Positions 1-41,257 of a DNA stretch of 41,257 nucleotides are shown piece after piece. Both the position numbers and the translations under genes were made by a program. The DNA comes from Desulfurivibrio sp. GTDB lineage: Bacteria; Desulfobacterota; Desulfobulbia; Desulfobulbales; Desulfurivibrionaceae. Every line of letters starts with the position of its first letter. The stretch's first letter is position 1. The notes under the pieces were generated by a model. The model searched no databases and had not been told where the DNA came from. It saw only the letters and a list, made by a program, of their open reading frames with translations. The stretch is from NCBI GenBank assembly GCA_013791995.1, contig VMSS01000065.1:1-41257 (forward strand). The letters run 5' to 3'.

Positions 1-1623
1 AATTTGATTGGCATCCATATCCTGAGACACCGCTTGAACATCAGTCAGTTCAGGTCGGCCATGGGTCAGGGTGCCGGTTTTGTCAAAAACCACTGCGTCG
101 ATCTTTTGCGCCATTTCCAGGGCCTCGCCGCTTTTCACCAACACACCCAATTGGGCTCCACGGCCAGTGCCGACCATGATTGAGGTCGGGGTGGCCAAGC
201 CCATTGCGCACGGGCAGGCAATGACCAGCACCGCAATAAATATTCGCAGGGCAAAAGAAAACTCGGCCTGCCCGATGAAATACCAGGATAATCCCGCGAC
301 AATGGCAAAAACAATGACCGTGGGTACGAAATAGAGGCTGATGCGGTCCGCCAGATTGGCAATGGGCGCCTTGGAACCCTGAGCCTCGCGGACCATGGTA
401 ATGATCCGGGCAAGCACCGTGTCCTGCCCTACTTTTTCGGCCCGCATCTGCAACAGGCCGTTCTTGTTCAGGGTAGCGCCCACCACCGGATCGCCGACTT
501 CCTTGGAAACCGGCAGAGATTCGCCGGTGAGCATGGACTCGTCCACACTGGAGCGGCCCTTGACCACCGAACCGTCCACTGGAATACGCTCGCCGGGCTT
601 AACCAGCAGAATGTCGCCCTTTTCAATCTCCGCCACCGGAATCTTCTTGTGCTCCTCTGTTTCAGGAACCAGCAGGGTCGCCTCCTCCGGGGTCAGAGCC
701 ATAAGCTGACGGATGGCGTCCGAGGTGCGCACCTTGGAGCGGGTTTCCAGGTACTTGCCCAGGGAGACCAAAGCAATAAGCACACCGGCCGACTCAAAAT
801 ACAGATCCATGACCCTGGTCATGGCCTCAATGCCCAAGCCGATCTCAATCAGGTTCCAGGTGGAGTAGACAAAAGCGGCGCCTGTGCCGATGGCAATGAG
901 CGAATCCATATTGGGCGCGCCACGCCAGAGAGCCGGGAAACCGAGCAGATAAAAATGACGGCCCGACCACATGATCGGCAGAACCAGAAAAAACTGGACA
1001 ACAGCAAAGGTGAACGGAGCCTGATGGGGAGCTAGAAACGAGGGCAACGGCAGGCCAAGCATCTCGCCCATGGAAAGAACAAGCAGCAAAACGGCAAAGA
1101 CAAACGCCGGATAGAGCCGCTTTGCCATGGCAGCAAGCCTGGCAACCGCCTCCTCCTGCTGCCGCTCAAAATCAGATCCTCCGGCCGGGCCAGCCGCCTT
1201 GGCCGTGAAACCAAGTCGCTCGATACTCTCCCTGATCTGCCGCTGACTGACAACCTCCGGGTCAAAAACCACCACAGCCGATTCCGTGGCCAGATTCACC
1301 TGCATACTCTGCACCCCTTCCATCCCGCCCACAACCTTTTCGATTCGGGCGGAACAGGAGGCGCAGGTCATGCCGCCGATGGCCAGGGCCAGCTTTGTTT
1401 CCTTGTCCGGGAGCACCAACTCAAAACCAAGCCCTTTGACGATACCACCAATATCCGCAAGGCTAAGCCGTTCGGTTTCCCACTCCACCTCCATGCTCTC
1501 GGCGGCAAGATTCACCGTTGCGGACCGAATACCCTCGGTGTTGCCAAGCACTTTCTCAATGCGTGAGGAACACGAAGCACAGTGCATGCCCCGGATGGCG
1601 ACCCTTTGTTTTTCGGTTAGCAT
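1..1623 (-). CDS. copA: Copper-translocating P1B-type ATPase, N-terminal part (runs off window)
   Basis: Inner-membrane ATPase that exports Cu(I) from the cytoplasm. The 541 codons present hold two heavy-metal-associated domains with CxxC sites (GMHCASC, C15/C18; GMTCASC, C87/C90), a membrane domain, the TGES actuator motif, the CPC metal-site motif in a membrane helix (C470, C472) and the phosphorylated aspartate in DKTGT (D514). The nucleotide-binding domain and the rest of the P domain lie beyond the left edge, so this is truncated by the window and not shown to be broken. Start ATG at 1623, with GGAG about ten bases upstream. It is divergent from a CopZ-like chaperone at 1922, which fits a shared copper-stress role. 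CPC and the two CASC domains indicate Cu(I); Ag(I) is also possible. Confidence 0.96.
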
Positions 1624-1779
1624 GTGTGACTTGCTCCGGTGTTGATTGTTTTTTCCGTTCACGGTAAATTGCATGCAACTATGATGAACTCGTAACAATT
1701 GCCTTGCAGCAGGGCTCTCCTGAACCTGCCGAAAGAATCAGGACGAACGGACTTTTCTCGACGTCGTCATATTCCGCTC

Positions 1780-1800
1780 GTGCTGAGCCTGTCGAAGCAC
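1780..1800. repeat. Palindromic repeat unit (family core CTGAGCCTGTCGAAG)
   Basis: One copy of a dispersed repeat also found at 8991-9015, 9052-9078, 9103-9129, 10246-10272, 14357-14382 and 14405-14433. Here the ends are GTGC and GCAC, which pair across the core. A more degenerate copy may precede it around 1717-1750. It lies in the copA/copZ intergenic region. Confidence 0.75.
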
Positions 1801-1847
1801 CTGTTTGCAACGTATTCAGAGTTATTACGAGTCCATCAACTGTAAAA

Positions 1848-1870
1848 AAATATTGCAGCCAGCAATATTT
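1848..1870. promoter_or_regulatory. Perfect inverted repeat upstream of copZ, candidate operator
   Basis: AAATATTGC, five bases, then GCAATATTT: a perfect 9-bp inverted repeat. It ends ten bases before a TATAAT (1881-1886) and sits where the -35 region of that promoter would be. No run of T follows, so a terminator is unlikely. Position and symmetry suggest a dimeric regulator site controlling the chaperone gene. The regulator is not identifiable from this window. Confidence 0.5.
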
Positions 1871-1880
1871 CAGTTTTTAC

Positions 1881-1886
1881 TATAAT
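1881..1886 (+). promoter_or_regulatory. -10 element of probable copZ promoter
   Basis: A perfect TATAAT 36 bases before the copZ ATG. No good -35 stands at 16-18 bp; TTGCAG at 1853-1858 is 22 bp away, inside the inverted repeat. A poor -35 overlapped by a palindrome fits an activator-dependent or repressed promoter, but this is inference. Confidence 0.45.
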
Positions 1887-1921
1887 TCCTCACAAACAAC
1901 AATCCATCCAAGGAGTCCCAC

Positions 1922-2122
1922 ATGCCAACCATCCACATCAAAGGAATGAGCTGCGGTCACTGCGTGGCCTCGGTCACTTCGGCACTCAACGCCGTCGACG
2001 GCCTCAGCGAAGTGAATGTCTCACTTGAAAAGAAAGAAGCCACCTTCAACCAGAGCAAGGATATACCCCTGACTGCCATCAAAAAAGCCATCGATGCCAT
2101 CGGTTTCGAGGTGGTGGATTAA
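1922..2122 (+). CDS. copZ: CopZ-like copper chaperone (single HMA domain)
   Basis: A 66-residue cytoplasmic metallochaperone consisting of one heavy-metal-associated domain. The metal site is GMSCGHC near residues 8-14, and the C-terminal IGFEV matches the last strand of the fold. It would bind Cu(I) through the CxxC cysteines and deliver it to the CopA domains encoded divergently at 1-1623. The start is ATG at 1922, preceded by AAGGAG about seven bases upstream. The promoter region carries TATAAT and a perfect inverted repeat. GHC instead of ASC in the loop is common in free chaperones. Assignment to the family is firm; specificity for copper comes from the neighbour. Confidence 0.92.
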   Translation: MPTIHIKGMSCGHCVASVTSALNAVDGLSEVNVSLEKKEATFNQSKDIPLTAIKKAIDAIGFEVVD

Positions 2123-2163
2123 AACAAGCAGCGCCTTCCAGACAGGAGCGGCGCAGTAAAGAA

Positions 2164-2430
2164 CTACAGCACCATCACCACTGCAGGATGCCCCTTAAAG
2201 GCAAGGTGCTGGGCCTCGCGGTCCTCGGCGCTGACCACGACAAGCTCCACATCCAGACACAGATACTTGCCGCCGCTGCTGGAGTTGGAAAGGGTTACCA
2301 GGCACTCCCGCGCCTGAATAACCTCGGCGATGGCCGTGTGCAATTCTTCCTGTTCCCTGCCTATGATCTTGTATACCCACGAGCAGGGATATGTCAGTTC
2401 AAGCTTCTGTTTGCAATCATTCAACAACAC
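2164..2430 (-). CDS. DUF493 (YbeD-type) family protein
   Basis: A protein of 88 residues. The N-terminal segment with YPCSWVYKIIG and the general length match the DUF493 family, small ferredoxin-like (ACT-like) cytoplasmic proteins whose E. coli member is YbeD. Their biochemical role is not established, so no function is given. The start is GTG at 2430, chosen because CGGAGG lies six bases upstream. It is convergent with copZ across a 41-base gap. Confidence 0.75.
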   Translation of the reverse strand: MLLNDCKQKLELTYPCSWVYKIIGREQEELHTAIAEVIQARECLVTLSNSSSGGKYLCLDVELVVVSAEDREAQHLAFKGHPAVVMVL

Positions 2431-2596
2431 GACCAGCCTCCGTATTTTCTCGCACTCGCCAAAAAAACATCACCACCTTGACATCATACCAGACCAAAAC
2501 CCCTTCGCCAACAGCAGGCAAACATCTAACGCTCGCGAAATCGAAAGACACACCCCTCTTTTTTTAAAAAAAAATACTAAACTTGGCCTTATTCTG

Positions 2597-2602
2597 TATA
2601 AT
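2597..2602 (+). promoter_or_regulatory. Probable -10 of the Slam-like/FecR/CHASE2 operon
   Basis: A perfect TATAAT, 60 bases before the ATG at 2662, preceded by an A/T-rich tract (T7 then A9 around 2558-2575) that could act as an UP element. The -35 is poor. It is the only promoter-like sequence found upstream of the three-gene plus-strand unit. Confidence 0.45.
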
Positions 2603-2646
2603 TGATACATCCTATCAAGATTTTCCGCCTTATATTGGCCACTCCC

Positions 2647-2655
2647 GGGGGGGGG
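2647..2655 (+). promoter_or_regulatory. Nine-G tract acting as ribosome-binding site
   Basis: A run of nine G lies six bases before the ATG at 2662, exactly where a Shine-Dalgarno sequence should be, and no other candidate is present. Homopolymers of this length are prone to slippage, so tract length could tune or switch translation of the outer-membrane protein. Confidence 0.55.
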
Positions 2656-2661
2656 ACCGTC

Positions 2662-3990
2662 ATGACACAATTGAAATTTGTCGTTGTTGTATTGCTTGCT
2701 CTGCACCTCTCCTTCGCCCAAGCCATGGCTGCGGAAGAGGTACCCGCCTCTTTCTCCGTGGGCAAGCAATATTTTGACCAGGGAAAATTCGAAGAGGCCT
2801 ATACGGAACTCCACAAGGCCTTTCGTCAGGACCCCGGCAATCAGGAAATCAATTTTTACCTTGGCCGGGCCGCTTTTGAATCCGGCCGCTTCGAAGAGGC
2901 GGTCATGGCCTTTGACCGCATCCTCATTGCCAACCCCGATGCTTCCCGCGCCAAACTGGAACTGGCCCGCGCCCATCTCCGCCTTGGCTCCCGAGAGCTG
3001 GCAAAACAGTACTTCAAGGAAGTACAGGCCACCAACCCTCCGGAACAGGTCTGGAAAAACATCCAACAATTTTTGGATATTATCACCGCATCGGAACAAC
3101 GTCATTTCCTGAATGGCCTTTTCACCTTCGGGGTCAGCCATGACGACAACGTCAACGTGGCCCCCTCGGAAGGCAACGTCAATATCGACTTTGGCGGCAT
3201 CACCCTGCCTATTACCATCGATCAGCAAGCAATCAGCGATCAGATTTACAACACCACCCTGGTGGCCAACCACATCTATAAATTCGAAGACCGTCCCTAC
3301 ACCTGGAAAACAACGGCGGTCAACTACAACGCTTTCTACGAAAACCAGAACATCCACGACATCAACTATCTGAGCTTGGCCTCCGGACCTGTCTTCCAAG
3401 GGAAGAATTACCTCTGGCAGGTTCAGGGCCAAATTAACAATGTCGATCTCGAATATGACCGTTATCAGAGTGCCTACGGCTTAAGCTCGACCCTGACCTG
3501 GCTGGTGGACCAAACTATCCTGCTCAACGCCGGCGTCACGGCACAGCAAAAAAACAACTATCAGGACGGGGACCAGGATGCGGACAACTTTCTGATTATC
3601 GCCGGTCCGGTATTCACCCTTGGCCTGAACCGGGTTACCCTTTCTTTTGGCAAGGAATTTGAGAACGCCGCCCATGACTACAACAGTTATGACCGTTTCA
3701 TGGTGCTGGCCCGGTATGATCGCCAATTACCCCTTGATTTCGGGTTTTTTGCCAGCTTCCGCTTTCAGAACACTGAATATGACAAAACCGACTCGCTCTA
3801 TATCAGCAACCGTTCCGATGATGTCCTTGATCTCTCCTGCGGTCTGTCAAAACGGTTATGGCAAACAGAGGACAAGCGGCGCAGCCTTTCCGGTCAGATC
3901 AGCTATACGAACACAAAGGCAGAATCCAACATCGCCCTCTATGAATATGATAAAAATGTAACCGCAGCCGAGCTAACCTTTGCCTTTTAA
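2662..3990 (+). CDS. Slam-like TPR / outer-membrane beta-barrel protein (DUF560-type)
   Basis: A 442-residue exported protein. It has a signal peptide (about residues 1-23, cleavage near AMA/AEE), then TPR-like helices (about 30-130, with FDQGKFEEAYTEL and GRFEEAVMAFDRIL), then a strand-rich region from about 150 to the end with alternating polar and hydrophobic residues and a C-terminal phenylalanine, the usual outer-membrane insertion signal. The barrel opens with GVSHDDNVNVAP, resembling the start of the DUF560 domain in surface lipoprotein assembly modulators (Slam), which move TbpB-type proteins to the cell surface. Total length is close to that of Neisseria Slam. ATG at 2662 is preferred over an in-frame codon at 2602 because the signal peptide begins here. 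The downstream FecR protein is its probable client (inference). Confidence 0.75.
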   Translation: MTQLKFVVVVLLALHLSFAQAMAAEEVPASFSVGKQYFDQGKFEEAYTELHKAFRQDPGNQEINFYLGRAAFESGRFEEAVMAFDRILIANPDASRAKLELARAHLRLGSRELAKQYFKEVQATNPPEQVWKNIQQFLDIITASEQRHFLNGLFTFGVSHDDNVNVAPSEGNVNIDFGGITLPITIDQQAISDQIYNTTLVANHIYKFEDRPYTWKTTAVNYNAFYENQNIHDINYLSLASGPVFQGKNYLWQVQGQINNVDLEYDRYQSAYGLSSTLTWLVDQTILLNAGVTAQQKNNYQDGDQDADNFLIIAGPVFTLGLNRVTLSFGKEFENAAHDYNSYDRFMVLARYDRQLPLDFGFFASFRFQNTEYDKTDSLYISNRSDDVLDLSCGLSKRLWQTEDKRRSLSGQISYTNTKAESNIALYEYDKNVTAAELTFAF

Positions 3991-4076
3991 CCGCCGTAAA
4001 AACGACTACACAGATTAAGGCCATGACCGCCGTAATCAAGACCAGCCGTGCCCGTGCTTTTCCAGGAGGATCGCGA

Positions 4077-6701
4077 ATGAAACATTCCATCACCGGCTCC
4101 CTCTTTCTCGGTTTTTTTGCAGTCCTCCTGACTTGCTCGACGGCGTACGCTGCAACCACGGTTGCCACCGTGGTTGCGATCCGCGGCAACGTCCAAGCCT
4201 TGAATGCTCAGGGCAAAAGCCGCGCGCTCGCTATTCAGTCCGCGATTTTCGAGGATGAAACCCTCCAGACCGGTGAACGCAGCCGGGTGCAGATCATGTT
4301 CTCCGACAACACCCTGATCAACCTCGGCAATGCAACAACCATGAAAATCGCCGAATACCGCTACCAGCCTGAGCAGAAAGATGGCGCTCTCAAAACCCAG
4401 ATCAAGGAAGGCACCTTCCGGATCATGGGCGGTGCCCTAGCCAAGACCGCCCCCCAAAACTTCAAGACCGAGACCCCCACAGCAACCATCGGTATCCGTG
4501 GCTCCATGTACGCCGGGCTCGTGACTCCAGATTTTCTCTCGGTTGTGTTCCAGGGCGGCAAGGGTATTGACATAACCAACGCCTTTGGCACCGTGGAAAT
4601 CACAAAACCCGGCTACGGCACCAAGGTGGCCTTGAACAAACCGCCGGTGCCGCCGATAAAATTCACAACGAAGGAACTGGGCGAATTGAACAAAGCCCTG
4701 GGTGGCAACGGCGCTGAAGAAAATGGAGAGGACAAGGAAAACGGCTCCGCTCCCAAGGAAGAACCGGGTAGCACTACAGGTCCGACAGATGATGACAAAG
4801 CCAGCTTGGGCGGCGGAGAGACAGTAACCACCCCCTTCCCCACTGTCCTCCCAATCATTCCCCCCGTACCGGATGACATAAAAAAGGATGTGGTTGTAAA
4901 AAAATCACAAACCGACTTGGTCACCACGGCAAGCATCACAGCAGACAGCACGGTGCCCAACAGTACTGCGCTTATTGGCAAATACCGCATTATTCTTCGG
5001 GATATCGATCTTGCCCTCAGCAACCCATCGAATTTTAATTCAACCTTCCTCTTATGGGATAGCGGCACGGTGAATGCCACCATTTTCAGTAACGGTACGC
5101 TTCAAGCCTCTTCCGTTACCGACGGTACTTCTTCTGCCCCGTTATCAGGCTTCCCCACCTCTTTTGGCCCATACACCTTCACGAACTATACCCCGGCAGC
5201 AACAAGTTATAGCGGTTTCACCTCGTTTACAGACACGTTCAGCTATAATGAGCCTGACGCGGGCCTTCTTACTCTGACCGTTACCAATTATGTGGAGCCA
5301 TCCGGACAATTTTTCTATAATACTACCCTTTTTGCCATCGACTTAGCCCCTCCCGATTACGATTTGCTCCTCGCCTCGCTGGTGTACGCTGGTATTCCGT
5401 CCGGAGGCATTCCCACTACGGGCATCGACAAATTCACCGGCCACCTGATCTACGACTCTCCCACGTCGCTGGACGGAAACTTGGAAGAAACCAGAACCGT
5501 GGTCAACTACTACAACAAACGGTTCATCGGCCGCTCCTCTGACAAAATGTTTCAAGATTTTGGCCGCGGCGGGGCCGTGTTTTTTGGTTCTCTGGCTGCG
5601 GACGGCACCGCCGCTGTCACCATCCTGGCTGGCGGTGATCCCTATGGAAACGATGTTACTGCTGCCTTCAGTAATACTGCCACCGCCACCCTTTACGGCA
5701 GCTTCCAGCAGGGCCTCGCTTTTACAGCCTCCGGCCATGACTACTCCATCATCAACAACACGGAAACCAGCTCCTGGGATGCTACCGGCGCTGCCATGCG
5801 TAGCCCGACCCGTGATTACATCTCCTATCCGACTTCCCCCATTGCCTATACAGGATTTCTCATAGGCGTGGGCGACGACACCTTCGATGGATCAATACAT
5901 CGCATTATTATGAATACCACATCCACCGACTTCGCCATGTCCGTAAACCCAACCACTGGGGTGCTTAGCGGCGCTATCAACAACCTGAATGACCTCATCG
6001 CCATTGAAAATGAACAGTCACCAGTTATCATGCCCACCCTTACTATAGGCGGCAGCGCAGCCTATTCCGCTTATGTAGCGAACGACAACATGGTAGCTAT
6101 TCTTTCCGGCGACTCCCTTAAGGATTACGGCAACTTTCTGGTTACCGCCGGTCCTGACGCCCCGGTAATCACCAACGTTTCCAACGATTTTATGACTTGG
6201 GGATACTGGGAAATAGCCTACGATGACCCTTCTGAAAGCAATGATCACCTGTTCAGCTCGCAATCCTTCTTTGTTGCCGGGCAACAAACTCTTATCACAG
6301 AGGTTAACTCCCTCATCACTTCCAGTTCCTCCGGCACTTACACTGGCAAGGCTTTTGGCATACAAATAGACTCCAATGGTCACAACACCCAACTTACTTC
6401 ATCGTCTGGCGCAAACCTTTGGGGCACTGTCAACCTGGGTATCAACTTTGCTGCCGCCGCCACGACTTCAGTCAACGGGGTCATTAACTTTGACCAGGCG
6501 GTCCTGAGCATTAATTCAGGGACGCCCGTTCTGCCGAGCGGCTTCTCAGCCGAGGTCTCCACTGTATCGGGCGCAGTCCCTCTTTCAAGTTCAGTCAACG
6601 GCGCCTTCTTCGGTTCTGACGCCGCTGCGATAGGCGGCAACTTCCAAGCTCGGATGAATGACGGTGTTCGTTATCTTGGCATCTTCGGCGGGAATCGCTA
6701 A
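4077..6701 (+). CDS. Exported FecR-domain protein with TbpB-like C-terminus
   Basis: An 874-residue exported protein. The signal peptide ends near AYA at about residue 25. C20 lies in LLTC, a poor lipobox, so lipidation is doubtful. A FecR domain spans about 28-175 (IRGNVQ, TLQTGERSRVQIMFSDNT, TATIGIRGSMY). An acidic Gly/Pro/Glu linker follows (about 200-250), then about 600 residues rich in Ser, Thr, Asn and Gly, with beta-strand patterning. The end carries VNGAFFGSDAAAIGGNF (840-856) and finishes GIFGGNR, closely like the last strands of TbpB/Slam-substrate barrels, where FYGPxAxExGGxF is typical. The start has AGGAGG seven bases upstream. It lies 86 bases after the Slam-like gene and 24 before the cyclase gene. 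The FecR assignment is firm; the TbpB-like reading is by motif only. The ligand is unknown. Confidence 0.8.
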   Translation: MKHSITGSLFLGFFAVLLTCSTAYAATTVATVVAIRGNVQALNAQGKSRALAIQSAIFEDETLQTGERSRVQIMFSDNTLINLGNATTMKIAEYRYQPEQKDGALKTQIKEGTFRIMGGALAKTAPQNFKTETPTATIGIRGSMYAGLVTPDFLSVVFQGGKGIDITNAFGTVEITKPGYGTKVALNKPPVPPIKFTTKELGELNKALGGNGAEENGEDKENGSAPKEEPGSTTGPTDDDKASLGGGETVTTPFPTVLPIIPPVPDDIKKDVVVKKSQTDLVTTASITADSTVPNSTALIGKYRIILRDIDLALSNPSNFNSTFLLWDSGTVNATIFSNGTLQASSVTDGTSSAPLSGFPTSFGPYTFTNYTPAATSYSGFTSFTDTFSYNEPDAGLLTLTVTNYVEPSGQFFYNTTLFAIDLAPPDYDLLLASLVYAGIPSGGIPTTGIDKFTGHLIYDSPTSLDGNLEETRTVVNYYNKRFIGRSSDKMFQDFGRGGAVFFGSLAADGTAAVTILAGGDPYGNDVTAAFSNTATATLYGSFQQGLAFTASGHDYSIINNTETSSWDATGAAMRSPTRDYISYPTSPIAYTGFLIGVGDDTFDGSIHRIIMNTTSTDFAMSVNPTTGVLSGAINNLNDLIAIENEQSPVIMPTLTIGGSAAYSAYVANDNMVAILSGDSLKDYGNFLVTAGPDAPVITNVSNDFMTWGYWEIAYDDPSESNDHLFSSQSFFVAGQQTLITEVNSLITSSSSGTYTGKAFGIQIDSNGHNTQLTSSSGANLWGTVNLGINFAAAATTSVNGVINFDQAVLSINSGTPVLPSGFSAEVSTVSGAVPLSSSVNGAFFGSDAAAIGGNFQARMNDGVRYLGIFGGNR

Positions 6702-6725
6702 CAACAAGGGAAACAACGCCAAGAG

Positions 6726-8972
6726 ATGATACAATCCTCCCGACTCAAGGCGTTCTTCACCCTTAGCCCCTTCAAGGTCGGCTGCCTGGTAACCCTGGCA
6801 GCCGTCCTGCTGTTCGCCTCCTTTGGCCTGCAAAAACCGGATATCCTCAAAACCCTGGATAACCGGCTCACCGACACCATGTACCGCTGGCGTGGCACGG
6901 TCACCCCCTCCCAGCCCATCGTTATTGTCGATATCGATGAAAAAAGCCTGCGGGCCATTGGCCAATGGCCGTGGCCGCGCGACACCGTGGCGCGGATGAT
7001 TCAAAACCTGAGCGGTGGCGGAGCAAAGGTTATCGGCATGGATATTGTCTTTGCCGAACCGGACCGCACCTCACCTAAAAACTTTGTTGATGAGTTGCAG
7101 AAACTTCTGCCGGCGCAACTCACGCCGGAAATGCTGACGGAGCTAAAAGCCAACGAGGCTCTGGATCATGATCTGGCTCTTGGCAAAGCCCTGGCAGTAA
7201 CCCCCTCTGTTCTGGGCTACGTCTTCCAGACCCAGGATGACGGCCTGAAAAACCAGGCGGATATCCCTTTTCCTTCCGGCATTACCCGCTTGGTGCCCGA
7301 CACCATTTCCTATGAGAATATATCACTTATTCGAGCGTACCGGGCCATCACCAACGTCACCACAGTCGCCCAGAGCCAGAGCGAAGGTTTTTTCAATGTG
7401 TTCCCCGACAATGCCGGCACAGTGCGCAGGGTTCCGCTTTTCATGATGATGGACAACGTCCCGTACCCGTCCCTGCCCCTTGAAATGGCACGTATCGGCA
7501 TGGGACATCCGGGGGCGACCATCCATGTGTCCAGGCAGAAAAAAACCTTCCCCAAAGACATACTCGGAATCGAACTGGGCACAACCTTTATCCCTACCGA
7601 TGAAAAAGGCCAGCTCACCGTCAATTTCAGGGGGCCGGGACAGACCTATCCCTACCTTTCCGCCATGGACATCCTGGCAGGAAAAAACCTCGATCAGGTA
7701 AATGGAAAATATGTTCTTATCGGCACCTCCGCCGCGGGCCTCCTCGACCTGCGGGCCACGCCTTTTTCCAACATCTATCCGGGAGTGGAGGTGCATGCCA
7801 CCATCATCGACAACATCCTCACCGGCGACCCTTTCACCCATGACATCTTCACCGAAATCGGCATCACCTACGCCCTGCTTCTGGTCGGCGGTATCGGTTT
7901 ATCCGCGCTGCTTGTCTATGCCACCCCCCTGGCCGGCGGGCTTGGCGGAGTGCTGCTTTTCCTGGCTACCGTGGCGGGAAATTACTTTTTATTTTTCAGC
8001 CGCAACCAACTCCTTGGCCTCTCCTATCCGCTCCTGACCGTCCTGGTGATTTTCCTCGTTGTCACCCTGTTCAATTACTTTTTCGAAGGCCAGAAAAAAA
8101 GGTTCATCAGCACGGCCTTTGGCCATTATGTTTCCCCGGAGATTGTGCACCAGCTTCTGGAGCATCCGGAAAAACTCTCCCTGCGCGGAGAGCAGAAAAA
8201 CCTCACCGTGCTTTTCAGCGACATCAAAGGGTTCACCTCCATCTCCGAAAAAATGACCTCCGAAGAGCTGGGCCTGTTCATGAACGAGTATCTCACTGCC
8301 ATGAGCCGTATCGTACTGGAAGGCAAGGGAACCGTTGACAAATTCATCGGCGACGCTATCATGGCCATCTGGGGCGCGCCCCTTGACGATGATGACCACG
8401 CGGCCAACTGTGTCCGGGCGGCGTTCAGGATGACCAAGAAACTCGAGGAGTTACGGGCGGACTGGCAGAAACGGGGACTGCCCGGAGTTGATATCCGCAT
8501 CGGCATCAACACCGGAATTATGAGCGTGGGAAACTTCGGCAGCGATCAACGCTTTGACTACACGGTCATGGGAGACAACGTCAATCTGGCCTCCCGGCTG
8601 GAAGGCTCGAACAAAACCTACGGCACCGGCATCATCATCTCGGAATACACCAAGGCCGCGCTGGGAGACCGATTTTACTGCCGGGTTCTCGATCTGGTTC
8701 GGGTCAAGGGCAAGGATGTGCCGGTGCGCATATATGAGCCTCTCTGCGAGGGCGAGCCGGAGACGGAACTGAAAAAGGAAACAGAGGCGTTTGGCGAGGC
8801 CCTGCAACTGTATACAAACCGCGAATTTCAGGAAGCCGAGAAAATCATCCTCGCGCTCAACAAAAACAGGGAGCTGCCGCTTTACGATCTTTACCTCGAC
8901 CGTATCGCTCATTTTGCGGCCAATCCGCCACCTGATGACTGGGACGGGGCATTCACATTTACCACCAAGTAA
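6726..8972 (+). CDS. CHASE2-domain class III adenylate cyclase
   Basis: A 748-residue inner-membrane sensor cyclase. A first membrane helix (about 18-36) leads to a CHASE2 sensory domain on the periplasmic side (about 45-370, with IVIVDIDEKSLRAIGQWPWPR), three helices (about 378-452), and a cytoplasmic class III cyclase domain (about 490-670). The two metal-binding aspartates are D499 (FSDIKGFT) and D543 (FIGDAIMAIWG), 44 residues apart as usual. K539 and the VNLASR motif supply substrate and catalytic positions, so the enzyme should be active and make cAMP from ATP. About 80 helical residues follow. It is the last gene of a unit with the Slam-like barrel and the FecR protein, which may pass an envelope signal to CHASE2 (inference). 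A weak GGGAAAC precedes the ATG. Confidence 0.93.
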   Translation: MIQSSRLKAFFTLSPFKVGCLVTLAAVLLFASFGLQKPDILKTLDNRLTDTMYRWRGTVTPSQPIVIVDIDEKSLRAIGQWPWPRDTVARMIQNLSGGGAKVIGMDIVFAEPDRTSPKNFVDELQKLLPAQLTPEMLTELKANEALDHDLALGKALAVTPSVLGYVFQTQDDGLKNQADIPFPSGITRLVPDTISYENISLIRAYRAITNVTTVAQSQSEGFFNVFPDNAGTVRRVPLFMMMDNVPYPSLPLEMARIGMGHPGATIHVSRQKKTFPKDILGIELGTTFIPTDEKGQLTVNFRGPGQTYPYLSAMDILAGKNLDQVNGKYVLIGTSAAGLLDLRATPFSNIYPGVEVHATIIDNILTGDPFTHDIFTEIGITYALLLVGGIGLSALLVYATPLAGGLGGVLLFLATVAGNYFLFFSRNQLLGLSYPLLTVLVIFLVVTLFNYFFEGQKKRFISTAFGHYVSPEIVHQLLEHPEKLSLRGEQKNLTVLFSDIKGFTSISEKMTSEELGLFMNEYLTAMSRIVLEGKGTVDKFIGDAIMAIWGAPLDDDDHAANCVRAAFRMTKKLEELRADWQKRGLPGVDIRIGINTGIMSVGNFGSDQRFDYTVMGDNVNLASRLEGSNKTYGTGIIISEYTKAALGDRFYCRVLDLVRVKGKDVPVRIYEPLCEGEPETELKKETEAFGEALQLYTNREFQEAEKIILALNKNRELPLYDLYLDRIAHFAANPPPDDWDGAFTFTTK

Positions 8973-8982
8973 CCGGCAAGTT

Positions 8983-9134
8983 ACAACAACCCTTCGACAG
9001 GCTCAGGGTGAACGGAAATTTCTTAATAAACTGACATTCAGCTCATGCTCAGTGCTTCGACAGGCTCAGCACGAACGGAATATCGATAGAATAATACAAC
9101 TTCGTTCGCCCTGAGCCTGTCGAAGGGTTGTTGT
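8983..9134. repeat. Three-unit palindromic repeat cluster with 32-bp inverted arms
   Basis: The arms 8983-9014 and 9103-9134 are inverted copies matching at 31 of 32 positions by eye, and a third unit sits between them at 9052-9078. Each unit contains CTTCGACAGGCTCAG or its complement. The whole could fold as one long hairpin in the cyclase/trxB intergenic region and may serve as a transcription end or an mRNA-stabilising structure. No other content is seen in this gap. Confidence 0.8.
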
Positions 9135-9195
9135 TACGAAGCCATTAACAAAGAACTGGGCCCTCACCCTTACCCCAGTTTCAGGAGACCACACC

Positions 9196-10137
9196 ATGGC
9201 AGGTTCCACATCCCACGACCTCATTATTATCGGCGGCGGCCCAGGCGGCTATACCGCAGGCATCTATGCCCAACGGGCTGCCCTGAAAACCGTGCTCATC
9301 GAAAAAGGTATTCCCGGCGGGCAGCTCAACAACACCGACGAGGTGGAAAACTGGCCCGGCACCGAAAAAATAACCGGTGCGGAACTGGCCATGAAATTTT
9401 CCCAGCATGCCGCAGTCTATGACCTTGAGGTGATGAATCGTGAGGTCGTTGCTGTTGAACCGGGGATTAACCACCACACCGTCACCTTGGATAACGGCGA
9501 GACTCTTGCCACCCACGCTGTGATTCTTGCCACCGGCGGCAGCCCTAAAAAATTGGGCATCCCAGGGGAAGACAAATATTATGGCAAGGGAGTTTCCTAC
9601 TGTGCCGTGTGCGACGGCTTCTTTTTTCGCAATAAGACCGTGGTGGTGGTGGGCGGCGGCGACAGCGCCCTTGAAGAAGCCCTCTATCTGGCCAAACTTG
9701 CCAAGCAGGTGTACATCGCCCATCGGAGGGATGCCTTCCGGGCCGGCATGATCCTCCAGAAAAGGGTGCTGAACGAAAAACGGATCACCGTTCTCTGGGA
9801 CACGGTTCTTACCGAAATTCAAGCGAATGACCAAGGGGTAAACGGCGTGATCACCAAAAATACCAAGGATGGCGCAACCAATACCCTTGCCACCGATGGG
9901 GTATTCGTCTTCATCGGTTTTGATCCGAACAATTCCCTGGTTCCGGCGGGCACCAGAATGAACGCCAACGGCTATGTGATTGGTGACGAGAAATGTGAAA
10001 CCAACACTCCAGGCATCTTTGCCATTGGTGATCTTAAGGAAAAATACGCCAAGCAGATCATCACTGCCGCCGCGGACGGCTGCACCGCTGCTCTGGCTGC
10101 CGCCCATTATGTGGAAAGCAAAAAAGCAGGTTTGTGA
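9196..10137 (+). CDS. trxB: Thioredoxin-disulfide reductase
   Basis: A 313-residue cytoplasmic FAD flavoprotein that uses NADPH to reduce thioredoxin. The N-terminal GGGPGGYTAGIYA binds FAD. The redox-active pair is C136/C139 in CAVCDG. GGGDSALEEA and HRRDAFRA form the NADPH site. The C-terminal GIFAIGDL is the second FAD motif. Length is normal for the family. The start is ATG at 9196 with AGGAGA about eight bases upstream. CAVCDG replaces the commoner CATCDG, a known variant. It appears monocistronic, flanked on both sides by repeat clusters. Because of the HRR arginines I read it as NADPH-dependent and not as a ferredoxin-linked form. Confidence 0.95.
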   Translation: MAGSTSHDLIIIGGGPGGYTAGIYAQRAALKTVLIEKGIPGGQLNNTDEVENWPGTEKITGAELAMKFSQHAAVYDLEVMNREVVAVEPGINHHTVTLDNGETLATHAVILATGGSPKKLGIPGEDKYYGKGVSYCAVCDGFFFRNKTVVVVGGGDSALEEALYLAKLAKQVYIAHRRDAFRAGMILQKRVLNEKRITVLWDTVLTEIQANDQGVNGVITKNTKDGATNTLATDGVFVFIGFDPNNSLVPAGTRMNANGYVIGDEKCETNTPGIFAIGDLKEKYAKQIITAAADGCTAALAAAHYVESKKAGL

Positions 10138-10183
10138 TATTTGGAGGTGCCGCTCTCCATTGTTCCATCTTCAAGGCTCCCCT

Positions 10184-10206
10184 GAGCATGACGAAAGCTC
10201 AGGATG
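10184..10206. terminator. Possible hairpin after trxB
   Basis: CCTGAGC and GCTCAGG form a 7-bp stem with a nine-base loop, about 45 bases after the trxB stop. There is no T run, so intrinsic termination is uncertain. The arms resemble the repeat family nearby and may be a decayed copy. Confidence 0.3.
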
Positions 10207-10245
10207 AACAGCGTTATTCGCTGCAAAAAAATCCTGCCCGGAGTT

Positions 10246-10272
10246 CCGTTCATCCTGAGCCTGTCGAAGGGC
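10246..10272. repeat. Palindromic repeat unit
   Basis: One copy with core CCTGAGCCTGTCGAAGG, in the convergent gap between trxB and the rhomboid gene. The short arms CC and GG pair, as in the other copies. Confidence 0.75.
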
Positions 10273-10334
10273 GGTTCACATAGCGTTACAGAAAAGCCGA
10301 AACCTGACGAAACACTTCCATCCCCCCGGCTGCA

Positions 10335-11027
10335 TCAAGCCCGGCCCGTTCTTTTCTCTTCCCGCTTGAAAAAATACAACAAAACCACCCCGGCCACAAA
10401 GCCCCCGACATGGGCCCACCAAGCAACCCCGCCTTCGGCAAGCCTGCCCACGATAACCTGCTGGGCCGCGCCTTGGAGAAACTGCATGAGAAACCAGAAA
10501 CCGATAAAGAAATATGCCGGAATTTCCACCAGATAAAAGAGGATAAAAATCGGAATAAAGGTCAGTATCCGGGCGCGTGGATAAAGGAGAAAATAAGCGC
10601 CAAGCACCCCGGAAATGGCCCCGCTCGCCCCGATCATCGGAGACTGTGCCTGGGGATTGGCCCAGAATTGGGCAAAGGCAGCGCCGACACCGCAGAGAAG
10701 ATAAAACAAGAGATACCGGCCATGTCCCATCCGGTCTTCCACGTTGTCGCCAAAGATCCACAGCATCCACAGATTGGAAAAAACATGGAGCAAACCGCCA
10801 TGGAGAAACATGGAACTGAAAACCGGGAGATAACTGGCAAGGGGCATGAAATTTCCGGCCAGTTCAGCGGAAAAACGAACCGGAACAAAACCATGGGTGA
10901 CAATGAAGCTCTCCAACTGCGGCCCAAGGCTCAGCTCATAGACGAAGCTGAGGATATTGGCGATGATGAGCAAGACATTGACAACAGGAAGATGGCGGGA
11001 GGGGATATCGTCTTTTAAGGGAAACAT
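10335..11027 (-). CDS. Rhomboid-family intramembrane serine protease
   Basis: A 230-residue multi-spanning inner-membrane protein with about six hydrophobic helices. Hallmarks of an active rhomboid are HxxxN at H81-N85, GASG at 133-136 carrying the catalytic S135, and H206 in AHVGGF completing the Ser-His dyad. A polar, Arg-rich tail faces the cytoplasm. Rhomboids cut single-span membrane proteins near the outer face of the membrane; no substrate can be named here. It is the last gene of the minus-strand purH-purN-pyrR-kinase run, 17 bases after the sensor kinase stop. Start ATG at 11027. Confidence 0.93.
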   Translation of the reverse strand: MFPLKDDIPSRHLPVVNVLLIIANILSFVYELSLGPQLESFIVTHGFVPVRFSAELAGNFMPLASYLPVFSSMFLHGGLLHVFSNLWMLWIFGDNVEDRMGHGRYLLFYLLCGVGAAFAQFWANPQAQSPMIGASGAISGVLGAYFLLYPRARILTFIPIFILFYLVEIPAYFFIGFWFLMQFLQGAAQQVIVGRLAEGGVAWWAHVGGFVAGVVLLYFFKREEKRTGRA

Positions 11028-11044
11028 GCCTCGGCAATTCCCCT

Positions 11045-12445
11045 TCAGTTCAGATCGGCGTGGATGTTATCCGGCTCGGATAAGGGCAGGATGAAATAAA
11101 AGTTATTTCCTTCTTCCGTGGCCTCGTATCCTGCGACTCCGCCATGGATCTCCACCACCTGCTTGACAAAGGCAAGACCATGCCCGGTTCCCGGTTCGCT
11201 CTTCACCCCTTCTCCCCGGACACCATCAGCAAAAATGGTTTTGACATCGACCTCGGAAAGATGCTTGCCGGTGGTAAATACGTTGAACTTCACCGCTGCC
11301 TTGCCGGGCCCGAAATAATCATCAAGCAATTCGCGGCCATAGGCCACGGCTTTCCTGACTTTTCCGTAACGATTCGTTATTTCTCGGGTGTACTTCACCG
11401 CATTGGAAAACAGATTGGCATAGACCTGCGAGAGCAGTCCGACATCAACCCGCAGGAAGAGCTCTTCCTCCTGCATGTCCTCGGGCTTTTCGACTATAAT
11501 TCCCCGGGCCCCGAATCTGCTCAGGTAATGATCGAGCTGAGGGGAGACAATCTCGCGATCAATGGAGCATTTCCGTGGGCGCAGCACAAACCTTCCCTGG
11601 GCAAAATGATCCCGACGGAACAAACTTTCCAAAAAGAGGCTGTAATTGGCGTGGTGCTCCAACAACTCGCGATGGTTTTCCAGAAGACTTTGATGCAGGG
11701 TGCTCACCTTGTTGATCACCAGTTCACAGCTTCCACTGGGAACCCCCTGAGCTGCCTTAAATCCGGCAATCATTTTTTCCAGTTCGTCGATATCCCCGAT
11801 CCGGGCCTTGAGCTGATTGAATAAATGCTTGAAATACATGTTGGGGGTAATGACGTTGTGCTCGATGTCCATCACCAGATTGTTGATGAACTTAAGATGC
11901 CGGATGTTTTCTTGCGCAATCATCCGGTTGTGCAGGTTATAGCCGATACGGTTTGTGTATTTGCGCAGAAAAAAGCGGTCGGCCTTGGAAATTTTCTCAA
12001 GGGGATATACCTCAAAGACCCCCATGACCTGCATGTTGATCGGTTGCATTCCACCGTCCAACGAATCAGGGGACGGCTTGCTGTGAATCGGCACAAGCAG
12101 AGAATGTTCGCTCTCGTAACTTTTAAAAGTCAGCCGCACATGATCCGGGGCATCAGCAGATTCGACCTGCAATCCTTTCCGGCTGTCGCAGACAAGAACG
12201 AGCTTTTCCTGATTTTTATCAAAAAGATACAGGCGGCTGTGCAACCCAAGAAACTCGGAGAGAGCCGCCACGCAGACTCTGTAAAAATCATCATTGGTGT
12301 CGAACTCCTGGGCCAGGTCAAAAAAGGCGCGGAGCAGATCGTTCTGAGCCGGGCTGAGATTATAGCTCGCGTAGCTCCGCTGCTTTTCCCTGATCCGCAG
12401 CCTGATCTGCTGCAAATCCATACATGAATGGGGTTCCTGACTCAT
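11045..12445 (-). CDS. GAF-domain sensor histidine kinase
   Basis: A 466-residue protein without membrane helices, so probably a soluble sensor. Residues about 45-175 resemble a GAF domain. The likely phosphorylated histidine is H196 in DIEHNVITPN, followed by a long helical dimerisation segment and a C-terminal HATPase domain with an N box (NLFSNAVKY) and a glycine box (GEGVKSEPGTGHGLAF). The N-box and GTGHGL residues suggest a working ATP site. ATG at 12445 is chosen over an in-frame TTG at 12463 because AGGAA lies just upstream. No response regulator is adjacent, making it an orphan kinase here. It lies between pyrR and the rhomboid gene, but the link to purines or pyrimidines is only positional. 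Confidence 0.82.
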   Translation of the reverse strand: MSQEPHSCMDLQQIRLRIREKQRSYASYNLSPAQNDLLRAFFDLAQEFDTNDDFYRVCVAALSEFLGLHSRLYLFDKNQEKLVLVCDSRKGLQVESADAPDHVRLTFKSYESEHSLLVPIHSKPSPDSLDGGMQPINMQVMGVFEVYPLEKISKADRFFLRKYTNRIGYNLHNRMIAQENIRHLKFINNLVMDIEHNVITPNMYFKHLFNQLKARIGDIDELEKMIAGFKAAQGVPSGSCELVINKVSTLHQSLLENHRELLEHHANYSLFLESLFRRDHFAQGRFVLRPRKCSIDREIVSPQLDHYLSRFGARGIIVEKPEDMQEEELFLRVDVGLLSQVYANLFSNAVKYTREITNRYGKVRKAVAYGRELLDDYFGPGKAAVKFNVFTTGKHLSEVDVKTIFADGVRGEGVKSEPGTGHGLAFVKQVVEIHGGVAGYEATEEGNNFYFILPLSEPDNIHADLN

Positions 12446-12531
12446 GATCTTCCTGACCGGCAAGCGCTTACAGCATATTTACTCGTTTCCAGAAGATACT
12501 CCTGCCCCTGGCTGAAACAGAAGTCCAATTA

Positions 12532-13062
12532 CTACTGGCCGACAAGCACGATTTCATCAGCACCGCTCTTTTCGGCAAGACGCACATGCACATGCTCATC
12601 GGCTTTTACCGGGATATCCATTCCCACATAATCGGGCTGAATCGGCAACTCCCGCCCGCCCCGGTCAACCAGAACGGCCAGTTGGATGCACAACGGGCGG
12701 CCGATGTCCATCAATGCGTCCATGGCAGCCCGAATGGTACGGCCGGTGAAAATAACATCATCGACCAGAACCACCACCATCTCTTCCACGGGAAAGGCGA
12801 TGCTGGTTTTCTTGACGATGGGATTCTGGCTGGCCAGACTCCAGTCGTCCCGGTAGAGCGTGATATCCAGAGTGCCGGTGGGCAGCACGATCTTCTCCCT
12901 GTCCTGGATCAGCTTCTGGATACGGTCGGCGAGAAAGACTCCGCCGGTATGGATGCCGATTATGGCCAGATTGGCAACACCGTGGTTGTTTTCCACAATT
13001 TGCAAGGCGATCCGGTGCAATGACCGGTCTATATCCTCTGCCGACATGATCCGTTTTTCCAT
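12532..13062 (-). CDS. pyrR: PyrR bifunctional pyrimidine regulator / uracil phosphoribosyltransferase
   Basis: A 176-residue cytoplasmic protein. The PRPP-binding loop VVLVDDVIFTGRT is at about 97-109, and the sequence keeps typical PyrR features throughout (DITLYRDD; IPVKADEHVHVRL near the end). In the family it makes UMP from uracil and PRPP and, when bound to UMP, attenuates pyr mRNA. Start ATG at 13062 has GGAGGAAAAG just upstream; an open frame continues to 13272 but has no such signal. No pyr biosynthesis genes and no clear PyrR-binding hairpin were seen in this window. It lies 37 bases downstream of purN. Confidence 0.93.
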   Translation of the reverse strand: MEKRIMSAEDIDRSLHRIALQIVENNHGVANLAIIGIHTGGVFLADRIQKLIQDREKIVLPTGTLDITLYRDDWSLASQNPIVKKTSIAFPVEEMVVVLVDDVIFTGRTIRAAMDALMDIGRPLCIQLAVLVDRGGRELPIQPDYVGMDIPVKADEHVHVRLAEKSGADEIVLVGQ

Positions 13063-13099
13063 CTCTTTTCCTCCAGGATTAAAAGCAACACCTGCCGGG

Positions 13100-13666
13100 T
13101 TATGGCCAGAAAGAATCGATTCCCCGCGCCACCACCTTGTTGATCGCCTCGGGATACGCCTCGCATTCCGCATCAAAAACTTTATGGGCGATATCGTCTG
13201 GGGTATCGCTCTCATCAAGCTGCACACATCGCTGGACCACAATCGGCCCCTCGTCATACACCTCGTTGGCAAAGTGCACCGTGCAACCGGTCACCTTGAC
13301 CCCGCGCGCCTTTACAGCCCGATGCACCCGCATGCCGTACATCCCTGTCCCGCAGAAAGAAGGGATCAGGGAGGGGTGAATGTTGAGCACTGCCCGGCGC
13401 AGATGGGCAGGAGGCGCATAGAGTTTCAAATAGCCTGCCAGCAGCACCAGCTCAATGTTGTGCTCCTGCAGAATACCGTTTATGGCATCGTTGTCTTTGG
13501 CGTGAAAAGCCGGGTACCCATACTTTCTGGCCTTGTCCAAGCCAAGGGCGTCAACCACGCTGGAAATCACCACCTCAATGCTCCCTTGCATGGTGGTGGC
13601 AGCAATCCGTTCATGGAAGTTGTCAAGGGTCCTGCCGGAGCCGGAAAGCAATACCGCCATCTTCAT
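13100..13666 (-). CDS. purN: Phosphoribosylglycinamide formyltransferase (10-formyl-THF dependent)
   Basis: A 188-residue cytoplasmic enzyme of purine synthesis that transfers a formyl group from 10-formyl-tetrahydrofolate to GAR. It starts MKMAVLLSGSGRTLDNF, holding the phosphate-binding loop. The catalytic residues are N95 and H97 (NIHPS) and D138 (VYDEGPI). ATG at 13666 has AGGTGG about five bases upstream, while an in-frame GTG at 13675 directly abuts the stop of the cyclohydrolase gene; the ATG gives the usual N-terminus. Tight coupling with purH(N) upstream indicates one transcript for late purine synthesis. Confidence 0.94.
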   Translation of the reverse strand: MKMAVLLSGSGRTLDNFHERIAATTMQGSIEVVISSVVDALGLDKARKYGYPAFHAKDNDAINGILQEHNIELVLLAGYLKLYAPPAHLRRAVLNIHPSLIPSFCGTGMYGMRVHRAVKARGVKVTGCTVHFANEVYDEGPIVVQRCVQLDESDTPDDIAHKVFDAECEAYPEAINKVVARGIDSFWP

Positions 13667-13675
13667 CGACGCCAC

Positions 13676-14290
13676 CTACTTGAAATACGGGTTGGAGTCG
13701 ACATCCACGGTGTTCAGCCAGTTGACAATGGTTGTGTCATAGGTGCTGGTCAGAGCAAAAACCTTTACCGCCAGACGGAAGCGGGTCTTGAGCGTGGTGT
13801 TGCCGGTGGCCTTGATCTCGGCCAGCACCTGCGGATAATCAGCCGGATCAACGATCACCGTCACATCCTGAAAATTCTTGGCGCTTGAGCGCAGCATGGT
13901 GGGGCCGCCGATGTCGATATTTTCAATGGCATCACCCACAGTGCAAGAGGGATTGGCTACGGTTTTTTCAAAAGCGTAGAGATTAACCGCCACCAGATCG
14001 ATGGCCTGCAAACCATGCTCCTGCATCTGCTTCACATGGTCAGGGTTGGTTTTCTGGGCCAGGATACCGCCATGCACTTTGGGGTGCAGGGTCTTGACCC
14101 GGCCATCAAGCATCTCCGGAAAACCGGTGAATTCGGAAACATCCTTTACCTTGATGCCGCTGTCCCGCATTTTTTTGGCAGTGCCGCCGGTGGAGAGAAT
14201 CTCTATCCCCAGTTGCTCAAGTTCCCGGGCAAATCCCTCGATCCCGGATTTATCTGTCAGGCTGATCAACGCCCTTTCTACTTTTTTCAT
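13676..14290 (-). CDS. Stand-alone IMP cyclohydrolase (N-terminal half of PurH only)
   Basis: A 204-residue protein equal to the cyclohydrolase domain of PurH, which closes FAICAR to IMP. Family motifs are [37 protein letters not shown] and [17 protein letters not shown]. Normal bifunctional PurH is about 510-530 residues and carries the AICAR formyltransferase domain after this one. Here the frame ends soon after the first domain and the next gene is purN, with no sign of a broken transferase domain, so this is a true single-domain form. AICAR formylation must be encoded elsewhere. Start ATG at 14290, with CAGGAGG upstream. Confidence 0.9.
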
Positions 14291-14356
14291 GTTTTCCTCC
14301 TGGATATTATCTCAAAACAACCTCTGCCGTAAACCTTGAAGGGCACATAACGACTG

Positions 14357-14433
14357 CCCTTCAACAGGCTCAGCATGAACGGAATATCAATTGGTTAAGA
14401 CAATGTCCGTTCGGCCTGAGCCTGTCGAAGCAC
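14357..14433. repeat. Inverted pair of palindromic repeat units
   Basis: Two copies in opposite orientation (14357-14382 and 14405-14433), separated by about 22 bases, so the RNA could form a long hairpin. Each has one mismatch in the paired ends. A short run of the type CGCAAAGAGGCGAAGACGC follows at about 14491-14516 and looks like a small tandem of a GACGCAAAG-like unit. The rest of the gap 14291-14558 shows nothing else. Confidence 0.7.
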
Positions 14434-14558
14434 CCATGTGAAGCACGTTTAGAGTTGCGACGAGTCCATCAACCTTGAACCGACACTGTAACGCAAAGAG
14501 GCGAAGACGCAAAGCAAACAGATGGATGGATTAAAAAAAGCAGCCGCATCCCCAGCCC

Positions 14559-14951
14559 TTATTCCTCTTTCTTGGTAAATCTCCTGATCAACCGCCGATC
14601 CCGCTTACCTGGCCGACCTGGCGGCGCAGCGCCAACGACCCTTAAGAGACGCCGGGTTTCCCTGGCCTCAGCACGGGCAGCGATGCTGTCGAAAGTTTCC
14701 TCGTAGAGCAATTGTGCCTCCGGCGCCCCCCGCCGCTGGCCACTGATACCCTGGACCACAATAACGAACTCTTCCTGATTCTTCTGGATCCGCAGGGAAT
14801 CACCTACAACCACCACGCGGGAAGGCTTTACCCGAAGGCCATCCACCTGAACCTTGCCTCCGGAAACAGCCTGGGATGCCAGAGAGCGAGTCTTGAAAAA
14901 ACGGGCGGCCCACAGCCATTTATCCAGTCGGACCCGACTCTCCTCGCTCAT
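14559..14951 (-). CDS. hslR: S4-domain RNA-binding protein, Hsp15 family
   Basis: A 130-residue cytoplasmic protein. An S4 RNA-binding domain fills the first 60-70 residues (VRLDKWLWAARFFKTRSLA, then GGKVQVDGLRVKPSR), followed by a basic tail rich in Arg and Lys (GKRDRRLIRRFTKK). This is the Hsp15 layout, which in E. coli binds stalled 50S subunits carrying nascent chains. The start is ATG at 14951; GGAGG lies about 11 bases upstream, slightly long. It is transcribed away from folE2. Confidence 0.88.
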   Translation of the reverse strand: MSEESRVRLDKWLWAARFFKTRSLASQAVSGGKVQVDGLRVKPSRVVVVGDSLRIQKNQEEFVIVVQGISGQRRGAPEAQLLYEETFDSIAARAEARETRRLLRVVGAAPPGRPGKRDRRLIRRFTKKEE

Positions 14952-15190
14952 CTTATTATCCGCCTCCTCCCACGGTCTTGCCAGCCTACCACAGTTCTAT
15001 TCCTCCAGCCAAGGGACATCCGATGCTCTGCCGCCACAGTTTAGATATCGCGACCTATCACTCTTTGATTTTTTTTTGTGCTTTTGCCACAGTTATCTGT
15101 GATTTTTGGACCTTCAGAAGACAATATTGTTTTGCAATAACGGCTTCGCGCTTTCCGCCCCTGAGCAAATGGTGTATATATCTTCCCACC

Positions 15191-15928
15191 ATGAAACTCA
15201 ATACCGTCGGCATAAAAGATATCAGCTATCCGGTACGGGTGCGCGAAAAATCCGGAGGCATGCAGCACACCGTGGCCAGCATCAGCCTTCAAGTCAGCCT
15301 GCCGCGCCAGTACAGGGAATCCTGCGTTTCCACCTTTATCAAGGTCCTGAATACCTATCAGGATGAGATGAGCAACCGGATCTTCAGAAATCTGCTGGCC
15401 GAGGTAAAAGAAGAGTTGCGGGCCGAATCAGCCCATGTGGAAATGACTTTCCCCTATTTTCTGGAGAAAAGAGCGCCGGTCACCGGCACGACCGGACTTA
15501 TGGAATATACCTGCCGATTCACCGGCGGCATCGGCAAAGACGAGGATTTCATTCTCTCGGTCTGGGTGCCGGTGACCACCCTATGCCCCTGTTCCAGGGA
15601 AATCAGCGAATGCGGCGCCCATAATCAGCGGGGCGAGGTGAATCTTACCGTCAAATACTCAGGCTTCATCTGGATGGAGGATCTCATCGCCATGGCCGAG
15701 GCCGGGGCCTCCTGCGAGGTGTATTCCCTGCTGAAAAGACCGGACGAAAAATACGTAACGGAAAAGGCCTACAATAACCCGATGTTTGTCGAAGATGCGG
15801 TGCGCAAGGTGGCGGAACAGGCCATGGCCCATCCGGCCATCACCTGGTTTTCCGTAAGCGTGGAGAGCTTTGAATCCATCCACAAGCACAGCGCCTACGC
15901 CTATGTGGACAGCGACGAGATTCGCTGA
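15191..15928 (+). CDS. folE2: GTP cyclohydrolase IB (FolE2)
   Basis: A 245-residue cytoplasmic enzyme that converts GTP to 7,8-dihydroneopterin triphosphate, the first step to folate (and in some bacteria to queuosine). The catalytic cysteine motif LCPCSREIS is at C132/C134, followed by AHNQRG with the conserved His, and the C-terminal ESIHKHSAYA is typical of type IB. This form works with metals other than zinc, unlike FolE. The frame stays open upstream to 14978, but homology begins at MKLNTVGIKDISYPV, so ATG at 15191 is chosen although no good ribosome-binding site precedes it. It is convergent with a diguanylate cyclase gene 12 bases downstream, with no terminator hairpin visible between them. 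Confidence 0.93.
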   Translation: MKLNTVGIKDISYPVRVREKSGGMQHTVASISLQVSLPRQYRESCVSTFIKVLNTYQDEMSNRIFRNLLAEVKEELRAESAHVEMTFPYFLEKRAPVTGTTGLMEYTCRFTGGIGKDEDFILSVWVPVTTLCPCSREISECGAHNQRGEVNLTVKYSGFIWMEDLIAMAEAGASCEVYSLLKRPDEKYVTEKAYNNPMFVEDAVRKVAEQAMAHPAITWFSVSVESFESIHKHSAYAYVDSDEIR

Positions 15929-15940
15929 TTTTTTCCCGAG

Positions 15941-17329
15941 TTAAGCGGCCATCCGCACCAGATTGCGACCCGCATGCTTGGCCGCATACAACGCTTTGTC
16001 CGCACGTTTGATCAGCCCATCCATGCTTTCCCCTGGTAGACAGCCGGCAAGTCCACAGCTGATGGTGACCCCAAGCGGCAAGTTTTCCACCTGTTGCCGC
16101 AATTTTTCGGCAATACTGATCGCATCAGTAGCCACAATTCCCGGACAGAGCACCATAAATTCCTCACCGCCCCACCGCCCCAGCGCATCAGTAGCCCGGA
16201 TCTGCCCACCCACCGTAGCGGCAACTTCCCTCAACACCTGATCTCCAATAGTATGCCCGAGGCTGTCGTTTATATCCTTAAAACGGTCAAGGTCAAAAAG
16301 GATAATTGTCAGTGGGCTTCCATAGCGGCTTGATCTGGCGATTTCCTGCTTTAGAAATTCCTCGATCTTGCCGCGATTGTAGATTCCGGTGAGAGCATCG
16401 GTGGTGGCCAGCCGGGTGAGCTCCTCTTCCATGTTTTTTCGCTCGGTAAGATCATGCAAGGTTTCGATGACCGCGATAAGTTCTTTGTCGCGGTTGTATA
16501 TAGGTACGGCATCGCAGGACAGATAACGGCGCACTCCACCCACAGCATCCAGCCATTCCTCCGCGTGAATGCCCTCCTCCAAGCCTTCAGAATTTTGGAC
16601 TACGCTGTACAAGGCTGCGATCTTACGCCGCTCAGCGGAATTAATGACAAGATCGGCCAGACAGGATTGTTTTTCCCGGTAAAAGGCCTGCCAGTGATTC
16701 GTTGTGCCCACGATCTGCCCGGCAGGGATGCCGGTGAGCATCTCGCAAGCCCGATTCCAATCGGTAACCCTGTGCTGCGAATCCAGCACAAAAATAGGCA
16801 CTGCGGAGTAGCGGATCAATTTTTCAGTAAACAGCTTCTGATCCCGCAGGAGATCTTCCGCCTCCTTCCGGTGGCTGAGATCACGAAAAATTCCCCTGGT
16901 CGCCACCAGTTCGCCGTCCTTAAAGTCCGTACTGATTTTTCCTTCCACCGGAATCTTGCGGCCGCTCTTGGCAACAAAAACCACCTCGTATGTATGTGAG
17001 ATCTTGCCGGCAGCGATGTCCCGAAACAGAGTGGCGCAATTCTCCCGGCAATCAGGATCAAGAATATCAAAAATGGAAAGCGCACCAATCTCGGCATCAT
17101 CGTATCCCAGAGTTTCCCGCCACGCCTTGTTGACATAGAGAAACCTTCCAGACCGGTCGATGCTCTGGATCAAATCATTGGCGCAATCGAGGAAAATCTG
17201 GGAAAAACGGCTTCCGGAAAGAAAGCCTATTTCCTCCCGCTGCCGATGCACATGCTCATTTTCGAAAAACGGCTGTGTGCGATTCGTCACCTCGACTTCC
17301 GTTGGATACTGTAAATCCTTATCGTTCAA
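15941..17329 (-). CDS. PAS-PAS-GGEEF diguanylate cyclase (soluble)
   Basis: A 462-residue predicted cytoplasmic enzyme making c-di-GMP from two GTP. Two PAS domains (about 41-160 and 165-285) precede a GGDEF domain (about 295-460). The active-site motif is GGEEF at 387-391, and the product-inhibition site RxxD is present (R378, D381), so it should be active and feedback-controlled. The PAS2 and GGDEF parts closely resemble the gene at 17635-19524 (shared NHWQAF/DHWQAF, YSAVPIFVL, DAVPIYNR), showing a duplication. Start is TTG at 17329 with GGCGG six bases upstream; no ATG occurs near the N-terminus, and the frame closes at 17381. No HAMP domain, EAL domain or membrane helix is seen. Confidence 0.9.
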   Translation of the reverse strand: MNDKDLQYPTEVEVTNRTQPFFENEHVHRQREEIGFLSGSRFSQIFLDCANDLIQSIDRSGRFLYVNKAWRETLGYDDAEIGALSIFDILDPDCRENCATLFRDIAAGKISHTYEVVFVAKSGRKIPVEGKISTDFKDGELVATRGIFRDLSHRKEAEDLLRDQKLFTEKLIRYSAVPIFVLDSQHRVTDWNRACEMLTGIPAGQIVGTTNHWQAFYREKQSCLADLVINSAERRKIAALYSVVQNSEGLEEGIHAEEWLDAVGGVRRYLSCDAVPIYNRDKELIAVIETLHDLTERKNMEEELTRLATTDALTGIYNRGKIEEFLKQEIARSSRYGSPLTIILFDLDRFKDINDSLGHTIGDQVLREVAATVGGQIRATDALGRWGGEEFMVLCPGIVATDAISIAEKLRQQVENLPLGVTISCGLAGCLPGESMDGLIKRADKALYAAKHAGRNLVRMAA

Positions 17330-17634
17330 AAAAAGCCGCCTTATCTTTGAAATTGCTCCGGTTTGTTTTACCGTAGCACCTTACTACTTTTAATTAAACC
17401 CTTAAACACTTTTTTCAGCTGTAGCTTCTTTATTTTTGGGAAATCCACCAGGATCTAACTCTCCGTTTTTCTTGGGTATACTTGACAGATTACGAAAGCC
17501 TGCCACAGAGCAAAAGCTCTTTTGTTTTGAGCAATATGGCAAAAGAAACAGGAATTTTTCCGAAAGGATCTTTGCGTTCAAAAGAAAAGATTTACGGAAC
17601 AAATGCGACAAAAAAATCAGGCGGAATTCACTGC
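17330..17634. other. Spacer between the two diguanylate cyclase genes
   Basis: A 305-base AT-rich interval. Short frames occur on both strands (for example 17402-17611 minus, 69 codons), but none has recognisable motifs or a convincing ribosome-binding site. It presumably holds the promoter of the downstream cyclase. No hairpin with a T run was found. Confidence 0.5.
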
Positions 17635-19524
17635 TCAGATAATCTCAACGATATTTCTTCCCTTGTCCTTGGCTCTGTACAATCCTTCATCCGCCCTGCT
17701 GACAAAAGCATCCACCGAATCGTGGGGCTTGAAACAGGTCACCCCGCAACTGACGGTAATGGTCTTTACGGTTTCAAAGATATGTTTCTCCACTGTTTCC
17801 CGCAATTTCTCGGCAATGACCAGCACATCCTTTTCCGTGGCTTCCGGGCAGAGGACCAGAAATTCCTCGCCGCCCCAGCGTCCGACCCAGTCCGACGTCC
17901 GGACATTTTCACGGATAACCTTGGCCACAGCCTGCAACACCTGATCGCCAACCGCGTGACCGTATGTGTCATTAATTTTTTTAAAATGATCCAGATCAAA
18001 CATGATCAGGGAGAGCGGAGTATTATAACGTTTGGCCCGATCCACCTCCTGTTGCAGAAGCTCGTTGAATCGATGCCGGTTGCACAGTCCGGTGAGGGCA
18101 TCGGTGGTGGCCAGCCGCTCCAAATCCTCTTCCATTTTTTTTCTCTCGCTTATATCCTGCAAGGTTTCAATGGCCGCAACAAGTTCATTGGCTCTGTTGT
18201 AGATAGGCACGGCATCGAAAGCAAGATAGCGTTTTATTCCGCCGATATTATCGAACCACCCCTCGGAACGGACCCCTTCCTCCATAAAGGCAGAATTTTC
18301 AAACGCCTCATAAAACTGAGGAAGCGAACCATATGCCTCGTCAAGCACCAGATCGGCAAGGCAGTCCCGCTTGCTGGGATAAAAAGCCTGCCAGTGATCG
18401 CTGGTGCCGACAATTTTCTCCGCCGGGATGCCGGTCATTTTTTCACAGGCCTTGTTCCAGCTCGTAACCTCGTGATTCTTGTTTAGAACAAAAATCGGCA
18501 CCGCTGAATACCTGAGAATTTTTTCCGTAAAGTTCTTCTGTTCCAAAAACCGCTCTTCAAGCTGTTTCCGCTTGGTGATATCTCTAAATATGCCACGCAC
18601 CGCGACCGGCGTGCCCTCCTCCATCTGGGTGGTGATGCTTCCTTCAACAACTATGGTTTTCCCGCTCTTGGTGACAAAAAGGAGTTCATGCTCCACGACC
18701 TGAGAAATTCTGCTGATGGAACTGAACAACCCAAGGGAGCTTTTCCGGGAATCCTTGTGCAAAATATCATGGATGCTCATACTCCCGATCTCTGCCTCGT
18801 CATAACCCAAAACCCTTTGCCAGGCGCGATTGACATAGAGAAATTGCCCGTTCAAACCAAGAATCTGAATAAGGTCATTGGCGTTATCGAGGAAATTCTG
18901 CAAATTCGCTTCACTTCTCCTCAGTGCATCCTCTGCCACCTTTCGCTGGGTTATATCCACTGATGATTCGATCATCTGGACAATGTTGCCGGATTCGTCA
19001 AAAATCGGGTAACCATGCACCTCCATGACCCGTTGAGCGCCTTGCCGATTATAGTGGAGATGCTCGAGAACCACCGGTTTGCCGGTTTTTTTCACTTCGA
19101 CCATGGGGCAGGGATGTTCGCCCCCCTCACAGGGGGTCGTACTTTTATGGGAAAGGGCGTGACAGGTGAGATCTCCGGCTTCATTTGTTCCCGCAGCCCT
19201 GTTGATGATCTTCACCCGATAATCGTGGGCGTCGATCACATAAAAAGGGAATGGCAACGCGTCAAGCACGGTGTGCAAAAAACTGTTCTGTCTCGCAATT
19301 TCCTGCCTTTCACGATTGCATTCCTCGGTTTTCTCAAGCATGGGCCGGTAGGAGAGAAAAAACCACAGCGGTAAGACCAGACAGGTGAGAAATATCCCGT
19401 CCGCCAGAGCAGCGGTGCGGGGGGGCAGATTTGGGAAGAAGGTAAGAAGACGAGAAATGGCGAGTTCAGCCAGAAAAATCAAACCAAGGACAACAACAAG
19501 AATACGAGCCGGTGACTTTTTCAT
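17635..19524 (-). CDS. Membrane-anchored multi-PAS GGEEF diguanylate cyclase
   Basis: A 629-residue inner-membrane protein. Two hydrophobic helices (about 6-28 and 38-60) are followed by three PAS-like domains and a GGDEF domain ending at the C-terminus. The first PAS contains three cysteines (CHALSH, PCEGGEHPC), which in related sensors can bind a cofactor or sense redox state; that is speculative here. The active site GGEEF is at 551-555 with an RTSD inhibition site nine residues before it. The last two PAS domains and the cyclase domain are paralogous to the next gene. The start is uncertain: ATG 19524 has AGGGA about eight bases upstream; ATG 19551 and TTG 19731 are in frame. It follows coaE closely. 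Confidence 0.88.
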   Translation of the reverse strand: MKKSPARILVVVLGLIFLAELAISRLLTFFPNLPPRTAALADGIFLTCLVLPLWFFLSYRPMLEKTEECNRERQEIARQNSFLHTVLDALPFPFYVIDAHDYRVKIINRAAGTNEAGDLTCHALSHKSTTPCEGGEHPCPMVEVKKTGKPVVLEHLHYNRQGAQRVMEVHGYPIFDESGNIVQMIESSVDITQRKVAEDALRRSEANLQNFLDNANDLIQILGLNGQFLYVNRAWQRVLGYDEAEIGSMSIHDILHKDSRKSSLGLFSSISRISQVVEHELLFVTKSGKTIVVEGSITTQMEEGTPVAVRGIFRDITKRKQLEERFLEQKNFTEKILRYSAVPIFVLNKNHEVTSWNKACEKMTGIPAEKIVGTSDHWQAFYPSKRDCLADLVLDEAYGSLPQFYEAFENSAFMEEGVRSEGWFDNIGGIKRYLAFDAVPIYNRANELVAAIETLQDISERKKMEEDLERLATTDALTGLCNRHRFNELLQQEVDRAKRYNTPLSLIMFDLDHFKKINDTYGHAVGDQVLQAVAKVIRENVRTSDWVGRWGGEEFLVLCPEATEKDVLVIAEKLRETVEKHIFETVKTITVSCGVTCFKPHDSVDAFVSRADEGLYRAKDKGRNIVEII

Positions 19525-19731
19525 CCTCGGTGTCCCTGAGAAGTAATCCATCTTTCCAGAAAAAGGATTATCCAAGCCGACTTCCTCGCGCAAAAACGAT
19601 AAGATGTTCAAGATTCTGAAGCTTGCGATACACAGGATCCCGTTCTTTCCTGGGGTCACTTTTCTCCGGAAGAAGAAAAGTAATCCAATACCGATTCCAC
19701 TACAAAATAATTTACAGGCGGAAACAGTCAA

Positions 19732-20352
19732 TTACCACAGCAGATCCAGGAGATGCATAATCTGCAAACAGGTGTCGGACCAAGAACCACTGTTATCTAT
19801 AACATGGTCCGCAAGAAGGGCCTTGTGCGGCAGGGACATCTGTGACCCAATGGCTTTTTCAGCCTCTGCCTCGCTTATCCGGTCACGGAGCATTATTCTT
19901 CGCAAACAGGCGGTTGCATCTGCGTACACCACCACAACCTGCGAAAAATCATGTTCCCAATGCGCCTCATACAGAAGCGGCACTTCAACCACGAAGCGCG
20001 AGGGGGTCTGCAAATGACGGCCGCTCTCTTTCTTAATACACTCGTTTATCTCGGTTCTCGCCAAGGGATGAAGGATGGCATCGAGTTCACGACGAAACAC
20101 GTAATCCTCAAAAAGAACCTTTCGTAACAGAAACCGGTCAATGCGCTTGTCCGCCAAAAAAAATCTCTCGCCAAACGCCTTGCGCACGGCCAGCCAACCG
20201 GGCTCTTCCGGCTCAAGCAGCCGGCGGCAAATAGTATCGGCATTCAGCCCTCTGGCTCCGCTGATCTCACAGAGATAGACAGCCACGGAGCTTTTGCCGG
20301 AGCCCATTCCCCCGGAGACGGCAACCACCGATGTTTGCGCCTGCTGTGTCAC
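19732..20352 (-). CDS. coaE: Dephospho-CoA kinase
   Basis: A 206-residue cytoplasmic kinase for the last step of coenzyme A synthesis, phosphorylating the 3'-hydroxyl of dephospho-CoA with ATP. The P-loop GGMGSGKSS is at about 14-22; LNADTICRRLLEP gives the conserved Asp of the substrate site, and VVEVPLLYE and LRRIMLRDRISEAEA are later family motifs (CoA domain and lid). Length is normal. It lies 68 bases after the pseudouridine synthase gene and before the anchored diguanylate cyclase. Confidence 0.93.
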   Translation of the reverse strand: MTQQAQTSVVAVSGGMGSGKSSVAVYLCEISGARGLNADTICRRLLEPEEPGWLAVRKAFGERFFLADKRIDRFLLRKVLFEDYVFRRELDAILHPLARTEINECIKKESGRHLQTPSRFVVEVPLLYEAHWEHDFSQVVVVYADATACLRRIMLRDRISEAEAEKAIGSQMSLPHKALLADHVIDNSGSWSDTCLQIMHLLDLLW

Positions 20353-20420
20353 AATTACCCCTCACACATAATCTGAGCCGTTACGACAACAATGCTGTCG
20401 TCAAACAGTGCCAAGAGCCT

Positions 20421-21356
20421 CTAGATGGTGCCGGATCGCCGCAACAGCTCAATTGTATACAGTATATCAGGCCAGAGCGGGGCGATAAACTGCAAATCCT
20501 CTCCGGTTCGCGGGTGGCGAAAAGCAAGCGTGTGCGCATGGAGGCATTGACGGATTATTCCCAGTTCGGGATACAAAGAGTTTTTCCGGCCATAAACGGA
20601 ATCTCCGGCAACAGGATGAGACAAAGCGGCCATATGTACCCGGATTTGATGGGTACGACCAGTTTCCAGGCCAAGTTCAAGGAGAGTCAGGCCATGGGAA
20701 AACCTCTCCAAAACACGCCAGTTGGTCACAGCCTCCCGGCCGTCGTCCCGAATCGCCATTTTCTTACGATGGACTGGATGACGGCCAATGGGCAGATCAA
20801 CCCTTCCGGATTGACCGATCACCCTGCCATCCACCAGAGCCTGATATATTTTTTTCACCTCACGCCGCTTGAACTGATCGGCCAGAGCCTGATGGGCAAA
20901 ATCCGTTTTGGCTGCCACCATAACACCTGAGGTGTCTTTATCCAGACGATGGACAATCCCGGGGCGCATATCCCCGTTCGTTCCGGACAACCCGGAGCAA
21001 TGATACAAAAGGCCATGCACCAACGTTGCAGAACTGTGCCCAGCGGCAGGATGCACAACGATCCCGGGGGGTTTGACGAGAACAATGAGATCCTCGTCTT
21101 CATGCAGGGTGACAAATTCGACTGGCTCGCCAACCAACTCAGAAGGGGTTGCCGGAGGGATTGTAACCGTGATGTTGTCCCCAGGCTGGAGCAGATACTT
21201 GGCCTTTCGGGCGGTATCATTCACCTTGACCATTCCATCGCGGATAAACTGCTGAATCCTTGAACGCGTCAACCCTTCGTCTTCGAGCTGGGTTGCCAGA
21301 TACAGATCAAGGCGCTGCCCTGCCCTCTCGATAATAAAATGATGCTTCTGGCTCAT
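20421..21356 (-). CDS. rluD: RluD/RluA-family rRNA pseudouridine synthase
   Basis: A 311-residue cytoplasmic enzyme that converts uridines in RNA to pseudouridine. An N-terminal S4 domain (about 12-70) is followed by the RluA catalytic domain with D139 in HRLDKDTSG as nucleophile, then RTHQIRVHMAALSHPVAGDSVYG. The S4 plus RluA layout matches RluD, which modifies helix 69 of 23S rRNA. RluC has a similar layout, so the exact target is not certain. The start is ATG at 21356, 63 bases downstream of the carD terminator stem, so it is probably transcribed separately from carD. Confidence 0.88.
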   Translation of the reverse strand: MSQKHHFIIERAGQRLDLYLATQLEDEGLTRSRIQQFIRDGMVKVNDTARKAKYLLQPGDNITVTIPPATPSELVGEPVEFVTLHEDEDLIVLVKPPGIVVHPAAGHSSATLVHGLLYHCSGLSGTNGDMRPGIVHRLDKDTSGVMVAAKTDFAHQALADQFKRREVKKIYQALVDGRVIGQSGRVDLPIGRHPVHRKKMAIRDDGREAVTNWRVLERFSHGLTLLELGLETGRTHQIRVHMAALSHPVAGDSVYGRKNSLYPELGIIRQCLHAHTLAFRHPRTGEDLQFIAPLWPDILYTIELLRRSGTI

Positions 21357-21418
21357 AGGCTCATGGGGAGGCGAAAAGTGAGGCCGTGGATCAAGTACGA
21401 AGAATACAATTCAGCGTA

Positions 21419-21459
21419 CCAAAAAAAAATGCCTGTGCTACCAGATGATAGCACAGGCA
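21419..21459 (-). terminator. Intrinsic terminator of carD
   Basis: An 11-bp perfect stem (21430-21440 with 21449-21459, TGCCTGTGCTA and its complement), an eight-base loop, and a run of nine T on the minus strand. It sits about 50 bases after the carD stop. Confidence 0.92.
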
Positions 21460-21509
21460 AATCTATACAATAAAAACACAAATGAAACCCATCGGCCAGC
21501 CGACTTGGA

Positions 21510-21995
21510 TCAGGAAAAAATCTGTTCGATGTTCTTTTCCACCTGAGTCTCGGTTTCTTTAAATTCGTTGGCAAGGGCAATTTCTTTCACCAGAAGGCTT
21601 TTGGCGGTATCCATCATCTTGCGTTCGCCAAAAGAAAGATCCTTATCAACCCGCAGGAGAAAAAGATCGCGCAACACAGAGGCAATCTCATACACAGAAC
21701 CGGTTTTGATCTTTTCCATGTATTCCCTGTAACGCTGGTTCCAGGGCTGGGTGACGATTGCGACATCCTTTTCATTCAGGATATCATAGATTTTGCTCAC
21801 ATCTTTGGCGCTGATGATGTTTCTCAATCCCACATTCTGGCAAGTGACCGTGGGGATCATGATAACCATGCTTGAATCAAGAATCTTCATCACATAAAAG
21901 GATTGCTTCTTGTCCCCGACCTGGCGCTGCTCGATGGACTCTATTTTGCCAACGCCATGGGCCGGATATACTGCCATATCACCAACGTTAAACAC
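21510..21995 (-). CDS. carD: CarD/CdnL-family RNA polymerase-binding regulator
   Basis: A 161-residue cytoplasmic protein. The N-terminal Tudor-like RNA polymerase-interaction domain (MFNVGDMAVYPAHGVGKIESIE, about 1-60, with the YPAHGVG signature) is followed by an all-helical DNA-contacting domain. CarD/CdnL proteins bind the RNA polymerase beta subunit and stabilise open complexes at rRNA and other growth promoters. Start is GTG at 21995 with GGGAGG five bases upstream. A strong terminator follows. It lies after pth in a cluster of translation and precursor genes, which fits a growth-rate role. Confidence 0.92.
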   Translation of the reverse strand: MFNVGDMAVYPAHGVGKIESIEQRQVGDKKQSFYVMKILDSSMVIMIPTVTCQNVGLRNIISAKDVSKIYDILNEKDVAIVTQPWNQRYREYMEKIKTGSVYEIASVLRDLFLLRVDKDLSFGERKMMDTAKSLLVKEIALANEFKETETQVEKNIEQIFS

Positions 21996-22157
21996 GCGTG
22001 CCTCCCTTTCATCAACAATGGATCACCCAATTCCTTTTTCTACAAGGAGGTGCTCCAACGCCAACGAGGAAATGAAGAAGATTAGAAAAGCACTATACCA
22101 TAAATCACAGAACTATCAATGCAAACTTAAAAAACCATGGTATTACGGTATATTAGA

Positions 22158-22805
22158 TTACGATTGATCCGGATTGACACGGTTCATTGCAACGGACAAA
22201 CCTTCTTCCATAACAAGACGCACTGATGTCTCAATACGGTGAAGTTCTTCCAGTACCATGGGCGCCTCTTCCTGTCCGAAACGGGAAAGGACAAAATCGC
22301 TCACCCGATCCGTATTGTCCGGGCGTCCGATCCCAACCCGCACCCGCACAAAATCATTGCCACCAAGATGTTCGATCAGAGAGCGGATTCCGTTATGCCC
22401 GCCGGCTCCCCGGTTTGTCATGATCTTAGTTCGCCCCAAAGGAAGATCCAGGTCGTCGTGAACAACGATAATCCTGTCGGCATCGATCTGATAGAAATCG
22501 GCGATTGCCCTGACCGCGCTGCCGCTTCTGTTCATATAGGTTTGTGGTTTGACAAAAAGGACGGGATACCCCCAGGACAAATCTTTGGCTGTTTCCGCCT
22601 GCCATTTTGTTCCCTTGAAAGTAAACCGGTATTTTTCCGCAAGATAATCAAGAAAGATAAAACCGATATTATGCCGAGTAGCAGCATATTCTTTTCCGGG
22701 ATTTCCCAAACCGACCACGACGTACACGATATTTTCCTCTACACGGTCAAAATCTTGCCGGGGAGTTGCAAAAAACAGGGCGATTTTTTTCAGTAACCGT
22801 CTCAT
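22158..22805 (-). CDS. pth: Peptidyl-tRNA hydrolase with N-terminal extension
   Basis: A 215-residue enzyme that releases tRNA from peptidyl-tRNAs dropped by ribosomes. Conserved motifs are VVGLGNPGKEYAATRHNIGF (with the catalytic His), KPQTYMNRSG, VVHDDLDLPLG and GGHNGIRSL. The usual Pth begins at the equivalent of IVYVVVGLGNPG; here about 27 residues precede it, basic and hydrophobic (RRLLKKIALFF). ATG at 22805 and ATG at 22826 are both possible: GGAGGGG stands 12 bases before the first but overlaps the coding start of the second. Either way the extension stays. It lies between rplY and carD. Confidence 0.92.
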   Translation of the reverse strand: MRRLLKKIALFFATPRQDFDRVEENIVYVVVGLGNPGKEYAATRHNIGFIFLDYLAEKYRFTFKGTKWQAETAKDLSWGYPVLFVKPQTYMNRSGSAVRAIADFYQIDADRIIVVHDDLDLPLGRTKIMTNRGAGGHNGIRSLIEHLGGNDFVRVRVGIGRPDNTDRVSDFVLSRFGQEEAPMVLEELHRIETSVRLVMEEGLSVAMNRVNPDQS

Positions 22806-22849
22806 GAGCGTTTTTCGCCCCTCCATAAGCCCCAGTGTTCGAAATAGAA

Positions 22850-22885
22850 AAAGCCGAAAAAAGGAATATCCTTTCTTCGGCTTTT
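22850..22885 (-). terminator. Hairpin between rplY and pth
   Basis: A 16-bp stem with one mismatch (22850-22865 with 22869-22884; outer part AAAGCCGAA) and a three-base loop, followed on the minus strand by a modestly T-rich stretch. It probably ends or attenuates transcription from rplY into pth. It could also work on the plus strand, where four T follow. Confidence 0.7.
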
Positions 22886-22920
22886 ACCACACTGTATTAG
22901 AAAGATGTTCTTCCAGTCGT

Positions 22921-23490
22921 CTACTCTGCAGAGCCGGAGATAGAAACGCACACAGTATCCCCTTTGCTTACGAGGCTTATTCCTGCGGTAAGACCAAGGT
23001 CCTTGCAGGTCAAGGCTGCGCCAAGATCCAAAGGAGTAACATCAATCTCTATAACATCGGGAATATCAAGCAGTTTGCCCGAAACAGAAACCTTATTCTT
23101 GGCGATGGTCATATCTCCGACCATGTCGACGCCTTTGGCTTTACCGACATATTTGAGGGGAACTTGGAAGACCAAGGGCTTTTCAAGGGAAACCTCGTAA
23201 AAATCAGCATGCAAAACGTTGTCATGCACCGGATTCGTCTGGATCTCCCGGGTAATTACGTGCCGAACCGATTTCTTGCCGTCTTCATCAATCTCCAGAT
23301 TAATAAAGGCATTTTTTCTATGGATCGAGAGCAAACTCTGGGTGAGATCCTTGGTATTGCATTCCAGGGAAAGGGGAGCTCCTTGCGGGCCATAAATAAC
23401 AGCAGGAGTATTCCCCGCCCTGCGCATTGTCCTTGCCGCACCTTTGCCAATAGTTTTACGGACTCGCGCCTTCATTTCGATTTGTATCAT
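22921..23490 (-). CDS. rplY: 50S ribosomal protein L25 / Ctc family (long form)
   Basis: A 189-residue ribosomal protein that binds 5S rRNA. The N-terminal L25 domain (about 1-95; KARVRKTIGKGAARTMRRAGNTPAVIYG) is followed by the TL5/Ctc C-terminal beta domain (about 96-185; EIDVTPLDLGAAL). This two-domain form is the one common outside the enteric bacteria, whose L25 has only the first domain. Start ATG at 23490 has GAGGAGG about nine bases upstream. It lies between prs and pth, the common order in many bacteria. Confidence 0.94.
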   Translation of the reverse strand: MIQIEMKARVRKTIGKGAARTMRRAGNTPAVIYGPQGAPLSLECNTKDLTQSLLSIHRKNAFINLEIDEDGKKSVRHVITREIQTNPVHDNVLHADFYEVSLEKPLVFQVPLKYVGKAKGVDMVGDMTIAKNKVSVSGKLLDIPDVIEIDVTPLDLGAALTCKDLGLTAGISLVSKGDTVCVSISGSAE

Positions 23491-23523
23491 TGAACTGACC
23501 TCCTCATGTACCGATTCTCATAA

Positions 23524-23567
23524 CAAAAAAACCAGCAACAACCACAATAGCAGTGGCCTCCGGTTGT
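23524..23567 (-). terminator. Probable terminator of prs
   Basis: On the minus strand ACAACC pairs with GGTTGT, or CCAC with GTGG as an alternative inner stem, and a run of seven T follows a few bases later. It sits in the 99-base gap between prs and rplY. The alternative pairings lower confidence. Confidence 0.5.
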
Positions 23568-23589
23568 ATAGATATCTCTGTCTTTCTCA

Positions 23590-24528
23590 CTACACAAATA
23601 ATGAACTGACAGAATCCTCACTATGAATTCGCTTTACCGCTTCTCCCAGCAACTTACAAACGGAAAGCACTTTAATTTTTTTGCAATTCCTCGCGGCTTC
23701 ACTGAGTGGAACACTGTCGGTAATAACCAGGGTTGTAATCTTTGATTTTTCCAGCCGCTCGATAGCTGGTCCGGAAAGCACCCCATGGGAACAACAGGCA
23801 TATACTTCCTTGGCCCCCGCTTCGATGAGGGCATCGGCCCCGGCGCACAACGTTCCCGCGGTATCAACCATGTCGTCCAAAAGGATCGCGGTTTTTCCGG
23901 CAACTTCACCGATTACGTTCATCGCCTTGCATTCGTTGGCCCGGTCGCGACGCTTGTCAACAATCGCCAGGCTGGCATTCAAACGCTTGGCAAAAGCTCT
24001 GGTCCGTTCAACCCCGCCGGCATCCGGGGAAACCATAACCACATCATTCTGCAGTTTCTGCGAAATGTAATCAAGCAGAACCGGGGCGGCAAACAGGTTG
24101 TCCACCGGAATATTAAAAAAGCCCTGAATCTGCCCGGCATGGAGGTCCATGGTCAGAACACGCCGCACCCCGACAACCATCATCATCTCGGCCACAACCT
24201 TTGCGGTAATAGGCACCCTGGGTGCAACCTTGCGATCCTGTCTGGCATAGCCATAGTACGGAAGAACTGCGGTAATCCGTCGGGCAGAAGCACGCCGTAA
24301 AGCGTCAACCATGATCACCAATTCCATAAGATGATCATTCACCGGCGGACAGGTCGGTTGAATGATAAAGACATCACGGCCGCGAACGTTTTCACCGATC
24401 TCGACAAAGATTTCCCCATCGCTGAACCGACGAACTTCCGCCTTGGACAGGGGAACCCCGAGATAGTTACATATATCCCCAGCCAGGGCTGGGTTGGCGT
24501 TACCGGCAAAGACCTTCATCTCTTTCAT
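23590..24528 (-). CDS. prs: Ribose-phosphate pyrophosphokinase (PRPP synthase)
   Basis: A 312-residue cytoplasmic enzyme that makes PRPP from ribose 5-phosphate and ATP, feeding purine, pyrimidine, histidine, tryptophan and NAD synthesis. Motifs are [10 protein letters not shown] at the start, [21 protein letters not shown], the ATP-site [21 protein letters not shown], and the PRPP loop [14 protein letters not shown] at 24528 is chosen; the open frame runs on to 24684 but crosses the tRNA gene at 24609-24683, which excludes the longer form. ATG 24519 is an alternative. PRPP made here is the substrate of the PurN/PurH route and of PyrR encoded in the same window. Confidence 0.96.
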
Positions 24529-24608
24529 TCTGTTGCCTGAAGTTCGGGTTATCGTATTTCCGCCACTTCGAATTGCCGCCGTAACCTTATGCGCCAAAAG
24601 ATATGAAA

Positions 24609-24683
24609 TGGCTGGGGCGGCAGGATTCGAACCTGCGAATGTCAGCGTCAAAGGCTGATGTCTTACCGCTTGACGACGCCCCA
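24609..24683 (-). tRNA. tRNA-Gln (anticodon TTG)
   Basis: A 75-base cloverleaf. The acceptor arm TGGGGCG pairs with CGCCCCA, the discriminator is G, and CCA is encoded. The anticodon stem TCAGC/GCTGA holds the loop CTTTGAC, so the anticodon is TTG (reads CAA, Gln). The T arm GCAGG-TTCGAAT-CCTGC is standard. It lies between ispE and prs, a common arrangement. Confidence 0.97.
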
Positions 24684-24700
24684 ATGCCTTACAGCTTTGC

Positions 24701-25579
24701 CTATGTGCTCAGTGGTCGGGCAAGAAAGACATTCCGGGGGAACCGCCGGGCGAATCGAGCAACACTCTTTTGCGCCTGCGCCTCGTCCTCAAAAAGACCA
24801 AACACTGTGGGGCCGCTACCGGACATCAATGCCCCGTGGGCACCATCAGCCAGAAGCTCATCTTTAATGCGGCCGAGCTCCGGATATTTCCCGATGGTCA
24901 CGGCCTCTAACTCGTTATATAAAGGAAGATTCCCCGGCCCGACACATGCATTATTACCATGCACGAAGTCGCGGCCTAAGATATATGGATTGCCACCCGT
25001 TGTCAACGTAAAATTCTCATACACCCACTTGGTGGACACGGGAAATCCAGGGTTTACCAAAACAATCCAATCGGCAGGAGAAATGTCCTCGGCATGGATC
25101 TCGTCGCCAATGCCGGTGGCCCAAGCTGCAGTGCATTCATCAACAAAAAAAGGCACGTCGGCTCCCAATGGCCGCGCGAGATCAATAAGCTGACCGGAGG
25201 AGAAGGGCAACCCATAGAGGGTGTTCAGCCCCCGCAATACTGCGGCAGCATCACTGCTTCCCCCTCCCAGACCAGCGGCAACCGGCACTTTTTTATCAAG
25301 GACGATATGAACGCCACCCCCTGCACCAAAAGCGGCAAAAAAACTCCTTGCTGCTCGATAGACAAGATTGCCTTCCCCGGTGGGCAGGTCGCTTCCCGGG
25401 CAGTGCACCGTGATGCCGGAATCCCGCTTTGCAAGATGCAATCGATCGGCCAGAGTGATTTTAACCATCCGGGTTTCAAGGTCGTGGAACCCATCCACCC
25501 GTTTGCCCTTGATGGCGAGATAGAGATTTATTTTTGCCGGAGCCTCGCAGACAAGCTCCATTGCGCAGCCATTTTTCAT
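24701..25579 (-). CDS. ispE: 4-diphosphocytidyl-2-C-methyl-D-erythritol kinase
   Basis: A 292-residue GHMP-family kinase of the non-mevalonate (MEP) isoprenoid pathway. It phosphorylates CDP-methylerythritol with ATP. Motifs are [22 protein letters not shown] at the N-terminus, the ATP-binding [23 protein letters not shown], and the late glycine motif [13 protein letters not shown]. The start is uncertain: ATG 25579 is used, with TTG 25588 just upstream and ATG 25561 possible. It lies immediately upstream of tRNA-Gln and prs on the same strand. Confidence 0.93.
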
Positions 25580-25612
25580 TTTCAGCAAATACCCTGTACC
25601 CTTATCCCGTTA

Positions 25613-25660
25613 TCATAAAAAAAATCGCCTGATTTCAGCAGATTGAAAACCAGGCGATTA
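25613..25660 (-). terminator. Intrinsic terminator after the DUF1844 gene
   Basis: A 9-bp perfect stem (AATCGCCTG at 25623-25631 with CAGGCGATT at 25651-25659), with a 19-base loop that has a weak inner pairing. It is followed on the minus strand by about eight T. It ends the serA/DUF1844 transcript before ispE. Confidence 0.85.
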
Positions 25661-25684
25661 TAAATTTCGATTGCGTAGGGAAAA

Positions 25685-25999
25685 TCAGCCGCTGGCCTTC
25701 ACATACCGCAGCTTCAAGTCGGCAAGCACATGACCGACAAGCTCATCTTCCTTGTCGGTCAGGTTCCCCTTGGTTTTGTCCTTCAGCAACTGCAAGGTGC
25801 TGATGGTATGCTTGGCCAGGGCAAGATCGTTGCCGGCCTGCCCGGTTTCCGGATCCTGAATCTCTCCCATATGATAGAGCGCCGAGCTGTTCAACGACAT
25901 GATCAGGGTGGTGAAGGTTACCTCAGGCAACACGCATTTGCAGCCTTCCCTGATATAGCCCTCCGGACACTTTTTTTCGTTTTTCTCGTTTTCGGTCAT
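25685..25999 (-). CDS. DUF1844 family protein
   Basis: A 104-residue small cytoplasmic protein. After a charged N-terminus with three cysteines (KKCPEGYIREGCKC), residues about 28-104 match DUF1844: FTTLIMSLNSSALYHMGE, then LALAKHTISTLQLLKDKTKGNLT and DLKLRYV at the end. The family is widespread in Desulfobacterota and other phyla and has no established function. The N-terminal Cys cluster CPEGYIREGCKC looks like a metal site and is not part of the core domain. Only 37 bases separate it from serA, and a strong terminator follows, so the two are likely co-transcribed. Confidence 0.85.
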   Translation of the reverse strand: MTENEKNEKKCPEGYIREGCKCVLPEVTFTTLIMSLNSSALYHMGEIQDPETGQAGNDLALAKHTISTLQLLKDKTKGNLTDKEDELVGHVLADLKLRYVKASG

Positions 26000-26036
26000 G
26001 GACTATCCCAATGGGCAGAAGGAGAAAACATCACCG

Positions 26037-27644
26037 CTAGGCATTGACCAACTCAGGCAACTCAAGAACCATGGCCTCATTGATGTTCGGCAGAGCACGA
26101 ACCTTTTCCAGCAGAGACTTGGGAACCAGGCCATCTGTGTTGAGGAGAATCACATTGAGGTTCATATCACCTTCCCGCTGCTTGCCCACGGTCATCCTGG
26201 CAATATTCACCCCGTCGTTACCCAGAGTAGTGCCGAGCAAGCCGATAACTCCGGGAACATCGTTGTTCTGCACAAAAAGCATTGGCCCGGCAGGCAGGGC
26301 TTCCATGCGGAATCCGTTAAGGCGAACCAAACGCGGCTCATTCTTACCGAATACCGTCCCGGCCAGAACATTTTCACCCTCGGTGGTTTTCACCCGAATG
26401 GTAACCAGATTGAGAAAATCATCGCTCCTGCTGGTCTTTGCTTCAACCACCCGAATGCCCCTTTCCTGGGCGATGATCGGCGCGTTTACGTAATTGACAG
26501 CGTCTTTGAGGATCGGGGTGAACAACCCTTTCAGGAAAGCAACGGTGATCGGGCTGGTGATCATCTCGGAAAGATCGCCGCAGAATTCGATATTGACTTC
26601 CTCCACTCCGCCCTTGGCAATCTGCATGTGAAAGGAGCCGAGCATCTCGGCCAGGGTGATATACGGGCCAACCTGGGAAAGAACATCGGCGCTTACGGAA
26701 GGTACGTTGACCGCATTGGTAATGGTACCGCGGAGCAGATAGTCCGCCATCTGTTCGGCAATGGCAACCGCAACATTTTCCTGGGCCTCCGCCGTGGAAG
26801 CTCCCAGATGCGGGGTGCAAACGAAATTATCCAGGCTCAGCAATTTGCAATTTTCCTTGTTGGTGGGCTCCACCTCAAAAACGTCCAGCCCTGCCCCGCG
26901 AATCTCTCCATCCTTAAGGGCATTGTACAAGGCCTCCTCATCAACCACGCCACCGCGGGCACAATCGAGGAAAACGCACTCTTTCTTCATCATCTTGAAT
27001 TGTTCGGTGGAGAGCAGATGCTTGGTCTCCTTGGTGAGCGGCACATGCACAGAGATAAAATCTGCGCGCTTGCACAATTCTTCCAGACTGACCAGCTCCA
27101 CGCCGATTTTCTCGACCAGCTCTTTGGGCATATGAGGATCAAAGGCGATAACCTTCATCTTCAAACCCTGGGCCCGATCGGCAAAAATGCTGCCTATCCG
27201 ACCGATCCCGACAATACCCACGGTCTTGCCGGTTACTTCCCGGCCGGAGAATTTCTTTTTCTCCCACTTGCCTTCCTTCATGGAGGCGGTGGCCTGGGGG
27301 ATGTTTCTGGTCAGCGACATCATCATGGCAATGGCGTGTTCCGCTGCGGTGGTGGCGTTACCGTCCGGGGCGTTCATGACGATGATCCCCTTCTTGCTTG
27401 CCGCAGGAATATTGACATTATCAAGACCGATTCCGGCGCGTCCCACGACCTTCAATTTCTCCGCCGCTTCGATGATCTCCTCGGTAACCTTGGAGGCGCT
27501 GCGAATTACCAGACCGTCGTATTCAGGAATTATGGCTTTAAGCTCATCCGGAGAAAGGCCTGTTTTCACATCAACCTCAAGCCCAGCCTCCTCGAGAATC
27601 TGAACACCAATGGGCGACAGGTTGTCACTGATCAGAACTTTCAT
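26037..27644 (-). CDS. serA: D-3-phosphoglycerate dehydrogenase (long, ACT-domain form)
   Basis: A 535-residue cytoplasmic NAD-dependent enzyme that oxidises 3-phosphoglycerate, the first step of serine synthesis. The substrate domain (about 1-100 and 285-315) flanks the NAD-binding domain with VGIVGIGRIGS and the catalytic residues in CARGGVVDE and TPHLGASTAEAQ. An intervening ASB-type domain (about 325-450) precedes a C-terminal ACT domain (about 460-535; VQNNDVPGVIGLLGTTLGNDGVNIARM), which binds serine in many members, so feedback inhibition is likely. Start ATG at 27644 has AAGGAG seven bases upstream. Confidence 0.95.
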   Translation of the reverse strand: MKVLISDNLSPIGVQILEEAGLEVDVKTGLSPDELKAIIPEYDGLVIRSASKVTEEIIEAAEKLKVVGRAGIGLDNVNIPAASKKGIIVMNAPDGNATTAAEHAIAMMMSLTRNIPQATASMKEGKWEKKKFSGREVTGKTVGIVGIGRIGSIFADRAQGLKMKVIAFDPHMPKELVEKIGVELVSLEELCKRADFISVHVPLTKETKHLLSTEQFKMMKKECVFLDCARGGVVDEEALYNALKDGEIRGAGLDVFEVEPTNKENCKLLSLDNFVCTPHLGASTAEAQENVAVAIAEQMADYLLRGTITNAVNVPSVSADVLSQVGPYITLAEMLGSFHMQIAKGGVEEVNIEFCGDLSEMITSPITVAFLKGLFTPILKDAVNYVNAPIIAQERGIRVVEAKTSRSDDFLNLVTIRVKTTEGENVLAGTVFGKNEPRLVRLNGFRMEALPAGPMLFVQNNDVPGVIGLLGTTLGNDGVNIARMTVGKQREGDMNLNVILLNTDGLVPKSLLEKVRALPNINEAMVLELPELVNA

Positions 27645-27840
27645 TGTTTCTCCTTAATGTATAAGAAAAGCAGCCAAAGCCATTTGCGAACCTTGGCAAA
27701 TTGATAGAACACGGATGATACAGACCAAAAAAACTTAAAATAACCCGGATTCCCGGCAACCTAAAGTCCCGAATATTATGTGATCAGGGAAGTTTGTCAA
27801 GAATAAAACATGAACGCAGCCCTGTCTTGACGCCCTGTTC

Positions 27841-28308
27841 CTAGTCTTTAAAACATGCGGAGAAATCAGCCGGACCCACATCGTCGTCCCCATCACGGTC
27901 TTCATCCGGCAGCCCCCGATAATGTCTGGCCGTGGAGCAGGCTGTTCTGATCTCTTCATATTTGCGGGCAAAGAGCTTTTCCGGAAATTCCGGCTTGTTC
28001 ATATAGGTTATCATGTTGGTCAAAATATCAGCCACCATGAGTTCCACCAACGAAGCCCGTTCGGTTTCGGCAATAAAGGTCCTCTCCTTGGTGGCCGAAA
28101 ACTTTACCGATCCGGCCATGACCTTCCGAACCTCTGCCTGCAAGGCAAGATCCGTTTCAGACATCCGGGAGAAAAACTCCTCGTCAACCGGAAGCTCCGC
28201 TTCACAGATAATCTTGATCAGCCACCGGTCTCCAGCCATTTTTTTTGACTGATCATACACGGTCAAGGTCATATTATTTTCAAGGCTGCGTTGCTCAATT
28301 ATGTCCAT
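27841..28308 (-). CDS. Uncharacterised 155-residue protein
   Basis: No family was recognised. The protein is soluble and acidic, with no signal peptide or membrane helix. It appears to have a strand-rich first part (MTLTVYDQSKKMAGDRWLIKIICEAELPV) and a mostly helical middle, and it ends in a very acidic tail (DEDRDGDDDVG). ATG at 28308 is used because AAGGAGT lies eight bases upstream; an in-frame TTG at 28314 is too close to that site. Clear ribosome-binding site and coding-like residue composition argue that it is real. It is divergent from cysS. No function is proposed. Confidence 0.7.
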   Translation of the reverse strand: MDIIEQRSLENNMTLTVYDQSKKMAGDRWLIKIICEAELPVDEEFFSRMSETDLALQAEVRKVMAGSVKFSATKERTFIAETERASLVELMVADILTNMITYMNKPEFPEKLFARKYEEIRTACSTARHYRGLPDEDRDGDDDVGPADFSACFKD

Positions 28309-28424
28309 GGCCAAAACTCCTTAATAGCTGTACCACTTGGGGCAAAAACCTGTTTTGATACTTGCATATGCACACAACAAGACTTGCTCTCTTTCCTGGA
28401 AACGGGTATATAACATATCTTTTT

Positions 28425-28452
28425 ATAAAGGGGATAACTCCTTTATTATAAT
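28425..28452 (+). promoter_or_regulatory. Inverted repeat next to a TATAAT box upstream of cysS
   Basis: ATAAAGG, eight bases, CCTTTAT (28425-28446) is a perfect 7-bp inverted repeat directly followed by TATAAT (28447-28452). The -35 is not recognisable. It could be an operator for cysS or for the divergent gene. It lies about 130 bases from the cysS start, and this gap holds nothing else that I see. Confidence 0.35.
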
Positions 28453-28580
28453 ACATGCTCAGCATCGGCAAAAGTCTTGGATACGACAGAGGCAGGCGGA
28501 CTTAAAGTAGTTGATTGTCAGCCCATTTCCTGTCCTGAGCTTTCTGTTATGTCACGCATATCAACTCGATGGAACAGACC

Positions 28581-30050
28581 ATGAGTATCGAGATCTACAA
28601 CACCAAAACCGGTCAAAAATCCCCCTTTGTCACCATGGAAGAGGGTAAGGTAAAACTCTACGTCTGCGGCATCACCGCTTACGATTACTGCCATATAGGC
28701 CATGCCAGGTCAGCTCTGGTTTTCGACATGATCGTCCGCTACCTGCGTTATCGGGGATACGAAGTCACCTTTGTTCGTAACTTCACCGATATCGACGACA
28801 AGATCATCAAACGGGCCCAGGAACAAAACACCACCTGTGAAGAGCTTTCCAGCCGCTTCATCACCATGTTTCACGAAGACATGGTCAGCCTCGGTATTCT
28901 TCCCCCCACCATCGAACCAAAAGCCACCGAACATGTGGATGAGATAATCGATCTGGTCCAGGATCTCATTGCCAAGGGACTCGCCTACCAGGTTGACACC
29001 GATGTCTATTTCAGAGTGACCGAATTCAGCACCTACGGATCCCTTTCCGGCCGCAATTTGGAAGATATGCAGGCAGGCGCACGCATCTCAGTGAACGAGA
29101 AAAAAGAACACCCCATGGATTTTGCCCTCTGGAAAGGGAGCAAACCCGGGGAACCCACCTGGGACAGCCCCTGGGGACCCGGCAGACCCGGCTGGCATAT
29201 CGAATGCTCGGCCATGAGCCGCAAATACCTGGGCAACTCCTTTGATATCCACGGCGGCGGCAAAGACCTCGTCTTCCCCCACCACAAAAACGAAATGGCC
29301 CAAAGCGAAGGGGTCAGCGGGGAAGAGTTCGTCAAGTACTGGGTGCACCACGGCTTTGTAACGATCAAAGATGAAAAGATGTCAAAGTCTCTGGGCAACT
29401 TCCTCACCATCCGTGAGGTTATCGAAAAATTTGCCCCGGAGGCCTTACGGCTGTTTATATTTTCCACCCACTACCGCAACCCGCTTGACTACTCGGAAGC
29501 GGCCATGCTTGATGCGGTGGCCGGGCTCAACCGAATGTATACCTGCCTGGCGGAGATCGAACAATTGGACGCCACCGGCAACGAGCAGGGTGCCAGCGCC
29601 ATCTCCAAAGCGGATCGGGAGAAAATAGAAACCCTGAAAGAACGCTTCATCAAGGCTATGGACAACGATTTCAATTCGGCCCAAGCCCTGGGGCATCTTT
29701 TTGATGCAGTGAAAATCCTCAACAAGATCCGCCAGCATCTGCCTGGCAAACCGGCGAGTCTCGACCTTCAGCTGCTCAAGCAAGGCGCCGAAACAACCCG
29801 GGAAATGGCCAACACCCTTGGGTTGCTCAGCGAAGAGCCTGTGCAGTACATGCAGAAAGAACAGGAAAAAATCCTCAAGACCCTTTCCATTACCCCGGAA
29901 GAGATCGAAAAGGGTATCGCTGAAAGAACCGCTGCCAGGGAAGCAAAAAACTGGGCTCGAGCCGATGAAATCCGCGACCAGCTCCTGGCCCAGGGCATTG
30001 AGCTGAAAGATGGACCCACCTCCACCACCTGGCAGGTCAAACTTCCGTAA
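28581..30050 (+). CDS. cysS: Cysteine--tRNA ligase
   Basis: A 489-residue class I aminoacyl-tRNA synthetase that charges tRNA-Cys. It shows the zinc-binding C29 (YVCGITAYD), the ATP-site HIGH at 38-41, further zinc-site residues around GRPGWHIECSAMS and GGGKDLVFPHHKNE, and the KMSKS loop (DEKMSKSLGNF). The C-terminal helical anticodon domain is complete, ending in the usual LKDGPTSTTWQ. ATG at 28581 is preferred over ATG at 28569 because a weak GGAA lies upstream and because the family N-terminus begins there. It seems to be monocistronic. Confidence 0.96.
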   Translation: MSIEIYNTKTGQKSPFVTMEEGKVKLYVCGITAYDYCHIGHARSALVFDMIVRYLRYRGYEVTFVRNFTDIDDKIIKRAQEQNTTCEELSSRFITMFHEDMVSLGILPPTIEPKATEHVDEIIDLVQDLIAKGLAYQVDTDVYFRVTEFSTYGSLSGRNLEDMQAGARISVNEKKEHPMDFALWKGSKPGEPTWDSPWGPGRPGWHIECSAMSRKYLGNSFDIHGGGKDLVFPHHKNEMAQSEGVSGEEFVKYWVHHGFVTIKDEKMSKSLGNFLTIREVIEKFAPEALRLFIFSTHYRNPLDYSEAAMLDAVAGLNRMYTCLAEIEQLDATGNEQGASAISKADREKIETLKERFIKAMDNDFNSAQALGHLFDAVKILNKIRQHLPGKPASLDLQLLKQGAETTREMANTLGLLSEEPVQYMQKEQEKILKTLSITPEEIEKGIAERTAAREAKNWARADEIRDQLLAQGIELKDGPTSTTWQVKLP

Positions 30051-30497
30051 TTTGTTGCCGCATCGCGTTCTGATTACCAAGCTATCTCAGCAGCTAGAGA
30101 AATACCTTTATCCTTCTGTTCATTTCTTTGCTGGTCTTTATGCCCTTTAGGGTACAAAGAAACGAACCAAAAAAAAAGGCACCCTGTCTCTCTTGTCCCG
30201 CCGTGGTCGGGATTCCCGGAGTTTATCCCCTGCGGGGACTCCTCAATGCTGCCGGGAGTTTGCAAACTCGGCGGAGTTTATACCCCCTTGCGGGGTGCCT
30301 CAAACAGTGCAAACTCCTTTTTCGGCAGTCTCTCCGATGCTCGGCTGCGTGCCAATGGGATTTTGACTGCATGAGAACAATGGACTTGGCTAAGATTACT
30401 CAGTTAATCATATATCTCTTTGCTTCGTTCCCGTGTTCTGAGCTATAATCGAGAAACACGCCCCCCTGTTTCCCCTAGTAGCGCCAGGAGGTCTGCC
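30051..30497. repeat. Repeat-rich gap between cysS and the MEMO1-family gene
   Basis: No gene is seen in these 447 bases. About 30215-30310 holds imperfect direct repeats of a unit reading GGAGTTTATcCCC(t)TGCGGGG, each internally hairpin-forming (CCCC/GGGG arms), and a perfect 14-base palindrome GAGTTTGCAAACTC at about 30256-30269. The stretch at about 30120-30180 on the minus strand encodes a peptide of the LFFWFVSLYPKG type that I recognise as a spurious translation from dispersed repeats, not a gene. It is probably a dispersed non-coding repeat element. Confidence 0.55.
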
Positions 30498-31301
30498 ATG
30501 AAACGAGAGCCTGCGGTTGCCCATCAGTTTTACCCCGGAGACCCCACCACCCTTAAAGATACCCTCGACCGCCTGATTCCCAAGACCAGCAGCAAACAAA
30601 AAGCTATTGCCGTGGTCTCACCCCATGCCGGGTATATTTACTCCGGCTCCGTTGCAGGGGAAACCTTCGCCGCAGTGGAAATCCCCCAGGATATCGTGGT
30701 GATGGGCCCCAACCATCACGGCTACGGAACACCTGTGTCCTTGATGGATAAAGGGGCCTGGAGCATGCCCCTTGGCGAGGTGAAGATCAACACGGTGCTT
30801 GCCAGCCAGCTCCTTGCTCAGACTGATCTCATCGAGGCAGATACCCTGGCCCATCGGTTTGAACATTCCCTGGAGGTTCAGGTGCCGTTTTTGCAGTATT
30901 TCCGCCCGGACATGACCCTCACTCCCATGGTGATCTCCCATCTTTCTTTCAAATCCTGCCAGATTGTCGGCGAAGCGCTCGCCGCAGCAATCGAACAATA
31001 CAACAAGCCAGTCCTTATCGTGGCCAGTTCGGATATGACCCATTACGAGTCCAGGGAATCCGCCACGGCAAAGGATTCCCTGGCCATGCAGCAGCTTAAG
31101 AAATTGGATCCCGAGGGGTTGTACAACACAGTCTTGGGCAAAAAAATCAGCATGTGCGGCATCATGCCGGCCACCATCGCCCTCATCGCCGCCCTCCGGT
31201 TGGGAGCAACCAAAGCACGACTTATCCGATACACCGACTCCGGCGAGGCAAGCGGCGACACCAATCAGGTGGTGGGGTATGCAGGCTTTGTGATTTCCTG
31301 A
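30498..31301 (+). CDS. amrB: MEMO1-family protein (AmmeMemoRadiSam system protein B)
   Basis: A 267-residue cytoplasmic protein of the MEMO1 family, related to class III extradiol dioxygenases. Signature segments are AVSGxFYP-like AVAHQFYPGD at the N-terminus, SPHAGYIYSG, MGPNHHGYGTPVS, HRFEHSLEVQVPFLQ, and VASSDMTHYES. In bacteria these proteins are usually encoded with an AMMECR1 protein and a radical SAM enzyme; neither partner is adjacent here. The activity is not settled. ATG at 30498 has AGGAGG six bases upstream; the frame is open from 30420 but without such a signal. Confidence 0.9.
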   Translation: MKREPAVAHQFYPGDPTTLKDTLDRLIPKTSSKQKAIAVVSPHAGYIYSGSVAGETFAAVEIPQDIVVMGPNHHGYGTPVSLMDKGAWSMPLGEVKINTVLASQLLAQTDLIEADTLAHRFEHSLEVQVPFLQYFRPDMTLTPMVISHLSFKSCQIVGEALAAAIEQYNKPVLIVASSDMTHYESRESATAKDSLAMQQLKKLDPEGLYNTVLGKKISMCGIMPATIALIAALRLGATKARLIRYTDSGEASGDTNQVVGYAGFVIS

Positions 31302-31329
31302 AAAACCTAGGAAAAATCCACAATTCTGC

Positions 31330-31358
31330 TTGACATAATCCCCCTGTTCCTCTATTTT
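31330..31358 (+). promoter_or_regulatory. Sigma-70 promoter of tRNA-Gln(CTG)
   Basis: TTGACA (31330-31335), a 17-base spacer, and TATTTT (31353-31358), about 27 bases before the tRNA. The -35 is perfect and spacing is optimal. Confidence 0.85.
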
Positions 31359-31384
31359 TCGACGGTTCTTTGCCCGGCACTTAA

Positions 31385-31459
<75 letters not shown>

Positions 31460-31467
31460 ACAGTCAC

Positions 31468-31501
31468 AAGGGTTTCCGTTAATCTCGGAAACCCTTTTTT
31501 T
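31468..31501 (+). terminator. Intrinsic terminator of tRNA-Gln(CTG)
   Basis: An 11-bp perfect stem (AAGGGTTTCCG with its complement, 31468-31478 and 31486-31496), a seven-base loop, and a T run of five to seven bases, ten bases after the tRNA. Confidence 0.95.
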
Positions 31502-31633
31502 GTCTGCCGCAACTCCCCAGATACCACTACAGTTCAGTTCTATGCTTCAGATTGCAGGTTCGTCTATATTCCGGGCTGTGAGTTTGGGAAGAGTAGAAAA
31601 AAGATCAAAAAACGCTTCCGACAGGATGGCTCC

Positions 31634-32131
31634 TTATCGGCGCACCAAAGCATCGGGCAGCCTTGCCCTGTGAAGCAGCCAGGTCTTTTCCTGTTTTTGC
31701 AGAGAAAACGTCACCCGATGTGTTTCATCAAAAAAATCCGGCTGGTTGTAATTTGCAATCACATGGACCAGAGCGCTGACCTCCCCCCTCCCCTTGCTCG
31801 GGACCTCAACAAGAATCTCATCAAGGGTTACCCGAAGATTGGCCTGACGCGAACGATACATGATGAGGTAGCGGATGACCAGCCCTGGCTCCAGAATTTC
31901 GTGGTAGTTGCGCTCCACCACAGTAACCTCGCAGGCCGGTCCAATGAAATCCTTCACCGGCCGCATTTTAAGGGCGATCATCACCGGAGTTTCCTCCCCA
32001 TCCTTGGAAAGCGAAACCGCAATGGCGCTGAACTTACGCTTGATCACCTGTTGATCGCTAAAATAGTACAAAAACCAGCCCGCAGCACCGACCAGCAACA
32101 CGACCACGACAACGATGAATTTTCTCTTCAT
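31634..32131 (-). CDS. Uncharacterised membrane-anchored protein (NTF2-like fold possible)
   Basis: A 165-residue protein. One N-terminal membrane helix (about 4-24, VVVVVLLVGAAGWFLYYF) with KRK before it anchors the rest outside the cytoplasm. The remainder alternates helices and long strands (VIRYLIMYRSRQANLRVTLDEILVEV, EVSALVHVIANY, HRVTFSLQKQEKTWLLHRARL). The closing pattern of a strand with a Trp resembles NTF2/SnoaL-like domains, but no motif proves it. No function is proposed. ATG at 32131, with AGGAGAG about eight to ten bases upstream. It is divergent from the VF530 gene. Confidence 0.7.
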   Translation of the reverse strand: MKRKFIVVVVVLLVGAAGWFLYYFSDQQVIKRKFSAIAVSLSKDGEETPVMIALKMRPVKDFIGPACEVTVVERNYHEILEPGLVIRYLIMYRSRQANLRVTLDEILVEVPSKGRGEVSALVHVIANYNQPDFFDETHRVTFSLQKQEKTWLLHRARLPDALVRR

Positions 32132-32240
32132 ACTTCAGCCCTCTCCTGTGTGGCAAAAAGAAACAAACCGGCGTATTATGTGAATCGGAGACCTTCACCC
32201 CGTTCTTGAACGGAAGACGAACACACGCAAAGGACGCAGC

Positions 32241-32474
32241 ATGAGCACGAGCCAGACAAGCAACCCGCTGCACGGCATCACCCTGGAGATGATCCTCACC
32301 CGATTGGTGGAGCACTACGGCTGGGAAAAACTGGGGGAGAAGATAGCTATCAACTGCTTTACCAAAGACCCCAGCATCAAATCAAGCCTCAAGTTCCTGC
32401 GCAAAACCCCATGGGCCAGACAAAAACTTGAGAGCCTCTATCTGCACACCAGACTCCGCAAGGAAATTCTTTAG
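32241..32474 (+). CDS. VF530 family protein (DUF2132)
   Basis: A 77-residue small protein matching the VF530/DUF2132 family over nearly its whole length: [21 protein letters not shown], then [24 protein letters not shown] and a short C-terminal helix. Members are annotated as DNA-binding from structure, but no cellular role is known. Start ATG at 32241. The 249 bases after it, up to the cardiolipin synthase gene, show no gene or clear signal. Confidence 0.88.
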
Positions 32475-32723
32475 CAACTCCGATATTTTCCCCTGCCACA
32501 GGGCAACTGCAATCGGGTATTGGCACTATCCAGAGAACCTTTCTCGAGATCGCCGCCGCCATATACAACGACACCGCCCCCTTCGCGGCGGCCTTATATT
32601 GTCCTGAAATAAGAGCTACCCCAAAAGCTGTAATTGGAGGACAATAGCAGACAGGCAACCAAAGCGTCCTCCTCGTACACGAGGCAGGGGCACCGATCAG
32701 AATCCAAACATGACGCTTAAAAT

Positions 32724-34180
32724 ATGCACTTCATAGAGATACTCCGCAATTACTGGCCCCACCTTGTTTCTCTTCTTTCTTTCGCTGTAACTGTTCTCAC
32801 CATTTTTCATATCCTTTTGAAAAAGCGCGATACCAAGGCAGCGACCGGCTGGGTCGGCTTGGTGTGGTTTGCCCCTTTGTTAGGTGCCTGCCTGTACTGG
32901 TTGTTCGGGGTCAATCGCATAGAAAGGAGGGCCAAAGCACGCTTTGCGAGAAAGGAAGCGTGGCCTTTGCCCACGACGGACTCAGCCGTTTCCCCCAATA
33001 TATTATGGACCATCTTTCTGCCGGAGGAGAGGGGTTGGCAGACTTGTGCCGCTTAACGGATAAAATCGTCCGGCAGCCGCTTTTATCCGGAAACACCATT
33101 GTCCCACTCATCAATGGCGATCAGGCCTTTCCGCTCATGCTTGCCCAACTGGAAAAGGCTGAAAGATCCATCACCCTGACCTCATATATTTTCAACAATG
33201 ACGCATGGGGAAGCAAATTCAGGGTGGCGCTGACAGAGGCACAAAAAAGAGGGGTCGAGATCCGGGTCATCGTTGATGGGGTCGGCGCCAGGTATTCCTT
33301 CCCGCCAATCACCTGGGCCTTGCGGAAAGATGGAATTAATACAGCCTCCTTCATGCAGACCCGACTGCCCTGGCGCTTTCGCTATGTTAACCTGCGCAGC
33401 CACAGAAAAATTCTTGTTGTTGACGGCAAAATCGGCTTCACCGGCGGAATGAATATCCGGGCGGAAAATGTGCTCGCCGAAAAACCGTCCCATCCCATCC
33501 AGGATCTTCACTTTCTGATCACAGGGCCGGTGGTGGGAGGATTGCAGTGCGCCTTTGCCGAGGACTGGGCTTTCACCACCGGGGAAAAGCTGCAGGGAGA
33601 AAAATGGTTTCCACAACTCTCTCGGGATGGAGACGGAATTGCCAGGGGGATCATTGATGGGCCAGATGAAGATTTTGACCTGCTGCGCCTGGTGATCTTG
33701 GGAGCATTGACCGCAGCCCATTCTTCGATCCGGATCGCGACTCCCTATTTTTTACCGGACAACGAACTGCTGACCGCGCTCCGGCTTGCCGCTCTGCGCG
33801 GCATCGACGTCCAGATTCTTATCCCTAAAAAATCCAACCTTCTTCTCGTCGGGTGGGCCGCAGAACCGAGTCTTGAAGATCTGCTTGCCTCGGGATGCCG
33901 CATCTTTCACACCCCTCCTCCCTTTGATCATTCCAAGATAATGATTGTCGACCAAACCTGGATTTTACTCGGTTCGGCGAACTGGGACACCAGGAGCCTC
34001 GCCCTGAACTTTGAGTTCAACCTGGAATGTTACGACAAAAAACTGGCCGCGAAGATGCAAGAGATTCTGACCCAAAAACAGGCCCAAGCGCAGGAAATCA
34101 CCGTGCAGCAGTTGCGGGCAAAGAGCCTGCCCATACGGCTCAGGAATAATTTTTGCCGACTCTTTTCCCCCTACCTTTAA
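32724..34180 (+). pseudogene. cls: Cardiolipin synthase gene interrupted by a -1 frameshift
   Basis: Together the two frames encode about 485 residues, the normal length of a PLD-type cardiolipin synthase. The first frame (32724 to about 32995) gives two membrane helices and the GWVGLVWFAPLLGACLYWLFGVNRIERRA signature region; it would stop at 33056. The second frame, shifted by -1, carries the rest from about 32995 to 34180, including two HKD motifs (SHRKILVVDG and FDHSKIMIVD with GSANWDTRS). The simplest explanation is loss of one C in the C5 run at about 32992-32996: adding it back joins the frames smoothly. All catalytic residues are intact, so the change is recent or a sequencing error. 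No canonical slippery heptamer is present. The 3' end overlaps umuC by four bases, convergently. Confidence 0.85.
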
Positions 34181-35451
34181 GACGCCTGCACAATAGGGAG
34201 TTCATGCCAATTAGTAGTGTAGGAGGGCGATTTCATCGCCTGTTTATGATGCCAGGGCTTGACCAGTCCGGCAGAACCGTATTGAAGCGTGTCCCTGCCC
34301 CAGCGGTGGTTAATCCGGTCAAGTGCCTGATGAAGGTTGTCGCGGTTTCTGCGCGGGGCAATGAAGAGGTTGGCCTGGTGGTGGATATGCTCGGGGATCA
34401 GATCGCAGAGGACCACCCCCACCTTCTGATAGGCGTAGCCCGACCGGAACAACTCCTTAAGACAGCGCATGGACTGTGCGATCAATTCGGCGGTGTCCGC
34501 CGTGGGGCATGGCAGGGTTATGGTCCGGCTGTTGGCGTACTGGGGCTGGTCGGTGCGAAACCGGTTGGTGGTGAGGTACAAGGTGAGACAACCTGCTTTG
34601 AGCTGCTGCGCCCGGAGTTTCTCCGCTGCCCGGGAGACATAAGAAGCTGTAGCCTCGTGCATTTCCTGAAGCTCCGTTACCAAAACACCGAAGGATCTGG
34701 AACAGGCAATGGAATGTTTGGGCGGCGGGACCTCATCCAGAGAAAAACAAGAGATGCCCTGCAGCTCGTGCATGGTTCTGAGTCCGGTGATACTCAGGTG
34801 TTTCCTGACCCAGGTCTCATCGGCCCGGCTCAGATCGTAGGCGGTAAAAATACCGCAGTCGGCCAGTTTCCGACTGGAGCGGCTGCCGATGCCCCACACC
34901 TCCCCTGCCTCGACACCCTTGAGGATGGAGTCGATATCGCTCTCCGGCAGGATAATAAACACCCCGCCATGTTCCGGTTGTTTCTTGGCCATGCGGTTGG
35001 CGATCTTCGCCAGAGTCTTGGTGGGGCCAAAGCCGATGGAAACCGGGATGCCGGTATGCTGCCGGACACTGGCCCGAATATTCCCTCCGGTGATACGCAA
35101 AACCTCCTCCTTGGCCGCAGGCAGCCGGATGAACGCCTCGTCGATGGAATAGACCTCCACCTCAGGCTCAAGGCGCCCCACCTCCTCCATGACCCGTCGG
35201 GACATATCGCCGTACAACGCATAGTTGGAAGAAAATACCCGAACCCGGTTCCGGTTGATCAGGGACTTGGCACGGAAATACGGCTCCCCCATCCGAAGGC
35301 CAAGCACCTTGGCCTCGTTGGAGCGGGCGATGATGCAGCCGTCGTTATTGGACAGCACCACCACCGGCTGTCCCTCAAGTTCGGGATTAAAAACCCGTTC
35401 GCAAGAAACATAGAAATTATTGCAGTCGAGCAGGGCAAACAGAGCTGACAT
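34177..35451 (-). CDS. umuC: UmuC-type Y-family translesion DNA polymerase
   Basis: A 424-residue DNA polymerase V catalytic subunit. The Y-family active site is seen in [18 protein letters not shown] (first metal Asp, D9) and in YSIDEAF (catalytic Asp and Glu). Helix-hairpin-helix ([17 protein letters not shown]) and little-finger regions follow, with the UmuC-specific C-terminal region (KVGVVLCDL). Length matches UmuC and not the shorter DinB. It lies nine bases after umuD, forming the umuDC operon, expected to be induced by DNA damage. The last residues overlap the cls frame by four bases on the other strand. Confidence 0.94.
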
Positions 35452-35460
35452 GGGATGAAC

Positions 35461-35904
35461 CTAAAGGGCGTGGACCACGTAAGCAACCACCCCCCAGATC
35501 TCGCAGGTGATTCCTTCGGCCAGATGAATATCGGGATAATCGGGATTCTCGGCCTTGAGGCAGACGCTCTCGCCGTTTTTGACCAACCGTTTCACGGTAA
35601 GTTCGCCGTTAACCACCGCGATCACCACCTTACCGCTGATCGGATCGAGAGAACGGTCCACCACCAGGATGTCATTGTGATGGATACCGACCCCGAGCAT
35701 GGAATCGCCTGCCACCCGCACAAAAAAGGTGGCGCCAGGATTGGCCACCATAAGCTCGTTGAGGTCGAGCCTGCCCTCGATATAATCATCCGCCGGGCTG
35801 GGAAACCCGGCGGAAACGCTGCAGCCAAATAGAGGGCGCTTCAACTCATTTGTACGGTTGAAGGCGTAGACCGCCGAGAGGGTTGGACTGAGGGAGGCAT
35901 TCAT
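35461..35904 (-). CDS. umuD: UmuD-type S24 self-cleaving protein
   Basis: A 147-residue partner of UmuC. The predicted self-cleavage site is A32-G33 (SAGFPSPADDY); the catalytic Ser-Lys dyad is S68 (GDSMLG) and K105 (LTVKRL). RecA filaments trigger cleavage to UmuD', which activates UmuC. ATG at 35904 gives the normal length; the open frame runs on to 36012 without homology. The upstream promoter lies so close that its transcript would begin at or next to this ATG, hinting at a leaderless or very short leader mRNA. No GAAC-type or CTGT-type LexA box was recognised. Confidence 0.93.
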   Translation of the reverse strand: MNASLSPTLSAVYAFNRTNELKRPLFGCSVSAGFPSPADDYIEGRLDLNELMVANPGATFFVRVAGDSMLGVGIHHNDILVVDRSLDPISGKVVIAVVNGELTVKRLVKNGESVCLKAENPDYPDIHLAEGITCEIWGVVAYVVHAL

Positions 35905-35910
35905 GGCCCC

Positions 35911-35939
35911 ACTATACAGGATAAGTTCGGAGGTGTCAT
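35911..35939 (-). promoter_or_regulatory. Promoter candidate at the umuD start
   Basis: On the minus strand ATGACA (five of six matches to the -35 consensus), a 17-base spacer and TATAGT (five of six) end six bases before the umuD ATG. The expected transcription start falls on or beside the ATG. Coordinates are by eye to within one or two bases. Confidence 0.5.
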
Positions 35940-36084
35940 CGCGGGTAATGGGACAAACAGAAAATTGGAACAGACGCATGTCCCTGCACGTGTACTGGTC
36001 TTTCTTGAGCATTATTCGTTGCTACCAATCCCGCAGGGCTGCGTATCGTGCTGTGGCATTTGGCGATACACATCTGCATTTCCC

Positions 36085-36099
36085 ATTGAAATTTTCAAT
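36085..36099. promoter_or_regulatory. 15-base palindrome upstream of the transglutaminase-rhodanese gene
   Basis: ATTGAAA, one base, TTTCAAT: a perfect palindrome about 190 bases before the gene at 36292. It could be a regulator site. Nothing else was identified in the gap 35905-36291 apart from the umuD promoter candidate. Confidence 0.3.
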
Positions 36100-36291
36100 T
36101 TGTTTCATCGGCACAATCAAGGCTATATGAGGGGAATCTTGAGAGCGAATGAGGGTGCTGCCCCGACATTCTCTCTGCAAAAATAATTTCCACAAGGAAA
36201 ATTCCAGGACAAACTCATCGGCTTCTCTCGCTTCCGGTCGACAGCAACGAAGTTCCCACACCGCAAACCCCTAAACTTTTGAGGTGAACAA

Positions 36292-37983
36292 TTGAAAAGA
36301 CAGATTGCCTTCGCAGTTCTCGCCCTGTTTTGCGCACTGGTTCCAGCGGCGATAGCCAAGACGACGGTTTCCGGCGTTATCAGCATGGATTTTGACTTGT
36401 CCCAACATCCCCATAGCAAAGAGGTGCGACTCTGGATACCCTACCCGGTCACGGATACGAACCAGGATATTACCAAAATAAAAATTTCCGGCAATTTTGC
36501 CGAATCCGCCGTCTATACGGACAAAGAATTTAAAACTCCCATGCTCTATGCCCGATGGGATAAGAACGCGACAAACCGGAACTTAAGCTTTTCTTTTCAC
36601 GCCACGCGTGAAGAAGTTCTCCGGCGTGATTTCCCCACCAAAGAGGGTGCCTGGGATCCTCGCGATCATGCACTATATCTTGCCCCCACCCGCCTCGGCC
36701 CTATTGACGGAGAAGTAAAAAAGCTGGCGAATACAATCACCCAAGGCAAAAAGGGTGTGCTTGCCAAAGCCCAAGCCATCTACGACTGGACAGTGGAAAA
36801 CACCTATCGAAATCCCGATACCCGTGGGTGCGGCAGGGGCGATGTTTTTCGGCTGCTGCAGGAACCGGGCGGCAAATGTGCCGATATCAGTTCTATTTAT
36901 GTCGCCCTGGCACGAGCCGCGGGAGTCCCGACTCGGGAGGTTTTCGGTATTCGCATGGGCAAGACTGCCACCCAGGACATCAGCACCTGGCAGCATTGTT
37001 GGGCTGAATTTTTTCTGCCCGGCTACGGCTGGGTGCCGGTTGATCCAGCCGATGTGAGAAAAATGATGCTGGTGGATAAATTGCCTCTGGATGCCCCCAA
37101 AATTAATGAGGCCCGGCACTATTTCTGGGGCGGTATCGATGCTTACCGGATCAGGCTTGGAGAAGGCCGGGATCTGGTCCTCAATCCACCCCAGCAGGGA
37201 GAACCGGTCAACTACCTGATGTATCCCTTTGCCCAGGCGGGAGAGACAACCATCGACTGGCTTGACCCGGTTTCATTCAAATACACCATTACCTTTCATC
37301 AAAAACAGAAGGCAGAGGACGGCTATGGACTGATTGACACGGACAGTCTGAAAAAACTTCTTGATGCCGGAGCAGCCGTGACCGTTGTCGATGCAAGAAA
37401 TCCCGAGGAGTATCAGGAAGTGCATGTGAAGGGGGCGATCAATGTTCCTGAAAAGAAATTTTCCGACCATATAGGCCAACTCCCCTCGGATAAATCAGCC
37501 CGAATCGTTTTTTACTGTAACGGCGTCAAATGCGGCAAAAGTAAGCGTTCCGCGAACAAGGCCGTGGAAATGGGCTATGACAATGTTTTTGTCTACGATG
37601 GAGGTATGCCGGTCTGGGAGGAAAAGGGCATGCCGATATATGCCGGGCCGGATCACGAGAAACGCATCGAAACCACGAAAATCACTCCACCAGATCTCAA
37701 TCTTTTACTGAAGAACGGGCCCGACACCTATACGCTCGTCGATGTGCGTGATCCGGACGAATTCAGGGAGAGCCACATACCGGGCGCCATCAATATTCCG
37801 GCGGCTTCCTTTGCCTCGCAGTCGGGCGTGCTCGACAAGGAGAAAAAGATCATCGTGTACTGCAACTCCGGCGGTCGCAGCTACAACGCTTACCGAAAAT
37901 TGATGAAGCTCGATTACAAGGACATCCGGCAGGCGCTTTTCGCCGACTGGAAAGAAGCCGGACTGCCGGTCGAGAAACCTTAG
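36292..37983 (+). CDS. Exported transglutaminase-like / double rhodanese fusion protein
   Basis: A 563-residue exported protein. A signal peptide (about 1-22, cleaved near AIA/KTT) is followed by a beta domain, a transglutaminase-like domain with the intact triad C196 (GGKCADIS), H235 (QHCWAEF) and D251 (PVDPAD), and two rhodanese domains. Their active-site loops are CNGVKCGK (C409) and CNSGGRS (C524), both with the catalytic Cys. Transglutaminase-like domains of this type are usually peptidases or amidases; rhodaneses carry sulfur as persulfide. The combination suggests periplasmic sulfur or peptide chemistry but no known pathway. The start is TTG at 36292, with GAGGTGA just upstream and the signal peptide starting there. 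It is 42 bases before the double-cubane reductase gene. Confidence 0.88.
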   Translation: MKRQIAFAVLALFCALVPAAIAKTTVSGVISMDFDLSQHPHSKEVRLWIPYPVTDTNQDITKIKISGNFAESAVYTDKEFKTPMLYARWDKNATNRNLSFSFHATREEVLRRDFPTKEGAWDPRDHALYLAPTRLGPIDGEVKKLANTITQGKKGVLAKAQAIYDWTVENTYRNPDTRGCGRGDVFRLLQEPGGKCADISSIYVALARAAGVPTREVFGIRMGKTATQDISTWQHCWAEFFLPGYGWVPVDPADVRKMMLVDKLPLDAPKINEARHYFWGGIDAYRIRLGEGRDLVLNPPQQGEPVNYLMYPFAQAGETTIDWLDPVSFKYTITFHQKQKAEDGYGLIDTDSLKKLLDAGAAVTVVDARNPEEYQEVHVKGAINVPEKKFSDHIGQLPSDKSARIVFYCNGVKCGKSKRSANKAVEMGYDNVFVYDGGMPVWEEKGMPIYAGPDHEKRIETTKITPPDLNLLLKNGPDTYTLVDVRDPDEFRESHIPGAINIPAASFASQSGVLDKEKKIIVYCNSGGRSYNAYRKLMKLDYKDIRQALFADWKEAGLPVEKP

Positions 37984-38025
37984 AAAATCACGTAATCCGC
38001 ACGCGACAAGAAACAGGAGACTGCC

Positions 38026-39321
38026 ATGAGTTCCACCGCTTTTGAGGTCAAGGCCTACCCCGAGATGTGGGAAAGCCTGAATATGGATGTTCCCCGGTTT
38101 GACAAAGCCCGGCAGATGCTCGGCGAGGTCTACGGCAAGATGTACCTCTCCCAGCCGGACCGGCCACAGAACATGGCCTATTTCGACGAGATGATCTCCG
38201 AGATCTTCGGCGGCCGAATCAAGGAGATGCTGGATGTCAAAAAAACGGGCAAGCCCGTGGTCGGCACTTTCTGTGTGTATATCCCGGAAGAAATCGTTGT
38301 GGCGGCCGGCGGGATTTGTGTCGGACTCTGCGGCGGCTCGCAGGGGCCGATCCCCGATGCGGAAAAAATTCTGCCCAGAAACATCTGCCCCATGGTCAAG
38401 TCGGCTTACGGTTTCAAGGCCGGTCGCATCTGCCCGTATTTTCAGATTGTGGATTTCGTCTACGGCGAAACAACCTGTGATGCCAAAAAGAAAACCTGGG
38501 AGATTCTTGACCGGCTGGTTCCCACCTATGTCATGGAAATCCCGCAGATGAAGAACAAACGGGATAAAACCCTGTGGCTGGAAGAGGTGAAAGATTTCAA
38601 GGCCAAGGTCGAGGAGGTCTGTAAAACGAGCATTTCCGCTAACGATCTTGCCGGGGCCATCAAGGTGATCAACGACAAGCGCCGGGCTCTCCAGCGCTTG
38701 ACCGGAATCCGCTCGGCCAACCCCGCTCCGATCAGCGGCAAGGATGCACTCCTGATCGAACAGATCGCCTTTTATGACGAGCCGGTACGTTTTGCCCAAA
38801 AGGTGAATGCGCTCTGCGTCGAATTGGAACATCGGATTGCAAACGGTGAAGGCGTTGCCCCTGCCGCTGCCCCGCGGGTCATGGTTTCCGGAACGCCCAT
38901 GGCGCTGCCCAACTGGAAAGTGCACAATCTGGTGGAGACCGCAGGAGCTGTGATCGTCAATGAGGAATCCTGCATCGGTACCCGCTATTTCAAGGATCTG
39001 ATCGATGAAAATACCAGCGACATCGACAGCCAGCTTGAGGTGCTGACCGACCGCTATATGCAGATCGACTGCTCCTGCTTCACCCCGAACAACGAGAGGG
39101 TGGATCAGGTGCTCAAAGAATATAAGGATTCCAACGCGCAAGGAATCCTGCACTATTCTTTGCAGTTCTGCCACACCTACAATATCGAAGAGATCAAAAT
39201 CCGCGAAGCGTGTGAAAAGGAGGGTATCCCCTATCTTTCCATCGAATCGGATTATTCCCCCGAAGATGTGGGCCAGCTGCAGACTCGCATCGAAGCATTC
39301 CTTGAGCAAATCCGGGGATGA
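38026..39321 (+). CDS. Double-cubane-cluster type reductase (2-hydroxyacyl-CoA dehydratase superfamily)
   Basis: A 431-residue cytoplasmic protein of the HgdB/BcrB-C superfamily (FCVYIPEEIVVAAGG, CPYFQIVDFVYGETTCD, HNLVETAGAVIVNEESC, SLQFCHTYN). As a single gene followed by one activator, it fits the double-cubane cluster proteins and E. coli YjiM, not the two-subunit acyl-CoA dehydratases or four-subunit benzoyl-CoA reductases. Cysteines available as cluster ligands are C83, C121, C136, C151, C316, C349, C351 and C382. The Carboxydothermus relative carries an Fe8S9 cluster and reduces small molecules such as acetylene with ATP. The natural substrate is unknown. AGGAGA precedes the ATG. The stop overlaps the next start by four bases. 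Confidence 0.87.
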   Translation: MSSTAFEVKAYPEMWESLNMDVPRFDKARQMLGEVYGKMYLSQPDRPQNMAYFDEMISEIFGGRIKEMLDVKKTGKPVVGTFCVYIPEEIVVAAGGICVGLCGGSQGPIPDAEKILPRNICPMVKSAYGFKAGRICPYFQIVDFVYGETTCDAKKKTWEILDRLVPTYVMEIPQMKNKRDKTLWLEEVKDFKAKVEEVCKTSISANDLAGAIKVINDKRRALQRLTGIRSANPAPISGKDALLIEQIAFYDEPVRFAQKVNALCVELEHRIANGEGVAPAAAPRVMVSGTPMALPNWKVHNLVETAGAVIVNEESCIGTRYFKDLIDENTSDIDSQLEVLTDRYMQIDCSCFTPNNERVDQVLKEYKDSNAQGILHYSLQFCHTYNIEEIKIREACEKEGIPYLSIESDYSPEDVGQLQTRIEAFLEQIRG

Positions 39322-40070
39322 GCATGCGGGTCGGCATAGATTTGGGCTCAAGGACCATCAAGGTTGCGGCTATGTGTAACGGCCAGCTTGTCGATCATCA
39401 GTTGGCCGAGAGCGGTTTTGATCCCTATGGCCAATCCATGGCCATGATCAAAAAATATGAGGCTGAAAAGATCGTGGCCACCGGTTACGGTCGGCATCTG
39501 GCCCAGGAACATTTTGCCCAGGAAGTCATCACCGAGATAAAAGCCCATGCCATCGGCGCGCGCCATTTTTTCCCGGATTGCCGTACCGTGATCGATATCG
39601 GAGGCCAGGACTCCAAGGTTATTTCCCTGGACGAACAGGGTCGGGTCGCCAACTTTCAGATGAATGACAAATGCGCGGCCGGAACCAGCAGATTCCTTGA
39701 AATCATGGCCGCAACCCTTGGTTTTCGCCTCGACGAGTTCGGTCCGGCGGCCCTTGAATCGCAAAACGAGGCCAACATCAACAGCATGTGCACGGTATTT
39801 GCGGAGTCCGAGGTGATTTCCATGAAAAATCGCGGCATCCCCCGGAAGGATATCGCCAGGGCAGTACATCTTTCCGTGGTCAACCGCCTCGTCATCATGC
39901 TGAGCAGGGTAGGCTTTGGCCGGAAAATTGTTTTCTCCGGCGGAGTTGCCAGAAACCCCTGTATTGTGCACATGTTGCACGAATGGCTGGGCGAGGCGAA
40001 AGTGGAGTCCTCTCCGGCACCGGATTTAATCGGGGCCATAGGGGCTGCCATCCATGCAGGAAAATGTTGA
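39318..40070 (+). CDS. ATP-dependent activator (acyl-CoA dehydratase activase family)
   Basis: A 250-residue ASKHA-fold ATPase that uses ATP hydrolysis to push electrons at very low potential into the partner reductase. The ATP-site motifs are GIDLGSRTIKVA, VIDIGGQDSKVI and FSGGVARNPC. In the family a 4Fe-4S cluster is shared between two subunits through two cysteines each; here they are C119 (NDKCAAGTSRF) and C158 (NSMCTVFAESEV). Length matches HgdC/YjiL. ATGA overlap with the upstream reductase gene shows translational coupling. A small Cys-rich gene follows after 15 bases. Confidence 0.93.
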   Translation: MSMRVGIDLGSRTIKVAAMCNGQLVDHQLAESGFDPYGQSMAMIKKYEAEKIVATGYGRHLAQEHFAQEVITEIKAHAIGARHFFPDCRTVIDIGGQDSKVISLDEQGRVANFQMNDKCAAGTSRFLEIMAATLGFRLDEFGPAALESQNEANINSMCTVFAESEVISMKNRGIPRKDIARAVHLSVVNRLVIMLSRVGFGRKIVFSGGVARNPCIVHMLHEWLGEAKVESSPAPDLIGAIGAAIHAGKC

Positions 40071-40085
40071 TCTACAGTACAACAC

Positions 40086-40352
40086 ATGACAACATGGAAG
40101 CTGAAAACAGGTTGCGAGGCTCTTTTCTACCACCTCTGCTCGGACTGCACCGAGCGGTCGGCAGAAGGTTTGCTGCAAGCCGGCTGGAAGAAAATCCGTG
40201 ACGGCGAACCCGTATCGTGCAACGAATGCACCCGAAAATGCGTCCTCACCTCCACTTCCCTGTGGGGTGCGGATGAAGAAACGCGCTATGCCGTTTGCGC
40301 CCAATGCGGAGAACTGAGCATGTGTCCATTAAAAGGGCGTTACTACTGTTAA
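40086..40352 (+). CDS. Small cysteine-rich protein linked to the double-cubane reductase
   Basis: An 88-residue protein with ten cysteines: C10, C18, C21, C45, C48, C52, C71, C74, C80, and C88 as the last residue. They form CxxC pairs (CSDC, CNECTRKC, CAQCGELSMC), the pattern of iron-sulfur or zinc-ribbon proteins. There is no signal peptide, so it should be cytoplasmic like its neighbours. It lies 15 bases after the activator gene and before a terminator, so it is likely the third gene of that operon. No family was recognised. It might be an electron donor to the activator, a cluster-assembly aid or a zinc protein. The ribosome-binding site before ATG 40086 is weak, so translation may depend on coupling. 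Confidence 0.72.
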   Translation: MTTWKLKTGCEALFYHLCSDCTERSAEGLLQAGWKKIRDGEPVSCNECTRKCVLTSTSLWGADEETRYAVCAQCGELSMCPLKGRYYC

Positions 40353-40388
40353 GTTGCCTTTGCCCTAATCATTGAAAAAATTAAAATG

Positions 40389-40425
40389 GAGAAACGAGCC
40401 GATAATTGCCTGTTTCTCTTTTTTT
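40389..40425 (+). terminator. Terminator of the reductase operon
   Basis: GAGAAAC (40389-40395) pairs with GTTTCTC (40412-40418), with partial inner pairing, followed by seven T. It stands 36 bases after the stop of the cysteine-rich gene. The rest of the gap to 40682 shows no gene or clear signal. Confidence 0.7.
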
Positions 40426-40682
40426 CTCATGTGGTGCCTCCTGCGGAACTAAAACCATTTTTTAGTGATTAGCCTTGATAATAGATCCGCCCCCCAGTTT
40501 TTATATGGATACTTTGTGGCATAGTTCCATAAGGGTGATTAGACTATTTAAAATATGGCACAGAACTGGCTGTGACTCTCGGTAAAGGCCAAAACAAGCT
40601 GTCTCCGTACTCTTTTCAGAACAATTAATACCTTATGGAGCCGGATTGTATCTACTTATCCCAGAATAACGAGGAGACAAAC

Positions 40683-41051
40683 ATGAGAGGATCAAACCGC
40701 ATGACGAAACGTTTTATGATCGTTTTATTGGCAGGATGCATATCGCTCCTTGTTTCCGGTGTCGCCTGGTCGCAATCACAAAACAGCACAAGTGACAATT
40801 CGGGACAACGGGTTGAGGCTTTGTCCATCAAAGGCAAGGTGAAGAGTGTTTCCCTGGAAACAAAGACCATGCTCATCAAACCGAAAAAAGGGGCAACCCT
40901 ACACATCTCTTTTAATGAGCAGACAACGTTAATCGCCTTTGATTCTTTTGATGACATCAAAGAAAAGCAATCTGTTACGATCTGGTACACGGTTGAAGGA
41001 GAAAACAACATCGCCGTGAAGATAGAAAAAGCACCGGAAACTGGTTGTTGA
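40683..41051 (+). CDS. Small exported protein of unknown function
   Basis: A 122-residue exported protein. After a basic start (MRGSNRMTKR) comes a hydrophobic segment with LLAGC (C19), a good lipobox, but the hydrophobic stretch continues to GVAWSQ, so either lipidation at C19 or signal peptidase I cleavage near residue 30 is possible. The mature part (about 95 residues) is strand-rich (GKVKSVSLETKTMLIKPKKG, TTLIAFDSFDDIKEKQSVTIWYTVEG), resembling small periplasmic OB-like domains of the DUF5666 type, by pattern only. ATG 40683 has GAGGAGA about six bases upstream. It precedes a DsrE-like gene by 55 bases and may share its transcript. Confidence 0.75.
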   Translation: MRGSNRMTKRFMIVLLAGCISLLVSGVAWSQSQNSTSDNSGQRVEALSIKGKVKSVSLETKTMLIKPKKGATLHISFNEQTTLIAFDSFDDIKEKQSVTIWYTVEGENNIAVKIEKAPETGC

Positions 41052-41106
41052 CAGTCCTCCACACAGTGGCTGATAAATTCATTTTCAAACCAAAGAGGAG
41101 AATGCT

Positions 41107-41257
41107 ATGAGCCGGACAATCACTCTTCTGACAGGTATGGGATTCCTTGTTCTTTTTTTCTCCGGGATGGCCTCGGCGGAAGAATACAAGAATACCCGGG
41201 CCCTGAGTGGTCTTTCCACCGTAAAGGCCTATTTTGATGTCAACACCGGAGTTCCGG
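41107..41257 (+). CDS. DsrE-like periplasmic protein, 5' end only
   Basis: The first 50 codons of a gene running off the right edge. A signal peptide (about 1-25, ending GMASAEE) is followed by ALSGLSTVKAYFDVNTGVP, which resembles the start of exported DsrE/DsrF-like proteins found in sulfur-metabolising bacteria, where the domain begins with a VKAVFDVNTGDP strand. Start ATG at 41107 with AGAGGAGAA about five bases upstream. The assignment rests on this short stretch only. Confidence 0.6.
   Translation, partial: MSRTITLLTGMGFLVLFFSGMASAEEYKNTRALSGLSTVKAYFDVNTGVP

Follow-up and report, generated by a model that had tools for sequence, protein, structure and literature searches.

A Slam-type outer-membrane protein, a FecR–TbpB chimera and a CHASE2 adenylate cyclase encoded in a conserved cassette: a candidate trans-envelope cAMP signalling unit

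Introduction

Within the 41,257-nucleotide stretch of Desulfurivibrio sp. DNA analysed here (the window), three genes follow one another on the same strand between positions 2662 and 8972, with intergenic gaps of 86 and 24 nt. They encode a Slam/T11SS-type outer-membrane protein, an exported protein that combines a FecR domain with a TbpB-type C terminus, and a CHASE2 class III adenylate cyclase. The question raised by this locus is whether the three proteins work as a single unit that reports the state of the cell surface through cAMP, as proposed in a preliminary description of the DNA, and, if so, by what arrangement the signal would pass the two membranes. Given the short gaps, co-transcription with the cyclase is probable.

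Results and Discussion

Architecture of the Cassette

The coordinates and reading frames that had been assigned to the TPR/DUF560 barrel, the FecR protein, and the CHASE2 cyclase, all on one strand, are correct, and the Pfam matches agree with them. The gene of the Slam/T11SS-type outer-membrane protein (2662..3990, + strand) starts at an ATG at position 2662, yielding 442 residues, or at a TTG at position 2602, yielding 462. Its product comprises a Sec signal, N-terminal TPRs (TPR_19, 69.4 bits; TPR_Slam, 28.1 bits, which is below its own cut-off of 35.2), and a SlipAM (DUF560) barrel (PF04575, 28.5 bits, Pfam cut-off 22). SlipAM is also matched by 24 of the 25 homologues.

The second gene (4077..6701, + strand), with AGGAGG located 5' of its ATG, encodes an exported protein of 874 residues with an N-terminal FecR domain (PF04773, 33.2 bits, cut-off 24), just as had been claimed. 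Since it also matches TbpB_B_D, it is referred to here as the FecR–TbpB chimera, a putative client of Slam and a candidate for envelope signalling. Its Sec signal peptide is of the non-lipidated type, with no lipobox found in it. The FecR domain (residues ~28–195; 4158..4661, + strand) is the most conserved part of the chain and is followed by a Pro/acid-rich linker (residues ~196–285; 4662..4931, + strand), which varies from 36 to 173 residues among homologues and is only 25% identical. A pre-barrel region with a W-G-Y-W motif (residues ~661–748; 6057..6320, + strand), found to be conserved by comparison of homologues, leads to the C-terminal TbpB_B_D domain of the eight-strand-barrel type (residues ~749–874; 6321..6698, + strand). 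Full-length relatives of the chimera are present in the order. A match to the LapA retention module (NF033682) reached 36.2 bits, below the cut-off of 50, and was taken as a similarity of FecR-like folds only.

The third gene (6726..8972, + strand) encodes the CHASE2 class III adenylate cyclase of 748 residues (CHASE2, 214.7 bits; cyclase domain, 90.5 bits in Pfam). According to hydropathy, a transmembrane segment at residues ~9–37 precedes the CHASE2 domain, which is followed by transmembrane segments at ~374–455 and by the cyclase domain at ~490–664. The catalytic residues, described previously as intact, are Asp499, Lys539, Asp543, Thr613, Asn620, and Arg624, and all six are invariant in 33 homologues. 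The Lys–Thr pair suggests ATP as the predicted substrate.

The Desulfurivibrio genome contains one match each for SlipAM, TbpB_B_D, FecR, and CHASE2, all of them within the cassette, as well as one further class III cyclase and eight cNMP-binding domains. Upstream of the cassette, the opposite strand encodes a heavy-metal P-type ATPase with HMA domains (1–1698, − strand), and ORFs sharing its MHCA(A/S)CS start are found upstream in two other genomes (G384 and G378; loci L088 and L124). A dispersed palindromic repeat, CTTCGACAGGCTCAG..GAACGGAA, is present at positions 8985–9132 and 10244–10276, the copies located 3' of the cyclase forming a 73-nt inverted repeat that is 77% complementary. The same window also carries two adjoining genes of PAS-GGDEF diguanylate cyclases (15941–19731, − strand).

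The TbpB-Type C-Terminal Domain

At the extreme C terminus of the chimera, TbpB_B_D (PF01298) scores 26.9 bits against a cut-off of 26. As this single score is marginal, the domain was tested across the family rather than in one protein. All 29 homologous C termini, 29–60% identical to that of the window, match TbpB_B_D, and seven of them match FHBP_C as well. When the profile of the C-terminal part was compared with the sequences in the PDB, the leading matches were TbpB (E 4e-13), LbpB, NHBA/GNA2132, hemophilin, and factor H binding protein (fHbp), that is, established clients of Slam/T11SS or proteins close to them in structure; other proteins gave three marginal matches only, with E > 0.5. 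Two motifs stand out as conserved, W-G-x-W ahead of the barrel and, closing it, GxFxGPxAxxxGGxF...YxGIFGGNR, the latter represented in the window by GAFFGSDAAAIGGNF...YLGIFGGNR. The TbpB-type C terminus claimed in the preliminary description is thus confirmed, with a change of extent: residues 600–874 had been proposed as the barrel, and it is the C-terminal ~125 residues (about 749–874) that match TbpB_B_D, the stretch before them being the pre-barrel region.

The eight-strand barrel is predicted at the level of profiles, not of models. AlphaFold2 run with a two-sequence input gave pLDDT values of 27.2 for residues 269–874 and 36.1 for the last 132 residues, making these models unfit for fold searches. 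A C-terminal fold with no eight-strand barrel had been named beforehand as evidence against the unit; the profile matches to TbpB-type proteins of solved structure point away from such a fold. The NCBIfam family slam_lipo (NF041636) matches all 29 C termini, the window protein scoring 35.5 bits, below the cut-off of 80. This score and the lack of a lipobox exclude the chimera only from the class of surface lipoproteins. Non-lipidated cargo of T11SS exists, hemophilin being an example.

Conservation of the Triad

The C-terminal part of the chimera was searched for in 258 genomes of the order, irrespective of neighboring genes, and the homologous loci were checked by tblastn and six-frame HMM scans. 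It was found in 39 of these genomes, with the loci examined in 37. A CHASE2 cyclase lies directly downstream on the same strand in 36 of the 37, and a Slam gene lies directly upstream, also on the same strand, in each of the 32 genomes with enough contig. The exception is G412, in which a Slam gene and a chimera of 2128 residues have no adjoining cyclase. What looked like a fusion of FecR and CHASE2 in a single gene (G383, locus L125) is due to a run of N bridging a gap in the scaffold.

Of the 122 FecR matches in 198 genomes surveyed across the phylum, 36 have a CHASE2 match no more than 3 kb away, where random placement predicts 0.43; for SlipAM, 13 of 24 matches have FecR within 3 kb, against 0.07 expected. 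Co-occurrence no greater than chance had been named beforehand as evidence that would speak against the unit; both the synteny and the phylum counts place the genes together beyond chance. Many FecR proteins in the phylum survey are small, end in Pro-rich or acidic tails, and have no TbpB domain. FecR–CHASE2 is thus a general pair that is often joined by Slam-like TPR-barrels, the TbpB-type client being one version. An unfused arrangement of the parts of the cassette is seen in one genome (G025, locus L112, 1982–10688), where one strand bears a FecR–CHASE2 pair and the other a Slam gene together with a gene for a TbpB-domain protein standing on its own.

A tree of 53 Slam proteins places all 31 chimera-linked Slams of the order in one clade (support 99/99), separate from ordinary Slams, the clients of which are without FecR. 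The latter occur in the same order and phylum (L116, L130–L133, and L135), and no cyclase was found at these six loci on the available sequence, some stretches of which are short. Two genomes (G392 and G421) contain both kinds of Slam. Since the chimera-linked Slams form their own clade and the ordinary loci show no cyclase on that sequence, FecR and the cyclase evidently travel with a particular Slam lineage. Taken together, profiles, synteny, and phylogeny strongly support the identity of the parts, the TbpB-type C terminus, and a functional link among the three genes.

The triad recurs on plasmids of Shinella and Paracoccus, in which the gene order is a TPR-barrel protein, one or more FecR-linker-barrel proteins, and a CHASE2 cyclase. 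The alignment of the Shinella TPR-barrel protein with the Slam family spans 382 columns at a probability of 99.5%, and the FecR-linker-barrel proteins of both genera match the C-terminal profile with a probability of 94%; in Pfam, their TbpB_B_D scores are 15.9 and 22.1 bits, both below the cut-off of 26. They carry the WGxW motif and barrel ends reading GVFAGSR or GIFGGGR, with the linker in Paracoccus being a long GPTGPTDPT repeat. On plasmids of Ensifer and Shinella (L103 and L139), FecR/CHASE2 cyclase genes adjoin those of an NHLP-type peptide export ABC transporter, which suggests another export-linked use of the pair.

Constant and Variable Parts of the Chimera

The mean pairwise identity is 58% for the FecR domain and 56% for CHASE2; it is 25% for the linker, 31% for the middle region, and 37% for the barrel. 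At three loci (L081, L083, and L084), two chimeras or two Slam–chimera pairs precede one cyclase, and the tandem chimeras are 78–88% identical in the FecR part and 32–53% in the rest. Their identity at fourfold sites is 64–69% in the FecR part versus 32–41%. This higher identity at silent sites means that the likeness of the FecR parts may be owed in part to gene conversion or passenger exchange. The pattern suggests that the constant FecR part would serve a constant partner, CHASE2, and that the variable part would be the antenna. Giant FecR chimeras also exist (2128 residues in L085, 4006–10392; 2052 residues in L098, 4195–10353), with extra weak matches to the barrel profile inside them (three in L098, 60–132 bits), as if the antenna had been multiplied.

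Proposed Mechanism and Alternatives

On balance, the evidence leans slightly toward the cassette being a three-protein trans-envelope signalling unit composed of Slam, a dedicated FecR–TbpB client, and a CHASE2 cyclase. That the chimera is the dedicated client of this Slam is suggested by their unique pairing and the clade-specific coupling, and the Slam-type protein is predicted to carry it across the outer membrane. Slam would move the C-terminal barrel and the middle region of the client up to, or across, the outer membrane, where they would act as a variable antenna, and the N-terminal FecR domain would remain periplasmic, tied to the antenna by the flexible linker. In the periplasm, the FecR domain might contact or release the CHASE2 domain and so set the cAMP output of the cyclase, with cAMP then acting through one or more of the eight cNMP-binding proteins.

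In a client without a lipobox, full translocation would release the FecR domain together with the rest of the chain. The simplest way to combine surface exposure with contact to CHASE2 would be for the FecR end to hold the client in a membrane-spanning position. We can speculate, quite tentatively, that Slam holds the non-lipidated client half-way, with the barrel and antenna outside, the linker running through the pore, and FecR in the periplasm. One client would then span the outer membrane and drive the CHASE2 cyclase, a secretion system having been turned into a topological device, and the exchange of passengers attached to an invariant FecR domain would change the ligand.

The strongest rival takes the TPR-SlipAM protein itself as the outer-membrane receptor, on which the C terminus of the chimera docks from the periplasm, the signal passing from FecR to CHASE2 with no translocation. 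It owes its standing to the pairing of TPR-barrels also with FecR proteins that have no TbpB domain. In one genome of the same order (G411), as well as in other families of the phylum, a Slam-like gene is accompanied by barrel-less FecR proteins with a tail that is Pro-rich or acidic, so that the TPR-barrel may serve FecR otherwise than by translocation; such proteins without a TbpB domain are found at many Slam–FecR–CHASE2 loci. NsrA of Sinorhizobium meliloti, discussed below, unites FecR, TPRs, and a barrel in one chain. In the clade of the window, however, a TbpB-type barrel, the known relatives of which are carried by Slams, invariably accompanies the Slam gene. An hhalign comparison of the Slam family with NsrA, made with a single sequence, aligned only the TPRs and not the barrel, which may be a further point against this arrangement. 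We regard this receptor arrangement as unlikely for the cassette.

Less probable still is that the cyclase watches over secretion, a jammed or saturated Slam causing the client to build up in the periplasm, where its FecR domain would gain access to CHASE2, making cAMP a signal of export status rather than of an outside ligand. Such surveillance would account for the non-lipidated client, for the dedicated one-to-one pair of Slam and client, and for the probable co-transcription with the cyclase; the diversification of the middle region and barrel between tandem copies and between genomes nevertheless suits ligand sensing better, and ligand sensing is also the precedent set by NsrA. Plain T11SS secretion, in which the chimera is a secreted or surface client with an odd N-terminal domain and the cyclase an unlinked operon neighbor, fits the other Slam clients of the order, which have other N-terminal parts and no cyclase, but is very improbable in view of the cyclase following the chimera in all but one of the examined genomes and of a FecR–CHASE2 adjacency far above chance also without Slam.

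Under the signalling reading, the triad looks like a device leading from a surface sensor to cAMP, kept across an order of sediment bacteria and recurring in distant Alphaproteobacteria. It links the question of the FecR/CHASE2 ligand, and of how a signal passes two membranes, to the Slam/T11SS field, and the prediction follows that one class of Slam clients acts as receptors, not as adhesins or metal scavengers. A chain with both FecR and TbpB_B_D, encoded next to SlipAM and CHASE2, provides a marker for searches in other phyla, and the cAMP readout offers a simple genetic test of the triad.

Comparison with Known Systems

The preliminary description knew of no described pathway of this form, a statement that was too strong, as two systems precede the cassette. 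In Sinorhizobium meliloti, the response to an extracellular protein through cAMP depends on both nsrA and cyaK (PMC7529298, PMC13001267). CyaK comprises CHASE2 and a cyclase domain, and the protein encoded beside cyaK has 1190 residues, with FecR at 66–160, TPRs at 378–587, and the remaining 600 residues as a barrel part. We take this adjoining gene to be nsrA; its length, together with the description of the NsrA barrel at residues 600–1200, supports the assignment. NsrA–CyaK, acting with CyaD1/D2 and Clr, resembles the cassette in that a class III cyclase with CHASE2 is paired with FecR, TPRs, and a barrel in the outer membrane. It differs in that NsrA is one chain, with no TbpB-type client and no Slam gene, and its barrel was not recognised as SlipAM. 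The likeness is one of synteny only, a FecR envelope protein being linked to a CHASE2 cyclase and Slam forming a separate barrel. The cassette would work as NsrA–CyaK does, but with Slam and its client as the outer-membrane part in place of a barrel fused to FecR. In Methylocystis and Rhizobium, too, CHASE2 cyclase genes come after genes for NsrA-like FecR proteins, here of ~1215 residues. In Rhizobium BG4, a gene annotated as a Pycsar effector family protein (L143, 666–1205) flanks the NsrA-like gene, and in S. meliloti a DUF5706 gene (L102, 1588–2133) occupies the matching place.

The second precedent is found in Campylobacterota, where the genes of CHASE2 cyclases are grouped with those of FecR, TPR, and phosphodiesterase proteins, and where all of these have been proposed to form one pathway (PMC9239204). 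This cluster differs from the cassette by its phosphodiesterase, and its parts were not described there as being of the Slam or TbpB type.

The FecA–FecR–FecI system has in common with the cassette the FecR domain family PF04773. In the cassette, however, FecR is carried by an exported protein rather than by an inner-membrane anti-sigma factor, and the output is a cyclase. Neither a FecI-type sigma factor nor a FecA-type or TonB-dependent receptor was found beside the cassette, the neighbors being the P-type ATPase and a thioredoxin-reductase-like gene.

Slam/T11SS loci with TbpB-type cargo (PMC5449769, PMC8406197, PMC12282271) share with the cassette a TPR and DUF560/SlipAM protein beside a client with a C-terminal eight-strand barrel. 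The client of the cassette differs by its N-terminal FecR domain and by the lack of a lipobox, and the locus by its CHASE2 cyclase; the main text of these three papers mentions neither FecR nor a cyclase, and no paper naming both "FecR domain" and "surface lipoprotein assembly modifier" was found among the open-licence papers searched. The type of pathway is thus already known, and the new element would be a Slam/T11SS client serving as the surface or outer-membrane input of FecR–CHASE2 signalling to cAMP.

Follow-up and report, generated by a model that had tools for sequence, protein, structure and literature searches.

The cysteine-rich small protein encoded beside the double-cubane-cluster protein (DCCP) of Desulfurivibrio sp. 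is tentatively best explained, on the evidence of sequences and gene neighbourhoods, as an optional metal-binding accessory of a sulfur/selenium DCCP module, rather than as a general supplier of electrons to the activase. We prefer this reading because most DCCP genomes of the order lack the small gene and because of the genes that recur around DCCP in related genomes. Members of the DCCP family have an [8Fe-9S] cluster, one of the most unusual metal clusters in biology, and their activase spends ATP to supply it with electrons at very low potential.

The stretch of DNA analysed (the window, 41,257 nucleotides) carries an operon-like cluster of four genes on the forward strand, in the order TG-rhodanese, DCCP, activase and small protein. 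The DCCP gene (38026..39321, 431 aa) overlaps by 4 bases the gene of an ATPase of the acyl-CoA dehydratase activase type, the DCCP reductase (39318..40070, 250 aa). After a gap of 15 bases follows the gene of the cysteine-rich small protein (40086..40352, 88 aa; alignments A1 and A2), and then a predicted hairpin with a T-run that resembles a terminator (40388..40426, from fold energy). This arrangement is as given in the original prediction, including the overlap, the gap, the ten cysteines of the 88-residue ORF, and a terminator after it. The hairpin itself (around 40388-40419) has a fold energy of -11.9 kcal/mol, against -6.4 for shuffled sequences (z -2.3). It is not among the sites returned by a consensus terminator scan, which found three terminator-like sites in the region, fewer than the mean of 4.1 in shuffles. 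The TG-rhodanese gene (36292..37983) was overlooked at first and is probably the first gene of the DCCP cluster: it lies on the same strand and ends 42 bases upstream of DCCP. Its product has a transglutaminase core and two rhodanese domains (Pfam PF01841 and two matches of PF00581) and looks exported, with an N-terminus that by eye resembles a signal peptide. Several related loci likewise have a homologous rhodanese protein next to DCCP. Further upstream, on the reverse strand, the window encodes a UmuC-like (IMS, DUF4113) and UmuD-like (Peptidase_S24) pair (34177-36012). Downstream, on the forward strand, is a 138-aa ORF (40635-41051) whose start looks by eye like a signal peptide and for which a family scan gave nothing over cut-off.

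The assignment of the reductase and its ATPase to a double-cubane pair was confirmed by profile searches, in which both proteins score above the curated cut-offs. The reductase reaches 492.6 bits on NF040772, the model of double-cubane-cluster-containing anaerobic reductases (cut-off 350), and the ATPase reaches 230.2 bits on TIGR00241 (cut-off 125.4). The best PDB match of DCCP is 7yyl/6eno (E 5e-154), and the cysteines of the conserved motifs of 7yyl_C are cysteines in the window protein as well, in an alignment read by eye. The activase matches by sequence the PDB entries 4eht and 1hux and the activase 7yyl_E. The pair thus resembles the DCCP system of Carboxydothermus hydrogenoformans (6eno, 7yyl; NF040772) in family, cysteine positions and type of the adjacent activase, but the locus of the window adds an exported-type rhodanese before the pair and a small protein with eight conserved cysteines after it. 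The passages on DCCP in PMC7306483 and PMC11971306 mention no protein like the latter; those of PMC7306483 describe a DCCP pair accompanied by a LysR-like gene, and those of PMC11971306 state, in 2025, that archetypal DCCPs have no known biological function. By sequence, the activases of 2-hydroxyacyl-CoA dehydratases and class I benzoyl-CoA reductases (4eht, 1hux, 9gai) are of the same family as that of the window, but their partner is a two-subunit dehydratase or benzoyl-CoA reductase, whereas here it is the single-gene DCCP.

The small protein has ten cysteines, arranged in three CxxC pairs (18/21, 45/48 and 71/74) plus Cys10, Cys52, Cys80 and Cys88. Such a density is rare in this DNA: ten cysteines were found in 7 of 17,698 segments of 88 residues, counted in the six reading frames of the window, that of the gene included. 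The alignment of 19 members has 21 invariant columns, eight of which are cysteines (Cys18, 21, 45, 48, 52, 71, 74 and 80). Conservation of the cysteines had been proposed as a test of the small protein's role, and eight of the ten are thus kept throughout. Cys88, at the extreme C-terminus in a motif GR-Y/H-Y/F-C-end, is present in 18 of the 19 members and absent in the one of genome G033, while Cys10 is found only in the member of the window. The gene is under purifying selection, with NG86 dN/dS values between 0.07 and 0.28 (in the 13 of 55 pairs with estimable dS). By these sequence comparisons the small protein belongs to a genuine protein family, so far without a name.

This family has a patchy distribution. 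Of 58 genomes searched for homologues, that of the window and those of 57 relatives, 9 gave a match (E <=0.01), but one of these (G030) was dropped, its match being weak and to a ferredoxin-like ORF. A profile search of the whole order retrieved it in 20 of 257 genomes, from 13 of 69 genera and from 8 families. In a sample of the phylum (395 genomes) it was found solely in the genome of the window. With the window protein as query, a scan of genome contigs gave four loci, from Desulfobulbaceae, Desulfurivibrionaceae and Deltaproteobacteria, which correspond to G237, G246, G254 and G256. No relatives were found among plasmids and viral contigs, and a PADLOC run gave no match.

No Pfam or NCBIfam model matches the window protein over cut-off. 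Weak matches were seen to zinc-finger profiles: the window protein has sub-threshold matches to GATA (0.0024) and lunapark ribbon (0.0015) zinc fingers, below the curated cut-offs, and the central domain of FdhE (PF24859) is weakly matched by 9 of the 19 members (best E 0.014). The latter match covers the CxxC region of the window protein, at 14.6 bits for a cut-off of 27, and the small protein differs from FdhE in length and context. AlphaFold2 gave a model of moderate quality (pLDDT 82, pTM 0.60; 58-67 in the other four models), which has Cys88 in its least confident, probably mobile, part. With this model, Foldseek returned nothing at E <0.001, and the best VIA-align hit (Z 3.2) was to unrelated proteins. 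We also rejected two candidate roles for selenocysteine in these genes. The stop codon of the window activase is a TGA in frame with the small gene, but related loci carry TAG, TAA or a double stop at this point, which rules out a read-through from one protein to the other. The apparent replacement of a conserved cysteine by selenocysteine in the small protein of G034 is a frameshift, since the other frame reads an ordinary CPLKGRYFC end.

The small gene is associated with DCCP in the order. Using NF040772 with E up to 1e-60, we detected DCCP in 109 of the 257 genomes. Of the 20 genomes that carry the small gene, 19 are among these, as are 90 of the 237 others (Fisher p 4e-7, uncorrected for kinship). 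The reverse does not hold. Since 90 of the 109 genomes with DCCP lack the small gene, the small protein is not required for DCCP. We mapped the neighbours of 21 copies of the gene, in the window and in 20 fetched stretches, and found it beside DCCP and activase in 16 of the 20 genomes. This count includes a degenerate copy after the activase in G134 (L056, 7607 onward), of which about 35 residues match before the sequence diverges. Gene order varies among the linked copies, with at least three arrangements: the small gene directly follows the activase (the case in the window), precedes DCCP, or comes after a series of activase, DoxX and rhodanese genes. Linkage had been proposed as a second test beside the cysteines, and as homologues mostly neighbour the reductase pair, neither test refutes the prediction; this linkage, together with the conservation of the family, supports the view of the original prediction that the small protein is a dedicated component.

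The unlinked copies fall in two contexts. One genus contributes four genomes (G245-G248) in which the small gene lies away from DCCP, in the order HdrA-FlpD-HesB-small-ArfB. Three of these (G245, G247 and G248) encode DCCP on another contig, with activase, DoxX and rhodanese genes, and no DCCP was found in G246, an assembly that is 88% complete. G043 has a second copy (L047, 1337-1639) that stands alone directly after a gene for an RsgA-type GTPase, with no DCCP beside it. Genomes with the small gene are clustered on a DCCP tree built from 56 sequences: its presence requires 7 changes of label, against a mean of 15.9 when labels are shuffled (none of 500 shuffles was as low), and the well supported branches force at least 3 changes.

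The genes around DCCP suggest in which process the reductase may take part. We added 37 DCCP loci of genomes that lack the small gene, as well as those of G245, G247 and G248, and searched for partners with tblastn (>60 bits) in stretches of up to around 17 kb, some of them cut by contig ends, and in the whole window for the genome of the window (G000). Near the 47 closer DCCPs (at least 71% identical to that of the window) we found HesB at 20 loci, HdrA at 14, SelD at 7 and a rhodanese at 26, and 37 of these 47 loci have at least one of these partners. The only partner seen near the 9 distant DCCPs (32-52% identical) was one SelD. YedF also recurs at the DCCP loci of the window's subclade. 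Family scans identified the partners as FlpD/MvhD (PF02662), IscA/HesB (NF038090), SelD, YedF, SelB-like proteins and rhodaneses; the HdrA2-like one scores 965 bits on NF040770, below the cut-off of 1100. The window's contig has no HesB, HdrA or SelD near the DCCP pair, and a query with a single sequence found no HesB in the window's genome.

Some of these clusters encode a fused formate dehydrogenase (TIGR01591 over cut-off), which is a possible formate-driven source of electrons. We found it in the DCCP clusters of L057 and L062, both without the small gene. The fusion, of an NAD(P)-oxidoreductase and a formate dehydrogenase alpha subunit, is very long (L057, 1282-5379; L062, 6680-9949) and lies inside the HdrA-FlpD-HesB-DCCP cluster. 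An ORF of L059 (7173-11270) has the same length as the fusion of L057, length alone being compared. Other neighbours concern selenocysteine: in two families (L051, 3887-3979; L054, 8236-8328), a tRNA-Sec gene is found around 0.5 kb away from the small gene. In L046, directly before the small gene, there is a SelB-like gene in two overlapping ORFs (5240-7272), in a genome that also has a complete SelB elsewhere.

Selenium use as such does not determine which genomes have the small gene. SelB scores over cut-off in 214 of the 257 genomes of the order; being near-universal, it does not discriminate, which ruled out this candidate. SelB may be missing from the window's assembly because the best match there is weak (E 7.5e-56, against around 1e-105 in most genomes). 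The same genome encodes a protein with the Se/S-carrier domain PF11823, followed by SelD (L099, G000:C220, 190-1628), and this SelD has one in-frame TGA. Among 297 genomes sampled across the phylum, DCCP is encoded in 105 and SelD in 264. By eye, the two lie within around 5 kb of each other in at least 7 of the 105 (G415, G329, G300, G326, G340, G368 and G470). SelD was not seen in at least 5 genomes with DCCP (G259, G361, G365, G396 and G399), and DCCP is therefore not strictly dependent on selenium. The small number of DCCP genes near SelD, the genomes without SelD, the near-universal SelB and the lack of a HesB hit in the window's genome all weigh against the selenium side of the module.

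Selenium clusters with SelD, YedF and DUF3343 are described in the relevant passages of PMC5322559, and the DCCP loci analysed here similarly carry SelD or YedF in several genomes. Among the STRING partners of YedF, YedE, LysR and DUF3343 in Table 1 of that study (Lin et al. 2015) are a CoA-enzyme activase and a 2-hydroxyglutaryl-CoA dehydratase subunit. These rows are a prior hint of a link between DCCP and selenium, but the accompanying passages do not discuss them and mention no eight-cysteine protein. HesB, HdrA and MvhD are treated as selenoprotein families in passages of PMC13188914. Within the searches made, we found nothing further in the literature joining DCCP with these partners and selenium terms.

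These data bear differently on the alternative roles of the small protein. The original prediction suggested, among other roles, that it is a dedicated electron carrier and might explain how electrons reach the activator. Such a carrier would hold rubredoxin-like iron sites, or else one or two Fe-S clusters, and reduce the activase. The eight invariant cysteines of the small protein, and the location of its gene beside that of the activase, with little space between them in several loci, are what one would expect of it. However, a route that 90 of the 109 DCCP genomes of the order do without was not borne out as a general one, four genomes keep the gene with HesB, HdrA and FlpD rather than with DCCP, and none of the 19 members matches ferredoxin or rubredoxin families of Pfam or NCBIfam (E up to 1). 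HdrA-FlpD, which two loci combine with the fused formate dehydrogenase, would be a better and more conventional candidate for the donor, and we regard the carrier role as unlikely. Attractive, but hardly more convincing to us, is a role in which the metal sites would hold the fold while Cys88 carries a persulfide or perselenide between rhodanese- or SelD-type proteins and DCCP. The near-constant presence of this residue at an extreme, probably mobile C-terminus agrees with it, as do the rhodaneses, YedF, SelD and tRNA-Sec found as neighbours in several loci. Yet the member of G033 lacks the residue, the carrier families PF11823 (sought in 19 members), TusA and DsrE are unmatched, and the near-universal SelB leaves selenium use without predictive value for the small gene.

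The weak zinc-finger matches (GATA, lunapark ribbon, FdhE central domain) and the presence of ArfB, RsgA, SelB or tRNA-Sec in some loci could indicate a zinc-finger-like regulator or a factor linked to translation, but the zinc-finger matches of the window protein stay under the curated cut-offs and the DCCP pair is the most frequent neighbour. We consider such a role improbable. We find it most improbable of all that the small gene is adjacent to DCCP by accident and unrelated to its function. The patchy distribution of the gene and the unlinked copy beside RsgA in G043 would fit this, but chance does not easily account for a linkage seen in 16 of 20 genomes, in several gene orders, when the 20 genomes span 8 families.

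We return to the accessory of a sulfur/selenium module as the reading that we tentatively prefer. In Desulfobulbales-type bacteria, DCCP would belong to a module for the handling of sulfur and selenium, as its neighbours suggest, whose other recurrent parts would be rhodaneses, a cluster carrier of the HesB/IscA type, HdrA with FlpD/MvhD, and SelD/YedF. HdrA-FlpD would be the likely source of electrons. The small protein would fold around two putative metal sites of four cysteines each, such as CxxC-x23-CxxC and C-x18-CxxC-x5-C, and dock with HesB, with DCCP or with both, and it may help to mature or protect the reductase or deliver to it. A more specific version, which we consider doubtful, makes DCCP itself the ATP-driven reductase of the sulfur/selenium supply: HdrA-FlpD, with or without formate dehydrogenase, would feed the activase, rhodaneses would deliver oxidised or sulfane selenium or sulfur for DCCP to reduce, and the eight-cysteine protein would act as its dedicated carrier or maturation partner.

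If true, this would be the first natural role for an orphan double-cubane enzyme outside aromatic degradation. The conserved module of rhodaneses, HesB, HdrA-FlpD, SelD/YedF and the eight-cysteine family would reduce to a few the candidates for the substrate, the donor and the maturation factor of DCCP. Its proteins are few enough to be expressed together, and it gives DCCP a role that can be tested.
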